Shown here in pieces: positions 1 through 64,000 of a DNA stretch of 64,000 nt (positions are counted from its first letter, which is position 1; every line of letters starts with the position of its first letter). Origin of the DNA: Streptomyces sp. NBC_01353 (GTDB taxonomy: Bacteria; Actinomycetota; Actinomycetes; Streptomycetales; Streptomycetaceae); NCBI RefSeq assembly GCF_036237275.1, contig NZ_CP108352.1, positions 7,148,501 to 7,212,500 on the forward strand. Reading direction: 5' to 3'. Under the pieces are notes generated by a model that searched no databases, was not told the DNA's origin, and saw nothing but the letters and a program-made list of their open reading frames with translations. The position numbers and the translations under genes are program-made.

Positions 1-81
1 CAGGTGGACCGCTACCGCGCCGAGCGGGTACGGATCGTCAGGACCGCCGAACTGCCGCTGGTGCCGGAGGCCGTCCGATGA
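1..81 (+). CDS. C-terminal tail of an upstream protein, probably CNNM/HlyC family
   Basis: Frame 1 is open from the window edge to TGA at 79-81 and gives 26 residues ending in LVPEAVR. The stop overlaps the ATG of the next gene (ATGA at 78-81), which is the usual translational coupling in this genome. Paired hemolysin-C/CNNM genes are common in actinomycetes, and the next gene is one of them, so this is probably the end of a CorC_HlyC domain from a sister gene. That assignment rests on context; the visible residues alone do not identify the family. Confidence 0.6.
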   Translation, partial: QVDRYRAERVRIVRTAELPLVPEAVR

Positions 82-1169
82 GCATGGTCCAACTGCTGTT
101 CGCCGTCCTGCTGGTGGTGGCCAACGGCTTCTTCGTCGGCGCCGAGTTCGCGCTCGTCTCCGTACGCCGCAGCCAGATCGAGCCGCTCGGCGGCAAGCGG
201 GCACGTAAGGTCCTGTACGGCCTGGAGAACCTGCCGCAGATGATGGCCGCCGCCCAGTTCGGCATCACCGTCTGCTCGTTGACCCTGGGCGCGGTGGCCG
301 AGCCGACCGTGGCGCACCTCCTCGAGCCGGTCTTCCACGCCGTACATGTGCCCGCCGGGCTGATCCATCCGCTGGGGTACGTCCTGGCGCTCGCCGCGGT
401 CGTCTCCCTCCACCTCGTCATCGGCGAGATGGTCCCGAAGAACCTCGCGATGGCGGCACCGGAGAGGACCGCGCTGTGGCTCGGGCCCGGCCTGGTCGGA
501 TTCGCCCGGATCTGCCGGCCGGTGACCCGGGCGCTCGGAGCCTGCGCCCGACTGGTGCTGCGGGCCTTCCACGTGGAGCCGAAGGACGAGGTCGAGGCGG
601 TCTTCACCCGGGTGCAGCTCGGCCGGCTGGTCGAGGACGCGGGCCAGGCCGGGCTGCTCGACCCGGCGGAGCAGGAGCGACTCGAGGACGCCCTCGAACT
701 GGGCAGCCGCCCGGTGACGGACGTCCTCATCGCCCCGGGGACCCTCGTGACGGTCACCCCGTCCGTCACCCCGAGGGAGATCGAGGAGCTCACCGTGCGC
801 ACCGGCTACTCGCGGTTCCCGGTGTGCGTCGAGGGGCGCGGGACGTTCATGGGCTTCGTGCACGTCAAGGACGTCCTCGACCTGGAGGAGCGGGAGCGGG
901 CGGTGCCCCAGCACATCTGGCGCCCCATGGCGACGGTCCGCGCCGAGCTGCCGCTCGACGACGCCCTCACCGTGATGCGCCGTGCGGCCACCCACCTCGC
1001 ACAGGTCGCGGACGGATCCGGCCACGTCCTCGGTCTTGTCGCGCTGGAGGACGTCCTGGAGACGCTGGTCGGCGAGGTCCGTGACCCGGCGCACCGCACC
1101 GAGGTGCTCACCGCCGTGCCCCTGGGCGAACAGCGCCCCGAGCGGGCGGCCCAGGCGCTGGCGGGCTGA
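78..1169 (+). CDS. CNNM/HlyC (DUF21-CBS) family membrane protein
   Basis: This 363-residue protein opens with hydrophobic segments at about 5-25, 55-80 and 97-120, including NGFFVGAEFALVSVRRS and VIGEMVPKNLA, both typical of the DUF21 transmembrane domain. A paired CBS region follows at about 215-340 (GYSRFPVCV, GFVHVKDVL). Proteins of this class are implicated in Mg2+/Co2+ transport or efflux at the cytoplasmic membrane; the older 'hemolysin' name is historical. The C-terminal CorC_HlyC domain appears to be missing, because the protein stops about 25 residues after the second CBS motif. It is translationally coupled to the preceding partial gene. Confidence 0.88.
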   Translation: MSMVQLLFAVLLVVANGFFVGAEFALVSVRRSQIEPLGGKRARKVLYGLENLPQMMAAAQFGITVCSLTLGAVAEPTVAHLLEPVFHAVHVPAGLIHPLGYVLALAAVVSLHLVIGEMVPKNLAMAAPERTALWLGPGLVGFARICRPVTRALGACARLVLRAFHVEPKDEVEAVFTRVQLGRLVEDAGQAGLLDPAEQERLEDALELGSRPVTDVLIAPGTLVTVTPSVTPREIEELTVRTGYSRFPVCVEGRGTFMGFVHVKDVLDLEERERAVPQHIWRPMATVRAELPLDDALTVMRRAATHLAQVADGSGHVLGLVALEDVLETLVGEVRDPAHRTEVLTAVPLGEQRPERAAQALAG

Positions 1170-1208
1170 CGGCGGCCCGCCGGGCGTACGCGTCCGGCGG
1201 GCCACCGT
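1169..1208. terminator. Bidirectional stem-loop terminator
   Basis: The arms 1169-1183 and 1194-1208 (GGCCCGCCGG paired with CCGGCGGGCC, extended outward with one mismatch) form a 15-bp stem with a 10-nt loop. It starts at the stop codon of the CNNM gene and lies 3 bp from the stop of the convergent AAA gene. No U-tract follows, as is usual in Streptomyces. Confidence 0.75.
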
Positions 1209-1210
1209 CG

Positions 1211-3109
1211 TCACATGCCCGGTGGCTCCTGGGGGCCCCGGGCCGTCGGCCCGCGGCCCGAAAGGACCTCGCCATAGGCCTGCATCAGATCGGCGAGGCG
1301 TAAGGTGGCCAGGTCGTCGCGCGTCGGGGTGCACGGGTAGCCGGACAGCCGGAGGTCCCGGTAGGCGCAGGACTTCTCGTACAGCGTGCGCAGGAACCGG
1401 CCGTTGCCGAGTTCGTCGATCCAGCCCTGGTCGACGACATGGCCGCTGATCGAGCGGAGCTCGTCCAGCGCCTCCTCGTCCCAGCAGTCCCCGTTCGCCG
1501 CCGCCAACACCTCGCCGATCGCGGTCAGTTCGAGCGGACGGTACGAGGGGAAGTCGACCCGGGTCGTGAAGCGCGAGGAGAGCCCGGGGTTGGTGGCGAG
1601 CAGCCGGTCCATGCCCTCGGGATAGCCGGCCAGGATCACCACCAGGTGGTCCCGGTTGTCCTCGGCGCGCTTGAGGAGCACCTGAAGGGCCTCGTCGCCG
1701 TACGCGTCGCCCTTGCTGTAGCCGGTGTTGGAGAGGGAGTACGCCTCGTCGACGAAGAGGACCCCGCCGATCGCCGAGTCGATCAGCTCGTTCGCCTTGA
1801 CCGCGGTCTGGCCGAGGAACTCGCCGACCAGATCGGCGCGTTGGGCCTCGACGAGGTGGTCGCCGCCGAGCAGGCCGAGGGCGTAGAAGACCCGTCCGAG
1901 GATCCGGGCGACGGTGGTCTTCCCGGTGCCGGAGGGGCCGGAGAAGACAAAGTGACGTTTCGGCGGCTGGACGGGGAGGCCCTGCCCGGCCCGCAGCCTG
2001 GCCATCTCCAGCTGCGCGGACAACGCTTTGACCTGCCGTTTCACCGGCTCCATCCCGACCATGCGCTCCAGTTCGGCGAGCGCCTCGGCGAGCAGGGCAG
2101 GGTCGGTGGGGCTGGCGGGGAAGCGGGGCGGGGCCGGCTGCAGGGGGATGGCCGCCTTCTGCCGTACGCCGTCCGGGGGTTCGGGCGGCCCGTTGGAGGC
2201 GGGCGGGGGGCCGGGCTCCGTACCCAGCCGAAGCGCGTCGGGGGCCGCCCCCTCGGGGTCGGTCTGTGTCGCGTCGGCCGTGTCCTGCCCGACACCGCCG
2301 AGGGCGACCGTGGCGAGCCCCGCCGGGTCGTCCGGCCCCTCGAACCCGTCGTACTCGGCGATCGCCGCCAGCCGGGCGGCCGTGTCCATGAACGCCGGGT
2401 CGATCCGGTGCACGGCTCGGTAGAGCGGCAGGGCGGCGGCGCTGCGCCCGGTGCCCTCGTGCGCCCGGGCCAGCCAGTAGCGCAGCTCCTTACGCTGCGG
2501 CTGCTCGCTGCGACAGCGCATCAGCGCCGCCGAGAGCAGCGGCTCCGCCTGGCTGTACATCTCCAGGCGGACCCGGGCCATCCCACCGAAGAGCCCCGCC
2601 TCGATACCGAGCAGAGGGTCGTTGACGAGCGACTCGGTGTGGCGGACCAACTGGTCCCAGTCCTTGACGAGATAGGACCGGCAGGCGTGCAGAAAGCGGA
2701 CCTGGGGATCGGTGTCGACCGGCGGCAGTCCCGCCAACGCCCGGTCCAGCTCCGGCACATGGCGTCCGTCCAGCCAGTGCGAGGCGTGCGCGAGCAGCAG
2801 ATCCCGTGGGCTCTCCAGTACCGGCTGCACCCACCAGCCCAGCCAGTACCAGGAGTTCAGGGTCCGGCGGTGCCGGGCGCGCTGTTCTCCGAAGCGGTCG
2901 CGGTTGCGGTACATCCGCAGCAGCGCGGTGGTGGTGTCCACGCGCAGCGCGTGCAGCCCGAGCCAGGCGTCCGCCATGCCGGGATCGACGCGTACCGCCG
3001 ATCGGAACTCTTCCTCCGCCTGCGGATAGGCGCCCATCGTGTAGGCGTCGACTCCCCGCAGCCAGGCGAGCTCGGCCGGGGCCTGTCCGCCCTGCGTGCC
3101 GATGTCCAT
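1211..3109 (-). CDS. TPR-AAA+ ATPase, CbxX/CfqX (EccA-like)
   Basis: This is a 632-residue protein. The first 300 residues or so are helical repeats of TPR type (GAYPQAEEEFRSAVRVDPGM). A Pro-rich linker is followed by an AAA+ module with Walker A GPSGTGKTT near residue 388 and Walker B VLFVDEAYSL near 447. The layout of N-terminal TPR plus CbxX-type AAA is that of EccA of type VII secretion, but no Esx, EccB, EccC or EccD gene lies nearby, so the role is open. The ATG at 3109 was chosen because GGGGGA precedes it closely and the TPR homology starts there; a longer in-frame extension upstream looks non-coding. It converges on the CNNM gene. Confidence 0.87.
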   Translation of the reverse strand: MDIGTQGGQAPAELAWLRGVDAYTMGAYPQAEEEFRSAVRVDPGMADAWLGLHALRVDTTTALLRMYRNRDRFGEQRARHRRTLNSWYWLGWWVQPVLESPRDLLLAHASHWLDGRHVPELDRALAGLPPVDTDPQVRFLHACRSYLVKDWDQLVRHTESLVNDPLLGIEAGLFGGMARVRLEMYSQAEPLLSAALMRCRSEQPQRKELRYWLARAHEGTGRSAAALPLYRAVHRIDPAFMDTAARLAAIAEYDGFEGPDDPAGLATVALGGVGQDTADATQTDPEGAAPDALRLGTEPGPPPASNGPPEPPDGVRQKAAIPLQPAPPRFPASPTDPALLAEALAELERMVGMEPVKRQVKALSAQLEMARLRAGQGLPVQPPKRHFVFSGPSGTGKTTVARILGRVFYALGLLGGDHLVEAQRADLVGEFLGQTAVKANELIDSAIGGVLFVDEAYSLSNTGYSKGDAYGDEALQVLLKRAEDNRDHLVVILAGYPEGMDRLLATNPGLSSRFTTRVDFPSYRPLELTAIGEVLAAANGDCWDEEALDELRSISGHVVDQGWIDELGNGRFLRTLYEKSCAYRDLRLSGYPCTPTRDDLATLRLADLMQAYGEVLSGRGPTARGPQEPPGM

Positions 3110-3473
3110 CGGGTCCCCCACAAAACGTGCCCCCGTTGCTGTCCCGGCGGGCGGGCGCCCGCCGGAAGCCGTACAGAACCGCCTTCTCGTGGACGGGATA
3201 TGACCCCACCGAGGGGCATCGTACCTGCACAGAGCGTGCGCGACGAAGGAGAAGCGCATGATCCGGTAGCCGTGACCCTGGGTAAGCATCAAGGTCGGCA
3301 ACGGGCCGGAGAAAGGGATGATCAGGGCAGAACGAAGCCCCCGATCACGGGGGAACAACCGGGGGCTTCGTGTCCGCGGCGACTCCGAAAAGCCGCACAT
3401 TGAGAACGTAAGACCTGTACGCCCCTTGGGTCAAGGTGAGTTGAGGCACTTGCGGAAGTGCGCTTTCACCTGC
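3110..3473. other. Gene-free stretch between two minus-strand genes
   Basis: About 360 bp separate the start of the AAA gene from the stop of the next minus-strand gene. It contains the terminator at 3333-3370 and should hold the promoter of the AAA gene. I see no convincing small ORF, tRNA or riboswitch. Confidence 0.6.
3333..3370. terminator. Stem-loop terminator downstream of the P-loop kinase
   Basis: CGAAGCCCCCG and CGGGGGCTTCG form a perfect 11-bp stem around a loop of about 16 nt. It lies about 100 bp beyond the stop of the minus-strand kinase gene and upstream of the AAA gene, so it probably insulates the two. Confidence 0.75.
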
Positions 3474-4100
3474 TCATTTCCGGAGGCGGGATCCATCACG
3501 CTCCGTGAGGATGTGGTTCGGGCTCGCGGTCACAGAGGGCCCAGGAAGCCACTCGTAACCCTCAGGGCACTCCCGTACCAGCGCGTCGGCGAAGGGCCGA
3601 GAAGGGTCCGCGGCGAAATGGCGAGTCTCCGCCACCGTCCAGCCGTCCCAGAACGCGGACTGCGCCGGGCCGTCGCGGTCCCGGCCGCGAACCCACGACT
3701 CCTCGGGGTCCCGTTCCATCCAGAGCAGCGCGGCGAGATACGGCCGCAGAGCACGCCGCCCCGCGCCGACACCCTCCACGAGGACGACAGGAGCCGGGGG
3801 CAGCTCCCGAGGCGGGCCGAAGGTCCGCAGATTCCAGTCGTACGGGTGAAAGAGCGCGGTCTCGCCCCGTGAGAGGGGCGCGAGCACCTGGTCCCGCATC
3901 CGCTCCGTCCACGCGAACAGCTCCTCGTGGGTGGCGAGGTCGTCGAGATGGAGGACGGGCGCGACCAGCCGGGCGGCGAGGCGGGCGGCGAAGGTGGACT
4001 TCCCCGAGCCGGCGTGACCGTCGACCGCGACCAGCCGCACCGGCCCGCAGGAGGGCGGCAGGCTGCGCAGCGCGTCGGCGGCGCGGTCGGCATGGGTCAT
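3474..4100 (-). CDS. Uridine kinase-like P-loop NTPase
   Basis: The 208-residue product carries Walker A GHAGSGKST at residues 28-36, LHLDDL a short distance downstream, and YDWNLRTFG, a pattern seen in uridine kinase/AAA-18 type nucleotide or small-molecule kinases. The true substrate cannot be read from the sequence. The ATG at 4100 places the P-loop at the expected distance from the N terminus; the open frame extends further upstream but that part has no family signature. It is transcribed divergently from the secreted C39-like protease across a 227-bp region with a DasR-like palindrome. Confidence 0.82.
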   Translation of the reverse strand: MTHADRAADALRSLPPSCGPVRLVAVDGHAGSGKSTFAARLAARLVAPVLHLDDLATHEELFAWTERMRDQVLAPLSRGETALFHPYDWNLRTFGPPRELPPAPVVLVEGVGAGRRALRPYLAALLWMERDPEESWVRGRDRDGPAQSAFWDGWTVAETRHFAADPSRPFADALVRECPEGYEWLPGPSVTASPNHILTERDGSRLRK

Positions 4101-4154
4101 GGAGGCAAGCGTAGGCGAAGGTCGTTCGCCGCAGGTCAGGGGCGTGGCGCTGCC

Positions 4155-4170
4155 AGTGGACGAGACCAAT
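4155..4170. promoter_or_regulatory. dre-like (DasR-type) palindrome in a divergent promoter region
   Basis: The 16 bases AGTGGACGAGACCAAT match the published DasR consensus A(C/G)TGGTCTAGACCA(C/G)T at 13 positions. They run directly into a perfect 12-bp palindrome ACCAATATTGGT at 4165-4176. The site lies 55 bp upstream of the kinase start and about 157 bp upstream of the protease start. DasR binding is inferred, not shown. Confidence 0.4.
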
Positions 4171-4327
4171 ATTGGTGCGGCGACGCGGGTCGAATCGCTG
4201 GCAGAAGCCCTCCACGAGCCGCGATAGTGGTCCACGCCCGACACGCCTTCGACCCACCTCGCTGCACCACGCGCACCCGCAGCCCCGTCTGTTCGCCTCA
4301 ACCGTTCTCGACTGGGGGTCACCGCCC

Positions 4328-5698
4328 ATGACCAGCTCCACCCCGCGCAGAACCGTCCTCGCCGCGGCGCTCGCGGCCGCCGCGGGAACGGCCGCGGCCT
4401 CCGCCGCACCGGCGACCGCCCTGGCCGGCGACGACACGGACGCCCCGCTCCCGGCCGCAGCCGCTCCCGGCCTCGTCGACAACCGCTTCTGGACCTCGTA
4501 CACCGACTGGCGCTGCGGCAGCTCCGCCGGCACCCGGGCCGTCGCCGGCCACCGCCCCGGCCTCGTGATCGCCACCCCCGCCGGCCGTCTCGACTACACC
4601 GACCCGCACACCGACACCACCTCCACCTGGGAGTACGCGAGCTGGACCTCCCCGGTCCACACCTCCACCGTCCCCGCGGCCGAGGTCATCGCCTCCTGGA
4701 ACGCCGACACCCCGCCCGGCACCTGGATCCAGATCGAACTGCGTGGTACCTACAACGACGCCGGCGCCACCCCCTGGTTCGTGATGGGCCGCTGGGCGGC
4801 CGGGGACGGCGACATCAAGCGGACCTCGGTCGACGACCAGAGCGACGGCAGAAGCTCCATCTGGACCGACACCTTCTCCGTCGACGACGCGGCGAGCGGA
4901 CTGCGCCTGGTCTCGTACCAGCTGCGCCTGACCCTCCACCGGGCCCCCGGCACGGACCTGACCCCGAGGGTGTGGCGACTCGGCGCGATGGCCTCCGACA
5001 TCCCCGACCGCTTCACCGTCCCCGCCTCCGCGCCCGGACTCGACCGCGAGCTCGCCGTCCCGCGCTACTCGCAGAACACCCACGTCGGCCAGTACCCCGA
5101 GTACGACAACGGCGGCGAGGCCTGGTGCAGCCCCACCTCCTCGCAGATGATCGTCGAGTACTGGGGTCGTAGGCCGAGCGACGAGGACCTGGCCTGGGTG
5201 AACCCGGACTTCGACGACCCACAGGTCTGCCACGCGGCCCGGTTCACCTTCGACCACCAGTACGAGGGCTGCGGCAACTGGCCCTTCAACGCCGCCTACG
5301 CCGCCACCTACCGGGACATGAACGCCGTCGTGACCCGACTGCGCTCCCTCACCGAGCTGGAGACCCTGATCCGGGCGGGCATCCCGGCCATAACGTCACA
5401 GTCCTTCCTCAAGGAGGAGCTGACCGGTGCCGGCTACGGCACCTCCGGCCATCTGATGACCGTCATCGGCTTCACCGCGGACGGCGACGTGATCGCCAAC
5501 GACCCCGCATCGCCCAGCAACGAGGCCGTCCGCAGGGTCTACCGCCGCCGCGAGTGGGAGAACATCTGGCTCCGTACCAAGCGGTACAACGCGAGCGGGA
5601 AAGTGGTCTCCGGCACAGGCGGGGTCTGCTACCTCTACTTCCCCGACCGGCTTACGCCCGCCCAGCGCAAGGCATTGGCGGCCGTCGGCATTCGCTGA
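4328..5698 (+). CDS. Secreted C39-family (peptidase_C39_2) protein, Tat-type signal
   Basis: The 456-residue protein begins with a twin-arginine signal (RR at 7-8, then an Ala-rich hydrophobic stretch to about residue 33), so export by Tat is likely. The first half resembles a beta-rich domain (ASWTSPVHTSTVPAAEVIASW). The second half is papain-like: GGEAWCSPTSSQM with candidate nucleophile Cys267, GTSGHLMTVIGF with His375, and VIANDPAS with Asn391/Asp392. Members of this family are usually annotated as C39 peptidases, but cleavage specificity is unknown. ATG 4328 was preferred over upstream in-frame starts because it gives an intact signal peptide. Confidence 0.88.
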   Translation: MTSSTPRRTVLAAALAAAAGTAAASAAPATALAGDDTDAPLPAAAAPGLVDNRFWTSYTDWRCGSSAGTRAVAGHRPGLVIATPAGRLDYTDPHTDTTSTWEYASWTSPVHTSTVPAAEVIASWNADTPPGTWIQIELRGTYNDAGATPWFVMGRWAAGDGDIKRTSVDDQSDGRSSIWTDTFSVDDAASGLRLVSYQLRLTLHRAPGTDLTPRVWRLGAMASDIPDRFTVPASAPGLDRELAVPRYSQNTHVGQYPEYDNGGEAWCSPTSSQMIVEYWGRRPSDEDLAWVNPDFDDPQVCHAARFTFDHQYEGCGNWPFNAAYAATYRDMNAVVTRLRSLTELETLIRAGIPAITSQSFLKEELTGAGYGTSGHLMTVIGFTADGDVIANDPASPSNEAVRRVYRRREWENIWLRTKRYNASGKVVSGTGGVCYLYFPDRLTPAQRKALAAVGIR

Positions 5699-5773
5699 CG
5701 CGGGATCGGCGCACCCCGGGGCGTGAGGAACGTCTCTACCCCGGGGCCGCCCCCGCCGGGCACTGTGGTGGCC

Positions 5774-5920
5774 ATGACCGCCACCACGCACTCCGCCGCC
5801 CGCTCGCGCGCCCGCACCGGCGGCCCCAAGGACGACGGGCCGAAGATCCTGGAGCACGTCCTGGGCTGGACCCTGGTCGTCGTCCTCGCCATGTTCGTCA
5901 CCCAGGCCGGGTTGATGTGA
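5774..5920 (+). CDS. Small single-span membrane protein, SCO1431-like
   Basis: A 48-residue ORF with a basic N terminus (SRARTGGPKDDGPK) followed by one hydrophobic helix (VLGWTLVVVLAMFVTQAGL) ending at the C terminus. I recognise it as the small SCO1431-type membrane protein found across Streptomyces; size, topology and position a few genes from ppm1 and rbpA agree. Function is unknown. ATG 5774 is chosen because the upstream extension is Pro-rich and atypical. No partner can be inferred beyond its location between the protease and an acyl-CoA dehydrogenase. Confidence 0.75.
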   Translation: MTATTHSAARSRARTGGPKDDGPKILEHVLGWTLVVVLAMFVTQAGLM

Positions 5921-6120
5921 CCTTGCCTTCCGGGGTCGGACCCCAGAGGCGCCGCCCCGTGTGACCGGAGGCGGCCGAACGGGCATACTCCCTGCGCCAC
6001 GGGCGCCGGGCGCCCCCGAGCGCGATCCGCCGGGGGAGCATCGGCGCAGCAGTGACCACCGGCGGCATCGCGCCACCCGCGCACGCCGTCGCAGCGCCCG
6101 AGAGGGAGGAGTGCGCCGCC

Positions 6121-7293
6121 ATGCCCGACCGCGCCCCGCAGACCGTGGAACGCCGGTTGCCCACCGAGGAGGCCGGGGACCTGTTCGCCCTGGTCCGTGA
6201 GATCACCGAGCGGGAGATCGCGCCCCGGGCCGCCGAGGAGGAGGACGCCGGCCACTTCCCCCGGGAGGTCTTCTCGCTGCTCTCCGCCTCCGGCCTGCTC
6301 GGACTCCCGTACGACTCCGACTACGGTGGCGGTGACCAGCCCTACGCCGTCTATCTCCAGGTGCTCGAAGAGCTCGCCGCCGCCCGCCTCACCGTCGGTC
6401 TCGGCGTCAGCGTCCACTCCCTGTCCTGCCACGCGCTCGCGAACTTCGGCACCAAGGACCAGCGGGCCGCGCAGCTGCCGGCGATGCTGGGCGGCGGCCT
6501 GCTCGGCGCGTACTGCCTCTCGGAGCCGGCATCCGGTTCCGACGCGGCCGCCCTGCGCACGAAGGCGGTCCGGGACGGCGACGCCTGGGTTCTCACCGGT
6601 ACGAAGGCGTGGATCACCCATGGCGGGATCGCCGACTTCTACACGGTCATGGCCCGTACCGGCGGCGAGGGCCCGAAGGGGATCACCGCGTTCCTGGTCC
6701 CCGGGGACGCGGCGGGCCTGAGCGCGGCCGCGCCGGAGCGGAAGATGGGGATGAAGGGCTCGCCCACCGCGCAGCTCCACCTGGACGGGGTGCGGATCCC
6801 CGACACCCGCCGTATCGGAGAGGAAGGGCAGGGCTTCACGATCGCGCTCTCCGCCCTCGACTCCGGGCGGCTCGGGATCGCGGCCTGTGCGGTGGGGGTT
6901 GCGCAGGCGGCCCTGGACCAGGCCGTCTCGTACGCCGGCGAGCGGCGTCAGTTCGGCCGTCCGATCGCCGACTTCCAAGGGATCCGCTTCCTGCTCGCGG
7001 ACATGGCGACGCAGATCGAGGCGGGCCGTGCGCTGTACCTGGAGGCGGCGCGGCTGCGGGACGAGGGGCGGCCCTTCGGGCGGCAGGCGGCGATGGCGAA
7101 GCTCTTCTGCACGGACGCGGCCATGCGGATCACCACGGACGCGGTGCAGGTGCTCGGCGGCTACGGGTACACCGCTGACTTCCCCGTCGAGCGCTACATG
7201 CGCGAGGCGAAGGTGCTGCAGATCGTCGAGGGGACCAATCAGATCCAGCGGATGGTCATCGCGCGGCACCTTGTCGGACCAGAGACCCGCTGA
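6121..7293 (+). CDS. Acyl-CoA dehydrogenase
   Basis: The product has 390 residues, the normal length of the family. It shows the helical N-terminal domain, the FAD/substrate signature AYCLSEPASGSD, the LTGTKAWITHGG strand region, and the C-terminal motif QVLGGYGYTADFPVERYMR followed by VEGTNQIQR. It would oxidise an acyl-CoA thioester to the 2,3-enoyl-CoA with FAD, passing electrons to ETF. ATG 6121 has GGGAGGAG about 10 bp upstream; the open frame reaches back to 6052 without a better site. The downstream genes are also lipid-related in appearance. Substrate chain length is not deducible. Confidence 0.93.
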   Translation: MPDRAPQTVERRLPTEEAGDLFALVREITEREIAPRAAEEEDAGHFPREVFSLLSASGLLGLPYDSDYGGGDQPYAVYLQVLEELAAARLTVGLGVSVHSLSCHALANFGTKDQRAAQLPAMLGGGLLGAYCLSEPASGSDAAALRTKAVRDGDAWVLTGTKAWITHGGIADFYTVMARTGGEGPKGITAFLVPGDAAGLSAAAPERKMGMKGSPTAQLHLDGVRIPDTRRIGEEGQGFTIALSALDSGRLGIAACAVGVAQAALDQAVSYAGERRQFGRPIADFQGIRFLLADMATQIEAGRALYLEAARLRDEGRPFGRQAAMAKLFCTDAAMRITTDAVQVLGGYGYTADFPVERYMREAKVLQIVEGTNQIQRMVIARHLVGPETR

Positions 7294-7543
7294 CAAGGGT
7301 GTCGCTCACCCCGCTCACCCGTACGGTCCGGTCCGCCCACACGGGGGCGGCCATCAGCCGGTTCCACTCCTGGTCGCTGCGGCCCGGCAGCGTCCGGCCG
7401 TGGCTGGCCCACTGGCTGAGCAGCGCCTTGTAGATGGGTGGGTCGGCGAGGTGCGCCCCTTGATGCGGAACCGATTCTTCAGTGCGCGGCTCGGCGAGGC
7501 GACGCCGTCCGCTCCCGACCGGGGTGGTGTACAGCGAGGTCAT
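7256..7543 (-). CDS. Small conserved-looking hypothetical protein
   Basis: This 95-residue ORF encodes ALLSQWASHGRTLPGRSDQE followed by WNRLMAAPVW. I believe this core (Q/R-W...GRTLPGR.D.EW.RL...PVW) recurs in small Streptomyces proteins, though I cannot verify that here. Codon use in the middle (7300-7470) has the high third-position GC of real genes, while the tail that overlaps the last 38 bp of the acyl-CoA dehydrogenase does not. It is divergent from the CrtC-like gene at 7703. There is no good Shine-Dalgarno sequence before the ATG, so the start could be internal. Function unknown. Confidence 0.6.
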   Translation of the reverse strand: MTSLYTTPVGSGRRRLAEPRTEESVPHQGAHLADPPIYKALLSQWASHGRTLPGRSDQEWNRLMAAPVWADRTVRVSGVSDTLVSGSLVRQGAAR

Positions 7544-7658
7544 GCCCGTCCCAACGCGCCCGGCCCGCCGGGGGTCACCGCCGGACGGAATCGAGCGGGA
7601 GTTCGGGAGCTACCCGGGATCGATCCGGTGTCGCACGACTCTGGCCCTCGGCAAGCTT

Positions 7659-7675
7659 TCTGACTTACCGTCAGA
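7659..7675. promoter_or_regulatory. Palindromic operator TCTGAC-N5-GTCAGA (copy 1)
   Basis: A perfect inverted repeat with 6-bp arms and a 5-bp spacer (TTACC) lies 27 bp upstream of the ATG at 7703, where a repressor would block a promoter. The same arms and spacing recur at 52404-52420 in front of the DUF35/thiolase genes. The size fits a TetR-family dimer site, but no TetR gene is visible in the window. Confidence 0.6.
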
Positions 7676-7702
7676 TCTCGCTCGCCGACCAGGAGGTCAG
7701 CC

Positions 7703-8839
7703 ATGTCCGAGGATCGGCACGTCGACGACCGGCCCGTCGCGCTCGACGAATACCCGGTGCACCAGGCACCGCTCTCGATGAAGCACCACGTCAGCGGCGA
7801 TCGCAACGCCTACGACCGGTGCATCTTCCACGTCTTCGACCACCAGGGCCGCGCCCTGCTCATCGCCGGGCTCGGCGTGTACCCCAACACCGGGGTCATC
7901 GACGCCTACGCCACCCTCCGTACCGGTGACCAGCTGCACGCCGTACGTGCCTCCGACGCCCTCGGCGACGACCGGATGAACCTCGCCGTCGGCCCGCTGC
8001 GCATCACCGTCGACGAACCCCTGAAGACGCTCTCGCTGTACTGCGAGCCGGACCCCGCCGACCCCGAGGGGCTCTCCTTCGACCTCACCTGGACCGGGGA
8101 CTTCCCCACCGTCTGGGAGCCCCACCACACCCAGCGCCGGGGCGACCGCCTCACCCTCGAAGGGCGCCGCTTCGTCCAGGCCGGCCACTGCACCGGCACC
8201 ATCCGGGCCGGCGGCGAGGAGTTCGCCGTCACCTCGGGGGAGTGGACCGGCACCCGTGACCGCAGCTGGGGCGTCCGGCCCATCCCGGGCGAGGAGCCGG
8301 GCCGCGCCGACGAGTTCCGGCCCGAGGGCTTCCACTGGCTCTGGATACCCATGCGCTTCGACGACCGCTTCGTCATGGTCATCGCGCAGGAGGACGCCGA
8401 CGGCTACCGCACCCTCAACGAGGCCGTGGTCGTACGGAACGGGCAGCGCGACACCCAACTCGGCTGGCCCCGCACGGACATCACGTACCGGCCGGGCACC
8501 CGCCACCCCGAGCGTGCCGTCGTCCACCTCGCCGACCCGACGGGCAAGCCCCTGGAGGTCGAGGTGGAGATCCTCGCCTCCTCGCCGCTCGCCGTCGGCG
8601 CCGGCTATCCGCCCGCCAGCGACTGGCAGCACGGCACCTGGCAGGGCCGCGACTGGACCGACCGCAGGGTCTACGACCTCTCCGACCCCACCGCCCACCC
8701 CATGGCCGCCTTCGGCGTCACCGACCACGCGGCCCGCTTCACCCTCGACGGGCGCACCGGGTACGGGATCTTCGAGCACGGCTCCTTCGGCCGCCACGAC
8801 CCGAGCGGCTTCGTCGACCACATCTCCTCCGCCGGCTGA
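7703..8839 (+). CDS. CrtC/AttH-like lipocalin-fold protein
   Basis: A 378-residue protein without signal peptide or membrane segments, rich in beta-strand and Trp/Asp motifs (SGEWTGTRDRSWGVRPI, EGFHWLWIPMRFDD). These are typical of the hydroxyneurosporene synthase/AttH-like superfamily proteins found beside acyl-CoA and steroid catabolism genes in actinomycetes. Some relatives hydrate or isomerise isoprenoid or lipid substrates; the activity here is unknown. AGGAGGT at 7691-7697 gives a strong ribosome site 5 bp before ATG 7703. The shared palindrome upstream suggests co-regulation with the thiolase/DUF35 pair. The phosphotransferase 30 bp downstream is probably in the same operon. Confidence 0.72.
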   Translation: MSEDRHVDDRPVALDEYPVHQAPLSMKHHVSGDRNAYDRCIFHVFDHQGRALLIAGLGVYPNTGVIDAYATLRTGDQLHAVRASDALGDDRMNLAVGPLRITVDEPLKTLSLYCEPDPADPEGLSFDLTWTGDFPTVWEPHHTQRRGDRLTLEGRRFVQAGHCTGTIRAGGEEFAVTSGEWTGTRDRSWGVRPIPGEEPGRADEFRPEGFHWLWIPMRFDDRFVMVIAQEDADGYRTLNEAVVVRNGQRDTQLGWPRTDITYRPGTRHPERAVVHLADPTGKPLEVEVEILASSPLAVGAGYPPASDWQHGTWQGRDWTDRRVYDLSDPTAHPMAAFGVTDHAARFTLDGRTGYGIFEHGSFGRHDPSGFVDHISSAG

Positions 8840-8868
8840 GCCGAGCCCCGAAGAGAAGGAGCTTGTAC

Positions 8869-9960
8869 ATGGCCACCGCGCCCCGCCCCCGCACCTCCAC
8901 CCGTGACCCCGAGGAGCTCGGCCGTCGGCTCACCGACTGGCTCGAACCGGTCCTTCCCGGCGCCCGGGTCACCGACCTCGCCGTCCCCGGCTCCAACGGC
9001 ATGTCCAGCGAGACCCTGCTCTTCGACATCGACCATCCCCACGCGCCGGTGCGCGGCTGCGCCCTGCGGCTGGCCGCCGACCCCGCCGCGTACACGATCT
9101 TTCCCGTCTACGACATGGAACGGCAGCACCGGGTGATGAGCCTGGTCGGGGAGCACACCGACATCCCCGTGCCGCGCGTGCTGTGGCTGGAGCCCGAACC
9201 AGGGCCGCTCGGCGCCCCGTTCTTCGTGATGGCCCGGGCCGAGGGCCGCGTCCCACCGGACGTCATGCCCTATACGTACGAGGGGAACTGGCTGCACTCC
9301 GCCACCGACGACGAACGCGCCCACCTGGAGGCCGAGTCCGTGTCGGTGCTGGCCCGGCTCCACGACCAGTTCCCCGCGAAGGAGGCGGAGTTCCTCCTGC
9401 CCGAGGGGACCGGCAGCCCACTGCGACGGCACGTCGACGCCCAACGCGCCTACTACGCCTGGGTGGTGGCGGGACTCGCGCCCTCCCCGCTCATCGAGTC
9501 CGGCTTCGACTGGCTGGAGGCGCACTGGCCCGCCGACGAGGGCCCGGCCGTCCTGAACTGGGGCGACGCCCGCATCGGGAACATCGTCTACGACGGATTC
9601 CAGCCCGCGGCCGTGCTCGACTGGGAGATGGCCGCCTTCGCCCCGCGCGAGGTCGACCTCGGCTGGACCGTCTATCTGCACCGCTTCTTCCAGGACCTGA
9701 CCGTGAGCTTCGGCCAGCCCGGGCTGCCCGGCTTCCTGCGCCGTGACGCGATCGAGCGGCGCTACGCAGCCCTCACCGGCCACACACCGCGGGACATGGA
9801 GTTCCACACCCTCTACGCGGCGCTGCGGCACGCGATCGTGATGCTCAGGGTCGCGTACCGCCAGGCGCACTTCGGAGAGGTCGAGGTGCCGGAGAACCCG
9901 GACAGCCTGATCCTGCACCACGCCACGCTCGCGGCGATGGTGCGGGGAAGCTACTGGTAG
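8869..9960 (+). CDS. Phosphotransferase (APH/ACAD10-type kinase-like)
   Basis: A 363-residue protein of the aminoglycoside phosphotransferase fold. The catalytic loop reads WGDARIGN and is followed by the metal-binding region AAVLDWEMAAF, with the usual HGD replaced by WGD, as is common in the ACAD10/11-associated branch. Such proteins accompany acyl-CoA dehydrogenases and are linked to hydroxyacyl metabolism rather than drug resistance. AGAAGGAG lies 7 bp before ATG 8869; a TTG two codons upstream is less likely. It follows the CrtC-like gene by 30 bp, so co-transcription is likely. Confidence 0.82.
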   Translation: MATAPRPRTSTRDPEELGRRLTDWLEPVLPGARVTDLAVPGSNGMSSETLLFDIDHPHAPVRGCALRLAADPAAYTIFPVYDMERQHRVMSLVGEHTDIPVPRVLWLEPEPGPLGAPFFVMARAEGRVPPDVMPYTYEGNWLHSATDDERAHLEAESVSVLARLHDQFPAKEAEFLLPEGTGSPLRRHVDAQRAYYAWVVAGLAPSPLIESGFDWLEAHWPADEGPAVLNWGDARIGNIVYDGFQPAAVLDWEMAAFAPREVDLGWTVYLHRFFQDLTVSFGQPGLPGFLRRDAIERRYAALTGHTPRDMEFHTLYAALRHAIVMLRVAYRQAHFGEVEVPENPDSLILHHATLAAMVRGSYW

Positions 9961-9966
9961 GCGTCG

Positions 9967-10335
9967 CTATGCCGCGCGCCGCATCTGCGGCACCTTGATC
10001 GGACGGGAGCCCGGACCGCCGACGTGCGAGAAGGGCTGCGTCCGCCAGTCGAGACTCTGAGGGAGCGTCAGCAGGAGCGCGGTGTCCTGCTCCTGGACCT
10101 CCAGCGTCTCGTCCGCGGGGCGCGCGTCGGCCGCGGCCCGGCCGGTGCCGGGGCAGACCGTGAGCACGAACGGGTTCCACGGCGTCGGGCACAGCGCGTG
10201 CTCCGGCAGCACGTCCTCGTCCGCGAGCAGCGCGATCGGCTGGACACAGTCCGGGCAGATCACCCGGTACATCTCAAAGGTGTCGTAGGCGTCGAGCTCG
10301 TCGGTCGTCTCGACCGAATCAACAGGCTCCTGCAT
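9967..10335 (-). CDS. Conserved hypothetical protein with CxxC motif
   Basis: A 122-residue acidic protein with one CPDC motif (VICPDCVQPIALLADEDVLP) and a further CP at ALCPTPW, which could bind zinc. No enzyme motif is recognised. ATG 10335 is preceded by GGGGAGA at good spacing. The frame upstream of it lacks the codon bias of the gene body. Its stop is only 6 bp from the stop of the convergent phosphotransferase, leaving no room for a separate terminator. It is divergent from the Lrp-type regulator. Confidence 0.75.
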   Translation of the reverse strand: MQEPVDSVETTDELDAYDTFEMYRVICPDCVQPIALLADEDVLPEHALCPTPWNPFVLTVCPGTGRAAADARPADETLEVQEQDTALLLTLPQSLDWRTQPFSHVGGPGSRPIKVPQMRRAA

Positions 10336-10548
10336 GGAGAATCTCCCCCTCGGGTGGGTCGACCACGTTCGGATGACCTCGACCACAGCAAGCAATTCCC
10401 ATACGGCCCGGCGCATAACCGTGAGCTCTCGAACGAGCTGGCCGCAAACCTGTGGTCTTCGTCACATGCCCGTCGCAGGTGCCCCGAGGATGCCCATAGA
10501 TGCCTTTGTCGAAGGGCCCCCGGCTGTGCCGATGGCACCCCGGGGCAA

Positions 10549-10554
10549 TAGGTT
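10549..10554 (+). promoter_or_regulatory. -10 element of a probable leaderless Lrp transcript
   Basis: TAGGTT ends 6 bp before the ATG at 10561, so transcription would begin at or next to the start codon. There is no Shine-Dalgarno sequence. The -35 box is not clear. Confidence 0.45.
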
Positions 10555-10560
10555 GACCGC

Positions 10561-11001
10561 ATGGAGGAGCTGGATCGTCAGATCGTCGAGTTGCTCGTCA
10601 GGGACGGGCGCATGAGCTACACCGACCTGGGCAAGGCCACGGGCCTGTCCACCTCGGCCGTACATCAGCGCGTCCGCCGCCTCGAGCAGCGCGGGGTCAT
10701 CCGCGGCTATGCCGCAGTCGTGGACCCGGAGGCCGTCGGGCTGCCGTTGACCGCCTTCATCTCGGTCAAACCCTTCGACCCGAGCGCCCCCGACGACACC
10801 CCGGACCGGCTCGCCGACATCCCGGAGATCGAGGCCTGCCACAGCGTCGCGGGCGACGAGAACTACATCCTCAAGGTGCGCGTCGCGACCCCGCTGGAGC
10901 TGGAACACCTGCTCACCCGTATCCGCTCCCAGGCCGGCGTCTCCAGCCGCACGACGGTCGTCCTGTCGACCCCGTACGAAGCCAGGCCGCCGCGCGTCTA
11001 G
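10561..11001 (+). CDS. Lrp/AsnC-family transcriptional regulator
   Basis: A 146-residue protein with an N-terminal winged helix (LDRQIVELLVRDGRMSYTDL, then GLSTSAVHQRVRRLEQRGVI) and a C-terminal RAM/AsnC ligand-binding domain (ACHSVAGDENYILKVRV). Length and both signatures are standard. Regulators of this kind respond to amino acids or related small molecules and often control neighbouring genes, here perhaps the amidohydrolase 70 bp downstream. The start is supported by homology; the mRNA looks leaderless. Confidence 0.92.
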   Translation: MEELDRQIVELLVRDGRMSYTDLGKATGLSTSAVHQRVRRLEQRGVIRGYAAVVDPEAVGLPLTAFISVKPFDPSAPDDTPDRLADIPEIEACHSVAGDENYILKVRVATPLELEHLLTRIRSQAGVSSRTTVVLSTPYEARPPRV

Positions 11002-11059
11002 GCGCGACGGCGGATCGGGGGCCGCGGGCCCGGCGTTCGGCCGGGTGCCGCCGCGCATC

Positions 11060-11065
11060 TAGCCT
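11060..11065 (+). promoter_or_regulatory. -10 element of a probable leaderless amidohydrolase transcript
   Basis: TAGCCT ends 6 bp before ATG 11072 and no ribosome-binding sequence is present, so this gene probably has its own leaderless promoter instead of depending on the Lrp transcript. Confidence 0.45.
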
Positions 11066-11071
11066 GGTCGC

Positions 11072-12694
11072 ATGAGCGAGACCCTGCCTGACATCGAGCA
11101 CCGCACCGTCCTGCTGCGCGGTGGAGACGTCCACAGCCCCGCCGACCCCTTCGCCACCGCCATGGTGGTGGAGCGCGGTCATGTCGCCTGGGTGGGCTCG
11201 GAGGGCGCGGCCGACGCCTTCGCCTCCGGGGTGGACGAGGTGATCGACCTCGAAGGCGCGCTCGTCACCCCCGCGTTCGTCGACGCGCACGTGCACACCA
11301 CGGCGACAGGTCTCGCGCTGACCGGCCTCGACCTGTCCTCCGCCGCGTCGCTCGCCGAGGCGACGGAGAAGATCCGCGCCTACGCCACCGCCCGCCCCGA
11401 CGACCGGATCCTGATCGGCCACGGCTGGGACGCGTCGCGCTGGCCCGAGCGCCGAGCGCCGCACCGCGACGAGTTGGACCGGCTCACCGGCGGCCGCCCG
11501 CTCTACCTCACCCGGATCGACGTCCACTCCGCCGTCGCCACCACCGCCCTGCTCGACCTCGTGCCCGGCATCCGCGAGCTCTCCGGCTTCCGCGACGGCG
11601 AACCGCTGACCGGCGACGCCCACCACGCCGTCCGCCGCGCCGCCTACGCCGTCCTCTCGCCCGCGCAGCGCACCGAGGCCCAGCGCGCGGCCCGCGCGCA
11701 CGCCGCCTCGCTCGGCATCGGCACCCTGCACGAGTGCGGCGGCCCCGAGATCTCCTCCGAGGACGACTTCACCGGACTCCTCGACCTCGCCCGTGAGGAA
11801 ACCGGGCCGCGCGTCGTCGGCTACTGGGCCGACCTCGACATCGAGCGGGCCCGGGCGCTCGGCGCCGTCGGCGCGGCAGGCGACCTCTTCGCCGACGGCT
11901 CGCTGGGCTCGCACACCGCCTGCCTCCACGACGCGTACACGGACGCCGGCCACACCGGCATCGCCCACCTCGACGCCGCCGCGGTCGCGGCCCATGTCGT
12001 CGGCTGCACCGAGGCCGGCCTCCAGGCCGGGTTCCACGCCATCGGCGACGCGGCCGTCACCGCCGTGGTCGAGGGCGTTCGGGCCGCCTCGGAGAAGCTC
12101 GGTCTCGCCCGGATCCGCGCCGCCCGCCACCGGGTCGAGCACGCCGAGATGCTCACCCCCGAGACGATCGCCGCCTTCGCCGAGCTCGGCCTCACCGCCT
12201 CCGTCCAGCCCGCGTTCGACGCGACCTGGGGCGGCGGCGAGGGCATGTACGCCGAGCGCCTCGGCGTCGAGCGGGCGCGCACCCTCAACCCGTACGCCGC
12301 TCTGCTCCGCTCCGGGGTGCCGCTGGCCTTCGGCTCGGACAGCCCGGTCACCCCGCTCGACCCCTGGGGCACCGTCCGCGCGGCCGCCTTCCATCGCACC
12401 CCCGAGCACCGGATCTCCGTCCGTGCCGCCTTCACCGCCCACACCCGGGGCGGCTGGCGGGCCGTCGGCCGCGACGACGCCGGCACGCTCGTCCCCGGCG
12501 CCCCGGCCGACTACGCGATCTGGCGGGCGGACGAGCTCGTGGTCCAGGCGCCCGACGACCGGGTGGCCCGCTGGTCGACCGATCCGCGCTCCGGAACGCC
12601 CGGTCTGCCCGACCTGACCCCCGGCGGCGAACTCCCGGTCTGTCTGCGCACGGTGGTGTTCGGACAAACGGTCTTCGTCCGGCCGAACGAGTGA
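11072..12694 (+). CDS. Amidohydrolase family protein (YtcJ-like)
   Basis: A 540-residue metal-dependent hydrolase. The first metal site is FVDAHVHTTATG (His73/His75). Later motifs are GFHAIGDAAVTAVVEG, RVEHAEML and PLAFGSDSPVTPLDP with the final metal/catalytic Asp. This order matches the YtcJ/amidohydrolase-3 branch, whose members hydrolyse N-acyl or cyclic amide bonds; the substrate here is unknown. There is no signal peptide, so the protein is cytosolic. It follows the Lrp-type regulator and may be controlled by it. Confidence 0.88.
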   Translation: MSETLPDIEHRTVLLRGGDVHSPADPFATAMVVERGHVAWVGSEGAADAFASGVDEVIDLEGALVTPAFVDAHVHTTATGLALTGLDLSSAASLAEATEKIRAYATARPDDRILIGHGWDASRWPERRAPHRDELDRLTGGRPLYLTRIDVHSAVATTALLDLVPGIRELSGFRDGEPLTGDAHHAVRRAAYAVLSPAQRTEAQRAARAHAASLGIGTLHECGGPEISSEDDFTGLLDLAREETGPRVVGYWADLDIERARALGAVGAAGDLFADGSLGSHTACLHDAYTDAGHTGIAHLDAAAVAAHVVGCTEAGLQAGFHAIGDAAVTAVVEGVRAASEKLGLARIRAARHRVEHAEMLTPETIAAFAELGLTASVQPAFDATWGGGEGMYAERLGVERARTLNPYAALLRSGVPLAFGSDSPVTPLDPWGTVRAAAFHRTPEHRISVRAAFTAHTRGGWRAVGRDDAGTLVPGAPADYAIWRADELVVQAPDDRVARWSTDPRSGTPGLPDLTPGGELPVCLRTVVFGQTVFVRPNE

Positions 12695-13211
12695 CATAGG
12701 GACATTTCGTGCCGCCGATCGATGATCAACCGGCTTGTCCACGACCTGCGGATCTTCCCCACTGACCTGGCAGTATCGGTCATCTCCGCAGGTCAAACGA
12801 GTGTTGACAGCGAGCGGCCACCGGCCGGTAGGTTCGGCGAGTCCACCACAGGACGTCCGACCGGGTTCACCTCCACGCAGTCGTCGAACGCCGCTGGGTC
12901 AAGGGATGGTGTGCCGCACCGGCTCACCATCACCGGGAACCAGGTTCAGCGCCCGCGCCTCGGGGGCGAGGGAAGGTTTCTCCGGCGGAGGGTGGGACCC
13001 GGGTGGGGCCCGGACGTTCAGTAGACAACGGCTCTCGGTCGACCCGCAGCCAGCGGGTTCCAGGTCGGCCCGAAGGGCGCCGGGCCCCGATCCGCACACG
13101 ATGCGCCACGCCGGTGCACCCCCATGGACACCCGCAACCAGCCCGCTGCGACCGAGGCGCGCCCGGGGCTCGCTATGGTGGGGGTTCGCGTATGTATCCG
13201 AAGGGGCAGCA
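12695..13211. other. 517-bp gap with promoter-like and structured elements
   Basis: No ORF here has convincing codon bias. The gap contains TTGACA-N19-TAGGTT at 12804-12834 and a stem-loop GATGGTG/CACCATC (12905-12911 with 12925-12931), followed by a G-rich stretch. It could be a long 5' leader for ppm1 or carry a small RNA. A TATGGT at 13174-13179 could be a second -10 box near ppm1. Confidence 0.4.
12804..12834 (+). promoter_or_regulatory. Vegetative-type promoter TTGACA-N19-TAGGTT
   Basis: A perfect -35 hexamer and a TAnnnT -10 element with a 19-bp spacer. It lies 378 bp upstream of the ppm1 start, so it would make a long leader or a separate small RNA. Confidence 0.45.
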
Positions 13212-13991
13212 GTGAACGACGGTGGCCAGAGGCGTTACGGCCCGCTCGGCAGAGCCTTGGTGATCATTCCGACCTACAACGAGGCGGAGAACATCAAGCC
13301 GATCGTCTCGCGCGTACGGGCGGCCGTACCGGAGGCGCACATCCTCGTCGCCGACGACAACAGCCCCGACGGCACGGGCAAGTTCGCCGACGAGATCGCG
13401 TCGGACGACGACCATGTCCACGTCCTGCACCGCAAGGGCAAGGAGGGGCTCGGCGCCGCCTACCTCGCGGGCTTCCGCTGGGGCATCGAGCACGGCTACG
13501 GCGTCCTCGTCGAGATGGACGCCGACGGCTCCCACCAGCCCGAGGAGCTGCCCCGGCTGCTGACCGCACTCAAGGGCGCCGATCTGGTGCTCGGCTCCCG
13601 CTGGGTGCCCGGCGGCCGGATCGTGAACTGGCCCAAGTCCCGCGAGTTCATCTCCCGCGGCGGCAGCCTGTACTCCCGCGTCATGCTCGACGTGCCGATC
13701 CGTGACGTCACCGGCGGCTACCGGGCCTTCCGCAAGGAGACCCTGGAGGGCCTGGGTCTGGAGGACGTGGCCTCGGCCGGCTACTGCTTCCAGGTCGACC
13801 TGGCCCGCCGGGCCGTCGCCGCCGGCTTCCATGTCGTCGAGGTCCCGATCACCTTCGTGGAGCGCGAGATCGGCGACTCGAAGATGAGCCGCAACATCGT
13901 CGTCGAGGCCCTCTGGCGGGTCACCGGCTGGGGTCTGACGGCCCGTGCGAACAAGGTCGGCAAGATGCTCGGCCGCAAGTCCGCGAGCTGA
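13212..13991 (+). CDS. ppm1: Polyprenol monophosphomannose synthase
   Basis: A 259-residue GT2 glycosyltransferase with VIIPTYNEAENI near the N terminus, ADDNSPDGTG, and the DXD-type EMDADGSHQPEELPRLL. It lacks the long membrane or acyltransferase domain seen in some mycobacterial Ppm1 proteins. It transfers mannose from GDP-mannose to polyprenyl phosphate on the inner face of the membrane, supplying the donor for protein O-mannosylation and lipoglycans. GTG 13212 is preceded by GAAGGGG at about 5 bp; a much longer open frame upstream is non-coding in character. The position next to fxsA and rbpA matches Streptomyces ppm1. Confidence 0.93.
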   Translation: MNDGGQRRYGPLGRALVIIPTYNEAENIKPIVSRVRAAVPEAHILVADDNSPDGTGKFADEIASDDDHVHVLHRKGKEGLGAAYLAGFRWGIEHGYGVLVEMDADGSHQPEELPRLLTALKGADLVLGSRWVPGGRIVNWPKSREFISRGGSLYSRVMLDVPIRDVTGGYRAFRKETLEGLGLEDVASAGYCFQVDLARRAVAAGFHVVEVPITFVEREIGDSKMSRNIVVEALWRVTGWGLTARANKVGKMLGRKSAS

Positions 13992-14057
13992 CCCCTCCCC
14001 GCCGTACTGATCTCTCCTTTACGGCGTTCCTGCGACAGGCCAGGCACACTGGGGGGC

Positions 14058-14654
14058 ATGACCAACGGCGCAACGCCTCCCCTGGCCCCCAAGCGCTCCC
14101 GCGCGCGTACGTACCTCCCGCTGGCCTTCGCCGCCTGGCTGGTCCTCGAGATCTGGCTGCTCACGGTGGTGGCGAACGCGGTCGGCGGGCTGACGGTCTT
14201 CGGTCTGCTGCTCGGCGGAGCCGTCCTCGGCGCCGTGGTGATCAAGCGGGCAGGGCGCCGGGCCTTCAAGAACCTCACCGAGACCTTCCAGCAGGCGCAG
14301 GCGGCGGCGCAGTCCGGCGTCGCACCGACCGTCGGCGACCGGGCCGGCTCGCGCGACCGTAACGGCTTCCTCATGCTCGGCGGTCTGCTGCTGATGATCC
14401 CCGGCCTGATCTCCGACGTGGCCGGTCTGCTGCTGCTCGTACCGCCCGTGCGCTCCTTCCTCGGCCGCTACGCGGACCGGGCCGCCGAGCGCAGGATGAA
14501 CGCCGCCGCCGCTCCCGGCAGCCTCCAGGACGCCTTCCAGCAGGCCCGTATGCGGCGCCCCGACGGCAAGGTCGTGCAGGGCGAGGTCATCCGCGAGGAC
14601 GGGCCCCAGGGACCGCAGCGGCCCCAGGAGCCCCGACCTCCCCTGATGCAGTGA
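14058..14654 (+). CDS. fxsA: FxsA family membrane protein
   Basis: A 198-residue protein with hydrophobic helices at about 20-45 and 50-65, then GLLLMIPGLISDVAGLLLLV, the hallmark of FxsA cytoplasmic-membrane proteins. In E. coli FxsA affects phage T7 exclusion by F plasmids; its normal role is unknown. The C-terminal 50 residues are hydrophilic and Pro/Gln-rich (QGPQRPQEPRPP). ATG 14058 follows GGGGGG. It lies 66 bp downstream of ppm1 and may be co-transcribed, and it ends at a strong terminator shared with rbpA. Confidence 0.9.
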   Translation: MTNGATPPLAPKRSRARTYLPLAFAAWLVLEIWLLTVVANAVGGLTVFGLLLGGAVLGAVVIKRAGRRAFKNLTETFQQAQAAAQSGVAPTVGDRAGSRDRNGFLMLGGLLLMIPGLISDVAGLLLLVPPVRSFLGRYADRAAERRMNAAAAPGSLQDAFQQARMRRPDGKVVQGEVIREDGPQGPQRPQEPRPPLMQ

Positions 14655-14740
14655 TCCTCACGGCGCGTCCGACACCGCGTCCGGGAACGGTGATCCGGCC
14701 ACGGCGCCCGGCGCATCACGATTGACTCGCATGACGACAA

Positions 14741-14787
14741 ACGCCGCGGGGCCCGGTACACACAAGGTGTACCGGGCCCCACGGCGT
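14741..14787. terminator. Bidirectional terminator between fxsA and rbpA
   Basis: The inner arms 14748-14761 and 14767-14780 (GGGGCCCGGTACAC/GTGTACCGGGCCCC) pair perfectly over 14 bp with a 5-nt loop. After one mismatch the outer arms ACGCCG/CGGCGT extend it. It separates two convergent genes. Confidence 0.9.
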
Positions 14788-14808
14788 CGCTTTCGGCCGT
14801 GCCGTCCG

Positions 14809-15183
14809 CTAGGCGGACTTGCGGCTGTCTCGTGGATGTACGGCGATGTTCATGGCGCCGGAACGAAGGACCGCCAGCCTCTCGGCCAGGACCTCCTCCA
14901 GCTCCTCGCGGGTGCGCCGCTCCATGAGCATGTCCCAGTGCGTACGCGCCGGCTTGCCCTTCTTCTCCTCGGGGCCGTCCCCGTCCACCAGGAGTGCCTG
15001 GCTGCCGCAGACCTTGCACTCCCACTCCGGCGGAATTTCCGCTTCCACCGAGAAGGGCATCTCAAAACGATGGCCCTTCTCGCATGCGTACTCCACGGCC
15101 TGGCGCGGGGCCAGATCGATGCCGCGGTCGGTCTCGTAGCTGGTCACCACGAGGCGCGTGCCGCGAAGAGCTCGCTCACTCAT
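14809..15183 (-). CDS. rbpA: RNA polymerase-binding protein RbpA
   Basis: A 124-residue protein with the RbpA signature: basic N-terminal tail (SERALRGTRLVVTSYETD), a zinc core with Cys/His ligands in YACEKGHRFEMPF and CKVCG, and the sigma-interacting helix near the C terminus (TREELEEVLAERLAVLRSGA). It binds RNA polymerase and group-1 sigma factors (HrdB) and stabilises the open complex. In S. coelicolor rbpA is induced by disulfide stress through SigR. A GGAAT-N18-GTT promoter lies at 15245-15270 on the same strand. ATG 15183 matches the known N terminus. Confidence 0.97.
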   Translation of the reverse strand: MSERALRGTRLVVTSYETDRGIDLAPRQAVEYACEKGHRFEMPFSVEAEIPPEWECKVCGSQALLVDGDGPEEKKGKPARTHWDMLMERRTREELEEVLAERLAVLRSGAMNIAVHPRDSRKSA

Positions 15184-15244
15184 GAATCGTGCCTCCCGGG
15201 CTTGTCGCCCACAGGACAGGTGTCGCTGTCGTCGTCATCCGGTC

Positions 15245-15270
15245 AACGTCCGGTCGGCGGTAAAGATTCC
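15245..15270 (-). promoter_or_regulatory. SigR-type promoter GGAAT-N18-GTT for rbpA
   Basis: Read on the minus strand, GGAAT (15270-15266), an 18-bp spacer and GTT (15247-15245) fit the SigR consensus GGAAT-N18/19-GTT. The -10 box is about 62 bp upstream of the rbpA ATG. This agrees with established membership of rbpA in the thiol-oxidative stress regulon. Confidence 0.8.
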
Positions 15271-15334
15271 CGTTCCGGGTCATGCGTCGCCCGTCGTGCC
15301 GCCCCTTGTTCTACCCACCAGTGCCCGGTTTGTC

Positions 15335-15352
15335 ACATCTGGCAGCAGATGT
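15335..15352. promoter_or_regulatory. Inverted repeat ACATCTG-N4-CAGATGT
   Basis: Perfect 7-bp arms with a 4-bp centre lie between the stop of the MFS gene and the rbpA promoter. It could be a weak terminator for the MFS gene or a binding site upstream of rbpA. It has little GC and no U-tract, so an operator is at least as likely. Confidence 0.35.
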
Positions 15353-15438
15353 CACCCAGCGTCTTCACTAAAGCAGCACGCAGTAACGGTCCGCCTGGCA
15401 GGCCAAAGGCGTACACTACCGGCCTTTCACTTCCGCGT

Positions 15439-16794
15439 CTAAATCCGCTCCGGAACCGGGTTGCCCGCGGCGGCCACCGCACGCCGTACGGGTACCCGCG
15501 CGAGCAGTACGAAACCGGCCGCGAAGAAGATCACCAGAGAGATGATGGCATCCCGGTAGCTCCCGGTCAGCTGATACGCGAGACCGAACACCAGTGGCCC
15601 CAGCCAGCTGAGACCGCGGTCGCTCATCTCGTACGCCGAGAAGTACTCCGCCTCCTTGCCGCGCGGCACCAGATGGGAGAAGAGCGAGCGCGACAGCGCC
15701 TGGCTTCCGCCGAGGACGAGACCGATCGCCGCCGCGAGAAAGAAGAACGCCACCGGGGCGTCGGCCGGCAGGAAGTACCCGGCGGCCAGGATCAGCGTCC
15801 AGACCGCCAGCGAGCCGAGGATCACGCGCTTGGCGCCGTACGAACGCGCCATCCGCCCCATGCCGAGCGCTCCCGCGACCGCGAGCACCTGGACCAGCAG
15901 TACCGCTGTGATCAGCGTCGTCTGCTCGAGCCCCAGCTCCTCGGATCCGTAGATCGACGCCTGCGAGATCACGGTCTGTACGCCGTCGTTGTAGATGAGA
16001 TACGCGAGCAGGAACGACAGCGTCAGCGGGTGGCGGCGCATGTCCCGCAGCGTCGCCATCAGCTGTCGCCAGCCACCGCCGACCGCACCCTCGCCCTTCG
16101 GCTGGACGTGCCGGTCGCGCAGCCGCCGCAGCGGCACCAGCGTGAAGGCGCCCCACCACAGCCCGGCCGAGGCCAGACAGATCCGCACCGCCGCGCCCTC
16201 CGTGAGGCCGAACGACTCGTGCCCGGAATAAAGGATCAGGTTGAGGACGAGGACCAGGGCGCCCGAGGTGTAGCCGAAGGCCCAGCCGCGCGAGGAGACC
16301 GCGTCCCGTTCGTCCGGCTCGGCGATCTGCGGCAGATAGGCGTTGTAGAGCACCATCGACACCGCAAGTGAGGCGTTCGCCACGATGAGCAGGAACGCGC
16401 CCAGCAGATAGCGGTCGCCGCTCAGGAAGAACATCCCCGCCGTCGCCGCCGCGCCGGTGTACGCGGAGGCCGCGAGCAGTGGCTTCTTGCGGCCTGTACG
16501 GTCCGCCGCCGCGCCCACCAGCGGCATCACGAGGACCGCCACCAGGATCGAGACCGAGACGGCGTAGGCGAAGAGCGAGCCGGCCCGCACGGGTATGCCG
16601 AGGGGGTGGACGAAGCCGTCCGCGTCGGCCGCCGCCTTCGCGATCGAGGTCAGATAGGGGCCGAGGAACACGGTCACGACGCTCGTCGAGTACACCGAGC
16701 AGGCGAAGTCGTAGAAGTACCAGCCGCGCTGCTCGCGCCTGCGGTCGGCCGGATCGGCGGTGTGCCCCTCCGGCTCGGTGGTGTCGGCAGTCAC
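15439..16794 (-). CDS. MFS permease (UMF1/Atg22-like)
   Basis: A 451-residue polytopic membrane protein with about 12 hydrophobic helices. The N-terminal WYFYDFACSVYSTSVVTVF and the loop VGAAADRTGRKKPLLAAS place it in the UMF1/Atg22-like MFS branch. It probably exports or imports a small solute across the cytoplasmic membrane; the substrate is unknown. GTG 16794 has GAGGGGG at about 8 bp. Longer open frame upstream overlaps the GDPD gene and is shadow. It lies 41 bp downstream of the GDPD gene on the same strand, so these may form an operon. Confidence 0.85.
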   Translation of the reverse strand: MTADTTEPEGHTADPADRRREQRGWYFYDFACSVYSTSVVTVFLGPYLTSIAKAAADADGFVHPLGIPVRAGSLFAYAVSVSILVAVLVMPLVGAAADRTGRKKPLLAASAYTGAAATAGMFFLSGDRYLLGAFLLIVANASLAVSMVLYNAYLPQIAEPDERDAVSSRGWAFGYTSGALVLVLNLILYSGHESFGLTEGAAVRICLASAGLWWGAFTLVPLRRLRDRHVQPKGEGAVGGGWRQLMATLRDMRRHPLTLSFLLAYLIYNDGVQTVISQASIYGSEELGLEQTTLITAVLLVQVLAVAGALGMGRMARSYGAKRVILGSLAVWTLILAAGYFLPADAPVAFFFLAAAIGLVLGGSQALSRSLFSHLVPRGKEAEYFSAYEMSDRGLSWLGPLVFGLAYQLTGSYRDAIISLVIFFAAGFVLLARVPVRRAVAAAGNPVPERI

Positions 16795-16835
16795 GGCCGC
16801 GGCCCCCTCGTTCGTCCCCGTGGCGGGACGCGCGG

Positions 16836-17600
16836 TCAGATCCACGCGCCCCGAGCGGTCAGCACTGCACGCAGCGCCTCCAGATGATCGGTCATGATGC
16901 CATCCACCCCCAGGTCGAGGAGAGAGTTCATCCGCTCCGGATCGTTGACGGTCCACACATGCACCTGGAGGCCGCGGGCATGGGCCTCCCGCACGAAGCG
17001 GCGGTCGACGACCGGAATGCCGCCCTGGCTCGCCGGCACCTGTGCGGCGACCGCGCCCGCGCGCAGCGCCGCCGGGATGCCGAGCGAGCGCAGCCGCAGG
17101 CCGAGAACGCCCTTCACACCGTACGAGGTGGCGAGCCGCGGCCCCGCGAGGCGATGCGCCCGGGCCACCCGCCCCTCGGTGAAGGAGCCCACGCAGATCC
17201 GGTCCCACGCCCCGGTCCTGCGGATCAGGTCGACCAGCGGGACCAGCGAGGACTCGGCCTTCAGGTCCACGTTCCAGCGCGCCTCGGGGAACTCCTCCAG
17301 GAGCTCCTCGAAGAGCGGCAGCGGCTCCTTGCCGGCCACCCGCGCCTCGCGGACGGCGTCCCAGGGGAGATCCCGGATACGGCCCGCAGCGTCCGTGACC
17401 CGGTCGAGCGTCGAGTCGTGGAAGGCGACCAGCGCACCGTCCGCGGTGGTGTGCACATCGGTCTCGAAGTAGCGGTAACCGGCTGCCGTGGCCCGCCGGA
17501 AGGCGGCCGCGGTGTTCTCCAGGCCGTCCGCCGTGCCGCCGCGGTGGGCGAACGGAATGGGCGACGGGTGGTCGAGGTAGGGGTGGCGTACGCGAGTCAC
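16836..17600 (-). CDS. Glycerophosphodiester phosphodiesterase
   Basis: A 254-residue GDPD-family enzyme with the catalytic and metal motifs FAHRGGTADGLENT near residue 18, YFETDVHTTADG and VAFHDSTLDRVTDA. It hydrolyses glycerophosphodiesters to glycerol-3-phosphate and an alcohol. There is no signal peptide, so it acts in the cytosol. GTG 17600 overlaps the stop of the upstream YczE-like gene (17597-17599) in a GTGA junction, indicating translational coupling. It is in the normal size range for bacterial cytosolic GDPDs. Confidence 0.92.
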   Translation of the reverse strand: MTRVRHPYLDHPSPIPFAHRGGTADGLENTAAAFRRATAAGYRYFETDVHTTADGALVAFHDSTLDRVTDAAGRIRDLPWDAVREARVAGKEPLPLFEELLEEFPEARWNVDLKAESSLVPLVDLIRRTGAWDRICVGSFTEGRVARAHRLAGPRLATSYGVKGVLGLRLRSLGIPAALRAGAVAAQVPASQGGIPVVDRRFVREAHARGLQVHVWTVNDPERMNSLLDLGVDGIMTDHLEALRAVLTARGAWI

Positions 17601-18313
17601 CGCCGCAGTATCGCCTGCTCCGGTGTCCCGGAGGCGACCACGGTGCTGCTCACGTCCTTCTCGGCGATGGCGAACCTGCGCAGGAAGAACTGTGCGAGCG
17701 GGCCGATGCTCAGCGCGTAGAGGACGGTGCCGACGCCGACCGAGCCGCCGAGCAGGAAGCCGGTGGCGACCACCGCGACCTCGATGGCCGTGCGGACCAG
17801 GCGGATCGAGCGGCCGGTGAGCCGGTGCAGCCCGGTCATCAGACCGTCGCGGGGGCCGGGGCCGAACCGTGCTGCGATGTAGAGGCCGGTCGCCATGCCG
17901 TTGAGCACGATGCCGACGACCAGCAGGGCGGTCCGGGCGGCGAGGCCGTGGACCTCCGGCACCAGGGCGAGGGTTCCGTCCATCGCCACGCCGATCACGA
18001 AGACGTTCGAGATCGTGCCCAGACCCGGCTTCTGCCGGATCGGGATCCACAGGATCAGCACGATCGCCCCGACGAAGATCGAGACGACTCCGATGGTCAG
18101 TCCGGTCCGCTCGGCGAGGCCCTGGTGGAGGACGCCCCAGGGCTCCAGACCGAGCCCGCCGCGCACCAGAAGCGCCGAACTGATCCCGTACAGCGCCAGT
18201 CCGACATACAGCTGCGCGAGCCGACGGGTCAGATGACGACCGGTGAGCCGGCCGCGGAGGCCGGAGGCGATGGACAAGGTGGTGCTCCCTGTGGTGGTAG
18301 TGGACTGACTCAT
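17597..18313 (-). CDS. YczE/YitT-like integral membrane protein
   Basis: A 238-residue protein with five or six hydrophobic helices. It carries GGLGLEPWGVLHQGLAERTG near residue 55 and ARFGPGPRDGLMTGL, the GPRDG segment being typical of YczE/YyaS-like proteins. Function is unknown; roles in transport or signalling are proposed for relatives. Members of the family are often encoded divergently from a MocR-type regulator of the YczR group, exactly as seen here. ATG 18313 opens onto a 63-bp divergent region. It is followed by the overlapping GDPD gene. Confidence 0.87.
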   Translation of the reverse strand: MSQSTTTTGSTTLSIASGLRGRLTGRHLTRRLAQLYVGLALYGISSALLVRGGLGLEPWGVLHQGLAERTGLTIGVVSIFVGAIVLILWIPIRQKPGLGTISNVFVIGVAMDGTLALVPEVHGLAARTALLVVGIVLNGMATGLYIAARFGPGPRDGLMTGLHRLTGRSIRLVRTAIEVAVVATGFLLGGSVGVGTVLYALSIGPLAQFFLRRFAIAEKDVSSTVVASGTPEQAILRR

Positions 18314-18374
18314 GACACTCTGTGGCGGGGGATCCCATCCCAACCATGGCCAATTCGAGGAAGGTGGACTGACT
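18300..18374. promoter_or_regulatory. Direct repeat GTGGACTGACT flanking the yczE/mocR divergent region
   Basis: The 11-bp sequence occurs at 18300-18310, overlapping the first codons of the YczE-like gene, and at 18364-18374, just before the MocR start codon (64 bp apart). MocR regulators often bind direct repeats between divergent genes, so these are operator candidates. One could also be chance similarity around two starts. Confidence 0.35.
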
Positions 18375-18376
18375 TC

Positions 18377-19876
18377 ATGGCTCAGTGGACCTCGGCCGTC
18401 GGGCCGGCCCAGCTGGCACGGCAGCTCCAGGCACAGCAGCCGCGTCCCGCGGGACCCGGCGCGCGCAAGCCGCCCGCCTACCGAGCGCTGGCCGACGGCA
18501 TCCGCCTCCTCGTGCTCGAGGGCCGCGTGCCCGTGGCCGCCCGGCTGCCCGCCGAGCGGGAGCTCGCCGTGGCGCTCACCGTCAGCCGTACGACGGTCGC
18601 GGCCGCGTACGAGGCGCTGCGCGCCGAGGGCTTCCTGGAGTCCCGCCGCGGGGCCGGCAGCTGGACCGCCGTACCGGCCGGGAACCCGCTGCCCGCGCGC
18701 GGGCTCGAACCGCTGCCTCCGGAGTCGCTCGGGTCGATGATCGACCTCGGCTGCGCGGCGCTGCCCGCACCCGAGCCCTGGCTGACCCGGAGTGTCCAGG
18801 GGGCCCTGGAGGAGCTGCCGCCGTACGCCCACACGCACGGGGACTATCCGGCCGGCCTGCCCGCGCTGCGGCAGATGCTCGCCGACCGGTACACCGAGCG
18901 GGGCATCCCGACCATGCCCGAGCAGATCATGGTCACCACCGGCGCGATGGGCGCCATCGACGCCATCTGCCATCTCTTCGCCGGGCGCGGCGAGCGGATC
19001 GCCGTCGAGTCGCCCTCGTACGCCAACATCCTCCAGCTCATGCGCTCGGCCGGCGCCCGGCTCGTGCCTGTCGCGATGGCCGAGGGGCTCACCGGCTGGG
19101 ATCTGAACCGCTGGCGGCAGGTGCTGCGGGACGCGGCGCCGCGGCTCGCGTACGTCGTCGCCGACTTCCACAACCCGACGGGCGCCCTGGCCGACGAGGA
19201 CCAGCGACGGCAGCTCGTGGACGCGGCCCGCTCGGCCGGCACGGTCCTGGTCGTCGACGAGACGATGTCCGAACTGTTCCTGGACGACGGCCTGGAGATG
19301 CCCCGGCCCGTCTGCGCCTTCGACCCGGCGGGCGCGACGGTGCTCACGGTCGGCTCGGCGAGCAAGGCGTTCTGGGCGGGCATGAGGATCGGCTGGGTGC
19401 GGGCCGCGCCCGACGTGATCCGCTCCCTGGTGGCGGCGCGTGCCTACGCCGACCTGGGCACCCCCGTCCTGGAACAGCTCGGGGTCAACTGGCTGATGCG
19501 CACCGGGGGCTGGGAGCAGGCCGTCGACATCCGCCGCACCCAGGCGCGGGAGAACCGCGACGCGCTGGTGGCGGCGGTGCGGGCCGAGCTCCCGGAGTGG
19601 GAGTTCGAGGTCCCGCACGGCGGCCTGACGCTCTGGGTCCGTACGGGCGGCCTCTCGGGCTCGCGGATCGCCGAGGTCGGCGAGCGGGTGGGGGTGCGGG
19701 TCCCCTCGGGGCCGCGGTTCGGCGTGGACGGTGCCTTCGAGGGGTACGTCCGGCTCCCGTTCACGGTGGGCGGCCCGGTCGCGGTGGAAGCGGCGGCCCG
19801 GCTGGCGGCCGCGGCGCGGCTGGTGGAGTCGGGCGCGGGGGCGGGCGTGGAGCCCTCGCGGACGTTCGTGGCGTAG
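18377..19876 (+). CDS. MocR-type PLP-dependent transcriptional regulator (YczR-like)
   Basis: A 499-residue fusion of an N-terminal GntR winged helix (about 35-100; PAERELAVALTVSRTTVAAA) and a type-I aminotransferase-like domain. The PLP-binding core is VADFHNPTGALADE, VDETMSELF and VGSASKAFWAGMRIGW, with the Schiff-base Lys near residue 330. It is divergent from a YczE-like gene, the hallmark of the YczR subgroup, and probably controls it. GAGGAAGGTGG precedes ATG 18377. It ends at a 21-bp stem terminator opposite sffA. Confidence 0.92.
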   Translation: MAQWTSAVGPAQLARQLQAQQPRPAGPGARKPPAYRALADGIRLLVLEGRVPVAARLPAERELAVALTVSRTTVAAAYEALRAEGFLESRRGAGSWTAVPAGNPLPARGLEPLPPESLGSMIDLGCAALPAPEPWLTRSVQGALEELPPYAHTHGDYPAGLPALRQMLADRYTERGIPTMPEQIMVTTGAMGAIDAICHLFAGRGERIAVESPSYANILQLMRSAGARLVPVAMAEGLTGWDLNRWRQVLRDAAPRLAYVVADFHNPTGALADEDQRRQLVDAARSAGTVLVVDETMSELFLDDGLEMPRPVCAFDPAGATVLTVGSASKAFWAGMRIGWVRAAPDVIRSLVAARAYADLGTPVLEQLGVNWLMRTGGWEQAVDIRRTQARENRDALVAAVRAELPEWEFEVPHGGLTLWVRTGGLSGSRIAEVGERVGVRVPSGPRFGVDGAFEGYVRLPFTVGGPVAVEAAARLAAAARLVESGAGAGVEPSRTFVA

Positions 19877-19885
19877 GGAGTCCTA

Positions 19886-19932
19886 CGCCGGAGGGCGGGT
19901 ACGGACCGGGTGTCCGTACCCGCCCTCCGGCG
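19886..19932. terminator. Very long perfect stem-loop between mocR and sffA
   Basis: The arms 19886-19906 and 19912-19932 pair perfectly over 21 bp with a 5-nt loop (CGGGT). It sits between two convergent genes and should stop transcription from both sides. Confidence 0.92.
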
Positions 19933-19943
19933 TTCGTCCGGTG

Positions 19944-21578
19944 TCAGCCTTCCGCCGGGACCGGGGTGTGGCGCGGGGCCGGTCCCGGTTCGGGTGCGGC
20001 GGGCTTCGTCACGATGGCGGGGCCGGGGTCCGGCTCCGAGCCGGGAGCCGCCTCGACCGCAGTACCCGTGGCGGTCTGTCGCTCGGGCAGGAGCGCCAGG
20101 ACGGCCTGGCGGTGCGCCTCGCTCGTCGCGTCGTCGAACGGATCGGGCGTCGCCGGCACCTGGAGACGCAGGACCCGGCCGCTGCCGAGGCGGGCGTAGC
20201 CGCGGCCCGGCGGGACGACCGGGACCGGGGTGGTGTGCGGCCCGACGCCGAGGACCGACGCGATCTGGCCGGGGGAGGCAGGGCCGAGCACGACCCGGGC
20301 GCGGGTGTGCGTGCGCACCGTCTCGCCGAGCGTCTCCATGCTGTCGAACTGCTCCGCCACCACCACCGTGACGTGCGCGGCCCTGCCGTGCCGCAGCGGC
20401 ACCTGGAGCAGGTCCTGCGGGTCGGGCCGGCCGTCGGCCGCCGCCAGGTGGCCGAGGACGCTCGGGCGGTCGAGCAGGATCCACAGCGGGCGCCTGGTGT
20501 CGTCGGGCGCGGGGTGGCCCGCCTGGCGGGCCCGGTTCGCGGCGATCAGCCGCCGCTCGGTCTCGTGCGCCGCCCACTCCAGGCTCGCCAGCGCGCCGGC
20601 GAGACCGCACTCGACGCCCAGGACTCCGGCGCGGCCGGTCAGACAGGCGTACTCGCCGGTGCCGCTGCCCTCGACGATCAGCACGTCGCCGTGCGGCAGG
20701 GCCTGGAGCGCGATGGAGCGCAGGAGGGAGGTCGTGCCGCTGCCGGGCTGGCCGACGGCGAGCAGATGCGGCTCCGTGGAGCGCGGACCGGTGCGCCAGA
20801 CGACCGGGGGCGCGTCCTCCGCCCCGTCGGCGGCCTGCACCGGCACGGTCCGCTGAACGGCGTCGGCATCGGTGAAGCCGAGGACAGTCTCGCCCGGCAC
20901 GGTGACGAAGCGCTGGGCGGCGATCGTGGTCGGAAGGGGCGGCAGCACGCTCATGACGAGCTGGTTGCCCTCCTCGTCCCAGTCGAAGAGGTACTCGCGT
21001 CCGCGGCCCGACTTGGCGTGCAGCAGCTGCTCGATCCGGGCGCGGGCGGCGGGCTCACCGTCGGTGAAGTACGCGGGGTACTTGATCCGCAGGCGGGTGA
21101 GGCGCCCGCCGTCGTCGAAGGCGTGGTCCCCGAACGGGCCGGTCCAGTCGCCGCCGTGGGCGAAGAGCGGAGCCGGGTCCTCGGGGACGGAGAAGTACGG
21201 CACCAGTGCCTCGTAGAGGCCCTTGAGCCGCTCGATCTCGGCCTCGTCGGGCCCGGTCTTCACGACCGGGCGCTCGCGCCCCTTCCAGGCGGCGGCGCCC
21301 ATCACAGAGACGAGGGCGAGGAGCGGACCGTACGGGACGAGCGCGAGGACGAGGACGCAGGCCGCGACCAGGAGCAGCGTGGGACCGCGCCGCTCCTTCG
21401 GGGTCGCGGCCCACCTGGCACGCGCGGTCGCGGCCAGCTTCCGTAGACCACGCGTGATGGTGATCAGCGGATGGAGCACGTCGGTGGCGCTGTCGGCGGC
21501 CGTGCGCGCGATCTCTCGACTGCGAGCGATCCGGTCGCTGCCGCTGCTCAGAATGCGGGGGAGTGGTCGCCGGGCCAC
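19944..21578 (-). CDS. sffA: SffA, FtsK/SpoIIIE-like protein of sporulation septa
   Basis: A 544-residue protein with hydrophobic segments at about 65-95 and a cytosolic FtsK-like ATPase domain. The P-loop region reads GQPGSGTTSLLRS near residue 275, where the usual Lys is Thr; the Walker B-like strand is PLWILLDRPSVLG. In S. coelicolor SffA is targeted to sporulation septa by SmeA and affects chromosome segregation into spores. Gene order smeA-sffA on the same strand with a 37-bp gap matches that operon. The C-terminal 60 residues are Pro/Glu-rich. Confidence 0.88.
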   Translation of the reverse strand: MARRPLPRILSSGSDRIARSREIARTAADSATDVLHPLITITRGLRKLAATARARWAATPKERRGPTLLLVAACVLVLALVPYGPLLALVSVMGAAAWKGRERPVVKTGPDEAEIERLKGLYEALVPYFSVPEDPAPLFAHGGDWTGPFGDHAFDDGGRLTRLRIKYPAYFTDGEPAARARIEQLLHAKSGRGREYLFDWDEEGNQLVMSVLPPLPTTIAAQRFVTVPGETVLGFTDADAVQRTVPVQAADGAEDAPPVVWRTGPRSTEPHLLAVGQPGSGTTSLLRSIALQALPHGDVLIVEGSGTGEYACLTGRAGVLGVECGLAGALASLEWAAHETERRLIAANRARQAGHPAPDDTRRPLWILLDRPSVLGHLAAADGRPDPQDLLQVPLRHGRAAHVTVVVAEQFDSMETLGETVRTHTRARVVLGPASPGQIASVLGVGPHTTPVPVVPPGRGYARLGSGRVLRLQVPATPDPFDDATSEAHRQAVLALLPERQTATGTAVEAAPGSEPDPGPAIVTKPAAPEPGPAPRHTPVPAEG

Positions 21579-21615
21579 GTCGTACTCCTGGAGTTGTGGA
21601 AGGGGTTGTGGGGCG

Positions 21616-21810
21616 TCAGAACTTGATCCCGCCCAAGAGGCTGGCGAGGCTCTGTCCGCCTGCGGTGATGCTCGGGGCGATGGCGGTGCCCGCGAGGTAG
21701 AAGCCGAAGAGGGAGCTGACGAGGGCGTGGGACGCCTTCATGCCGTCCTTCTTGAAGAACAGGAAGCAGATGATGCCGAGCAGGACCACGCCTGAGATGG
21801 ACAGGATCAT
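21616..21810 (-). CDS. smeA: SmeA, small sporulation membrane protein
   Basis: A 64-residue protein made of two hydrophobic helices (ILSISGVVLLGIICFLFF and ALVSSLFGFYLAGTAIAP) joined by KKDGMKASH. This size and the linkage to an FtsK-like gene match SmeA of S. coelicolor, which localises to sporulation septa and recruits SffA. GGAGAA lies 7 bp before ATG 21810. Upstream DNA (21830-21920) is AT-richer than the surroundings and should carry the developmental promoter; I could not identify a WhiA- or WhiG-type box with confidence. Confidence 0.92.
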   Translation of the reverse strand: MILSISGVVLLGIICFLFFKKDGMKASHALVSSLFGFYLAGTAIAPSITAGGQSLASLLGGIKF

Positions 21811-22114
21811 GAGGGGTTCTCCTGGTTGAGGGGACAGTCACCATGAGTCCTTCCAGGTTCACAGGAAGTATCTATGCGATTAAAGGTGCATATGGGTGAA
21901 ACATGGGCGATTTCACTTGACTGGCGGAGGTGGAGGGCGCGCCCGAGTGGCGAAATGCCCGGAGCGCGCTAGGTGATCTTTGCCGTGGACGCGCCCGGTC
22001 ATGTCGCGGGACGGGCAGTACCCTGTCGATTCACTCGTACGGCCTTGGTCGCCGTGCGCAGGCCACCCGCACGGGAACCGACGTGCGCGACGGAATGGAA
22101 GGCGGACACGTCCG

Positions 22115-22507
22115 ATGAGCGAGACTCCGGACCCCGAGGTCATCGAGCTGGCGAGCAAGGTCTTCGACCTCGCGCGGACGGGCGACGCCGAGACCCTGGC
22201 CGCCTATGTCGACGCGGGCGTCCCCGCCGATCTCACCAACGACAGGGGCGACTCCCTCGTCATGCTCGCCGCCTACCACGGGCACGCGGAGGCGGTCACC
22301 GCACTGCTGGCCCGGGGCGCCGACTCGGACCGTGCCAACGACCGCGGCCAGACCCCGCTCGCCGGTGCGGTCTTCAAGGGCGAGGACGCCGTCGTCCGCG
22401 CGCTGCTCGCCGGCGGCGCAAATCCGGAAGCGGGGACTCCGTCTGCCGTGGATACTGCTCGGATGTTTGGGAAGACAGAACTCCTGGAGCTGTTCGACGC
22501 CCGGTGA
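22115..22507 (+). CDS. Ankyrin-repeat protein
   Basis: A 130-residue protein with ankyrin repeats: DRGDSLVMLAAYHGHAEAV, then DRGQTPLAGAVFKGEDAVV, plus partial repeats at each end. It has no signal or membrane segment and so is probably a cytosolic protein-interaction module. ATG 22115 is preceded by GGAAGGCGG somewhat far upstream. It is divergent from smeA across about 300 bp and is followed by a Cys-rich mini-ORF. No partner is evident. Confidence 0.9.
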   Translation: MSETPDPEVIELASKVFDLARTGDAETLAAYVDAGVPADLTNDRGDSLVMLAAYHGHAEAVTALLARGADSDRANDRGQTPLAGAVFKGEDAVVRALLAGGANPEAGTPSAVDTARMFGKTELLELFDAR

Positions 22508-22633
22508 AGATCCGGGTGAACGGGCACTGAACCCCAGGTGAGAGCGGTGTCGTAAATGTGGTCGCGGTGGCGAAATGGCTGGGTCATCATGACGTCGGGC
22601 CCGCAACGGGCCACCGACGAGAGGCAGAGGAAG

Positions 22634-22690
22634 ATGGTCAACACCAAGCGAAGGACGACGGGCGGCCGAACATGTTGCTGCGCGGCCTAG
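22634..22690 (+). CDS. 18-residue mini-ORF with three consecutive Cys codons
   Basis: ATG at 22634 with AGAGG-type sequence just upstream opens an 18-codon ORF reading MVNTKRRTTGGRTCCCAA and a TAG stop. Three adjacent Cys codons (TGT TGC TGC) lie five codons from the end. A stem GGCCCG/CGGGCC (about 22597-22612) precedes it, and the HEAT-repeat gene begins 59 bp after its stop. It has the look of a leader peptide or translational attenuator sensing cysteine, but it could equally be an independent peptide. I cannot confirm conservation. Confidence 0.45.
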   Translation: MVNTKRRTTGGRTCCCAA

Positions 22691-22749
22691 GCGATCACCA
22701 GTCCCCGGTACTCCCGGTCGTGTCGACAGCTTGATGTGAGGCATCTTCC

Positions 22750-24165
22750 ATGTTCGAACCAGTCATAGCGCCGAGCGGCACCCTGCTCGGCCTGCTGCAG
22801 AGGGGCCGCGGCGACGGCACTCTGCACGCGCTCGCCGCGCCACGTGCCGAGGCCCTCGCGGCCCTCAACCACTGCGTTCTCAGCGACCCCCGCCAGGACT
22901 GGCAGGTCGAGAACCGCTCCCTCTACTACGCACGCCTGTACCTCGACCTGCACGGCGGGCTCACGGAGATCGAGACCCACCTCTTCGGTGCCGAGGACCA
23001 CTTCGACACCGAGGAGAACAGGACCGGGCTCGCGCTCGCCGTCCTCGGGCATCTCGCCTCCTACGGCCGCCAGGACGCCCTGGTGCTGCTCCGGCGGTAC
23101 GCCGCGACCGGCACCAACTGGGCCTGGGCCCTCGACGAGCTCGCCCTGCGCGACGACGACGCCGGACTGCGCTCGCTCGCCGCCCCGGTCCTCGCCCGCT
23201 TCGCGGCCACCCCGGAGGGCGACGCCGAACTGGCGAGCGTCGTACGGGACGCCTTCGAGCCCCGGCCGTGGCGGTTGTGGGCCGAGGATCAGCGGGACGC
23301 CGTCGGCGCCCGGGTCAGGGCGGCCCAGGAACAGGGCTCCTTCGACCGCTGGCAGCGCCAGATGCGACCGAGCGGCCCCCGGCCCGGCTGGAGCGTCCAG
23401 GCGGTCTTCGACTGGGCCCAGGAAGGCCTGGAGCGCGGCGCGGTGCTGCACGGCCCCGCCGCCCGCTGCCTGACCGCCGTCGCCGGTCCCGAGGACCGGC
23501 CGGCCATCGTCGAAGCCGCCCGCAGCGGACCCGACGGCGCGCGCTGCGCCGCCCTCCACTACCTCGCCGAATCACGTGACCCCTCCGTGCTCGACCTCAT
23601 CGAGGCCGCCGCCGGCAGCGACTCCCGTACCGTCGCCGAAGCCGCCGTCTCCGCGTTCGAGCGCATGTGCGGCGAGCCCGCCGTCGACCGCGCCCGCGGC
23701 TGGGTCCACCGGCCCGACGCGCTCGGTGCGGCCGCCGCCGGAGTCCTCGCCTGCCGCGGCGGCGCCCAGGACGCCCTGCTCGTCCTCGGCGCACTGCGCG
23801 AGACGGTCCGGGCCGAAGGCCCCGACGCGACCGCCCTCTACACCCTCGTCGACGGCTCCGGCCGCCTCGGCATCGCCTGCGCCGCCCCCGTGCTGCGCCA
23901 CGTCTACCGAGAGACGGCCTCCTCCCAACTGCGCGGCCGCACGGCCCGCGCCCTCGCGGCAACGGACCCGACCTTCCCGACGGGTTTCGCCGTCGAATGC
24001 CTCTGGGACTGCGAGGAGACCACGCGCGAGGTCGCGGCGCTGCACGCCGAGACCGGTGACGTACGAGTCGCGGAGCGACTGCGCCGCCTGGCGGCCGACC
24101 CGGCCGAGGAGGCGGAGGTCCAGACGGCGGTCCGCAACCGGATAGGGCCCGACCTGCAGGTCTGA
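22750..24165 (+). CDS. HEAT-repeat (PBS lyase-like) protein
   Basis: A 471-residue all-alpha protein. The C-terminal two thirds hold HEAT/PBS-lyase-like repeats (ARCAALHYLAESRDPSVLD, AVSAFERMCGEPAVDRARG, RTARALAATDPTFPTG). The N-terminal third is helical with YYARLYLDLHGGLTEIETHL. It has no catalytic motif and is probably a scaffold or regulatory partner in the cytosol. There is no good Shine-Dalgarno before ATG 22750 (GTGAGGCATCTTCC), which may make it dependent on the mini-ORF upstream. It ends at a stem-loop terminator at 24196. Confidence 0.85.
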   Translation: MFEPVIAPSGTLLGLLQRGRGDGTLHALAAPRAEALAALNHCVLSDPRQDWQVENRSLYYARLYLDLHGGLTEIETHLFGAEDHFDTEENRTGLALAVLGHLASYGRQDALVLLRRYAATGTNWAWALDELALRDDDAGLRSLAAPVLARFAATPEGDAELASVVRDAFEPRPWRLWAEDQRDAVGARVRAAQEQGSFDRWQRQMRPSGPRPGWSVQAVFDWAQEGLERGAVLHGPAARCLTAVAGPEDRPAIVEAARSGPDGARCAALHYLAESRDPSVLDLIEAAAGSDSRTVAEAAVSAFERMCGEPAVDRARGWVHRPDALGAAAAGVLACRGGAQDALLVLGALRETVRAEGPDATALYTLVDGSGRLGIACAAPVLRHVYRETASSQLRGRTARALAATDPTFPTGFAVECLWDCEETTREVAALHAETGDVRVAERLRRLAADPAEEAEVQTAVRNRIGPDLQV

Positions 24166-24195
24166 GCGGGGCCGTGCGCCGTCTGAGTGGCGGCC

Positions 24196-24233
24196 GAGCG
24201 GGCGCCCGGCCTGTCCGAGTGAGGCGCCCGCTC
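24196..24233 (+). terminator. Stem-loop terminator after the HEAT-repeat gene
   Basis: GAGCGGGCGCC (24196-24206) pairs perfectly with GGCGCCCGCTC (24223-24233) around a 16-nt loop, 30 bp after the stop codon. It separates the HEAT gene from the glycosyltransferase operon. Confidence 0.75.
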
Positions 24234-24381
24234 CGTCGGAGGGCGCCCGCCCCCGTCGCATCCGAGGGTGGCGCGGGGCCCGGGGCCGTTGGGGCTCGGC
24301 GGGGCAAACGCTCATGGGACGTTCCCCGCGCGTCCAGATCAACGTCGGCGGGAACACGCCGGGCGCGACGACAACACCGGT

Positions 24382-25515
24382 ATGCGTGTCGTCATCGTCA
24401 CCGAATCCTTCCCACCCGACGTCAATGGTGTGGCGCACTGCGCCCTGCAGACCGCGCGCCACCTCGTCCGCCGCGGTCATGACCCGCTCGTCATCGCCCC
24501 GGCCGTACCCGTGACCGGACCCGCCGACCCCACGGACTCCGACGCGCCCTGCCCCGTGGTGCGCGTACCGTCCCTCCCTCTGCCCGGCTATCCACAGGTG
24601 CGCGTCGCGCTGCCCAGCCGCCGCCTCACCGCCGCCATCGCCGCACACCGGGCCGACCTGGTGCACCTGGCGAGCCCCTTCGTCCTCGGCGTACGCGGCA
24701 TGGCCGCCGCGAGCCGACTCGGACTGCCCGCCGTCGCCGTCTACCAGACCGACCTCGCCGGCTACGCCCGCACCTACGTGGGCGCGGGCGAGGGCGCCGC
24801 CTGGCGTCGGCTCCGAGCCGTCCATGGTGCCGCCGACCGCACGCTCGCGCCGTCCACCGCCGCCGCGCGCGACCTGGAGACGCACGGCATCGCCCGCATA
24901 CGGCTCTGGCGGCGCGGCGTCGACACCGTCCGCTTCCGCCCCGAGCTGCGCGACGAGACCCTGCGCCGCGAGCTCGCCCCCGGCGGCGAGCTCCTCGTCG
25001 GCTACGTCGGCCGCCTCGCCCCCGAGAAGCGGGTCGAAGTGCTCTCCGGGGTGTGCGGACTGCCCGGCGTCCGGGTCGTGGTCGTCGGCGACGGCCCGAG
25101 CGGTCCCGGCCTGCGGAGCGCCCTCCCCGGCGCCGAGTTCCTCGGCCGCCGCACCGGCACGGACCTGGCGAGGATCTTCGCCTCGCTCGACGTGTTCGCG
25201 CACACCGGCCCGTACGAGACCTTCTGCCAGACCGTGCAGGAGGCGATGGCGAGCGGAGTCCCCGTGGTCGCCCCGGCAGCCGGGGGCCCGCTGGACCTCG
25301 TCGACCACCGGAGGACCGGACTCCTCGTCCCGCCGGACGACGCGACCGCGCTGCGGGAGGCCGTCGCCGCGCTCGCCACGGCACCGGCGCTGCGCGCCGC
25401 CTACGGGCGCGCCGGGCGGGTGGCGGTCGAGGACCGGACCTGGGAGGCCGTCGGCGACGAGCTGATCGGCCACTACCTCGAGGTGCTGCGCGAGCGGACG
25501 GCGGTCGCGGCATGA
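24382..25515 (+). CDS. GT4-family glycosyltransferase (mannosyltransferase-like)
   Basis: A 377-residue GT-B enzyme. The N terminus MRVVIVTESFPPDVNGVA is typical of MgtA/PimB-type GT4 mannosyltransferases. The donor-site region has LVGYVGRLAPEKRVEVL, DVFAHTGPYETFCQTVQEAM (the E-x7-E motif) and VVAPAAGGPLDLV. It would transfer a hexose from GDP- or UDP-sugar to a lipid or glycan acceptor at the inner membrane face. ATG 24382 matches the conserved start; the longer frame is non-coding. Its stop overlaps the next gene by ATGA, the first of three such couplings. Confidence 0.9.
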   Translation: MRVVIVTESFPPDVNGVAHCALQTARHLVRRGHDPLVIAPAVPVTGPADPTDSDAPCPVVRVPSLPLPGYPQVRVALPSRRLTAAIAAHRADLVHLASPFVLGVRGMAAASRLGLPAVAVYQTDLAGYARTYVGAGEGAAWRRLRAVHGAADRTLAPSTAAARDLETHGIARIRLWRRGVDTVRFRPELRDETLRRELAPGGELLVGYVGRLAPEKRVEVLSGVCGLPGVRVVVVGDGPSGPGLRSALPGAEFLGRRTGTDLARIFASLDVFAHTGPYETFCQTVQEAMASGVPVVAPAAGGPLDLVDHRRTGLLVPPDDATALREAVAALATAPALRAAYGRAGRVAVEDRTWEAVGDELIGHYLEVLRERTAVAA

Positions 25516-26900
25516 GCGACATCGGAAGGAACGTCGCCGACGTGGGAGTTCACGGCACGGGTGGCGTCGGCACGGACGCCCACGGCGCGGGCGTCCTGGG
25601 CACCGAAGTCCCTCGGACGGGTGTCCTCGGTCGGGACGGTGTCGGTACGGACGTCGTCGGCGCGGGTGCCCTCGGCACGGAAGTCCCCGCCCGTGACGCC
25701 CTCGGGGACGACGTCCCCGGCGCGGACGCCCTCGGTGGGCGTCGGCCGTTGCGGATCGTGCGGCTCGCCAACTTCGTCACCCCCACCTCCGGCGGCCTGC
25801 GCACCGCACTCGAACAGCTCGGCCGCGGCTACCTCGCGGCCGGGCACGAGCCCGTACTGATCGTCCCCGGTGACGTAGGGAGCGATGAGGTCACCGATCA
25901 GGGGCGGGTCATCACCCTGCCCGGCCCCGTCCTGCCCGGGACCGGCGGCTACCGCGTCCTCGCCGACCGGGGGCGCGTACGCCGACTCCTCGAAGAGCTC
26001 GCCCCGGACCGTCTGGAGGTCTCCGACCGGACGACCCTGCGCTGGACGGGGGAGTGGTCCAGGCGCGCGCGGGTGCCCTCGGTGATGGTCTCCCACGAGA
26101 CCGCCGACGGCGTGCTGCGGACCTGGGGTGTGCCGTCGTCCGCCGCCGCCCGGGCCGCCGACCGGCTCAATCGCCGTACGGCCTGGGCGTATTCGCGGAT
26201 CGTGTGCACGACGGAGTGGGCGGAGCGGGAGTTCGTACGGATCGGGGCCCGCAATGTCGTACGGGCGCCGCTCGGCGTGGACCTGGACCGCTGCAGGCCC
26301 GGGCGGCGCAGCACCGTCCTGCGGGCCAAGCACGCGGACGGTCAGCGCGTGCTGCTGTTGATGTGCTCGCGGCTCTCCGTGGAGAAGCGGCCGGGAACGG
26401 CGCTGGACGCGCTCGCCCATGTGCGCGCCGCAGGGGTCCGGGCCGCGCTCGTCGTGGCCGGCGACGGGCCGATGCGGGCCGCGCTGGAGCACCGGGCGCG
26501 GGACGAACGGCTGCCGGTGCGGTTCCTGGGGCATGTCGCGAACCGCGAGACCCTGGCGGACCTTCAGGCCGCCGCCGACCTGTGCCTGGCCCCCGGGCCC
26601 GCCGAAACGTTCGGCCTGTCCGCGCTGGAGGCGCTCGCCTGCGGCACGCCGGTGGTGGCCAGCGCCTCCTCGGCACTTCCCGAGGTCCTCGGGGACGCGG
26701 GCGCCGGTGCGGCCGACGACCCGGCCGCCTTCGCCGCGAGCATCCGTGCGCTGCTCGCCCGCCCGGAACGGGAGCGCCGCGCGGCGGCACGCGCGCGTGC
26801 CGAACTCTTCGGCTGGGACCGCTCGATCGCCGCGTTCCTCCAGGCCCATGACGCGGCCCCGGCCTCGATCCTCGTCCCGCCGCAGGGAGCCCGGCCATGA
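25512..26900 (+). CDS. GT4-family glycosyltransferase with repetitive N terminus
   Basis: A 462-residue protein. Residues 1-75 are a low-complexity repeat of five-residue units (GVLGT, GALGT, DALGD). Residues 80-450 form a GT-B glycosyltransferase beginning [18 protein letters not shown] and containing [39 protein letters not shown] and [12 protein letters not shown]. The partner gene upstream is another GT4 enzyme, so they may add consecutive sugars. The stop overlaps the next start (ATGA at 26897-26900). The repetitive extension may be a linker or a polymorphic tail; a start near residue 75 (GTG or similar) cannot be excluded. Confidence 0.85.
25530..25745 (+). repeat. Coding minisatellite of about 15 bp in glycosyltransferase N terminus
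   Basis: Degenerate in-frame units of about 15 bp (GGC-ACG/GCG-GnC-GTC-CTC-like) encode repeated G-(V/A)-L-G-T motifs. The period keeps frame, so copy number could change without disrupting the gene. Confidence 0.55.
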
Positions 26901-28315
26901 CCACCACGTTCCCGCCGACCACAGGCGCCCCGGAGTCGCTGGACTCCGTCGTAACGGCCGACGCATCCGAGACACCGGGCACCGCACGGCCGACGGGTCC
27001 GGCGGAGACCGGCGTCGGCACACCCGCGACGCCGGGCATCGCCCGGATGCCCGGCCAGGCCGTGGCCGTCCACGCGGGGACCATCCGGACGCTTGCCCTG
27101 GCGGAGACCGACGTGGCCGTACGCGAGGCGCCGGACAGCGCCCGGCCGGAGGGGCCGGCCGAGGGCGTCCATGCAGGCACCGCCCGGCCGACGGGTCCGG
27201 CGGAGACCGGCGTCGGCACACCCGCGAGGCCGGGCATCGCCCGGATGCCCGGCCAGGCCGTGGCCGTCCATGCAGGCGCCATCCGGACGCCCGGTCCGGC
27301 CGAGAGCCCGCACGCGGTCGCCGCCCAGCCGCCCCACTCGGTCGAGACCCTCCACGCACGCGTGGACCTTCCCGCCCAGCGCCGGGACACCGACGCCGCG
27401 TCCCCTCCGGCCGCCGCCGGTGGGGACACGCCGCCGACGGTCGTGGCCGCGCCCCCCGCCGTCCTTCGCTTCGTCGTCCTCGGGGACTCCCTCAGCGAGG
27501 GCGTCGGGGACCGCGTCGACGGGGCCTGGCGCGGCTGGGCCGCGTTGCTCGCCGAGGGGCTCGCCGGGCCCGCGCAGGACGTCGAGTTCCGGAATCTCGC
27601 CGTCAGCGGGGCCCAGAGTCAGGAGGTGGCCGAGCAACAGGCCCCCGAAGCCGTGGCGTTCCGGCCGGACGTCGCCTCCGTCGTCGTCGGGGTCAACGAC
27701 ACTCTGCGCCACACCTTCGACATAGCCAGGCTCGCCCGCCGTCTCGACCGGATCTGCGCGGACCTCACGGCGGGCGGAGCCGTACTCCTCACCGCGTGTC
27801 TGCCCGACCCCGGCCGGATGCTCGGCCTCCCCGCCCCGCTCGCCCGTCCGCTCGCCCGGCGCCAGAAGGCCGTCAACGCCCTCGTCCACGCGATGTCCGA
27901 CCGCTACGACGCCGTCCATCTCCACCTCACCGACGCGCGGTGGACCGACGACCGGTCACTGTGGAGCGCCGACCGGCTCCACCCCGGCGAGCGCGGCCAC
28001 CGGGCCATCGCCGCGCGGTTCCACACCCTCCTCGCCGCCCGCGGCCTCGCCCACGGCACGCCTCCCTCGCCCGAGCCCGAACAGCCCCCGCCGACCCGCG
28101 CGGAGGCGGTGCTCTGGCTCGCCACCGCCGGAACCGGCTGGGTCGCCCGGCGCTGCCACGACCTGCTGCCCCAGCTGCTGCACCTGGCGGGCTCCGAGCT
28201 GCGCCACTGGGCGGGCGGCACCGGCGCCCGACTCGACCGGCGGGCCGAACACGCCCTGTCCGCCGCCCTCGCGGCGGTGTCGCTGGACGCCTCGGTGGCC
28301 ACAATGGAGGAATGA
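26897..28315 (+). CDS. SGNH/GDSL hydrolase with repetitive N-terminal extension
   Basis: A 472-residue protein. Residues 1-185 are a Pro/Ala/Thr-rich region with an internal in-frame duplication. The catalytic SGNH domain starts near 190 with [15 protein letters not shown] (block I Ser), then AVSGAQS (block II), VVVGVNDTL (block III) and [11 protein letters not shown] (block V Asp/His near 360). Such enzymes hydrolyse acyl esters. It is translationally coupled to the upstream glycosyltransferase and downstream 5-oxoprolinase genes by 4-bp overlaps. There is no clear signal peptide. The domain after 390 ([20 protein letters not shown]) is helical and not recognised. Confidence 0.87.
26979..27270 (+). 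repeat. Near-identical 94-bp direct repeats 198 bp apart
   Basis: 26979-27072 and 27177-27270 differ at only a few positions. The 198-bp offset is a multiple of three, so the duplication stays in frame and encodes two copies of a Pro/Ala/Gly-rich segment including [15 protein letters not shown]. Confidence 0.85.
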
Positions 28316-31300
28316 CCGGGCGCTGGGAGTTCTGGATCGACCGTGGCGGCACCTTCACCGACGTCGTGGGCCGGCGACCCGACGGGCAGCTCGTCACCCG
28401 CAAGCTCCTCTCCCACGACCCGGCCCGCCCCCACGACGCCGCCGTCGCGGGGATCCGACTCCTCCTCGGGCTCGGCCCCGACGAGCCGGTCCCCGCCGAC
28501 CGGATCGACGTCGTCAAGATGGGCACGACCGTCGCCACCAACGCCCTCCTGGAGCGGCGCGGCGAGCCGACCGTCCTCCTCGTCACCGAGGGCTTCCGCG
28601 ACGCCCTGCGCATCGCCTACCAGAACCGTCCCCGGCTCTTCGACCGCCACATCGTGCTCCCCGAGGCCGTCTACGAGCGGGTGATCGAGGTCCCCGAACG
28701 GGTCGACGCCCACGGCCGTGTCGTCACGCCGCTCGACGAGGGCGCCGTCGCCGAGGAGTTGCGGGCGGCCCAACGCGCCGGCTACCGTTCCGCCGCCGTC
28801 GTCCTCATGCACGGCTACCGGCACCCCGACCACGAGACCCGGATCGCCGCCCGCGCCCGTGCGCTCGGCTTCACCCAGATCAGCTGCTCCCACGAGGTCA
28901 GCCCGCTCATCAAGCTCGTGCCGCGGGGCGACACCACCGTCGTCGACGCCTACCTCTCCCCGATCCTGCGCCGGTACGTCGACGAGGTGGCCCGCGAACT
29001 CGCCGGGATCCGGCTGATGTTCATGCAGTCCAACGGCGGGCTGCGCGAGGCCGCCCACTTCCGTGGCAAGGACGCCGTCCTGTCCGGACCGGCCGGCGGA
29101 GTCGTCGGGATGGCCCGAACCTCGGAACAGGCGGGGTTCGACCGGGTGATCGGCTTCGACATGGGCGGCACGTCCACCGATGTGTCGCACTACGCGGGCG
29201 AGTTCGAGCGCGAACTCGGTACACAGGTCGCCGGCGTCCGGATGCGCGCCCCGATGATGAACATCCACACCGTCGCCGCGGGCGGCGGCTCCGTCCTCCA
29301 CTACGACGGCCGGCGCTACCGCGTCGGCCCCGACTCCGCGGGCGCCGTCCCCGGCCCCGCCTGCTACCGCCGCGGCGGCCCGCTCACCGTCACCGACGCC
29401 AACGTGATGCTCGGCCGCGTCCAGCCCGACCACTTCCCCGCCGTCTTCGGACCGGAAGGAGACCAGCCGCTCGACGTCGCCGTCGTGCGCGAGAAGTTCA
29501 CCGCCCTCGCCCGGGAGATCGGCGGCGGCCGCACCCCTGAGGAGGTCGCCGCCGGCTTCCTGGAGATCGCGGTCCTCAACATGGCCAACGCCGTCAAGAA
29601 GATCTCCGTCCAGCGCGGCCACGACATCACCCGCTACGCCCTCACCAGCTTCGGCGGCGCGGGCGGCCAGCACGCCTGCGCCGTCGCCGACGCCCTGGGC
29701 GTCGACACCGTCCTCGTACCGCCGCTGGCCGGTGTGCTCTCGGCGTACGGCATCGGCCTCGCCGACGCCACCGCCATGCGCGAGCAGTCGGTCGAGGCGG
29801 AGCTCCACACTCCCGGGACGCACGCGCGCGTGACGGAGCTCTGCGCCGAACTCGCCGAGAGGACCAGGGGAGAGCTGCGCGCCGACGGCCTGCCCGACTC
29901 CGCGATCACCACCCACGCGCGCGTGCTGCTGCGCTACGCCGGCACGGACGCGAGCCTCCAGGTCGACCTGGCCGCCGCCGAGGAGATGACCGAGGCGTTC
30001 GCGGCCCTCCACCGCGCGCGGTACGCCTTCACCATGGACCGGCCGCTGGTCGTCGAGGCCGTTTCCGTCGAGGCCGTCGGCACCGCCGGACCGCACGGCC
30101 CGGTGGCCGTCGAGACAGGCGTACGGGACGGAGATCCCGTACCCCGGGCGACGGTACGGATGTACGGCGCGGGCACCGCCACGACGAGCGACACCCCGTT
30201 GTACCGGCGGGAGGACCTGAGTCCTGGCGACACCGTCACCGGCCCCGCGATCCTCGCCGAGGCCGACGCGACGACCGTCGTCGACCCCGGCTGGCAGGTC
30301 ACGGTCGGCGACGGCGGACACCTCGTCCTCACCCGGGCGCAGCCCCGTCCCGCACGCGTCGCGGTCGGCACGGACGTCGATCCGGTCCTCCTGGAGGTCT
30401 TCAACAACCTCTTCATGTCGATCGCCGAGCAGATGGGCGTACGTCTGGAGAACACCGCCCACTCCGTCAACATCAAGGAGCGACTCGACTTCTCCTGCGC
30501 CCTGTTCGACGCAGAGGGCAACCTGATCGCCAACGCGCCCCACATCCCCGTCCACCTCGGTTCCATGGGCGAATCCATCAAGGAGGTGCTGCGGAGGGGC
30601 GGGGACTCCCTGCTCCCCGGTGACGTCTACGCGATCAACGACCCTTACCACGGCGGCACCCACCTCCCGGACGTCACGGTGGTCACACCGGTCTTCGACG
30701 ATTCCGGGGACGCACTGCTCTTCCTCGTCGCCTCGCGCGGACACCACGCCGAGATCGGCGGCATCACCCCCGGCTCCATGCCCGCCTTCAGCCGGACCGT
30801 CCACGAGGAGGGCGTCCTCTTCGACAACTGGCTGCTCGTACGGGAGGGGCGGCTGCGCGAGGACGAGACGCGGGCGCTGCTCGCCGGAGCGCGGTATCCC
30901 TCCCGCGACCCGGACACCAACCTCGCCGACCTGCGCGCCCAGATCGCCGCCAACGAGAAGGGCATCGAGGAACTGCGCACCATGGTCGGGCAGTTCGGCC
31001 TCGATGTCGTCCACGCCTACATGCGGCACGTGCGCGCCAACGCGGAGGAGTCCGTACGGCGGATCGTGGCCGGGCTCGAGGACGGTTCGTACCGCTACGA
31101 GACGGACGGCGGCGCGGTCGTCCAGGTCGCGGTCCACGTCGACCGCGAAGGGCGCTCCGCGGTCCTCGACTTCGCCGGCACATCCCCCGAGCAGCCGGGC
31201 AACGCCAACGCGCCGACCTCCGTCGTGATGGCCGCCGTCCTCTATGTCTTCCGCACCCTCGTCGACGACGACATCCCCCTCAACAGCGGCTGCCTGGAAC

Positions 31301-31911
31301 CCCTGGACATCCGGGTGCCGCCCGGCTCGATGCTCGCGCCCACCTATCCGGCGGCGACGGTCGCCGGGAACGTGGAGACCTCCCAGGCGGTCACCGGCGC
31401 CCTGTACGCGGCCCTCGGGGTCCAGGCAGAGGGCTCGGGCACGATGAACAACGTCACCTTCGGCAACGCGCGCGTGCAGTACTACGAGACGGTCGCGAGC
31501 GGCTCGGGCGCGGGGGACGGCTTCGACGGGGCCGACGCCGTCCAGACGCACATGACCAACTCCCGGCTCACCGACCCCGAGATCCTGGAGTGGCGCCATC
31601 CGGTCCGGGTGGACTCCTTCGCCGTACGCCGGGACAGCGGCGGGACCGGCCGCTGGCACGGCGGCAACGGCGTCGAACGCCGTGTCCGCTTCCTGGAGCC
31701 GATGACCGTGACCCTGCTGACCGGCCACCGCAGGGTGCCGCCCTACGGCATGGCCGGCGGGGAGCCCGGTGCGCTCGGGGAGAACCTGGTCGAACGCGCC
31801 GACGGCACCGTCGAGCACCTCGGCGGAGTCGACGCCACCGAGGTCGGCCCGGACGACGTCCTGGTCCTACGGACCCCGGGCGGGGGAGGCTACGGCCCCG
31901 CCCGCTCGTGA
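28312..31911 (+). CDS. 5-oxoprolinase (ATP-hydrolysing), fused HyuA-HyuB type
   Basis: A 1199-residue single-chain enzyme. Residues 1-680 are the hydantoinase-A/ATPase half ([13 protein letters not shown] near the N terminus, [35 protein letters not shown]). From about 686 the B half follows ([51 protein letters not shown]-like [18 protein letters not shown]). It cleaves 5-oxo-L-proline to L-glutamate with ATP. ATG 28312 overlaps the SGNH gene stop. It ends 34 bp from the convergent pxpC, so two distinct 5-oxoprolinases are encoded back-to-back. Confidence 0.92.
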
Positions 31912-31945
31912 ACGGCCTCCGGTACGAGCCTCGCATCCCTGGCGC

Positions 31946-32809
31946 TCAGCGCAGCGGCACGAACCGCACCTCGGTCCCCGGCACCGCCTGCGCGGCCGCC
32001 GCCAGGTCGGACTCCCGTACCACCGCCACCACCGGATAGCCACCGGTCGTCGGATGGTCCGCGAGAAAGACCACGGGCCGGCCGTCCGGCGGCACCTGGA
32101 CCGCCCCCAGGACCATGCCCTCGCTGGGGAGTTCGCCGCTGCGGGCCCGCTCCAACGGCGGTCCTTCCGTGCGCAGCCCGATCCGGTTGCTCGCCGAGGA
32201 GACCCGGTACGCGCGCGTGGCGAGGGTGTGGAGCGCCCCACGTGTGAACCAGTCGTGCCGCGGCCCGAGCCGGACCCGCAGGACGAGTTCGTCCCGCGGG
32301 CCCGGCCAGGGCGGAGTGTCGACCGGCCCCCGTACGGCCGATTCCACTCCCAGCGGCAGCACGGTCCCGGCGGCCGGCGGGGCCGGGCCGAGCCCGGACA
32401 GCAGGTCGGTGGAGCGGCTGCCGAGGACGGGTTCGACGGCGACCCCGCCGCCGAACCCCACGTACGCGCGCAGGCCACGGGTGGCCGTGCCGACCTCGAG
32501 GAGCGCCCCGGCCGCGATCCGTACCGCCGCGCCCCAGGCGACCGGGCGCCCGTCGACGGTGACCGGGCACGGCGCGCCGCCCACCGCGACGGTCACGTCG
32601 CACCGGGGCCGTACCGCGCACCCGTCGACCGTGGTCTCCAGGACCGCAGCGGCCTCCGGATTGCCGACCAGCCGGTTCACCAGACGGGCCGCGCCCGGAT
32701 CCAGCGCCCCCGAGCGGGGCACGCCCAGATGCGCGTACCCGGTCCGCCCCAGGTCCTGCACCGTGGTCAGCGCTCCGGCCCGTACGACGGCGACTGCACG
32801 ATCGGTCAC
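31946..32809 (-). CDS. pxpC: 5-oxoprolinase subunit PxpC (KipA/biotin-carboxylase-like)
   Basis: A 287-residue protein of the KipA/allophanate-hydrolase subunit 2 family: VRAGALTTVQDLGRTGYAHL, PRSGALDPGAARLVNRLVGN, FLADHPTTGGYPVVAVV. Together with PxpA and PxpB it forms the bacterial 5-oxoprolinase. GTG 32809 overlaps the stop of pxpB (32806-32808), so the two are translationally coupled. It is last in the five-gene operon that begins with the MFS permease. It converges with the fused 5-oxoprolinase, without a visible terminator in the 34-bp gap. Confidence 0.92.
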   Translation of the reverse strand: MTDRAVAVVRAGALTTVQDLGRTGYAHLGVPRSGALDPGAARLVNRLVGNPEAAAVLETTVDGCAVRPRCDVTVAVGGAPCPVTVDGRPVAWGAAVRIAAGALLEVGTATRGLRAYVGFGGGVAVEPVLGSRSTDLLSGLGPAPPAAGTVLPLGVESAVRGPVDTPPWPGPRDELVLRVRLGPRHDWFTRGALHTLATRAYRVSSASNRIGLRTEGPPLERARSGELPSEGMVLGAVQVPPDGRPVVFLADHPTTGGYPVVAVVRESDLAAAAQAVPGTEVRFVPLR

Positions 32810-33432
32810 CGGCTCTCCCTCACGAAACGCACCCGCGCGCCGGGCGTGAGCAGTGCGGCCGGCTCCCGGCCCGCATCCCACAGCACCGTGTCCGTGGAGC
32901 CGATCACCTGCCAGCCACCGGGGGAGGAGCGCGGGTACACGCCCGTGTACGGACCCGCGAGCGCGACCGAACCGGCCGGGACAGCCGTGCGCGGAGTGGC
33001 CCGGCGTGGCACCTGGTACTGCTCGCCGAGCCCGGTCAGATAGCCGAAGCCCGGCGCGAAGCCGCAGAACGCCACCCGGAACTCGGTGCCCGAGTGGATC
33101 CGTACCGCCGTCTCCACGGACACCCCCCACAGCGCGGCGACCTCGGCCAGATCGGGGCCGTCGTAGCGGACCGGCACCTCGACGGCCCGCTCCACGCGCG
33201 CGTGGAGGGGCGGTATCGACCATTCCCGTAGCCGGTCGGCGAGCAGGTCCGGCGTGTCCACCCCGTCGAGCAGCACCGTCCGCGCCGCCGGCACGATCTC
33301 CCGTACGGAGGGCAGCGCACCGCCCGCCCGCCGGCGCAGCAGCTCGGCGTGGAACGCCTCCGTCTCCGTGCCGCTCCCCAACTCGACCAGCAGAGCCCGC
33401 TCTCCCACCCGGAACACGCGCCGCGCCCTCAT
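32806..33432 (-). CDS. pxpB: 5-oxoprolinase subunit PxpB (KipI-like)
   Basis: A 208-residue KipI/allophanate-hydrolase subunit 1 protein with VEVPVRYDGPDLAEVAALWG, AFCGFAPGFGYLTGL and the Ser/Gly-rich PRSSPGGWQVIGSTD. It partners PxpC in 5-oxoproline hydrolysis; in Bacillus the homologue KipI also inhibits the sporulation kinase KinA, which has not been shown here. ATG 33432 overlaps the pxpA stop and its own stop overlaps pxpC. Confidence 0.92.
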   Translation of the reverse strand: MRARRVFRVGERALLVELGSGTETEAFHAELLRRRAGGALPSVREIVPAARTVLLDGVDTPDLLADRLREWSIPPLHARVERAVEVPVRYDGPDLAEVAALWGVSVETAVRIHSGTEFRVAFCGFAPGFGYLTGLGEQYQVPRRATPRTAVPAGSVALAGPYTGVYPRSSPGGWQVIGSTDTVLWDAGREPAALLTPGARVRFVRESR

Positions 33433-34193
33433 ACGAACGCCTCCACTCTGACTCCGGTGGCCTCCAGCTGGGCGCGCACCCGACGGGCGAGGCCGACCGC
33501 GCCCGGGGTGTCCCCGTGCAGGCAGAGCGACCGCGCCCGGACGGCGACGGACCGCCCGCAGTGCGCGGTCACGACGCCGAACCGGGCCATGGACACCGAC
33601 CGTTCGACGACCTCCGCCGGGTCGGTGACGACGGCCCCCTCCTGCCCCCGTGGCAGCAGGGAGCCGTCCGCCGTGTACGCCCGGTCGCCGAACGCCTCGG
33701 CGACGACGGGCAGGCCCGCCTGCTCGGCGGCCTCGTGCAGCCGCGAGCCGGGCAGACCGAGCACCGGGAGGCTCCCCCCGGCGAGGCGCACCCCGTCGAC
33801 GACGGCGGCTGCCTGCTCCTCGTCGCGGACCACCCGGTTGTACAGCGCGCCGTGCGGCTTGACGTACGAGACCGCCGAACCGGCCGCACGGGCGAAGACC
33901 TCGAGCGCGCCGATCTGGTACGCCACCTCGGCCGCCAGCTCCTCGGCCGGCACGTCCATGGAGCGCCGCCCGAAGCCGGCCAGATCGCGGTACGAGACCT
34001 GGGCCCCGATCCGTACGCCCTTCGCCGCCGCCAGCTCGCAGACGCGCCGCATGGTGACCGCGTCCCCGGCATGGAAGCCGCAGGCGACGTTGGCGCTGGT
34101 GACCACGGAGAGCAGCTCCTCGTCGTCGGTCAGCGTCCAACGGCCGAAGCCCTCTCCGAGGTCGGCGTTGAGATCGATCGAGGCCCAGGTCAT
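33429..34193 (-). CDS. pxpA: 5-oxoprolinase subunit PxpA (LamB/YcsF)
   Basis: A 254-residue LamB/YcsF-family protein, the normal length. Signatures are IDLNADLGEGFGRW at the N terminus, VVTSANVACGFHAGDAVTM, VSYVKPHGALYNRVV and SLCLHGDTPGAV. PxpA works with PxpBC to convert 5-oxoproline to glutamate. Its stop overlaps pxpB in an ATGA junction. GGAAGGAAC lies close upstream of ATG 34193. It follows the YcsI-like gene by 40 bp. Confidence 0.95.
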   Translation of the reverse strand: MTWASIDLNADLGEGFGRWTLTDDEELLSVVTSANVACGFHAGDAVTMRRVCELAAAKGVRIGAQVSYRDLAGFGRRSMDVPAEELAAEVAYQIGALEVFARAAGSAVSYVKPHGALYNRVVRDEEQAAAVVDGVRLAGGSLPVLGLPGSRLHEAAEQAGLPVVAEAFGDRAYTADGSLLPRGQEGAVVTDPAEVVERSVSMARFGVVTAHCGRSVAVRARSLCLHGDTPGAVGLARRVRAQLEATGVRVEAFV

Positions 34194-34233
34194 GGTGACG
34201 GTTCCTTCCTTCCCGGGGGCGTGGTGCTACGGG

Positions 34234-35022
34234 TCAGGCCGCGACGCGATAATCGGCGTCGCGCACATCGGTGACGAGCATCCGCCCCGGCGCGTGGGTG
34301 ATCGCGAACGGTGGACGCGAGGCCGTCACGGCGGCCTGCGGGGTGACCCCGCAGGCCCAGAAGACCGGCACGTCCCCGGGCTCCGCCACGACCGCGTCCC
34401 CGAAGTCGGGGCGGTCCAGGTCGCGAATGCCGAGCGCCGCCGGATCACCCGCGTGCACGGGCGCTCCGTGCACGGCGGGCAGCAGTCCGCTGAGCCGTCG
34501 CGCGGTGGGGACGAGGTCGGCCGGTATGGGGCGCATCGAGACGACCATCGGCCCGTGCAGCCGCCCGGCGGGCCGGCACGCCCGGTCGGTGACGTACATC
34601 GAGACGTTGCGGCCCTGGTCGACATGGCGCAGCGGCACTCCGGCCTCCGCGAGCGACCCCTCGAAGGTGAAGCTGCAGCCGATGAGGAAAGACACCAGGT
34701 CGCCGCGCCAGTACGAGGTCACCTCGGTCGGTTCGTCGACAAGTCGCCCGTGTTCCCAGACGCGGTAGCGCGGGAGGTCCGTCCGCAGGTCCGCGCCGGC
34801 GGCGAGCTCCGTGGCCCACGGCCCGGGGTCGGTGACGTCCAGGACGGGGCACGGCTTGGGGTTACGGGTGCAGAACAGGAGCACGTCGTACGCCCAGTCC
34901 GCCGGCACCGAGATGAGGTTGGCCTGCGCGTGGCCCGGGGCCCATCCGGCCGTCGGGGCGGTCGATCCCGCACGGGCACGCGCGCGTGCCGTCCGCGGGT
35001 CGAGAACCGGCGTGGACGTCAT
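34234..35022 (-). CDS. YcsI/DUF1445 putative hydro-lyase (D-glutamate cyclase-like)
   Basis: A 262-residue DUF1445/YcsI-family protein: [49 protein letters not shown] and the C-terminal [17 protein letters not shown]. Family members include D-glutamate cyclase of mammals, and ycsI sits beside ycsF-kipIA in Bacillus subtilis, so a role in glutamate/5-oxoproline interconversion is plausible here. ATG 35022 overlaps the stop of the MFS gene. It would act in the cytosol. The activity of bacterial members is not settled. Confidence 0.87.
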
Positions 35023-36299
35023 ACCAGTTCCTTTCCGCGGGTCTCCGGAAGCCCGAGCAGCGCGAGTACGGCGAGGCCGTAGCCGACGGCTCCGAAGACC
35101 AGCGCGCCACCGACGCCCCAGCTCTCGGCGAGGAAGCCCACCAGTGTCGGGAAGACGGCGCCGACCGCACGTCCGGTGTTGTACGTGAAGCCCTGTCCCG
35201 TACCGCGGACCGCCGTCGGGTACAGCTCGGCGAGGAAGGAGCCGAAGCCGCTGAAGATGGCCGACATGCAGAAGCCGAGGGGGAATCCGAGCACCAGGAG
35301 GAGCGTGTTCGCCCCGGAGGGGATGTTCGTGTAGGCGAGGACGGACAGCGCCGACAGCGCGGCGAAGATCGCGATGTTCTTCTTCCGGCCGAGCCGGTCC
35401 GTGAGGTAGCCCCCGGTCAGATAGCCGATGAAGGCCCCGGAGATCAGGAAGGTCAGATAGCCGCCGGTGCCGACCACCGTCAGACCGCGTTCGGTCTTCA
35501 GGAAGGTGGGGACCCAGGTGGCGAGGGTGTAGTAGCCGCCCTGCACACCGGTGGACAGGAGCACCGCGAAGAGCGTGGTGCGCAGCAGCGGCCCCTTGAA
35601 GATGGCGGTGAACGAGCCGCGTTCGGCGGAGGTGCGCCGGATCTCGGCGGCCTGCGGGGCGTCCTCGACGTTCCGCCGGACGTAGACCACCAGGAGCGCG
35701 GGCAGGGCGCCCGTCCAGAACATGACCCGCCAGGCGATGTCGGCGTCGACGAACTGGAAGACCAGGGTGTAGACGATCACCGCGAGCGCCCAGCCGGCCG
35801 CCCAGGCGCTCTGGACGCCGCCGAGGGTACGGCCCCGGTGCTTGGCGGAGGCGTACTCGGCGACCAGGATCGCGCCCACCGCCCACTCGCCGCCGAAACC
35901 GAGGCCCTGGAGGGCCCGGAAGAGCAGCAGGGTCTCGTAGTTGGGTGCGAAGCCGCACAGCACGGTGAAGAGCGCATAGGTGATGACCGTGATCATCAGC
36001 GCCTTCACCCTGCCGATGCGGTCGGCGAGGATGCCCGCCAGCGCGCCGCCGATCGCCGAGACGACGAGGGTGACGGTGGTCAGCAGACCGGTCTGGCCCT
36101 TGTCGAGGGAGAAGTAGGCGGCGATGGCCACCATCGACAGCGGCAGCGTGAAGAAGTCGTAGGAATCCAGGGCGTATCCGCCGAACGCGCCGCCGAAGGC
36201 GCGGCGGCCGCGCGGCCCGAGGGCTCGCAGCCAGGCGAACGCGCCCGTGTCGTCGGGCCGTTCGCCCTGGGTCTGCTGCTGGGTCTGTGTCGTGCTCAT
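35019..36299 (-). CDS. MFS transporter of the pxp operon
   Basis: A 426-residue polytopic protein of the metabolite:H+ symporter type. MFS loop signatures are present ([54 protein letters not shown]). By context it would take up 5-oxoproline or a related acid to feed PxpABC. ATG 36299 has GAGGTG just upstream; an open-frame extension of 21 codons is unlikely. It is the first gene of the operon and faces the GntR gene across 170 bp containing a palindromic operator. Confidence 0.9.
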
Positions 36300-36368
36300 C
36301 TGCACCTCGCAGAGGGGGAGGCGTGCCTGAGGACGTGCTGAAGGACCGTGCGGTGTCGTCAACGTAGG

Positions 36369-36385
36369 GGATTGTTGAACGATCC
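36369..36385. promoter_or_regulatory. GntR/FadR-type operator between the pxp operon and its regulator
   Basis: GGATTGTTGAACGATCC is a 17-bp palindrome with one mismatch per arm. TTGTTGAAC-like cores are typical of FadR-subfamily GntR operators. It lies 69 bp upstream of the MFS start and 83 bp upstream of the regulator start, which fits autoregulation and operon control from one site. Confidence 0.6.
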
Positions 36386-36468
36386 GACAAGAGGTATGTC
36401 GTCACGTTCTTGTTTCCGCGAGGTACCTGCGATTGACTCGGCCGCGGACGACGGAGGGAACGGACACA

Positions 36469-37173
36469 GTGGGCGGAATCGACGAACTGGCGGACGACCG
36501 GGCGCTGCTCGGGCGGACCAGCACGGCGGAACGGGTGGCGGACATCCTGCGCACCCGCATCGCCGAGGGCTTCTTCCCGCCCGGCACCCGACTCTCCGAG
36601 GACAGCATCGGCGGCGCGCTCGGCGTCTCCCGCAACACGCTGCGCGAGGCGTTCCGGCTGCTCACGCACGAACGACTGCTCGTCCACCAGCTCAACCGGG
36701 GCGTCTTCGTGCGCGTCCTCGCGGTCGAAGACGTCGCCGACATCTACCGCACCCGCCGCCTCGTCGAATGCGCGGTCGTCCGCGACCTCGGGCAGCCGCC
36801 CTTCGTCCTCGACGGCCTCGCCGCCGCGGTCGAGGAGGGCGAGCGGGCCGCCCGCGCCGCGGACTGGAAGGGCGTCTCCACCGCCAACATCCACTTCCAC
36901 CGCGAACTGGTCGCCCTGGCCGGCAGCGCGCGCACCGACGAGCTGATGCGGGGCGTCCTCGCCGAACTCCGGCTCGCCTTCCACATCGTCGACGACCCCC
37001 GCGGCCTCCATGAGCCTTATCTCGTACGAAACCGGGAGATTCTGGAAGCCCTGCTCGCCGGCGAACGCACGACGGCGGAACGCCTCCTGGCCCGCTACCT
37101 CGACGACTCCCGCACCCGCATCGTCGAGGTGTACGCCAAGGCGGTCGAGGAGCCGGAGAGCCTGGAGGCCTGA
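36469..37173 (+). CDS. GntR-family (FadR/FCD) regulator, likely PxpR
   Basis: A 234-residue protein with a winged helix at about 20-85 ([39 protein letters not shown]) and a C-terminal FCD ligand domain ([32 protein letters not shown]). GTG 36469 has GGAGGGA about 9 bp upstream; the TTG at 36433 is a weaker alternative. It is divergent from the pxp operon and probably senses 5-oxoproline or a related acid. It leaves a 98-bp gap before the SMC-like operon, which has its own promoter. Confidence 0.92.
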
Positions 37174-37258
37174 GCGGGGCGGTCGCACCCGGGGTACCAC
37201 GTCCTGTTGCGCCGCGGGGTGCATCTGCGTCGTTTCGACCGTTGTCGGTGCGAGGACC

Positions 37259-37264
37259 TAATCT
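37259..37264 (+). promoter_or_regulatory. -10 element of a probable leaderless transcript of the SMC-like operon
   Basis: TAATCT ends 7 bp before GTG 37272, so the transcript would begin at or next to the start codon. There is no ribosome site at normal spacing. No convincing -35 box is visible, so the promoter may be weak or activator-dependent. Confidence 0.4.
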
Positions 37265-37271
37265 GTGCATC

Positions 37272-38798
37272 GTGACTTCGCCTGCCTCGACGGACCTCGT
37301 TCCGCCCCAGCTCAGCGCGGGGCCGCGGCCCGCGCAGGGCCCGGCCGCCGACGAAGGGCTCGCGCGGCGCCTCCGCGCGCTCGCGTGCACCGCGCCGCTG
37401 CACGACCTGGACACCCGCAAGGCGAACCTGGCCGGTGAGTACTCGGTCTACGCGATGGCCGAGGTCGCTCTTTCCGCCATCGACCTCGTCACGCTCAATA
37501 TGGACTTCGACACCGGCGCCGACCACGAGCAGATCGTCGCCCGTCTCCTGCCCCGCGTCGCCGCCCAGGCCCCCGCCCGCCCCGCCGCCGAACATGAGCG
37601 CGTGGCCCGCTGGGTCCTGGAGAACCTGATCAACGTCGGCAGCGTCGACCGCGGCTTCCGCGCCGTCTACGGCACCTTCGGTGCCGACGGCGTCTACACC
37701 CGCCGCGACTACGACTTCAAGCTGATCGAAGAGGTCCCCGGCTACGGCGGAGGCGTCTACCTCCGCACGACCGACGAAGCGGTCAACGTCCTCGTCGGCG
37801 CCCTCGACACCGACGTCACGAGCGCACAGATAGCGGCTGAGGTGAAGCTCGAGGTCCTGATCAGCCGCGGCCGGCTCGCCGACGCCCAGCTGGCCGCCGA
37901 GCAGGCGCGCTACCGGACCGTGCAGTACGCCGAAAGCCTCCGCAGGACCCTGGAGGCGACCCGGCGCAACGTCCGCGCCGTGGACTGGCTGCAGGCCGTT
38001 CCGGACATGATCGCCGAGGCGCTGGACCACGTCGCCGACCGCTACCGCCACGAGAACGCGATCCTCACCAACATCCGCAAGGCCCGCGACGAGGCCGAGG
38101 ACGCCGAGCACAAGCGCCGCGCCGCCGAGCTCGTCGACATCGTCAAGGACTGCATCCGCCGCCACACCCAGCTCCAGTCCCGCCTCCTGGAGGCCGGCCC
38201 GCTCTTCCGTGCCGAGCAGGACCGGCAGGCCTTCGCCGCGCCCACCTCGTACACGGGGATAGATCTGTACGGGCAGCTCGTCGCGCCGATCCTGCCGCTC
38301 CCCGTCGAGCAGGCGACCAGGGTCACGGACGCCTTCTTCGCCCGCGGCACGGGACTGCGCACGCCCGCCTCCGTACGCGTCGGGGACCTGGTCGAGATGC
38401 TGCTCACCCCGCCGGTCGAGCGGGAGCACCTCGGCGCGGAGATGCCCGAGCCGGACCTGATCGCCACCCCCGACGACAGCCGCTTCAGCGAGGAGCAGCT
38501 GGCGAGCGCGATGGAGCTGCTCGACCTGGAGTACGACGCCCCGCGCCGCCTCTCCGGCCTCCTCGCCGACGCTCGCCGCCGCGACCCCGACCTGCCGTAC
38601 CTGGTCGCCCTCCTCGCCGTCCACGCGGCGAGCCCCCCGGTCGGCACCGCGTACCGCCAGGGCGAGGAGCGCCTGCTCTTCGCCGTCGACGACGGCACGC
38701 AGCTGGACGACCCGGAGTTCGGGGGCGCCGACTTGATAGTGGGTACGGCGCTCCTGGACGCACTCGGCATGGCGGCGGACCGCACGGAGGCCTCATGA
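37272..38798 (+). CDS. Putative kleisin-like subunit (MksF/JetA-like) of an SMC-type complex
   Basis: A 508-residue, mainly alpha-helical cytosolic protein. The first 200 residues look like a winged-helix/helical region (YSVYAMAEVALSAIDLVTLN, YTRRDYDFKLIEEVPGYGGG). A long helical middle follows (AQLAAEQARYRTVQYAESLR, RAAELVDIVKDCIRRHTQLQ). The C-terminal part has LLDLEYDAPRRLSGLLADAR. It resembles MukF/MksF/JetA proteins in size, order and fold class, but I cannot prove homology by eye. GTG 37272 fits a leaderless mRNA. Its stop overlaps the next start (ATGA at 38795-38798). Confidence 0.6.
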   Translation: MTSPASTDLVPPQLSAGPRPAQGPAADEGLARRLRALACTAPLHDLDTRKANLAGEYSVYAMAEVALSAIDLVTLNMDFDTGADHEQIVARLLPRVAAQAPARPAAEHERVARWVLENLINVGSVDRGFRAVYGTFGADGVYTRRDYDFKLIEEVPGYGGGVYLRTTDEAVNVLVGALDTDVTSAQIAAEVKLEVLISRGRLADAQLAAEQARYRTVQYAESLRRTLEATRRNVRAVDWLQAVPDMIAEALDHVADRYRHENAILTNIRKARDEAEDAEHKRRAAELVDIVKDCIRRHTQLQSRLLEAGPLFRAEQDRQAFAAPTSYTGIDLYGQLVAPILPLPVEQATRVTDAFFARGTGLRTPASVRVGDLVEMLLTPPVEREHLGAEMPEPDLIATPDDSRFSEEQLASAMELLDLEYDAPRRLSGLLADARRRDPDLPYLVALLAVHAASPPVGTAYRQGEERLLFAVDDGTQLDDPEFGGADLIVGTALLDALGMAADRTEAS

Positions 38799-39502
38799 CC
38801 ACGGACCGGGCGGAAACCGGGACGATGGCGCGGACCGCGCCCATGGACGGATTCCCGCCACCGGCCGAGGCGGCACTCGTCGACGGTTCTCCGTCGCCGG
38901 CCGTGGCCACGCAGGGGCACACGCCACTGGGCGACCGCGAGCCGGCAGCCGAGCCCCGGCTCCCGGCCGGGCCGTCGGTCGACGGGGTGGCGCCGGGCAT
39001 CGGCGCGGTACCCGTCGCGGACGAGACCGCGTTCGTGTCCGGTCCTTCGGCGGCCGGGAGTGAGCTTGCGGCCGATGGTCTGCCCCCGGCCGAGCCCCGG
39101 CTCCCGGCCGAGCCCCGGCTCCCGGCCGAGCCCCGGCTCCCGGCTCAGGGCCTGCTCCCGGTTCAGGGCCCGCCCGCGGGCGAGAGTTCCCTCGAGGGGG
39201 AGGTCGGCGCGTCCGACGCCGGCTCGCTCCCGAGCCGTGAGGCTCCGGTCGCCGCAGAGGAGACGCCCGCCGCGCGCGGCGCCGCGCCCGTCATGGCCGT
39301 CGGGGTCGTGTCGGCGCCCGCGTCGGCGCGCCGGAGTCCGGCGCCCTTTGTGCGGGCCGTCCGGCTGAGCGCCCCCGCGGGCGCGTCCGGCGACGTCCCG
39401 CCCCGGCGGAAGGCGGTGCGCGTCACCCCGGTCCGCCTGCCCCTGCCGCGCCCCGTCCCCACCGCACCGCCGACCACCCCCACCGAGGAGCCCCAGCCGT
39501 GA
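38795..39502 (+). CDS. Pro/Ala-rich disordered protein inside the SMC-like operon
   Basis: A 235-residue protein, almost wholly low-complexity: PAEPRLPAEPRLPAEPRLPA near residues 98-117, long Ala/Pro/Glu stretches, and a basic tail (APFVRAVRLSAPAG, PPRRKAVRVTPVRLPLPRP). No domain is recognised. Overlapping starts on both sides (ATGA with the kleisin-like gene, GTGA with the MksE-like gene) argue that it is translated as part of the operon. It may be a tether, a DNA- or partner-binding disordered subunit, or a drifting linker gene. Confidence 0.65.
   Translation: MTTDRAETGTMARTAPMDGFPPPAEAALVDGSPSPAVATQGHTPLGDREPAAEPRLPAGPSVDGVAPGIGAVPVADETAFVSGPSAAGSELAADGLPPAEPRLPAEPRLPAEPRLPAQGLLPVQGPPAGESSLEGEVGASDAGSLPSREAPVAAEETPAARGAAPVMAVGVVSAPASARRSPAPFVRAVRLSAPAGASGDVPPRRKAVRVTPVRLPLPRPVPTAPPTTPTEEPQP
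39086..39139 (+). repeat. Three tandem 18-bp repeats encoding PAEPRL-type units
   Basis: Three exact copies of an 18-bp unit (CCGGCCGAGCCCCGGCTC) at 39086-39103, 39104-39121 and 39122-39139. They lie within the disordered protein and keep frame. Confidence 0.9.
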
Positions 39503-40395
39503 GCGAACACCACGCCGAGCACGCCGACGCGTGGAGCGAGCCGGAGCCCCCGCACACCCCCGCCGCGCCCGCCGCCGTCACCCCCGCGGACGCCGCCGAC
39601 GCCGCACGGCTCGTCTCGTTCGGGCTGCAGCCCAAGCTGCTGCCCGCCCGCGACGCCGAGTACGCCGAGCTGCTCCGGCGCTACCGCGAGGACCCCGCCT
39701 TCGCGCGCCTCGCCGACGCCGTCGCCACCGGCCTCGGACTCGTCGTCCTCGAGGTCTCCCCGCGCGCGGGCATGGCCGTCACCGCCGGCGAGGACTCCGT
39801 CTTCGCCGTCCGCATGGGCGACTACGCCCGCCGCGCCTCGACCGACTCCGCCGACCGGTTCCTGCACGGCCTCGCCCACCTCGCCGTCGCCGCCATGGCC
39901 TTCCCCCGCCCCGAGGACCTCGCCGACGACGGCTACATCGGCCGCCTCACCGTCAACGGCGTCGACTCCTTCGTACGCCAGGCCTGCCGTCGGCTCGAAG
40001 AGCGCGCCGAGGAGCAGGGCGAGAACACCGACCCCGCCTCCGACGCCCCCGGCCTGGAGGCCGCCTGGCGGATCTACGCCCGCCGCAGCTCCACCGGCGC
40101 CACCAAGGACGCCCGCCGTCTCGCCGGCTCCACGACCGGCATCGTCGGCAAGGCCGTCACCTTCCTCACCGAATCCGGGTTCCTCCAGCGCACCGGAGAC
40201 GACGCCGGCGGCGCCTACCGCACCACCGCCCGCTATCAGCTCCAGGTGCGCGACATGGCGGGCAGCGCCGCCATGGCCGAGCTCCTCGACCTCGGCGTCG
40301 TCCCCGTCAGCGACGGCTCCGCGACCCTCCTCCCGCCGCCCGACGGCGACGACCTGGAGCTCGCCGCCGACGCCGGCCTGCCCTTCCACGCGTAA
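39499..40395 (+). CDS. MksE/JetB-like winged-helix protein
   Basis: A 298-residue protein. The first 40 residues are acidic and disordered. Then FGLQPKLLPARDAEYAELLR, YREDPAFARLADAVATGLGL, LEVSPRAGMAVTAGEDSVFAV and a helical C-terminal half (VGKAVTFLTESGFLQRTG) fit the small MukE/MksE/JetB class, which bridges kleisin and SMC ATPase. GTG 39499 overlaps the upstream stop. Position between a kleisin-like and an SMC-like gene supports the call; sequence identity to known families is too low to judge by eye. Confidence 0.6.
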   Translation: MSEHHAEHADAWSEPEPPHTPAAPAAVTPADAADAARLVSFGLQPKLLPARDAEYAELLRRYREDPAFARLADAVATGLGLVVLEVSPRAGMAVTAGEDSVFAVRMGDYARRASTDSADRFLHGLAHLAVAAMAFPRPEDLADDGYIGRLTVNGVDSFVRQACRRLEERAEEQGENTDPASDAPGLEAAWRIYARRSSTGATKDARRLAGSTTGIVGKAVTFLTESGFLQRTGDDAGGAYRTTARYQLQVRDMAGSAAMAELLDLGVVPVSDGSATLLPPPDGDDLELAADAGLPFHA

Positions 40396-40452
40396 CCGCC
40401 CCGCGCCACCGCCCCGCGTCATCACCGAACCAGTCGACGAGAGTCCGCCGCC

Positions 40453-43400
40453 ATGTACGAGCTGTCCCGGGTCCGCCTCTACTCCATCGGTCCCGCCGGT
40501 GCGCGCTACGCCGACACCGTCCTGGACCTGCGCGGAGTCGGCGCGCCCGTGCCCCACCCCGCCCCCACCCAGGCGGAGTTCTTCGAGGAGGAGCCGGTCG
40601 GCCCGCCGCGCCGCCCCGCGCCCGCCGGCGTGCTCTTCCTGGAGAACGGCGGCGGCAAGTCCGTCCTCCTGAAGCTGATCTTCTCGGTCATGCTCCCCGG
40701 CCACCGCAACACCCTCGGCGGCGCAAGCTCCGGCGTGCTCCGCAAGTTCCTGCTCGCCGACGACTGCGGCCACGTCGCCCTGGAGTGGCAGCACACGCTC
40801 ACGGGCGAGCTCGTCGTCGTCGGCAAGGCCAGCGAGTGGCGCGGCCGCCAGGTCTCCAACGACCCTCGGAAGTTCGCCGAGGCCTGGTACTCCTTCCGCC
40901 CCGGACCCGGCCTGAGCATGGACAACCTCCCGGTCGCCGAGTCCACCGCCGTCCGCGCGCCCGTCGAGGGAGCCTCCGGCGCGCAGGGCCGCCGCCGCAC
41001 CATGAAGGGCTTCCGCGACGCCCTCACGGAGGCGGGAAAGGCGTACCCGCACCTGGAGGTCTACTGGGAGGAGATCCACGACCGCTGGAACGAGCACCTC
41101 GGCGACCTCGGTCTCGACCCCGAACTCTTCCGCTACCAGCGGGAGATGAACGCCGACGAGGGTGAGGCCGCCGGCCTCTTCGCGGTCAAGAAGGACTCCG
41201 ACTTCACCGACCTGCTCCTGCGGGCCGTCACCGACACCCGTGACACCGACGGCCTCGCCGACCTGGTCGGCGGCTTCGGCAACAAGCTCGGCCGGCGCGC
41301 CGAACTGACCGCCGAGCGGGACTTCACCGCGGGCTCCGTCGACCTCCTCGGACGGATCGTCGAAGCCGCCGGGACCCGGGCACGCGCGCGTGACGTCCAC
41401 GCGGCGTCCGAGCGCCGCACCCGTACGCTCGCCCGCCGCCTCTCCGCCCGCGCCACCGAGGAACGAGGCCGCACCGCCGAACTCGCCCAGCAGGTCACCT
41501 CCGCCGCGCACGCCGTCTCCGAGGCCGAGACCGCGCGCGGACGCAGCTCCCTCATCGCCGCCGAACTGGCCTACCGGCACGCCTCCCTGGCGCTGACCGT
41601 CGCCGAGAAGGGCGCCGCCTCCCAGCGCCGCGAGCTCACCGACGCCCGCACGCTGCACGCCGCCTGGCAGGCCGCAGAGGCCGTGCTCCGCAACCGGGCG
41701 GCCGGCGACCGCTCCGCGCGCGTCGCCGCCGCGATCCGCGAGGCCGAGCGTGACGCCGCGCCCGCGCTCGCCGCGCGCGCCAAGGCCGCCGCCGATCTCG
41801 TACGCGCCCTGCACGCCGCCGCCGAGGAGGGTGAGCGGCACGCGGCCGAGGAGGAGGAGCGCTCCGCGGCCCTCCAGGACGCAGGCGAGACCGCCCACCG
41901 CGACGCCACCGCTGCCGCCACCGAGGCCCAGCGCGCCCGCAGCGAGACCGGACACCTGCGGCAGCGCCTCGCCGAGGTCGAGCAGGAGACCGCCGAGGCG
42001 GTACGGGCGGGCTGGCTCGACGACACCGCCCCGGACGCCGACCCGGCACGCGCGGCCCTCGCCGCGAGCGACGCCGAGAAGACCACGGTCGCCGCCTGGG
42101 ATGCGGCCCGCGACGCGGCCCGTACCGCCGCCGACCACGCCCGCGAGGCCGCGGCCGCCGAGTCCCGCGCCGAACTCGCCGCCGCCCGCGCCACGGACGC
42201 CGCCGAGGCGGCCGAGAACGCCTACGACGCGGAACGCCGCGCCGCCGAGTCCCTCGCCACCGACGCACGCCTGGCCGAACTCCTGAGCCTGCCGGCCGCC
42301 CGGTCGACCTCCCCGTTCCCGGGCCAGCGCGCGGGGGAGACCGACGGAGCGGGCACCGAGGGCCAGAGCGCCGTCAGCGGCCGCGGCCCGGACGCCGAGC
42401 CGGGCGGCCCCGGACGGACGACGGGGGCGCACGGAGTTCCCGGCCAGAACGGGCGAGGCATCGGCTCCGGCGAGCCCGGCACGGGCTCGGGCGCGGATGC
42501 CGCCCCCGGCGCCGCCTTCGGGCTCGCGGGCGCGCCGGACTCCGGTTCCGAAGGAACCCCCGGCCCGCTCACGGTCACCGAGTTCGACCGGTACGCCGAC
42601 GAGCTCCGCCGACTGCTCGACCAGTCCATCGGCTCCGCCGAGCGTCAGCTCTTCGACCTGCGTACCGCCGCCGCCGACGACTCCCGCATCCTCGGCGCCC
42701 TCGGCGACGGCGGACTGCTGCCGCCGGGACCGGACGTGCTCGCCACCGTCGAGTACCTCGGCGAACAGGGCATCCCGGCGCTCCCGGGGTGGCGCTATCT
42801 CGCCCAGGCCGTCGACCCCGCCGACCACGCTGCCGTCCTGGCCGCCCGCCCCGAGCTGGTCGACGGCGTCGTGATCACCGACCCCGTCTCGTACGCCCGC
42901 GCCCGTGAGGTGCTGAGCACGGCAGCCCTGCTGCCGCGCTCCACCGTCGCCGTCGGCACCGCCGCCGCGCTCCTCGCGCCCGTACCGAGCCCGGACTCCG
43001 GCGAGGACACGGGCGTCTTCCTCGTCCCGCCGAACCCGGCCATGCACGACGAGCACGCCGCCGACGAGGAGCGGCACGCCCTGCGCGCCCGCGCCGTCGC
43101 CCGCGACGAGGAGATCCGCACGCTCGCGGCCCGGCTCACCGGCGACCGTTCGCTCGCCGCCCGGATCGGCTCGTGGCGAGCCGACTGCCCGCCCGGCATG
43201 ATCGCCGAACTGGCCGCCGTCGCCGCCGCCGCGCGCGAGACCGCGGAGGCGGCCGCGGCCACGCTCGCCGAGGCCCGGACGGTACGGGCGGAGGCCGACG
43301 AGGCCGCCGCCGACGCCGCCCGCGTACGGGACGAACGCCAGGAGGCCGCCCAGCGCGCCCGCCGTGTCGCCGACGCCCTCGCCGGCCTGGCGTTCCGGCT

Positions 43401-45288
43401 GCGCGAGCGGTCCGCCTGGCAGGCCAAGCTCCGCGAACTGGCCGACGACGCCGCCGAGTCCGAGGCCCGCGCCCAGACCTGCCTGGAGCGGGCCCGCGCC
43501 GCCGACGAGGACCGCCGCGCCGCCCAGCGGGCCGCCGACGACGCCCACCGCACCGCTCGCGCCCTGCGCGCCGAACGGGCCGAGATCGCCGGCGCTCCCG
43601 ACCAGCTCCCCGAGGAGGACGCGGCCGCGCCCCGTACCGCGCTCCCGACCCTCCGCGAGGCGTACCGCGCCGCGTCCCAGCTGTACGAGAAGGTCGGTGT
43701 CGGCGCCGACCTGCGCGCCGAACAGGCCCGCGCCGAGAGCGACGAGTCGGCCGCTCTCGCCGAGCTCGACCGCCTCACCAACAAGGTCCGCACCCGCGCC
43801 GAGCAGCTCCTGGAATCCACCGACGGCGCCGACGGCCCGTCCCGCCAGGCCGCGGCCGCCCGCGCCGAAGCCCTGGTCCAGATGCTGGAAACCCGCGCGT
43901 CCGAGGCGAGCGAGAAGCTCGGCCGGCTCCGCGGCGAGGCCGAACGACTGGCCCCCGAGGACGGCGAGTCGCACACCGACCTGCCCGAGGACCAGGTCCC
44001 CGCCGACGCCGAGCAGGCCCAGACCCTGCTCCGCACCGCGACCACCGAACTCGCCGCCCGTAGCGATGCCCTGGAAGCCGCGCGCACCGCGCACGCGAGC
44101 CTCCTGAGGGCCCACCGCGCCGCCGAGGACGCCGCGGGCGGCTTCGACGAGACCGCGGCGCTCCTTCGCGACCTGCTGCGCGACCACGGAGAGGACGAGG
44201 AGGACGGCCCGGAGACGTACCCCGGCACGCTGGAGGAGGCGCGGCACACCGCCGCCGAGGCCCGCCGCGCGCTGCGCGCCTGCGCCGCCGAGCTCTCCTC
44301 GGCCGACGCGGCGGTCCGCGAGGCCGGCGACATCCTCGTCCGGCACGCCAACTCCACCCGCTACGAGCAGGTCCGCACCCCGGCCCGGCAGCAGATCCGT
44401 GAACTGCCCGCCGCCGCGCTGCCCGAGCACGCGGGGAAGTGGGCCGAGGCGTTCGCGCCCCGCCTCCGGGTCCTCACCGACGAGCTGGAGCAACTGGAGC
44501 GCAACCGCGACTCCATCGTCGACCGGCTGCGCGGACTGGTGGAGTCGGCGCTGACCACGCTCCGCTCGGCGCAGCGCCTGTCGCGGCTGCCCGAGGGCCT
44601 CGGCGAGTGGTCGGGGCAGGAGTTCCTGCGTATCCGCTTCGAGGAGCCGGACCAGGCCACCCTCACCGAGCGGCTCGGGGAGGTCGTCGACGAGGCGACC
44701 CGCGCCGCCGTCAAGAAGAACTCCGACATGCGCCGGGACGGAATGTCCCTGCTCCTGCGGGGCGTTCAGGCCGCGCTCGAGCCGCGCGGCATCGCGGTCG
44801 AGATCCTCAAGCCGGACGCCGTGCTGCGGGCCGAGCGCGTACCGGTCGGGCAGATGGGCGACGTCTTCTCCGGCGGCCAGCTCCTCACCGCCGCCATCGC
44901 GCTGTACTGCACGATGGCCGCCCTGCGCTCCAACGACCGGGGCCGGGACAAGCACCGGCACGCGGGCACGCTGTTCCTCGACAACCCGATCGGCCGCGCC
45001 AACGCCACGTACCTGCTGGAGCTCCAGCGTGCGGTCTCGGACGCCCTCGGTGTCCAGCTGCTGTACACGACCGGTCTGTTCGACACGACCGCGCTCGCGG
45101 AGTTCCCGCTGGTCATCCGGTTGCGCAACGACGCCGACCTGCGGGCCGGGCTGAAGTACATCAGCGTGGAGGAGCACCTGCGCCCAGGGCTGCCGCAGCC
45201 GAGCGCGGAGGGCGAGGCGATTCACGGCGAGATCACCGCGACCCGGATGTTCCGACGCTCGCAAGTCGAGGAGTCCGTCCCGCAGTAG
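40453..45288 (+). CDS. SMC/MukB-like coiled-coil ATPase (JetC/MksB-like), 1611 residues
   Basis: The N-terminal ATPase half has LFLENGGGKSVLLKLIF with Lys69; the first Gly of a canonical Walker A is missing. Ala/Glu/Arg-rich heptads follow to about 610, then a Gly/Ser-rich insert (about 615-706) and a globular hinge-like region (DSRILGALGDGGLLPPGPDV, EYLGEQGIPALPGWRYLAQA). The second coil returns to a C-terminal half with signature FSGGQLLTAAIALYC (Ser1473) and Walker B TLFLDNPIGRAN. Asp1510 is followed by Asn instead of the usual Glu. It is larger than JetC or MukB. It is the last gene of the operon and ends at a 12-bp-stem terminator. Confidence 0.8.
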   Translation: MYELSRVRLYSIGPAGARYADTVLDLRGVGAPVPHPAPTQAEFFEEEPVGPPRRPAPAGVLFLENGGGKSVLLKLIFSVMLPGHRNTLGGASSGVLRKFLLADDCGHVALEWQHTLTGELVVVGKASEWRGRQVSNDPRKFAEAWYSFRPGPGLSMDNLPVAESTAVRAPVEGASGAQGRRRTMKGFRDALTEAGKAYPHLEVYWEEIHDRWNEHLGDLGLDPELFRYQREMNADEGEAAGLFAVKKDSDFTDLLLRAVTDTRDTDGLADLVGGFGNKLGRRAELTAERDFTAGSVDLLGRIVEAAGTRARARDVHAASERRTRTLARRLSARATEERGRTAELAQQVTSAAHAVSEAETARGRSSLIAAELAYRHASLALTVAEKGAASQRRELTDARTLHAAWQAAEAVLRNRAAGDRSARVAAAIREAERDAAPALAARAKAAADLVRALHAAAEEGERHAAEEEERSAALQDAGETAHRDATAAATEAQRARSETGHLRQRLAEVEQETAEAVRAGWLDDTAPDADPARAALAASDAEKTTVAAWDAARDAARTAADHAREAAAAESRAELAAARATDAAEAAENAYDAERRAAESLATDARLAELLSLPAARSTSPFPGQRAGETDGAGTEGQSAVSGRGPDAEPGGPGRTTGAHGVPGQNGRGIGSGEPGTGSGADAAPGAAFGLAGAPDSGSEGTPGPLTVTEFDRYADELRRLLDQSIGSAERQLFDLRTAAADDSRILGALGDGGLLPPGPDVLATVEYLGEQGIPALPGWRYLAQAVDPADHAAVLAARPELVDGVVITDPVSYARAREVLSTAALLPRSTVAVGTAAALLAPVPSPDSGEDTGVFLVPPNPAMHDEHAADEERHALRARAVARDEEIRTLAARLTGDRSLAARIGSWRADCPPGMIAELAAVAAAARETAEAAAATLAEARTVRAEADEAAADAARVRDERQEAAQRARRVADALAGLAFRLRERSAWQAKLRELADDAAESEARAQTCLERARAADEDRRAAQRAADDAHRTARALRAERAEIAGAPDQLPEEDAAAPRTALPTLREAYRAASQLYEKVGVGADLRAEQARAESDESAALAELDRLTNKVRTRAEQLLESTDGADGPSRQAAAARAEALVQMLETRASEASEKLGRLRGEAERLAPEDGESHTDLPEDQVPADAEQAQTLLRTATTELAARSDALEAARTAHASLLRAHRAAEDAAGGFDETAALLRDLLRDHGEDEEDGPETYPGTLEEARHTAAEARRALRACAAELSSADAAVREAGDILVRHANSTRYEQVRTPARQQIRELPAAALPEHAGKWAEAFAPRLRVLTDELEQLERNRDSIVDRLRGLVESALTTLRSAQRLSRLPEGLGEWSGQEFLRIRFEEPDQATLTERLGEVVDEATRAAVKKNSDMRRDGMSLLLRGVQAALEPRGIAVEILKPDAVLRAERVPVGQMGDVFSGGQLLTAAIALYCTMAALRSNDRGRDKHRHAGTLFLDNPIGRANATYLLELQRAVSDALGVQLLYTTGLFDTTALAEFPLVIRLRNDADLRAGLKYISVEEHLRPGLPQPSAEGEAIHGEITATRMFRRSQVEESVPQ

Positions 45289-45301
45289 CAGCGCCGCGTA
45301 C

Positions 45302-45341
45302 GAGAACGGCCCGACCCCCGAGAGGGGACCGGGCCGTTCTC
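45302..45341. terminator. Strong stem-loop terminator after the SMC-like operon
   Basis: GAGAACGGCCCG pairs with CGGGCCGTTCTC over 12 bp around a loop of about 16 nt, starting 13 bp after the SMC-like stop. It separates this operon from the convergent membrane-protein gene. Confidence 0.88.
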
Positions 45342-45398
45342 CCGCCCAAGGCAGGGGCCCAAGGCAGTGGCCCGGGCCCAAGGCCCGCCTCGGCGCCC

Positions 45399-45450
45399 GC
45401 CCGAGGCCCCCGCCCGAGGCCCCCGCCCGAGGCCCCCGCCCGAGGCCCCC
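45399..45450. repeat. Four exact tandem 13-bp repeats
   Basis: The unit GCCCGAGGCCCCC occurs four times head to tail (45399, 45412, 45425, 45438), followed by a degenerate copy. It is intergenic, between the SMC-like terminator and the membrane-protein stop codon. Confidence 0.92.
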
Positions 45451-45466
45451 GCCCGGGGCGCCCGCC

Positions 45467-45937
45467 TCAGGCGGCCTCGGACAGCGCGTGCGTCTCCGTC
45501 CGTGCCGGCTTCCCGCTCCGCGCGGTCTCCGCGCCGCGCACCATCCCCGCTGTGCCGTGTCCCTGTTCGCCGTCCGGCACCTGTGCGGCCTTCCGCTCCC
45601 TGCGCCGCTCGCGCCTGAGCCGGCGCGCCGTACTGCTCGGCTCCGACACCACTCCGTTCCGCTGCCGCCAGACCTGGCGCGTCACCCACACATCGAGCAC
45701 GCTCCACGTCGCCACGACCGTGCTGCCCACGGAGCTGAGCAGCATCGGAAACGCGAGCCACGAGTCGGTGACCGCGCAGAAGAAGGCGACCATGCCCTGT
45801 ATGAGCGTCACCGACGTGAGCATCACGGCCCGCACCGCGGCGGTACGCACCGGGTCGGGCATCCGGCGCCGGCCCTTCTTGTCCTCCACCCACAACTGCC
45901 GTGCCGATTCCGCCTCGTGCACCATCGTCCTCGTCAC
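45467..45937 (-). CDS. Hypothetical membrane protein with charged tail
   Basis: A 156-residue protein with two hydrophobic segments (TAAVRAVMLTSVTLIQGMVA and SWLAFPMLLSSVGSTVVATW) followed by a strongly basic stretch (RRLRRERRRERKA) and a Ser/Glu-rich tail. No family is recognised. The start is ambiguous: GTG 45937 has GGGGA immediately before it, and ATG 45925 has GAGGA 3 bp away. It is divergent from the conservon and convergent with the SMC-like operon. Confidence 0.7.
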   Translation of the reverse strand: MTRTMVHEAESARQLWVEDKKGRRRMPDPVRTAAVRAVMLTSVTLIQGMVAFFCAVTDSWLAFPMLLSSVGSTVVATWSVLDVWVTRQVWRQRNGVVSEPSSTARRLRRERRRERKAAQVPDGEQGHGTAGMVRGAETARSGKPARTETHALSEAA

Positions 45938-46191
45938 TCCCCACCGCCGACCGTCCTCAGGGGCGGCTGCCCGTCTTGAGTGGCTTTACACGGACACACC
46001 CCGCCCCGTACACAATGACGCTCGGCGAAGGGAAAAGGTTTCCCCTCGTTCGCACCGGAACGAACAGTTCCAGCCATCCGCTGTACCCCCACTCGCACCG
46101 TCCCGCCACGTGTCCTGCGCCACAGTGGCGAATGCCAACTCCCTGAATACCGGGACATCTCATGATCAACGCTCACTCGAGAGGCTGAAAA

Positions 46192-46203
46192 ACGTCCGGA
46201 CGT
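46192..46203. promoter_or_regulatory. Perfect palindrome ACGTCCGGACGT abutting the conservon promoter
   Basis: The 12-bp perfect palindrome ends 3 bp before the proposed -35 box, a typical activator or repressor position. Confidence 0.5.
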
Positions 46204-46206
46204 GCC

Positions 46207-46236
46207 TTCGAGTTGGCTGTGATGCAGTAGTAGGCT
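46207..46236 (+). promoter_or_regulatory. Candidate conservon promoter TTCGAG-N18-TAGGCT
   Basis: A weak -35 hexamer and a TAnnnT -10 box are separated by 18 bp, giving a leader of about 110 nt to ATG 46352 that would contain the three direct repeats. Confidence 0.4.
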
Positions 46237-46262
46237 CGCGCCGCCGTTTGTTGAATCCGATG

Positions 46263-46301
46263 GTTGACGCCATGTGTTGACGCTGTGAGTTGACGCCACG
46301 C
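46263..46301. repeat. Three GTTGACGC direct repeats at 13-bp period
   Basis: GTTGACGC begins at 46263, 46276 and 46289. The exact 13-bp period, upstream of cvnA and downstream of the candidate -10 box, looks like a multi-site operator or an RNA element, not chance. Confidence 0.75.
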
Positions 46302-46351
46302 GTCGCAAAGGAGGACCTCCGCGACGGGTGGAGGCCGAACTGGGGGAGGCC

Positions 46352-49141
46352 ATGCGCTTTCGCGGGAAGTCCATCCGCCGGAAGATCGTGGCGTTGTTGC
46401 TGGTGCCGCTCGTGTCTCTCACCGGCCTCTGGGGCTTCGCGACGGTACTCACCGGCCGCGAGGCCGACCAACTCCTCGACGTCGGCTACATCGTCGAGAA
46501 GGTCGGCTACCCCATCGAGGACACCGCGCGCGTCATCCAGAAGGAGCGCCGCCAGTCCCTGATCTATCTGGCCGATCCGCGTGCCTCCGACTCCCTCACC
46601 ACCCTGCGCGAGCAGCGCGAGGCCACCGACCGTCAGATCGCCCTCATCCGGCGGAACGCAGCGGACTCCGGCGTACGGGAGGAGATGCGGCCCCTCGCCT
46701 CGCAGCGACTCGAATCGCTCCTGACGGCGCTGGACGGCCTCGACGCGCTACGCCGCTCCGTGGAGAACCGCAGCATCGGCCGTATGCAGGCCCTCGACTT
46801 CTACAACCGCCTGGTCGACCCCTGTTACAGCTTCCTCATGACCCTCCACGCACTCGAGAACGTGGAGATGGACAAGCAGGGCCGCGCCCTCGTCGGCATC
46901 ACGCGCGGCCGCGAAGCGCTCTCCCGCGAGGACGCACTGATCGTCTCCGCACTCATCTCCGAGCGCGTCACGGCCCAGGAGCTCCGCGCGATCAGCGATC
47001 TCGTCGCCCAGCGCAAGCAGTTCTACGAGGTGAACCTCGAAGTGCTGCCCACGGTCGAGCGCGAGAAGTTCGAGCGCTACTGGGGCAGTCCCGACACCGA
47101 GCCGCTGCGCCGCGCCGAAGAGGACCTGATCGCCGCCGGTCCCACCAAGAACCCGCGCGCCATCAGCGCGGAGCGATGGGAGGAGCGGGCGAACCCGGTC
47201 CTCGAGGACCTGGCGCGGGAGAACACCGCCGCGGGCGACCGCTACCAGGAGCGCGTCCAGCCCGCCGCCTACAGCGTGCTGCTCAAGGCAGGCATCGCCG
47301 GTGTCCTCGGCTTCCTCGCCCTGCTCGTCTCCGTAGTCGTCTCCGTACGCATCGGCCGCGAACTCGTCCGCGACCTGCGCCGGCTGCGCAAGGAGGCCCA
47401 GGAGGTCTCCGGCGTACGCCTGCCCAGCGTCATGCGCCGCCTTGCCGCCGGCGAACACGTCGACGTCGAGACCGAGGTGCCGCAGCTGCGGTACGAGCAG
47501 GACGAGGTCGGCCAGGTCGGCCAGGCCCTCAACACCCTCCAGCGCGCCGCCGTCGAGGCCGCCGTGAAGCAGGCCGACATGCGCCGCGGCGTCGCCGAGG
47601 TCTTCGTCAACCTCGCGCGCCGCAACCAGGTGCTGCTGCACCGCCAGCTCACCCTCCTCGACACCATGGAACGGCGCACCGAGGACACCGAGGAACTGGC
47701 CGACCTGTTCAGGCTCGACCACATGACCACGCGCATGCGCCGTCACGCCGAGGGCCTGGTGATCCTCTCCGGCGCCGCCCCCTCCCGCCAGTGGCGCAAG
47801 CCCGTCCAGCTGATGGACGTCGTACGCGCTGCGGTCGCCGAGGTCGAGGACTACGAGCGCGTCGAGGTGCGCCGCCTGCCCCGCCTCGGCGTGGGCGGCC
47901 CCGCCGTCGCCGACCTCACCCACCTCATCGCGGAACTCCTGGAGAACGCCACGGTGTTCTCGCCCCCGCACACCGCCGTCCAGGTGCTGGGCGAGCGGGT
48001 CGCCAACGGCTTCACCCTGGAGATCCACGACCGCGGCCTCGGCATGAACCCCGACGCCCTGCTCGACGCGAACCTCCGGCTGGCCGAGACCCCCGAGTTC
48101 GAGCTCTCCGACACCGACCGCCTCGGCCTCTTCGTGGTCAGCCGGCTCGCCCAGCGCCAGAACGTCCGTGTCTCGCTGCAGCCTTCGCCGTACGGGGGGA
48201 CCACCGCGGTCGTCTTCATCCCGGCCGCGCTGCTCACCGACGCGCCCGAGACTCAGGGCGCCGGCTTCCGTCTGGACCGTAAGAGCCTCGACCGTGGGCT
48301 CGCGGACCGCGAGAAGGGCGAGCAGCCGGGGCGGCGTCCCGCCCTCACCCAGGTGCAGGGCGGCGCGCCCCGGGCCACCGGGGCGACGCGCTCCGCGGCC
48401 TCCTCACTCCTGGACGGCCCGCTCGACGGGCCCGTCGAGCTCGAACCACCCCTCGGAACCTCCGGCTTCGAGGAACTGCTCGACCCGTCCGCGGCGGACC
48501 TGGAGGACACCGAGAGCGAGCGCGGTGGCCTCTTCCGACCGCGTGACCACCGCCGCGGCCTCACCTCGGCCCCGGGCGCCGAGCAGCATCAGCAGACCCC
48601 GGACCAGACGCCGGAGCCGTCGTACGACCGGACGTCCGAGCGCGGCCCCGTGCCACTGCCCCGGCGCCGTCCGCCCACGCTCGTCGTCGACCACGGCCGC
48701 AGGATCGACGAGCCGGGCCGCGCCCACCCGTCCGCCGCCCAGGAGCCCACAGGCCCGAAGGGGACACCGCGCACCCTGGTACCCGTACCGCCGAACGGCC
48801 CGGTGCCGCCGGTCGGTCCCGTGCCGCCGGTCGGTCCCGTGGCTTCCAACGGCCCGGTAGCGCCGAACGGTGCCGTACCGTCCGACGGCCCCGCGCCGTT
48901 CGGCGGACTGCCCCGCCGGGTCCGCCAGGCGAGCCTCGCGCGCCAGCTGCGCGAGACGGGCGGACGCGACGACGACAAGACCTCCACCGGCACCACCGCC
49001 TCCGCCGGCACGGACTTCGAGCGCGACGCCGAGGAAGTGCGCAGCCGCATGGCGTCCATGCAGCGCGGCTGGCAGCGCGGACGACGGCAGAACGCCGAAC
49101 CACCAGCACCAGGAACGACACCCGAGGGGGACGGTCGATGA
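46352..49141 (+). CDS. cvnA: Conservon sensor kinase-like protein CvnA
   Basis: A 929-residue membrane protein. TM1 is at about 14-34, then a large extracytoplasmic sensing region with nitrate/sulfonate-sensor type helices (VGYIVEKVGYPIEDTARVIQ, ERRQSLIYLADPR). TM2 is near 309-330. A cytosolic helical region and a HATPase domain follow (HLIAELLENATVFSPPHTAV near 525, then IHDRGLGMN). The C-terminal 300 residues are disordered and Pro-rich with short repeats. CvnA acts with CvnB-D in a membrane signalling complex. ATG 46352 has GGGGGAGG 3 bp upstream. It overlaps cvnB by 4 bp. Confidence 0.93.
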   Translation: MRFRGKSIRRKIVALLLVPLVSLTGLWGFATVLTGREADQLLDVGYIVEKVGYPIEDTARVIQKERRQSLIYLADPRASDSLTTLREQREATDRQIALIRRNAADSGVREEMRPLASQRLESLLTALDGLDALRRSVENRSIGRMQALDFYNRLVDPCYSFLMTLHALENVEMDKQGRALVGITRGREALSREDALIVSALISERVTAQELRAISDLVAQRKQFYEVNLEVLPTVEREKFERYWGSPDTEPLRRAEEDLIAAGPTKNPRAISAERWEERANPVLEDLARENTAAGDRYQERVQPAAYSVLLKAGIAGVLGFLALLVSVVVSVRIGRELVRDLRRLRKEAQEVSGVRLPSVMRRLAAGEHVDVETEVPQLRYEQDEVGQVGQALNTLQRAAVEAAVKQADMRRGVAEVFVNLARRNQVLLHRQLTLLDTMERRTEDTEELADLFRLDHMTTRMRRHAEGLVILSGAAPSRQWRKPVQLMDVVRAAVAEVEDYERVEVRRLPRLGVGGPAVADLTHLIAELLENATVFSPPHTAVQVLGERVANGFTLEIHDRGLGMNPDALLDANLRLAETPEFELSDTDRLGLFVVSRLAQRQNVRVSLQPSPYGGTTAVVFIPAALLTDAPETQGAGFRLDRKSLDRGLADREKGEQPGRRPALTQVQGGAPRATGATRSAASSLLDGPLDGPVELEPPLGTSGFEELLDPSAADLEDTESERGGLFRPRDHRRGLTSAPGAEQHQQTPDQTPEPSYDRTSERGPVPLPRRRPPTLVVDHGRRIDEPGRAHPSAAQEPTGPKGTPRTLVPVPPNGPVPPVGPVPPVGPVASNGPVAPNGAVPSDGPAPFGGLPRRVRQASLARQLRETGGRDDDKTSTGTTASAGTDFERDAEEVRSRMASMQRGWQRGRRQNAEPPAPGTTPEGDGR
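48795..48850 (+). repeat. Tandem 18-bp coding repeats in cvnA tail
   Basis: Two adjacent copies of an 18-bp unit (GTGCCGCCGGTCGGTCCC) plus degenerate neighbours encode VPPVGP-like units in the disordered C-terminal region. Confidence 0.7.
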
Positions 49142-49578
49142 CCGCACCGAACGCCGCAGCAACCAACACCTCCGGAAACGCCAACGGCGAGCTGAACTGG
49201 CTCCTCGACGAGCTGGTCCAGCGGGTCGGATCCATCCGCAAGGCTCTGGTGCTCTCCAGCGACGGACTCTCCACCGGTGCCTCCGCGGAGCTGACCCGCG
49301 AGGACGGCGAGCACCTCGCCGCCGTCGCTTCCGGCTTCCACAGCCTCGCCAAGGGCGTCGGCCGCCACTTCGAGGCGGGCAGGGTCCGCCAGACCGTCGT
49401 GGAGCTGGAGGAGGCGTTCCTCTTCGTCACGGCGGCCGGCGACGGCAGCTGCCTCGCCGTCCTGGCGGACGCCGACTCGGACGTCGGCCAGGTCGCCTAC
49501 GAGATGACACTGATGGTCAAGCGGGTCGGCGTCCACCTCGGGACGGCCCCGCGCTCCGGGCCGTCCGCCGGAGGGTGA
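49138..49578 (+). CDS. cvnB: Conservon Roadblock/LC7 protein CvnB
   Basis: A 146-residue Roadblock/LC7-domain protein: LNWLLDELVQRVGSIRKALV, LSSDGLSTGASAELTREDG, QTVVELEEAFLFVTAAGDGS. In conservons CvnB links CvnA and the GTPase CvnD. ATG 49138 overlaps the cvnA stop (ATGA). The length and the gene order are as expected. Confidence 0.93.
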   Translation: MTAPNAAATNTSGNANGELNWLLDELVQRVGSIRKALVLSSDGLSTGASAELTREDGEHLAAVASGFHSLAKGVGRHFEAGRVRQTVVELEEAFLFVTAAGDGSCLAVLADADSDVGQVAYEMTLMVKRVGVHLGTAPRSGPSAGG

Positions 49579-49591
49579 GTGGGGGGACACC

Positions 49592-50029
49592 ATGACTGAC
49601 GGCACGACCGACGGCACGATCGACGCGGCCCCGCGGGAGCGCGCGCAGGCCCCGGCCCACCACTGGTTCGACGACGAAGCCGGGCCGGTGGTCCGTCCGT
49701 ACGCGATGACCCGCGGCCGGACCAGCGCCGCGACCCGTCACCGCCTCGACCTGATCGCCGTGGTGGTGCCCGAGCCCGCCGCGGACGATCCCGGCCGCGA
49801 CCAGACGCTCTCCCCGGAACACGTGGAGATCGTCGAGCGCTGCTCGGACGCACCGCAGTCGATCGCCGAGCTCGCCGCCGGACTCGACCTCCCCGTCGGG
49901 GTCGTCCGCGTCCTCGTCGGTGATCTCGTCGAGGACGAACTCGTCCATGTGACCCGCCCCGTTCCGCCGGCCGAGCTGCCGGACGTGAGCATTCTCCGCG
50001 AGGTGATCAATGGCCTTCGGGCGCTCTAG
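49592..50029 (+). CDS. cvnC: Conservon DUF742 protein CvnC
   Basis: A 145-residue DUF742 protein: ...GPVVRPYAMTRGRT, LSPEHVEIVERCSDAPQSIA, and a winged-helix-like AELAAGLDLPVGVVRVLVGD. CvnC is the third conservon component. ATG 49592 follows GGGGGG at normal spacing, 13 bp after cvnB. Its last 20 bp overlap the start of cvnD, indicating coupling. Confidence 0.93.
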   Translation: MTDGTTDGTIDAAPRERAQAPAHHWFDDEAGPVVRPYAMTRGRTSAATRHRLDLIAVVVPEPAADDPGRDQTLSPEHVEIVERCSDAPQSIAELAAGLDLPVGVVRVLVGDLVEDELVHVTRPVPPAELPDVSILREVINGLRAL

Positions 50030-50615
50030 CCACAAGAAGCCCCTTGTCGAACCGGTGACGCTGAAGATCCTGGTCGCGGGTGGCTTCGGAGTGGGCAAGA
50101 CGACGCTGGTCGGCGCCGTCAGCGAGATCAGGCCGCTGCGGACCGAGGAGATCCTGAGCGAGGCCGGCCGGCCCGTCGACGATCTCCACGGGGTCGAGAA
50201 CAAGTCGACCACCACGGTGGCGATGGACTTCGGGCGGATCACCCTCCGCGAGGACCTCGTCCTCTATCTCTTCGGCACGCCCGGCCAGGACCGATTCTGG
50301 TTCCTCTGGGACGAGCTGGCACAGGGTGCGCTCGGGGCGGTCGTCCTGGCGGACACCCGTCGTCTCGAGGACAGCTTCGCGGCGATCGACTACTTCGAGC
50401 GGCGCGGCATCCCGTTCACGGTGGCGGTCAACTGCTTTGAGGGCGCCCAGCGGTTCCCGGCGGAGAGCGTGCGTGGGGCACTCGACCTGGACCCCGAGGT
50501 CGAGCTGCTGATGTGCGACGCGCGTGACCGGGAGTCCGTGAAGAACATCCTCGTGGCCGTCGTCGAGCACGCTCTCGTCCTGGCGGACCAGAGCGCCACG
50601 CCCGTCGCCACCTGA
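50010..50615 (+). CDS. cvnD: Conservon GTPase CvnD
   Basis: A 201-residue small GTPase/ATP-binding protein. It has P-loop GGFGVGKTT, switch region VENKSTTTVAMDFG, G3-like LFGTPGQDRFWFLWDELAQG and G4-like AVNCFEG in place of NKxD. This matches conservon CvnD proteins of Streptomyces. It probably cycles between forms controlled by CvnB/CvnC and signals from CvnA to unknown partners. ATG 50010 lies inside the cvnC frame. Confidence 0.95.
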   Translation: MAFGRSSHKKPLVEPVTLKILVAGGFGVGKTTLVGAVSEIRPLRTEEILSEAGRPVDDLHGVENKSTTTVAMDFGRITLREDLVLYLFGTPGQDRFWFLWDELAQGALGAVVLADTRRLEDSFAAIDYFERRGIPFTVAVNCFEGAQRFPAESVRGALDLDPEVELLMCDARDRESVKNILVAVVEHALVLADQSATPVAT

Positions 50616-50629
50616 CACGGGCCGTCGGT

Positions 50630-50722
50630 GGCCTCGGCGCACCGTGGCTTCAGCGCGCCTTTTGCGTCAGCGCACGTTGCGTCAGCCCACGGTGGCTTCG
50701 GCGCAGCTTGGCCTCAGCGCAC
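50630..50722. repeat. Imperfect direct repeats upstream of the thiolase stop
   Basis: Imperfect units resembling TCAGCGCACnnTGGC (about 16-19 bp) recur about five times between cvnD and the end of the thiolase gene. They lie in a convergent gap with no other terminator, so they may have arisen by slippage. Confidence 0.4.
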
Positions 50723-51901
50723 CGCCACCACCGCCGACCCGTGCCCGAACAGCCCCTGGTTCGCGGTGATCCCGGTCCGCGCGCCGTCCACCTGACGGCC
50801 GCCGGCCATGCCCCGCAGCTGCCAGGTGAGCTCACAGACCTGCGCGATGGCCTGGGCGGGCACGGCCTCACCGAAGGACCCCAGGCCCCCGCTGGTGTTG
50901 ACCGGGACGCGGCCACCGAGCGCCGTGACCCCCTCCCGTACCAGCTTCGCTCCCTCACCGGCCGCGCACAGACCGATGTCCTCGTACCACTCCAACTCCA
51001 ACGCGGTGGACAGGTCGTACACCTCCGCCAGCGACAGGTCCTCGGGCCCGATCCCCGCCTCCTCGTACGCGGCCCGCGCGATCGACGCCCGGAAGCTGTC
51101 CGGCGCGGGGGAGACCGCCACGGCCGAGTCGGTCGCGATGTCCGGCAGGTCGAGGACGGCCTTGGGGTACGTCGGTGTGACGGTGGAGACCGCCCGGATA
51201 CGGACGGGGTCCGGGTGCCCCCGCCGGCGGGCGAACTCCATGCTGGAGAGCACCAGGGCCGCGCCTCCGTCCGAGGTCGCGCAGATGTCGAGCAGCCGGA
51301 GCGGATCGGCGACGACGGCGGAGGCGGCCACCTCCTCGGCAGTCACCGCCTTGCGGTACCGGGCGAGGGGATTGAGCGCGCCCGCCGCCGCGTTCTTCAC
51401 CTTGACCTGGGCGAAGTCGTCCACCGTGTCGCCGTACAGGGCCATCCGGCGTCGTGCGTAGAGCCCGAAGTACGCGGGGTTGGTCGCCCCGAGGACCCGG
51501 AAGCGCAGCCAGTCGGGATCGTCGGGCCGTTCCCCGCCCGCCGGGGCGAAGAAGCCCTTGGGCGCCGCGTCCGCGCCGACGACGAGGACCACGTCTGCAA
51601 GTCCGGCGAGGATCTGGGCCCGCGCGGCGCCGACGGCCTGTGCCCCGGAGGCGCAGGCCGCGTACACGCTCGTGACGCGCGCCCCCTGCCAGCCCAGCGC
51701 CTGGGCGAAGGTCGCCCCCGCCACGTACCCCGGATACCCGCACCGCATGGTGTCGGCGCCGACCACCGAACCGATGTCCTGCCAGCCCAGCCCGGCGTCC
51801 GCGAGCGCGGCGCGGGCCGCCGCGGTCCCGTACTCGACGAAGCTGCGGCCCCACTTGCCCCAGGGGTGCATCCCGGCCCCCAGTACGGCGATGTCGTTCA
51901 T
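50714..51901 (-). CDS. Thiolase-like lipid-transfer protein
   Basis: A 395-residue protein of the SCPx/thiolase superfamily: AVLGAGMHPWGKWGRSFVEY at the N terminus, TSVYAACASGAQAVGAARAQ with the nucleophilic Cys, and GRVPVNTSGGLGSFGEAVPA and ANQGLFGHGSAVV near the end. In actinomycetes such proteins pair with a DUF35 OB-fold protein and act in side-chain degradation of sterols or other acyl-CoAs by retro-aldol or thiolysis. ATG 51901 overlaps the DUF35 stop. It is the second gene of the operon and ends at the repeats opposite cvnD. Confidence 0.87.
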   Translation of the reverse strand: MNDIAVLGAGMHPWGKWGRSFVEYGTAAARAALADAGLGWQDIGSVVGADTMRCGYPGYVAGATFAQALGWQGARVTSVYAACASGAQAVGAARAQILAGLADVVLVVGADAAPKGFFAPAGGERPDDPDWLRFRVLGATNPAYFGLYARRRMALYGDTVDDFAQVKVKNAAAGALNPLARYRKAVTAEEVAASAVVADPLRLLDICATSDGGAALVLSSMEFARRRGHPDPVRIRAVSTVTPTYPKAVLDLPDIATDSAVAVSPAPDSFRASIARAAYEEAGIGPEDLSLAEVYDLSTALELEWYEDIGLCAAGEGAKLVREGVTALGGRVPVNTSGGLGSFGEAVPAQAIAQVCELTWQLRGMAGGRQVDGARTGITANQGLFGHGSAVVAVR

Positions 51902-52371
51902 GACCGCTCCTCCGCCACGCGCGCGTGCACCGGCTTCCAGTGCCAGGTGGTCCAGGTGTGCGCGTCGTCCTCGTTGAGGACTCCCGGCACCACCTCGACC
52001 TCCATGCCGACGGCGAGGTCCGCGGTCCGCACTCCGGGCGCCGCCTGCCCGAGCACCACCATCGCCTCGGCCTCCAGCTCCACCGCGACCAGGGTGTACG
52101 GGTCCCAGGGCGCGTCCGGATCGGAGACGTAGGGCGCGGGCGGGCGGTAGCGACCGTCGGTGTACGACCAGACGCGGCCGCGTCGGGAGAGCGGGGTCTC
52201 GACGAGCTCGCCGCCGCCCGGACACCCGGGATTGCGGCACCAGGAATCCTCGCGGGGGAAGAACACCGAGGCACAGGCCGTACAGCGGGTGCCGAGCAGC
52301 CGGAAGTCACCGCCCTCCCCGCCGTCGCCTGTGAACCATCCGGCCACCACCGGTCTGCGCGTCCGTGCCAC
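51898..52371 (-). CDS. DUF35 OB-fold, zinc-ribbon acyl-CoA-associated protein
   Basis: A 157-residue DUF35 protein. An N-terminal zinc ribbon (CTAC near residue 30 and a second Cys pair soon after) is followed by an OB fold (SRRGRVWSYTDGRYRPPAPY, DPYTLVAVELEAEAMVVLGQ). DUF35 subunits form heteromers with thiolase-like or MaoC-like enzymes and support acyl-CoA binding. GTG 52371 is chosen because GGGAGGG lies about 6 bp upstream and the palindrome at 52404 would be outside the coding region; the longer frame (to 52527) would run through it. It overlaps the thiolase gene by 4 bp. Confidence 0.85.
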   Translation of the reverse strand: MARTRRPVVAGWFTGDGGEGGDFRLLGTRCTACASVFFPREDSWCRNPGCPGGGELVETPLSRRGRVWSYTDGRYRPPAPYVSDPDAPWDPYTLVAVELEAEAMVVLGQAAPGVRTADLAVGMEVEVVPGVLNEDDAHTWTTWHWKPVHARVAEERS

Positions 52372-52403
52372 GAAGGCCCTCCCCGACTCCGGGATCCACT
52401 GAA

Positions 52404-52420
52404 TCTGACGAAGCGTCAGA
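52404..52420. promoter_or_regulatory. Palindromic operator TCTGAC-N5-GTCAGA (copy 2)
   Basis: The perfect 6-bp arms and 5-bp spacer (GAAGC) are the same as at 7659-7675. It is 32 bp upstream of the DUF35 start, close to the 27-bp distance at the first copy. Confidence 0.65.
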
Positions 52421-52483
52421 AGTCTGCCATGGATGCCGCGCGCTGAGAACCGTACGGACCCTTGTCGCGTCCCTAGGTACGGA

Positions 52484-52524
52484 ACGGGCGGCCGGGACCC
52501 ACGGGGGTGGTCCCGGCCGCCCGT
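52484..52524 (-). terminator. Stem-loop terminator of the VanX-like gene
   Basis: ACGGGCGGCCGGGACC pairs perfectly with GGTCCCGGCCGCCCGT over 16 bp with a 9-nt loop, 13 bp beyond the stop of the VanX-like gene. Confidence 0.88.
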
Positions 52525-52537
52525 CATCCGCCGGAGA

Positions 52538-53347
52538 TCAGTGACCGGCCACCGACCGCCGCGCCACCGGGAAGTCGAAGAACGTGCTCGGGAACGGCTC
52601 CGGCTTGAACGTGAAGTGCCACCACTCCTCGGGCAGGTTCACGAATCCCTGCTCCGCCAGCGTCCCCTTCAGGAGCTGCCGATTGGCCCGCTGCGCCCCC
52701 TGTATCCGAGGATCGTCGGTGTGCGACAGCGTGTCGAAGCAGTCGAAGCCCGTCCCCATGTCGACGGAGTTGTCCGGGAAGCGCCGGTCCTGCGGGGCGT
52801 AGCACTCCACCAGCTTCTCGCCCGGCACATACGGGCGGGTGGGCGCCGCCGGCAACTTCACGATCGTCAGGTCGACCGTCGAGCCGCGACTGTGCCCGGA
52901 CTTCTCCGCGATGTAACCGTCCGCGAACAGCCTCGACTTGTCGACCAGGGGGTAGAACTCCCTCTTCATCCCCTCGTCCTGGAGATCCTCCGCCCAGCGC
53001 ACGAAGTGGTCGACCGCCCGCTGCGGCCGGTAGCAGTCGTAGACCTTCAGCGAGTAGCCCCGTGCAAGCAGCTTCACCTGGGCGCGATGCAGCGCCTCGG
53101 CGGCCGGACGGGTCAGGATGCACAGCGGCTGGCGGTAGCCGTCGACCTTCTCGCCCACGAAGTTGTGCACTGTGGTGTAGCGCATCTCCTGAATGATCGT
53201 CCGGTCCACCGAACTCAGCGCCACGAACTCCTTCGGAGCCTTCGGCTCCGGCCTGGCCTGCGCGGACGGTACGGCGGCGGTGGCGGCGAGCAGACCGGCG
53301 GACGCCAGCACACCGACGGTACGGAATACGGAAGCAAGTCCTCTCAT
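52538..53347 (-). CDS. Secreted D-alanyl-D-alanine dipeptidase-like protein (M15D, VanX-like)
   Basis: A 269-residue protein with an N-terminal signal (RTVGVLASAGLLAATAAVPS, AxA near 30-33) and an M15D peptidase domain. It has LKVYDCYRPQRAVDHFVRWA, the zinc motif SGHSRGSTVDLTI near 150 and EEWWHFTFKP near 242 with the catalytic Glu and third ligand His. VanX-type enzymes hydrolyse D-Ala-D-Ala; exported relatives probably recycle wall peptides. Without a vanHA cluster nearby, glycopeptide resistance is not implied. ATG 53347 is preferred over GTG 53353; neither has a good ribosome site. Confidence 0.9.
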   Translation of the reverse strand: MRGLASVFRTVGVLASAGLLAATAAVPSAQARPEPKAPKEFVALSSVDRTIIQEMRYTTVHNFVGEKVDGYRQPLCILTRPAAEALHRAQVKLLARGYSLKVYDCYRPQRAVDHFVRWAEDLQDEGMKREFYPLVDKSRLFADGYIAEKSGHSRGSTVDLTIVKLPAAPTRPYVPGEKLVECYAPQDRRFPDNSVDMGTGFDCFDTLSHTDDPRIQGAQRANRQLLKGTLAEQGFVNLPEEWWHFTFKPEPFPSTFFDFPVARRSVAGH

Positions 53348-53393
53348 GTGCACCGTCTATCAGTTCCGCGGGGCACGGGAAAGAGTGATCGCA

Positions 53394-53399
53394 TACGGT
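53394..53399 (+). promoter_or_regulatory. -10 element of a probable leaderless Nudix transcript
   Basis: TACGGT ends 6 bp before GTG 53406, and there is no ribosome-binding sequence, so the mRNA probably starts at the GTG. Confidence 0.4.
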
Positions 53400-53405
53400 C
53401 CTGTC

Positions 53406-53915
53406 GTGAAGGACTCCTACTGCTCCAGCTGCGGCGCCCGTTACGCCGAGACCGCCGACTGGCCGCGCACCTGTCCCGCCTGCGGCTCCGTCGCCTACCG
53501 CAACCCACTGCCCGTCGCCATCGCCCTGCTCCCCGCAACGGACGTGCGAGGAACGGGACTTGTCGTCATCACACGCACGATCGAACCCGCCAGGGGCGAA
53601 GTCGCGCTCCCCGGAGGCTTCATCGACCACGCTGAGGACTGGCGCGACGCCGTCGTCCGCGAGCTGCGCGAGGAGACGGGGATCGAGGCTCCGGCGGGAG
53701 AGGTACGGCTCGCCGACGCCCTGAGCTCCCCGGCCGGACACCTCCTCCTCTTCGGCCTGCTCCCGCCCCGCCCGGCCGCCGAACTGCCACCCTCCGCCCC
53801 CACGGACGAGACCACCGGATGGCACCTGCTCCACGACCCGGCCGAACTGGCCTTCCCCCTCCACACGGAGGCGGTACGACGCTGGTTCGCGGGGAGGTAC
53901 ACCTACGGAAGCTGA
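53406..53915 (+). CDS. Nudix hydrolase with N-terminal zinc ribbon
   Basis: A 169-residue protein. An N-terminal zinc ribbon (CSSC and CPAC, 18 residues apart) precedes a Nudix domain with box GGFIDHAEDWRDAVVRELRE near 72-91 followed by ETGIEA. It would hydrolyse a nucleoside diphosphate derivative (NADH, ADP-ribose or similar), substrate unknown. GTG 53406 gives an N terminus starting at the zinc ribbon and fits leaderless initiation. It is divergent from the VanX-like gene and convergent with the GH31 gene. Confidence 0.9.
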   Translation: MKDSYCSSCGARYAETADWPRTCPACGSVAYRNPLPVAIALLPATDVRGTGLVVITRTIEPARGEVALPGGFIDHAEDWRDAVVRELREETGIEAPAGEVRLADALSSPAGHLLLFGLLPPRPAAELPPSAPTDETTGWHLLHDPAELAFPLHTEAVRRWFAGRYTYGS

Positions 53916-53927
53916 GGGCGATCAGTA

Positions 53928-53957
53928 CGGGATTCCTCGGGATCCTGAGGAACCCCG
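53928..53957. terminator. Imperfect stem-loop between Nudix and GH31 genes
   Basis: TTCCTC/GAGGAA (6 bp) with an outer CGGG/CCCG stem and an inner GGA/TCC pair. It lies in the 49-bp gap between convergent stops. Confidence 0.5.
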
Positions 53958-53964
53958 AGGGCCG

Positions 53965-56319
53965 TCACTCCGCCAGGCCCCGCACCCGCACCGGAAGCGC
54001 CACCTCCTCCGAACCCCCGTCCGTCACCCGCTCCACCACCACCCGGCCGTCCACGAGCCGCGACGCGTACCGCTCGATCTCGGCCTTCTCCCAGCCGTCC
54101 CCGGTGTCCCGTACGACGAGCCCACCGCCCGTCCGTCCGGCCGCCGGCGCCCACACCTCCAGCTCGAGACCCCCGTCCGCACCCCGCACGGGAATCACCG
54201 CCCCCGCACGGGCGAGCACCGGGATACGGGACGGGGGCGCGTCGAGGAGGACCTGCCCCGGCCCCTCGTACGCGCGCCCCGTCGCCGTGTCGTACCAGCG
54301 CCCGCGCGGCAGCCGCACCGCACGCCGGTCCGCGCCCCGGGCGAGGACCGGCGCCACGAGCAGCGCGTCGCCCACCAGGAACGCGTCCTCGCAGTCCCGC
54401 AGCGCACGGTCCTCCGGAGCGCCCCACCACACCGGCCTGACGTAGGGCGCGCCGGTCAGCCGGGCGAGCTGGGCGAGGGTGACGAAGTACGGGCGCATGC
54501 GCTCCCGCTCGACGAGCGCCACGCGCGCGTGCTCCAGGACCTCGGCACCGAACTCCCACGGCTCACGCCGCCCCGCGTCGATCGCCGCGTGCGTGCGGAA
54601 CAGCGGCAGCCACGCCGCCAGCTGGAACCACCGCAGGAACAGCTCCGGCGACGGACTCCCGTCGAAGCCGCCGACGTCCGGCCCCGAGTAGGGCACCCCG
54701 CACAGCCCGAGCCCCAGCACCAGCGACAGGGACGCCCGCAGCCCCGGCCAACCGGTCGACACGTCACCGGACCAGGTCCCGCCGTATCGCTGCATCCCGG
54801 CCCAGCCGGAGCGCGAGAAGAGGAACGGCCGCTCGTCCGGCCGCAGCCGGCGCAGCCCCTCGTACCCGGCCCTCGCCATCGTCAGGCCGTACACGTTGTG
54901 CGCCTCGCGATGGTCGCCACCCCGCCCATCGAGGGCGTGCCGGGACGAGCGCGGCAGCGTCTGGTCCCCGAACGGGGAGAAGGAGACCGGCTCGTTCATG
55001 TCGTGCCAGATCCCGGAGAAGCCCTGCGCGAGCCGCTCCTCGTACAGGCCGCCCCACCACTCCCGTACCGCCGGATCGGTGAAGTCCGGATAGGCGCACT
55101 CGCCCGGCCAGACCACCCCGTGCACCTCGCTCCCCCGCCCGTCGCGGACGAACGCGCCGGCCGCCGAACCACTGTCGTAGACCGGGTTCCCCGGCTCCGC
55201 CTTCACCGCCGGGTCCACGATCGACACCAGCCGCACCCCCTGCTCCCGCAGGTCGCCCGCGAGCCCCGGCAGATCGGGGAACCGCTCGCGATCCACCGTG
55301 AACACCTGGTGCGCGTCGTAGTGGTCGATGTCCAGATGCAGCACCGACAGCGGAAGCCCCCGCTCGCGGTAGCCGTCCACCACCCGCCGCACCTCCTTCT
55401 CGCTGCCGAACCCCCAGCGCGCGTGCTGGGGACCCAGCGCCCAGGACGGCGGCAGCGCCGGGGCGCCCGTCAGGGCCGCCCAGCCGTGCAGCACGCGCGC
55501 GGGAGTGCCGACCACGACCCAGCAGCGCAGCGGCCCGCCGCCCATCCGGACCTCGCTCGTCCCCGGCCGGTCGTGTCCGGAACCCGCGCCCTCCTCGCCT
55601 TCGGTGAGGGTGACGCGGCCGTCCCAGGAGTTGTCGTGGAACGCCAGATGCGTGCCCGCGTCCGAGACGACGAACTGCACCGGCATCGTGATGTACAGCG
55701 GATCGTCGCCGGGGGAGAAGCTCCCCTTGGGGTCGGTGTTCCACAGCCGGTACGAGCCGTCGCGCAGCCGCGGCCCCGACGCCCGCCCGCCGAGCCCGAA
55801 GAACCGGGCATCCGCGGGCACCTCGCTGCGCTGCACCCAGCGCGCGGGCCCACCCGAGACCGGCTCCCACCAGCGCGGCGGAAGATCCCGGCGCAGCACC
55901 ACACCACCGGGTGTACGGATCTCCACCGCCCCGTGCCGGGACACCGCGACCGTCACCCGCTCCGACACCACCCTCCAGCCGCCGTCGGTGTCCGGTTCCA
56001 GCTCGGCCCGCGGGTCCGGCTCGGGCGGCTCACCGGCCAACGCGTACGACGGGAGAGCCTCCGCCCCGTCCCAGCCCCAGAAGACCGTGCCCCCGGCCGA
56101 CACACTGATCCGCAGCTCGGAACGGGCGAACCGGACGATCCCCCCGCCCGGCAGCGGCTCCGCCTCGCCCACCGGGCCCGGCACCCGGGCCCGCTCCGTC
56201 CCTCTCGGCGGCAACCCCCACGCATCCGTACGACGCTGCCGCCACGCCGAACGCACCGCCCGCAACCCCTGCACCGATCCGAACACCCTCACCGAACGCA
56301 CCAGCTCACGACCGTCCAT
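53965..56319 (-). CDS. GH31 alpha-glucosidase-like hydrolase
   Basis: A 784-residue GH31 enzyme. N-terminal beta domains precede the catalytic barrel: SGIWHDMNEPVSF carries the nucleophile Asp (near 439), and YGGTWSGDVSTGWPGL carries the acid/base Asp (near 518). VGGFDGSPSPELFLRWFQLA and PLFRTHAAID follow. It cleaves alpha-linked glucose or xylose from oligosaccharides; no signal peptide is seen, so it is cytosolic. ATG 56319 has GGGTGAG upstream. It is divergent from the acetoacetyl-CoA synthetase gene across 216 bp. Confidence 0.93.
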   Translation of the reverse strand: MDGRELVRSVRVFGSVQGLRAVRSAWRQRRTDAWGLPPRGTERARVPGPVGEAEPLPGGGIVRFARSELRISVSAGGTVFWGWDGAEALPSYALAGEPPEPDPRAELEPDTDGGWRVVSERVTVAVSRHGAVEIRTPGGVVLRRDLPPRWWEPVSGGPARWVQRSEVPADARFFGLGGRASGPRLRDGSYRLWNTDPKGSFSPGDDPLYITMPVQFVVSDAGTHLAFHDNSWDGRVTLTEGEEGAGSGHDRPGTSEVRMGGGPLRCWVVVGTPARVLHGWAALTGAPALPPSWALGPQHARWGFGSEKEVRRVVDGYRERGLPLSVLHLDIDHYDAHQVFTVDRERFPDLPGLAGDLREQGVRLVSIVDPAVKAEPGNPVYDSGSAAGAFVRDGRGSEVHGVVWPGECAYPDFTDPAVREWWGGLYEERLAQGFSGIWHDMNEPVSFSPFGDQTLPRSSRHALDGRGGDHREAHNVYGLTMARAGYEGLRRLRPDERPFLFSRSGWAGMQRYGGTWSGDVSTGWPGLRASLSLVLGLGLCGVPYSGPDVGGFDGSPSPELFLRWFQLAAWLPLFRTHAAIDAGRREPWEFGAEVLEHARVALVERERMRPYFVTLAQLARLTGAPYVRPVWWGAPEDRALRDCEDAFLVGDALLVAPVLARGADRRAVRLPRGRWYDTATGRAYEGPGQVLLDAPPSRIPVLARAGAVIPVRGADGGLELEVWAPAAGRTGGGLVVRDTGDGWEKAEIERYASRLVDGRVVVERVTDGGSEEVALPVRVRGLAE

Positions 56320-56535
56320 GCAGCTCACCCTGCCATTCGGCGGGGCCCGCGCGCGGTTCGTTCAACTGCCGTTCACCCGTGGTGGGAGCACATATTCAGA
56401 CGTCCGACCATGGGCGGGGAACCCTGGTGCGAAAGACGATCACATGGCATCGTCCCTGTCAGCCGCGTCACGCGCACACCCCAGCTCGTGCGCGCGACAC
56501 ACGCAGACCCGCGTACGCCCAGGGAGAGCCGCCGC

Positions 56536-58506
56536 ATGACAACAGCGCACACCGAGCCGCTCTGGCAGCCGGACGAGGAACGCATCGCCGCCGCAGCGGT
56601 CACCCGCTTCCAGTCCTGGGCCGCCGAGCGCCACGGAGCCCCGGCCGAGGGTGGATACCCGGCCCTGCACCGATGGTCGGTGGACGAGCTGGAGTCGTTC
56701 TGGCAGGCCGTCGCCGAGTGGTTCGACATCCGCTTCTCCACCCCGTACGAGCGCGTCCTCGGCGACCGCTCGATGCCCGGCGCCGAGTGGTTCCCGGGAG
56801 CCACCCTGAACTATGCCGAGCACGCCCTGCGCGCCGCCGCCGAGCGACCCCACGACCCGGCTCTGCTCCATGTGGACGAGACACAGGGGCCGCGCCCGAT
56901 CTCCTGGGCCGAGCTGCGCCGCCAGGTCGGCTCGCTCGCCGCCGAACTCCGCGCCCTGGGCGTCCGTCCCGGCGACCGTGTCAGCGGGTACCTCCCGAAC
57001 ATCCCGGAGGCCGTCACCGCCCTCCTCGCCACAGCCGCCGTCGGCGCCGTGTGGACCTCCTGCGCACCCGACTTCGGCGCACGCAGCGTCCTGGACCGCT
57101 TCCAGCAGGTGGAGCCGGTCGTCCTGTTCGCCGTCGACGGCTACCGCTACGGCGGCAAGGAGCACGACCGCCGCGAGACGGTCGCGGAGCTGCGCGCGGA
57201 ACTGCCCACCCTCCGCGCCGTGATCCACATCCCGCTCCTCGGCACCGAGCCTCCCGAGGGAGCGCTCGCCTGGTCGGACCTGACCGCCGCCGACGTGGAG
57301 CCGGTCTTCGAGCAGGTGCCGTTCTCCCACCCGCTGTGGGTGCTGTACTCCTCCGGTACGACGGGCCTGCCCAAGGCGATCGTGCAGTCCCAGGGCGGCA
57401 TCCTGATCGAGCACTTCAAGCAGCTCGGCCTGCACTGCGACCTGGGCCCCGAGGACGTGTTCTTCTGGTACACCTCCACCGGCTGGATGATGTGGAACTT
57501 CCTCGTCTCCGGCCTGCTCACCGGCACCACCGTCGTCATCTACGACGGCAGCCCGGGCTACCCCGACACCGGCGCCCAGTGGCGCGTCGCCGAACGGACC
57601 GGCGCGACGCTGTACGGCACCTCCGCCGCGTACGTCATGGCCTGCGCCAAGGCGGACGTCCACCCGGCGCGTGACTTCGACCTCTCGGCGATCAAGTGCG
57701 TCGCGACCACCGGCTCCCCGCTCCCGCCCGACGGCTTCCGCTGGCTGCACGACGAGGTCAGGGAAGACCTGTGGATCGCCTCGGTCAGCGGCGGCACGGA
57801 CGTCTGCTCCTGCTTCGCGGGAGCGGTCCCGACCCTCCCCGTCCACATCGGCGAGCTCCAGGCCGCCGGCCTCGGCACGGACCTGCAGTCCTGGGACCCC
57901 TCCGGCAAGCCGCTGATCGGCGAGGTCGGCGAACTGGTCGTCACCAACCCGATGCCGTCCATGCCGATCCATTTCTGGAACGACCCGGACGGCAGCCGCT
58001 ACCGCGACAGCTACTTCGAGATGTTCCCCGGCGTCTGGCGCCACGGCGACTGGATCACCATCACGGACCACGGCTCTGTCGTCATCCACGGACGCTCCGA
58101 CTCCACCCTGAACCGCCAGGGCGTACGGATGGGCAGCGCGGACATCTACGAGGCCGTCGAACGGCTCCCGGAGATCCGTGAATCCCTCGTCATCGGCCTC
58201 GAAGAGCCGGACGGCGGCTACTGGATGCCGCTCTTCGTGCACCTCACGGAGGGCGCGACCCTGGACGAGGCGCTGATCAAGCGCATCAAGCAGACGATCC
58301 GCACCGAACTGTCCCCTCGCCACGTCCCCGACGACATCATCGAGGTCCCCGGCGTCCCCCACACCCTCACGGGCAAGCGCATCGAGGTCCCCGTCAAGCG
58401 CCTTCTCCAGGGCACCCCGATGTCCAAGGCGGTCAACCCGGGCTCGGTCGACAACCTCGACCTGCTCGCCTTCTACGAGAAGCTGGCACGCGACCGGGCG
58501 AAGTGA
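56536..58506 (+). CDS. Acetoacetyl-CoA synthetase
   Basis: A 656-residue ANL-superfamily enzyme: N-terminal AACS signature, LYSSGTTGLPKAIVQ (P-loop near 270), FWYTSTGWMMWNFLVSGLLT, SGGTDVCSCFAG, and C-terminal TLNRQGVRMGSADIYE and TLTGKRIEVPVK (Lys near 614). It activates acetoacetate to acetoacetyl-CoA with ATP, feeding polyhydroxybutyrate, leucine or isoprenoid metabolism. The Streptomyces lividans homologue is inactivated by acetylation of the corresponding C-terminal Lys, so post-translational control is likely. ATG 56536 has GGGAGAG upstream and matches the family start. It ends at a 14-bp-stem terminator. Confidence 0.95.
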   Translation: MTTAHTEPLWQPDEERIAAAAVTRFQSWAAERHGAPAEGGYPALHRWSVDELESFWQAVAEWFDIRFSTPYERVLGDRSMPGAEWFPGATLNYAEHALRAAAERPHDPALLHVDETQGPRPISWAELRRQVGSLAAELRALGVRPGDRVSGYLPNIPEAVTALLATAAVGAVWTSCAPDFGARSVLDRFQQVEPVVLFAVDGYRYGGKEHDRRETVAELRAELPTLRAVIHIPLLGTEPPEGALAWSDLTAADVEPVFEQVPFSHPLWVLYSSGTTGLPKAIVQSQGGILIEHFKQLGLHCDLGPEDVFFWYTSTGWMMWNFLVSGLLTGTTVVIYDGSPGYPDTGAQWRVAERTGATLYGTSAAYVMACAKADVHPARDFDLSAIKCVATTGSPLPPDGFRWLHDEVREDLWIASVSGGTDVCSCFAGAVPTLPVHIGELQAAGLGTDLQSWDPSGKPLIGEVGELVVTNPMPSMPIHFWNDPDGSRYRDSYFEMFPGVWRHGDWITITDHGSVVIHGRSDSTLNRQGVRMGSADIYEAVERLPEIRESLVIGLEEPDGGYWMPLFVHLTEGATLDEALIKRIKQTIRTELSPRHVPDDIIEVPGVPHTLTGKRIEVPVKRLLQGTPMSKAVNPGSVDNLDLLAFYEKLARDRAK

Positions 58507-58512
58507 GTCATT

Positions 58513-58566
58513 CCGTAGGGGGTGGGGAAGTTCCCGGGTAGTCCCAGGGAGTCCCACCCCCTACGG
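58513..58566. terminator. Bidirectional terminator after acetoacetyl-CoA synthetase
   Basis: CCGTAGGGGGTGGG (58513-58526) pairs with CCCACCCCCTACGG (58553-58566) over 14 perfect bp. The inner loop has a second short stem (TTCCCGGG/CCCAGGGA region). It separates the synthetase from the convergent MocR gene. Confidence 0.85.
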
Positions 58567-58576
58567 GGGAGCGCCC

Positions 58577-59896
58577 CTACCCCCCGTACGTCGCCTGTGC
58601 CTCGCCCAGCACCTCGGCGAAGTCCGAGGCCAAGCGCCCTGCCGCCTCCACCCCCAACGCCGCCGTCGTGATCCGCACCGCCGTCGGCGTCGCGATACGG
58701 AACCGTGCCCCGGCCGCGACCCACCACCCCCGCGTCCGCAACCCGTTGACCACGGCCGACTCGTCCCGCACCGGCACCCACACGTTCAGCCCGCTCGACC
58801 CGACCGCCGCGATCCGGTGGCCCGCCAGCGCGTCGATCAGCGCCGTGCGCCGCGACGTGTACGCCGCCTCGCCGGCCGCCACCAGCCGCGCCACCGACCG
58901 GTCCGTGAGCAGCCCGGCCACCGTCTCCTGCAGGACGTGACTGACCCAGCCGGACGTCATGAGCATCCGCCCGTCGTGCCGTGCCAGCGTCGCCGCGTCA
59001 CAGGCGAGCCCGGCCCACCTGAGGTCGATCCCCAGGTGCTTGGACGCGGTCCGCACCTGCGCCCACCGCTCGAGACCGGCTGCCGCCAGCGTGAAGGCCG
59101 GCGCCCCCGCGATGTCGGCGTTGTGGTCGTCCTCGACGACGAGGACCGTCGGGAACTCCCCGAGTACCGCCACCAGTTCGTCCCGCCGTGCCTCGGTGAA
59201 GTACGCACCAGTCGGACACTGCCCCCGCGGGCTGCACACCACTGCCCGGGCTCCGGCGCGCAGCGCGGTCCGCAGGGCGTCGGGCACCAGACCCTCGCCG
59301 TCCACGGCGACCGGCACCATCCGCAGCCCCAAGGCCGGTACCAGGTCCAGCAGATGGTGGAACCCGGGATCTTCGACCGCCACCGCGTCGCCCGGCCGCA
59401 GCTCAGTGGAGAGCAGGCGCGCGATGCAGTCCAGCGCGCCGTGCGCGAACGTCACATGGTCCGTCGGCACCCTGTCCCGCTCGAACCAGGCCCGGGTCAG
59501 CTCCTCCAGGGCCGACAGGCGGGGCGCCGCACGGTGGGATCCGTACACAGGCCGCACCAGGGCGGGCGGCCGCAGATCCGGCATGAACGCGGGGTCGGGA
59601 TGGCCGCCCGCGAGATCCACCAGACCGGAGGGGACCCGCGGCGGCCGCCGCGAGGCCACCGACGGCGCCTCCGCGACCACGGTCCCGCCCCGCCCGCGCG
59701 TCATCACGACGCCCCGCTGCCGCAGTTCCTTGTAGGCGGTGGCGACCGTGCCCGGGCTGACCCCGAGCTCGTCCGCGAGCCGGCGTACCGGAGGCAGCGC
59801 GTCCCCCGGCCCGAGCCCGCCCTCGGCCACGGCCTGTTCAACGGACGCGGCAATCCCCTTGGCCGTCGTCCCGACAATCGAATATTGTGTTGCCAC
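58577..59896 (-). CDS. MocR/PdxR-type aminotransferase-like regulator
   Basis: A 439-residue GntR-aminotransferase fusion. The winged helix is at about 10-75 (PPVRRLADELGVSPGTVATA, YKELRQRGVVMTRGRGG). The PLP domain has SPRGQCPTGAYFTEAR, VVEDDHNADIAG and TASKHLGIDLRWAG with the PLP Lys near 284. It probably uses PLP or a PLP-amino acid adduct as ligand. GTG 59896 is 48 bp from the divergent MFS gene, so they share one short promoter region and the MFS gene is the likely target. Confidence 0.92.
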   Translation of the reverse strand: MATQYSIVGTTAKGIAASVEQAVAEGGLGPGDALPPVRRLADELGVSPGTVATAYKELRQRGVVMTRGRGGTVVAEAPSVASRRPPRVPSGLVDLAGGHPDPAFMPDLRPPALVRPVYGSHRAAPRLSALEELTRAWFERDRVPTDHVTFAHGALDCIARLLSTELRPGDAVAVEDPGFHHLLDLVPALGLRMVPVAVDGEGLVPDALRTALRAGARAVVCSPRGQCPTGAYFTEARRDELVAVLGEFPTVLVVEDDHNADIAGAPAFTLAAAGLERWAQVRTASKHLGIDLRWAGLACDAATLARHDGRMLMTSGWVSHVLQETVAGLLTDRSVARLVAAGEAAYTSRRTALIDALAGHRIAAVGSSGLNVWVPVRDESAVVNGLRTRGWWVAAGARFRIATPTAVRITTAALGVEAAGRLASDFAEVLGEAQATYGG

Positions 59897-59907
59897 GTAC
59901 TGAACTA

Positions 59908-59919
59908 TGTATCAATACA
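59908..59919. promoter_or_regulatory. AT-rich operator TGTAT-N2-ATACA between mocR and MFS
   Basis: The perfect 5-bp arms lie in the 48-bp divergent gap (low GC for this genome) and would overlap both promoters. It is a good MocR operator candidate. Confidence 0.45.
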
Positions 59920-59944
59920 AAGCTCAGGTCAAGGGGGAAACCGA

Positions 59945-61228
59945 GTGAACCGCCGAACTCCGTGGCACAGCACCGTCCTCAACCGCATTCCCGGCGGCCG
60001 CGACGGCCGCCGGATGCTCATCGTCAGCATCATCGACAAGACCGGCACCGGCCTGTGGGCCGGCTGCACCGTCCTCTACTTCACCTACGTCTCAGGCCTC
60101 GGCCTCGGTCAGGTCGGCCTCCTCATGACGATCTCCGGCGGCGTCGGCATCGCCGGCGCCCCGCTCGCCGGACGCCTCGCCGACCGCTTCCCCCTCGTCC
60201 GGATCATCGTCGGCGCCCAACTCATGCGCGCCGCCGCCCTCCTCGCCCTCCTGAGCACCGACAACTTCCTTCTGCTCACGCTCTACTCCGCCCTCGGCGC
60301 CCTCCCCGATCGCGCCGGCAGCGTCCTCATCAAGCTGTACGCAGCCCGCCTCGCCGGACCCGACCGCGTCCGCTACCAGGCCATCCAGCGCACCACCGTC
60401 AACATCGGCTGGTCCATCGGCGGCCTCGGCGCCGCCGCCGCACTCGCCACCGGCAGCACGAGCGCCTACGGTGTGCTCCTCATCGGCAACGTCCTCACCT
60501 ACTTCGTCATCGCGGTCCTCACCCTGCGCTGCGACGAACCCCCCGCCCCCGCCCGCGTCGCCGCCACCTCCGCGACATCCGGCGACCGAGGGCCCGCCAA
60601 GCCGACCAACCCCTGGCGCGACCGGACCTTCCTCGGCTACACGGCCACGGAGGCCGCCCTCTTCCTCGACGACACGATCCTCCAGGTCGCCATCCCCCTC
60701 TGGATCGTCCACGCCACCTCAGCGCCCGTCGGGCTCGCCCCGCTGCTCCTGGTCCTCAACACCGTTCTCGTCGTCGCCTTCCAGGTCCCCCTCGCCCGCT
60801 TCGGTGCCACCACCCACGCCGCCCGGCGGCTCCTTGTCCCACTCGCCGGCCTCTTCGTCGTCGGCACGCTCGCCCTCGCCGCCTCGGCCGCAGGCGAACG
60901 CCCCCTCGCCATCTCGGCCCTCGTCATCGCGGTCATCGCCCTGAGCTTCGCCGAGATCATCCACGCGACCGCCTCCTGGGAACTCTCCGTCGCCCTGGCC
61001 CCCGCCGAGGCCCAGGGCGCCTACCTCGGCGTCCACGGCCTCGCCCACTCCACCCAGCGATTCGCCGGCCCCCTCCTGATCACCGGTGTGATGTCGGTCG
61101 GCGCGATCGCCTGGCCCCTCCTCGGCCTCGGCCTCGTCGCCGCGGGTGCCGCGCAGCACCGCCTGATCCGTGACCGGATCACCAAGCCGTCACTGTCAGT
61201 GGCGCCGGTTACGGTGAGTGAGCACTGA
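59945..61228 (+). CDS. MFS transporter divergent from MocR regulator
   Basis: A 427-residue protein with 12 predicted helices. The N terminus is NRRTPWHSTVLNRIPGGRDG, followed by KTGTGLWAGCTVLYFTYVSG. Loops include GAPLAGRLADRFPLVRIIV (MFS signature) and RTTVNIGWSIGGLGAAAAL. It resembles efflux-type MFS permeases (DHA1). Substrate unknown. GTG 59945 has GGGGGAAA at normal spacing. It is adjacent to the MocR gene with a shared operator, and its stop is 22 bp before the next gene. Confidence 0.87.
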   Translation: MNRRTPWHSTVLNRIPGGRDGRRMLIVSIIDKTGTGLWAGCTVLYFTYVSGLGLGQVGLLMTISGGVGIAGAPLAGRLADRFPLVRIIVGAQLMRAAALLALLSTDNFLLLTLYSALGALPDRAGSVLIKLYAARLAGPDRVRYQAIQRTTVNIGWSIGGLGAAAALATGSTSAYGVLLIGNVLTYFVIAVLTLRCDEPPAPARVAATSATSGDRGPAKPTNPWRDRTFLGYTATEAALFLDDTILQVAIPLWIVHATSAPVGLAPLLLVLNTVLVVAFQVPLARFGATTHAARRLLVPLAGLFVVGTLALAASAAGERPLAISALVIAVIALSFAEIIHATASWELSVALAPAEAQGAYLGVHGLAHSTQRFAGPLLITGVMSVGAIAWPLLGLGLVAAGAAQHRLIRDRITKPSLSVAPVTVSEH

Positions 61229-61250
61229 TCGACAGCGCTCAGGGGGAGAC

Positions 61251-62147
61251 ATGACACGACCCGGCACCACCACATCCCTGCGCCGCGCCCTGCGCCGCGA
61301 GGTCCCCAGCACCGTCGGCCTCCTCGCCGACGAGGAGGACTTCACCGCCATGCGCCGGTACGACACCTTCGCCTTCGACGACCACCCGGCCTACCTCCGC
61401 CAGATCGAGGGCCTGCTCAAGGCACTCGCCGGCCAGGGCGGGCACACCACCGTGGCCCTCTTCGACCCCGAGGAGTACGCGCAGTACTGCGACGACGCAG
61501 GCCTCGACCCCGACCGCCCAGCCAGCCGCAGCCGCTTCACCGCCGAACTGGCCGCCACCGGAGCCCGCATCCCCTACACCGGCCAGCCCATGACCACCCT
61601 CGTCCCCACCCTCATCGACGCAGCCGTCCGCCGCGCCACCTGGGAGTACGCCGCCATGCTCCTCACCGACACCGGCGACTGCGCCGACTGCGGACAGGAC
61701 ATCGGCCGCGCCGCCTTCGACCGAGCCTCCCACCTGCTCATGCGACTCCTCGAAGGCGCCGGACCCGGCACCCACCACCTCGTCTGCAGCGTCCCCGCCG
61801 CGGACGAACAACTCCTCGCGGTGCTCCACGCCACTCGCGACCAGGACGGCCCCGCCCACCTCGACAGCGGCGCCGGAGCCGAATTCGCCACCGTCCTCGC
61901 CGCCGGCATCGCACACGACAGCCCCGGGGGAGTTGTCCTGCGCACCACAAGGCCCGGAGCACGCGACAGCCTCCACGGCTGGCGCCTCACCCAGGGCACC
62001 CTGCACCCCCTCACCGAAGCCGAGGTGTTCAGCGCCTACTGCACCGACGCCCACACCGGAGACCCACTCCCACCCGAACCCCACGTCGACTACCGCGCCG
62101 GCTTCCCCGTCACCCCCGAGGACGACGACTGGCCCACGCACCACTGA
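61251..62147 (+). CDS. Conserved hypothetical protein
   Basis: A 298-residue protein without signal or membrane segments, acidic, with CADCGQDIGRAAFDRASHLL near 144, a possible Zn-binding CxxC. No family is recognised. ATG 61251 has AGGGGGAG just upstream; a GTG at 61218 overlapping the MFS stop is a less likely start. It follows the MFS gene closely and may be co-transcribed under MocR control. It ends 5 bp before the terminator shared with ptsI. Confidence 0.8.
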   Translation: MTRPGTTTSLRRALRREVPSTVGLLADEEDFTAMRRYDTFAFDDHPAYLRQIEGLLKALAGQGGHTTVALFDPEEYAQYCDDAGLDPDRPASRSRFTAELAATGARIPYTGQPMTTLVPTLIDAAVRRATWEYAAMLLTDTGDCADCGQDIGRAAFDRASHLLMRLLEGAGPGTHHLVCSVPAADEQLLAVLHATRDQDGPAHLDSGAGAEFATVLAAGIAHDSPGGVVLRTTRPGARDSLHGWRLTQGTLHPLTEAEVFSAYCTDAHTGDPLPPEPHVDYRAGFPVTPEDDDWPTHH

Positions 62148-62151
62148 CGCC

Positions 62152-62191
62152 GAAGGGGCTTCCCGCCACACATGTGACGGGAAGCCCCTTC
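62152..62191. terminator. Bidirectional terminator between the hypothetical gene and ptsI
   Basis: GAAGGGGCTTCCCG (62152-62165) pairs perfectly with CGGGAAGCCCCTTC (62178-62191) over 14 bp around a 12-nt loop. It lies in the convergent gap. Confidence 0.92.
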
Positions 62192-62212
62192 AACAACCAC
62201 GACGTACCGGGG

Positions 62213-63883
62213 TCACTCCCCGGACAGCACCGCCTGCGCGGCCACCCGGGCCTCCTCGGCCGTGTCCGCCGCGCGAGCCGCAGCCGCGGCACGCTCACAC
62301 TGCGCCAGCGTGTACTTCGCGAGCGTCGCCCGCACATACGGAATCGACGCGGCACCCATCGACAGAGAGGTGACCCCCAGACCCGTCAGCACACAGGCCA
62401 GCAGCGGATCCGAAGCGGCCTCACCACAGACACCACAGCTCTTGCCCTCTGCCTTGGCCGCCTCGGCGGACAGCGCCACGAGGTCGAGCAGCGCCGGCTG
62501 CCACGGGTCCTGCAGCCGCGACACGGCTCCGACCTGACGGTCGGCGGCGAAGGTGTACTGCGCCAGGTCATTGGTGCCCAGCGACAGGAACTCCACCTCC
62601 TGCAGGATCGAACGCGCCCGCAGAGCGGCGGAGGGAATCTCCACCATCGCGCCGAACTTCGCCCGCAGCCCCGCCTCACGGCACGCATCGGCGAAAGCCC
62701 TCGCGTCCGTACGGTCGGCCACCATCGGCGCCATGACCTCGAGGTACACCGGCAGACCCTCGACGGCCTTCGCCAGCGCCGTCAGCTGCGTCCGCAGCAC
62801 CTCGGGGTGGTCGAGCAGCGAACGCAGACCCCGCACACCCAGCGCCGGGTTCGGCTCGTCCGCCGGCGTCAGGAAGTCGAGCGGCTTGTCCGCACCGGCA
62901 TCCAGCACCCGCACGACCACACGACCCTCGGGGAACGCCTCGAGCACCTTGCGGTACGCCTCGATCTGCTTCTCCTCCGACGGAGCCTTCTTGCTGTCGT
63001 CCAGGAAGAGGAACTCCGTACGGAACAGGCCGACGCCCTCGGCCCCCGCCTCCACCGCGGCCGGCACATCAGCCGGACCACCGACATTGGCCAGCAGCGG
63101 CACCTTGTGCCCGTCCGAGGTCGCGCCCGGACCGCTGGACGAGGCGAGCGCGGCCTTGCGCTCGGCGGCCGCCGCCGTCATCCGCTCCTTACGCTCCTCG
63201 GTCGGGTTCACGAAGAGCTCGCCCGTGGAACCGTCCACCGCGATGACCGTGCCCTCGCCGATCTCACCGGCACCCGGCAGAGCCACCACGGCCGGCACAC
63301 CCAGCGCCCGCGCGAGAATCGCGCTGTGGCTGGTCGGCCCGCCCTCCTCGGTCACGAAACCGAGGACGAGCGCCGGGTCGAGCAGCGCCGTGTCCGCGGG
63401 AGCGAGGTCCCGCGCGATCAGCACGTACGGCTCGTCGCTGTCCGGCACACCCGGCATCGGCACGCCCAGCAGGCGCGCGACAATACGGTTCCGCACGTCG
63501 TCGAGGTCGGCGACACGTCCCGCCATGTACTCACCCGCGCCCGCGAGCAGCTCGCGGTAGTGGGAGAAGGCGTCGTAGATACCGCGCTCTGCCGTGCTGC
63601 CGACCGCGATCCGGCGGTCGACGTCGGCGATGAGCTCCGGGTCCTGGGCGATCATCGCCTGGGCTTCCAGCACATGCTGTGCCTCGCCCCCGGCCAGATT
63701 GCCGCGCGCAATGAGGTCGGCTGCCACAGCTTCCACGGCCTGGCGGGCGCGCCCCTGTTCGCGCTCCGCCTCCTCGGCGGGAATCTGCTTGGCCGGCGGC
63801 TCCAGAACCGCCGTACCCATGTGCCGGACCTCGCCGATCGCCACTCCGTGGCTGACGCCGACGCCTCGCAGCGTTGTCTCCAT
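62213..63883 (-). CDS. ptsI: PTS enzyme I (phosphoenolpyruvate-protein phosphotransferase)
   Basis: A 556-residue EI with all domains. The HPr-binding N-terminal region starts GVGVSHGVAIGEV. The phospho-His loop is GGPTSHSAILARALGVPAVV (His near 186), and the PEP-binding barrel has EGVGLFRTEFLFLDD, GTNDLAQYTFAADR and SCGVCGEAASDPL. It takes phosphate from PEP and passes it to HPr for sugar uptake; in Streptomyces it is needed for GlcNAc uptake and is in the DasR regulon. The crr tail lies 83 bp upstream on the same strand, giving the crr-ptsI order. Confidence 0.96.
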   Translation of the reverse strand: METTLRGVGVSHGVAIGEVRHMGTAVLEPPAKQIPAEEAEREQGRARQAVEAVAADLIARGNLAGGEAQHVLEAQAMIAQDPELIADVDRRIAVGSTAERGIYDAFSHYRELLAGAGEYMAGRVADLDDVRNRIVARLLGVPMPGVPDSDEPYVLIARDLAPADTALLDPALVLGFVTEEGGPTSHSAILARALGVPAVVALPGAGEIGEGTVIAVDGSTGELFVNPTEERKERMTAAAAERKAALASSSGPGATSDGHKVPLLANVGGPADVPAAVEAGAEGVGLFRTEFLFLDDSKKAPSEEKQIEAYRKVLEAFPEGRVVVRVLDAGADKPLDFLTPADEPNPALGVRGLRSLLDHPEVLRTQLTALAKAVEGLPVYLEVMAPMVADRTDARAFADACREAGLRAKFGAMVEIPSAALRARSILQEVEFLSLGTNDLAQYTFAADRQVGAVSRLQDPWQPALLDLVALSAEAAKAEGKSCGVCGEAASDPLLACVLTGLGVTSLSMGAASIPYVRATLAKYTLAQCERAAAAARAADTAEEARVAAQAVLSGE

Positions 63884-63902
63884 CTCACCCGTCTCCGATA
63901 GA

Positions 63903-63923
63903 GCGGCGGCATCGGGCCGCCGC
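63903..63923. promoter_or_regulatory. Stem-loop in the crr-ptsI spacer
   Basis: GCGGCGGC pairs with GCCGCCGC around a short loop, 20 bp upstream of the ptsI ATG. It could attenuate, process or stabilise the crr-ptsI mRNA. The minus-strand transcript has no U-tract after it, so a terminator is unlikely. Confidence 0.45.
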
Positions 63924-63966
63924 GATGAATGTCGAACTCGTGGTCGTCACGAGGACGACGCCGGCC

Positions 63967-64000
63967 TCAGTTCCAGCTGAAGAGCTGGTCGTCGGCCTTC
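63967..64000 (-). CDS. crr: C-terminal tail of PTS EIIA-Glc (Crr)
   Basis: The minus-strand frame ending at 63967-63969 gives KADDQLFSWN before the stop. The short F-x-W-N ending and position directly upstream of ptsI match Crr of Streptomyces, the IIA component that hands phosphate to IIB for sugar transport. Only the last 10 complete codons are in the window. Confidence 0.8.
   Translation of the reverse strand, partial: KADDQLFSWN

Follow-up and report, generated by a model that had tools for sequence, protein, structure and literature searches.

What does a Wadjet-type SMC complex do in Streptomyces when the nuclease of this plasmid-destroying system is missing from its operon? The question is raised by four genes on the + strand of the window, the 64,000-nucleotide stretch of the Streptomyces sp. 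NBC_01353 genome analyzed here, to which all positions refer. The first, jetA (37272..38798, +), has a GTG start and encodes a 508-aa kleisin subunit belonging to the JetA family of type III Wadjet. It overlaps by 4 bp a disordered Pro/Ala-rich spacer ORF of 235 aa (38795..39502, +), which in turn shares 4 bp with jetB (39499..40395, +), encoding the 298-aa KITE subunit. An intergenic gap of 57 bp separates the latter from jetC (40453..45288, +), which codes for a 1611-aa SMC ATPase of the JetC3 family. These coordinates, overlaps and gap agree with the four same-strand genes, sizes and spacing of the original prediction. The ORF list opens jetA at the in-frame TTG at 37242, but we took GTG 37272 as its probable start because conservation in relatives begins there. 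GC3 values were 0.93 for jetA (longer ORF), 0.89 for gene 2, 0.96 for jetB and 0.94 for jetC.

The operon is a JetABC set from the type III family of Wadjet systems. PADLOC profile searches identified the jetA product as JetA3 (E 1.3e-186) and that of jetC as JetC3 (E 0), and returned no match to the jetB product at E<=1. JetB shares 39-54% identity with its counterparts in seven JetD-bearing Wadjets, and the top 15 matches to its predicted fold were all chains of MukE, MukEF, MukBEF or JetABC entries, the best at E 1.1e-3 and none reaching E<=0.001. The predicted JetA fold (model pTM 0.44) gave weak matches headed by MukF (E 0.012), with the JetABCD entry 8q72 at rank 7; 9 of the 12 top entries were Muk or Jet proteins, with designed helical proteins interspersed and TM-scores of 0.17-0.24 (query). 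None of the four proteins had a significant family in Pfam or NCBIfam, and a PDB sequence search found no relevant relative, MukB, MukE and MukF of solved structures included. Together, the two profile matches, the MukE/JetB-like fold predicted for the 298-residue protein and the weakly MukF/JetA-like fold of JetA bear out the JetABC/MukBEF-type complex first proposed, whereas its placement as a divergent condensin-like class is refined to type III Wadjet, of which the genus also holds relatives with a true JetABCD set.

With type III Wadjet (JetABCD, DUF3584-type JetC) the operon shares the JetA3 and JetC3 profiles, a homologous JetB and the order A-B-C; it differs in that JetD was not found, in being core and apparently vertical, and in having a JetC insert and a conserved damage-type promoter. 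MksBEF of Pseudomonas, likened here by description and not by sequence, is likewise an SMC-kleisin-KITE set without a nuclease gene, but it occurs in another phylum and would represent a separate loss. It also belongs to another Wadjet type. Excerpts of a review describe MksBEF as thought to derive from Wadjet via nuclease loss (PMC10586767). MukBEF resembles the operon in the MukE-like fold of JetB and, weakly, the MukF-like fold of JetA, and differs in giving no relevant PDB sequence match. In other bacteria, MukBEF stands in for Smc. Streptomyces also has Smc, according to PMC13121528. We found no open full text joining Wadjet with Frankia, Wadjet with JetD absence, or Streptomyces with DUF3584; literature joining Wadjet with Streptomyces, and MksB with Streptomyces, does exist.

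Computation shows that the ATPase motifs are intact and that jetA, jetB and jetC are under purifying selection. The Walker A LENGGGKS of JetC (40639..40662, +; residues 63-70) and its ABC signature FSGGQ (44866..44880, +; residues 1472-1476) are identical in 19/19 JetD-less rows (counting rows with a single JetC ORF over 1300 aa), and a Walker-B-like LFLDNPIGRAN is found at 44971..45003 (+; residues 1507-1517). dN/dS of the three genes against three relatives is 0.05-0.16. JetC also has a low-complexity insert (42310..42555, +; residues 620-701), at which over three quarters of the JetD-bearing JetC rows are gapped.

Gene 2 behaves differently, with a near-neutral dN/dS of 0.47-0.86, and the jetA-jetB spacer ranges across relatives from an overlap to about 790 bp. 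No family match was found for it in Pfam, NCBIfam or PADLOC. Its frame is open, but gene 2 is not conserved as a gene: it is a spacer ORF specific to the lineage and variable in length. We dropped it as a candidate new subunit of the complex on account of the spacer length and dN/dS. The jetB ribosome site GAGGAG is enough to account for the TEEPQP with which gene 2 repeatedly ends. Short VRAVRL-like and VTPVRLPLPRP-like motifs recur in close relatives.

No JetD was detected at the locus, as claimed at the outset, or elsewhere in the genome. Searches with PF09983 (JetD_C) and, for type III, with the JetD3 protein and the JetD3 profile found none in this genome, and none lies beside the operon in the 65 loci (of 80 named) with A, B and C and at least 1.5 kb past C. 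Strong JetD3 matches were obtained in 11 of 150 genus genomes, each adjoining a separate second jetABC copy, and weak profile matches in 10. Counting JetA alone and neither jetB, jetC nor the intact operon, a close homolog is present in 146/150 sampled genus genomes (82-100% identity) and in 60/61 sampled Streptomycetaceae genomes, which upholds the conserved chromosomal setting; at >=60% identity, JetA was found in none of 72,556 plasmid and 50,697 phage records. Broken copies occur occasionally: one genome (G012) has a cut jetA followed by no jetB or jetC, another (G010) a split jetC and a third (G095) one TGA in jetA. Two others (G127 and G136) carry extra JetA matches.

Frankiaceae and a third family likewise have JetABC sets that lack JetD, and the trees are compatible with two or more JetD losses. 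AU tests on a quick JetC tree with long branches, with ten Frankiaceae rows of which all but L064 have a known JetD status, rejected a single loss common to the three nuclease-less clades (p 0.0006) and were compatible with one common to Streptomycetaceae and Frankiaceae (p 0.285). By this test, the third family appears to have lost JetD independently, and Frankiaceae perhaps did so too. JetC and JetD identities are correlated, with 0/999 permutations as high. The best reading is that JetABC descends from a type III Wadjet through JetD loss and was probably kept vertically in Streptomycetaceae.

What controls these genes? A new observation is an exact match to the RecA-NDp motif, quoted as tTGTCRgtg-8nt-TAnnnT (PMC5656591), just ahead of jetA: the RecA-NDp/PafBC-type promoter TTGTCGGTG-N8-TAATCT (37242..37264, +) leaves 7 bases to the jetA start, a leaderless-like arrangement. 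The promoter block is conserved in 78 aligned sequences. A looser motif is present in 101/117 promoter windows, against 0 on the opposite strand, 0 in reversed and 0.03 in shuffled sequences, and 9 of the 16 windows without it are one base off, as judged by eye; the strict motif is found in just 23/118. Genome-wide, 21 RecA-NDp sites were scored against 0 in the reversed control. Eight of the 20 other sites precede recA, a beta-clamp gene, dnaX, rpsF-ssb, radA-type, recD2-like, ruvC and UDG genes, and many sites precede genes without a clear repair role. The exact motif is what the operon has in common with the PafBC/RecA-NDp regulon, of which no SMC complex figures as a member in the portions of the literature seen. 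The genome has PafB- and PafC-like genes, an HTH_PafC match (E 1.5e-31) adjoining a WYL/WCX gene, although HTH_PafC is unspecific and matches 5/14 control genomes too. An excerpt of PMC5087735 reports 5-fold UV induction of a RecA-NDp gene in S. coelicolor, and one of PMC9380542 that an initial search in S. venezuelae suggested the mycobacterial PafBC motif not to be conserved. We infer that jetABC is probably controlled by PafBC in Streptomyces. Elsewhere the looser motif occurs in 2/23 windows in Frankiaceae and 1/4 in the third family, so JetABC sets without JetD do not in general have the damage link, and in 6/21 JetD-bearing Wadjets, so neither is it unique to JetD-less sets.

A damage-type promoter combined with a missing nuclease suggests that a former weapon now serves repair or the chromosome. 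Our main reading, to which we assign a probability of roughly one half, is that JetABC would be a type III Wadjet minus its nuclease, vertically kept in Streptomycetaceae and now placed in the LexA/RecA-independent (PafBC, RecA-NDp) damage regulon. As ssDNA builds up after damage, PafBC and RNA polymerase would transcribe jetABC. Dimers of the JetC ATPase, with the JetA kleisin and JetB KITE as their tether, would then load onto DNA and, like Wadjet, extrude loops, but without cleavage. JetABC may in this way compact, hold or align the damaged chromosome or sister DNA during repair, performed meanwhile by RecA, RuvC, RadA and SSB under the same promoter motif. A bolder version, possible but with the odds against it, is that Streptomycetaceae domesticated a plasmid-destroying SMC, discarding the nuclease and adopting PafBC control, into a functional counterpart of Smc5/6, the nuclease having also been dropped in Frankiaceae and the third family, mostly without the damage promoter. 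Such a damage-induced loop extruder would act in recombinational repair, and small circular DNA may be held down by it as well, uncut. Eukaryotic Smc5/6 blocks small circular DNA without a nuclease.

That last activity is the core of an unlikely alternative, non-cutting defence, whereby damage-induced JetABC would fully extrude or else entrap small circular or phage DNA and block its replication or transcription. Wadjet JetABC senses circular DNA, according to the excerpts of PMC10586767, and the 6/21 JetD-bearing Wadjets with the same promoter type mean that damage may signal invasion. However, presence in 146/150 genomes at 82-100% identity is unlike a mobile defence gene, as is the lack of JetA from plasmid and phage records. 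It is also improbable that JetABC is a housekeeping condensin for chromosome organization or spore nucleoid compaction, as originally proposed. The core status of JetA in genus and family fits this role, but the promoter that is conserved belongs to the DNA-damage class, and PMC13121528 describes Smc as already used in Streptomyces spores. Nor did specific support emerge for a function in sporulation: in a regulatory-site comparison confined to signals other than LexA boxes and sporulation-factor sites, the sole one found was the RecA-NDp/PafBC-type promoter. That plasmid suppression in B. subtilis required all four subunits (excerpts of PMC10586767) would favor a working Wadjet with its nuclease encoded elsewhere in the genome, which is very improbable given that this genome lacks JetD_C and JetD3 matches and that strong JetD3 genes of the genus adjoin their own jetABC. 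We give practically no credence to a decaying Wadjet remnant, which the occasional broken copies might suggest and JetA conservation (146/150), dN/dS and intact motifs (19/19) contradict.

The review PMC10586767 raises the question of how one SMC machinery can do both chromosome upkeep and immunity, and suggests that MukBEF and MksBEF were once defence systems. With a nuclease-less complex and armed JetABCD in one genus, and two or more apparent losses, this switch becomes directly comparable. The damage reading predicts that mitomycin C induces jetABC by way of PafBC. If true, it would add a near-universal second SMC complex to a genus whose spore compaction has been studied with Smc as the condensin.

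All four plus-strand ORFs of the original prediction were confirmed, with 4-bp overlaps coupling the first three and 57 bp before the fourth: jetA (37272-38798, 508 aa), a disordered spacer ORF (ORF 2; 38795-39502, 235 aa), jetB (39499-40395, 298 aa), and jetC (40453-45288, 1611 aa). GC3 supported the coding status of each. Pfam and NCBIfam returned no significant family match for the four proteins, and PADLOC identified the first as JetA3 (E 1.3e-186) and the fourth as JetC3 (E 0) and gave no match for the third, whose alignments with the JetB proteins from seven JetD-bearing loci showed 39-54% identity. AlphaFold models built on 40-row alignments reached pLDDT 80.5 and pTM 0.74 for JetB, and pLDDT 75 and pTM 0.44 for JetA. 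Foldseek comparison of the JetB model with the PDB placed chains of MukE, MukEF, MukBEF, or JetABC entries in all top 15 positions (lowest E 1.1e-3, all above 0.001), which clearly argues for the anticipated MukE-type fold over an unrelated one. The predicted JetA fold likewise points to MukF-type proteins, on weaker ground: its best match was a MukBEF chain (E 0.012), and nine of the top 12 were Muk/Jet entries, interspersed with three designed proteins, but support is weak because the TM-scores of these nine were only 0.17-0.24. In JetC, Walker A, FSGGQ, and LFLDNPIG were each invariant across all 19 nuclease-less rows of a 36-row alignment, each row being one JetC ORF >1300 aa, with split copies excluded.

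The window and 77 loci at >=80% identity (some genomes appearing twice) gave 78 sequences; aligned over the 220 bases 5' of jetA, they share a single conserved block immediately before the start, with only scattered conserved bases farther up. In the window, this block holds TTGTCGGTG-N8-TAATCT (37242-37264), separated by 7 bases from the GTG of jetA. It matches exactly tTGTCRgtg-8nt-TAnnnT, the damage promoter consensus quoted in PMC5656591. This promoter, called RecA-NDp, is the one that PafBC uses (PMC6789036); for mycobacterial PafBC, the signal is described as ssDNA (PMC11804915). Of 117 promoter windows from Streptomycetaceae, 101 contained the looser pattern TGTCRG-N10-TAnnnT (other strand 0, reversed 0, base shuffles 0.03), and the strict one occurred in 23 of 118; among the 16 windows devoid of the looser motif, nine were, by eye, off by one base. 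Across 72 named loci, the looser motif occurred 65 times, versus two for the reversed pattern. It was found in two of 23 Frankiaceae windows (the 23 include L068, which lacks the motif and may or may not carry JetD), in one of four from family f48, and, among 21 JetD-bearing windows, there were six loose and two strict RecA-NDp-like matches (loci L078, L079, L084, L085, L077, and L086). Because some JetD-bearing Wadjets carry such promoters, damage-induced Wadjet defence may exist.

Genome-wide, the window's own genome contains 21 exact RecA-NDp sites (reversed control, 0) and a PafC-type gene adjoining a WYL/WCX gene. Counts ranged from 14 to 44 in 13 Streptomyces genomes, this one included, with one control match overall, and from 0 to 7 in eight genomes of other families. 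According to PMC9380542, an initial search had suggested that S. venezuelae does not conserve the PafBC motif; for the genus Streptomyces, our counts point the other way. Eight of the 20 other own-genome sites precede recA, a beta-clamp gene, dnaX, rpsF-ssb, a gene whose domain set makes it radA-type, a recD2-like HHH gene, ruvC, and a UDG gene, and the rest precede unknowns, transporters, a hydrolase, SWIM, PhoH, and Trypco1 genes, and a macrodomain match below cut-off (the site-by-site scan covers all loci but L203). In S. coelicolor, a macrodomain gene with RecA-NDp is reported to rise 5-fold after UV, its deletion causing no damage sensitivity (PMC5087735). A second loose match in the window, TGTCAG-N10-TACGGT (61194-61215), lies just 5' of an ORF (61218-62147) with no Pfam match at E<=1e-4.

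Close JetA (82-100% identity) was present in 146 of 150 Streptomyces genomes, a count of JetA alone that includes a few partial matches; genome G365 encodes a JetA 97% identical to that of the window. There was no match in G058, G081, and G087 (completeness 82, 98, and 78%) and only a distant one in G129. Family-wide, all but one of 61 genomes and 16 of 17 genera had close JetA (75-100%), the exceptional genome, G551, showing only a distant match at a JetD-bearing Wadjet locus, and a class-wide sample yielded JetA matches in 60 of 394 genomes and six of 137 genera. Two core copies were broken: in G012 jetA is cut, with jetB and jetC not detected beside it, and in G010 jetC is split (loci L011 and L012). 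A second block of matches comprised the Frankiaceae (f20), including Frankia, Parafrankia, and Pseudofrankia, with JetA in 19 of 35 genomes, mostly at 61-64% identity. Of 20 loci fetched from this block, 18 with JetA of the main Frankiaceae type or near, 11 had jetC, at least 1.2 kb past it, and no JetD; three carried JetD (L066, L073, and L075), and the others were cut by contig ends or lay outside Frankiaceae, so at most 19 of the 35 genomes would have the nuclease-less form. No JetD was detected by HMM in the third block, f48 (loci L069, L193, L194, and L195). Near its jetABC, a glyceraldehyde-3-phosphate dehydrogenase gene was identified from Pfam in L193 (5579-6652) and by likeness in L069 (9993-11033) and L195 (12292-13305). 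Locus L198, from another family and left out of the trees, also has jetABC without JetD by HMM, an HxlR-type regulator gene (9386-9727) occupying the JetD position with a 4-bp overlap with jetC.

The window spans 7.15-7.21 Mb on the 8.47-Mb contig of an 8.57-Mb genome. After jetABC come NIT-kinase, roadblock, and DUF742 genes, a set that we take to be a conservon and that recurs in six of 11 fetched Streptomycetaceae loci; neighbours differ in Frankiaceae. According to PMC10482375, Wadjets are enriched in Actinobacteria and, in Streptomyces, towards the chromosome ends. A Wadjet turned condensin by loss of JetD is already in print, namely P. aeruginosa MksBEF (PMC10586767), and JetABC here may work like MksBEF or like the Wadjet core. 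It may have a general condensin role, to be weighed beside its damage promoter, or may serve in defence without cutting, to be weighed beside the plasmid and phage searches: JetA at >=60% identity was absent from 72,556 plasmids (four records at 28-53%), and no JetA match occurred among 50,697 phages. The literature searched, with most subscription papers and supplements outside its scope, yielded no earlier account of a near-universal nuclease-less type III set with a damage promoter.

The predicted absence of JetD was borne out at the locus and across the genome. By HMM, JetD was found in none of the 65 named loci that had jetA, jetB, jetC, and >=1.5 kb of sequence past jetC (60 Streptomycetaceae and five Frankiaceae, some contigs duplicating sampled genomes; the remaining 15 of 80 were cut or without a detected part). 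The own genome matched neither the JetD_C profile PF09983 (C. glutamicum did, among 14 controls), nor P0005, the JetD of a relative, which matched only its own genome of 21, nor the JetD3 profile PDLC00594. Since the defining nuclease was looked for and not found, JetABC here was rejected as a Wadjet system. PDLC00594 matched 21 of 150 Streptomyces genomes, 11 of them strongly (E <1e-40) and the other 10 at weak E-values of 2e-7 to 8e-4; in all 11 strong cases, JetD lay directly 3' of a second, divergent jetABC, at least 0.3 Mb from core jetA or on a different contig. A nuclease supplied in trans to JetABC is unlikely.

In a careful JetA tree and a quick JetC tree, both midpoint-rooted, nuclease-less loci formed three groups amid JetD-bearing ones, and the deep branches were JetD-bearing; the JetA tree does not settle the branching order of the two large nuclease-less groups. 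AU tests rejected a single clade of all three groups (p 0.0006) and did not reject one of Streptomycetaceae plus Frankiaceae (p 0.285). JetC and JetD pairwise identities correlated across 16 JetD-bearing loci (Spearman 0.48; none of 999 permutations as high), with discordant nearest neighbours for several. Trees, AU tests, and this correlation fit inheritance with at least two JetD losses better than repeated gains. Against three relatives, dN/dS was 0.05-0.12 for jetA, 0.07-0.16 for jetB, and 0.15-0.16 for jetC, and a decaying Wadjet remnant is unlikely. For ORF 2, dN/dS was 0.47-0.86. Its length varies from 53 (L192) to 265 aa in close relatives (L014, L186-L191); most retain VRAVRL-like and VTPVRLPLPRP-like motifs, and its TEEPQP end is probably encoded by the ribosome site of jetB.

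Collectively, these sequence data indicate that jetABC encodes what is by family a predicted SMC complex, with no cutter found, housekeeping-like conservation, and apparent wiring like that of a DNA-repair gene. By analogy with characterised Wadjets, the complex would extrude loops, and it would most likely be used on damaged or replicating chromosomes in the RecA-independent damage response.
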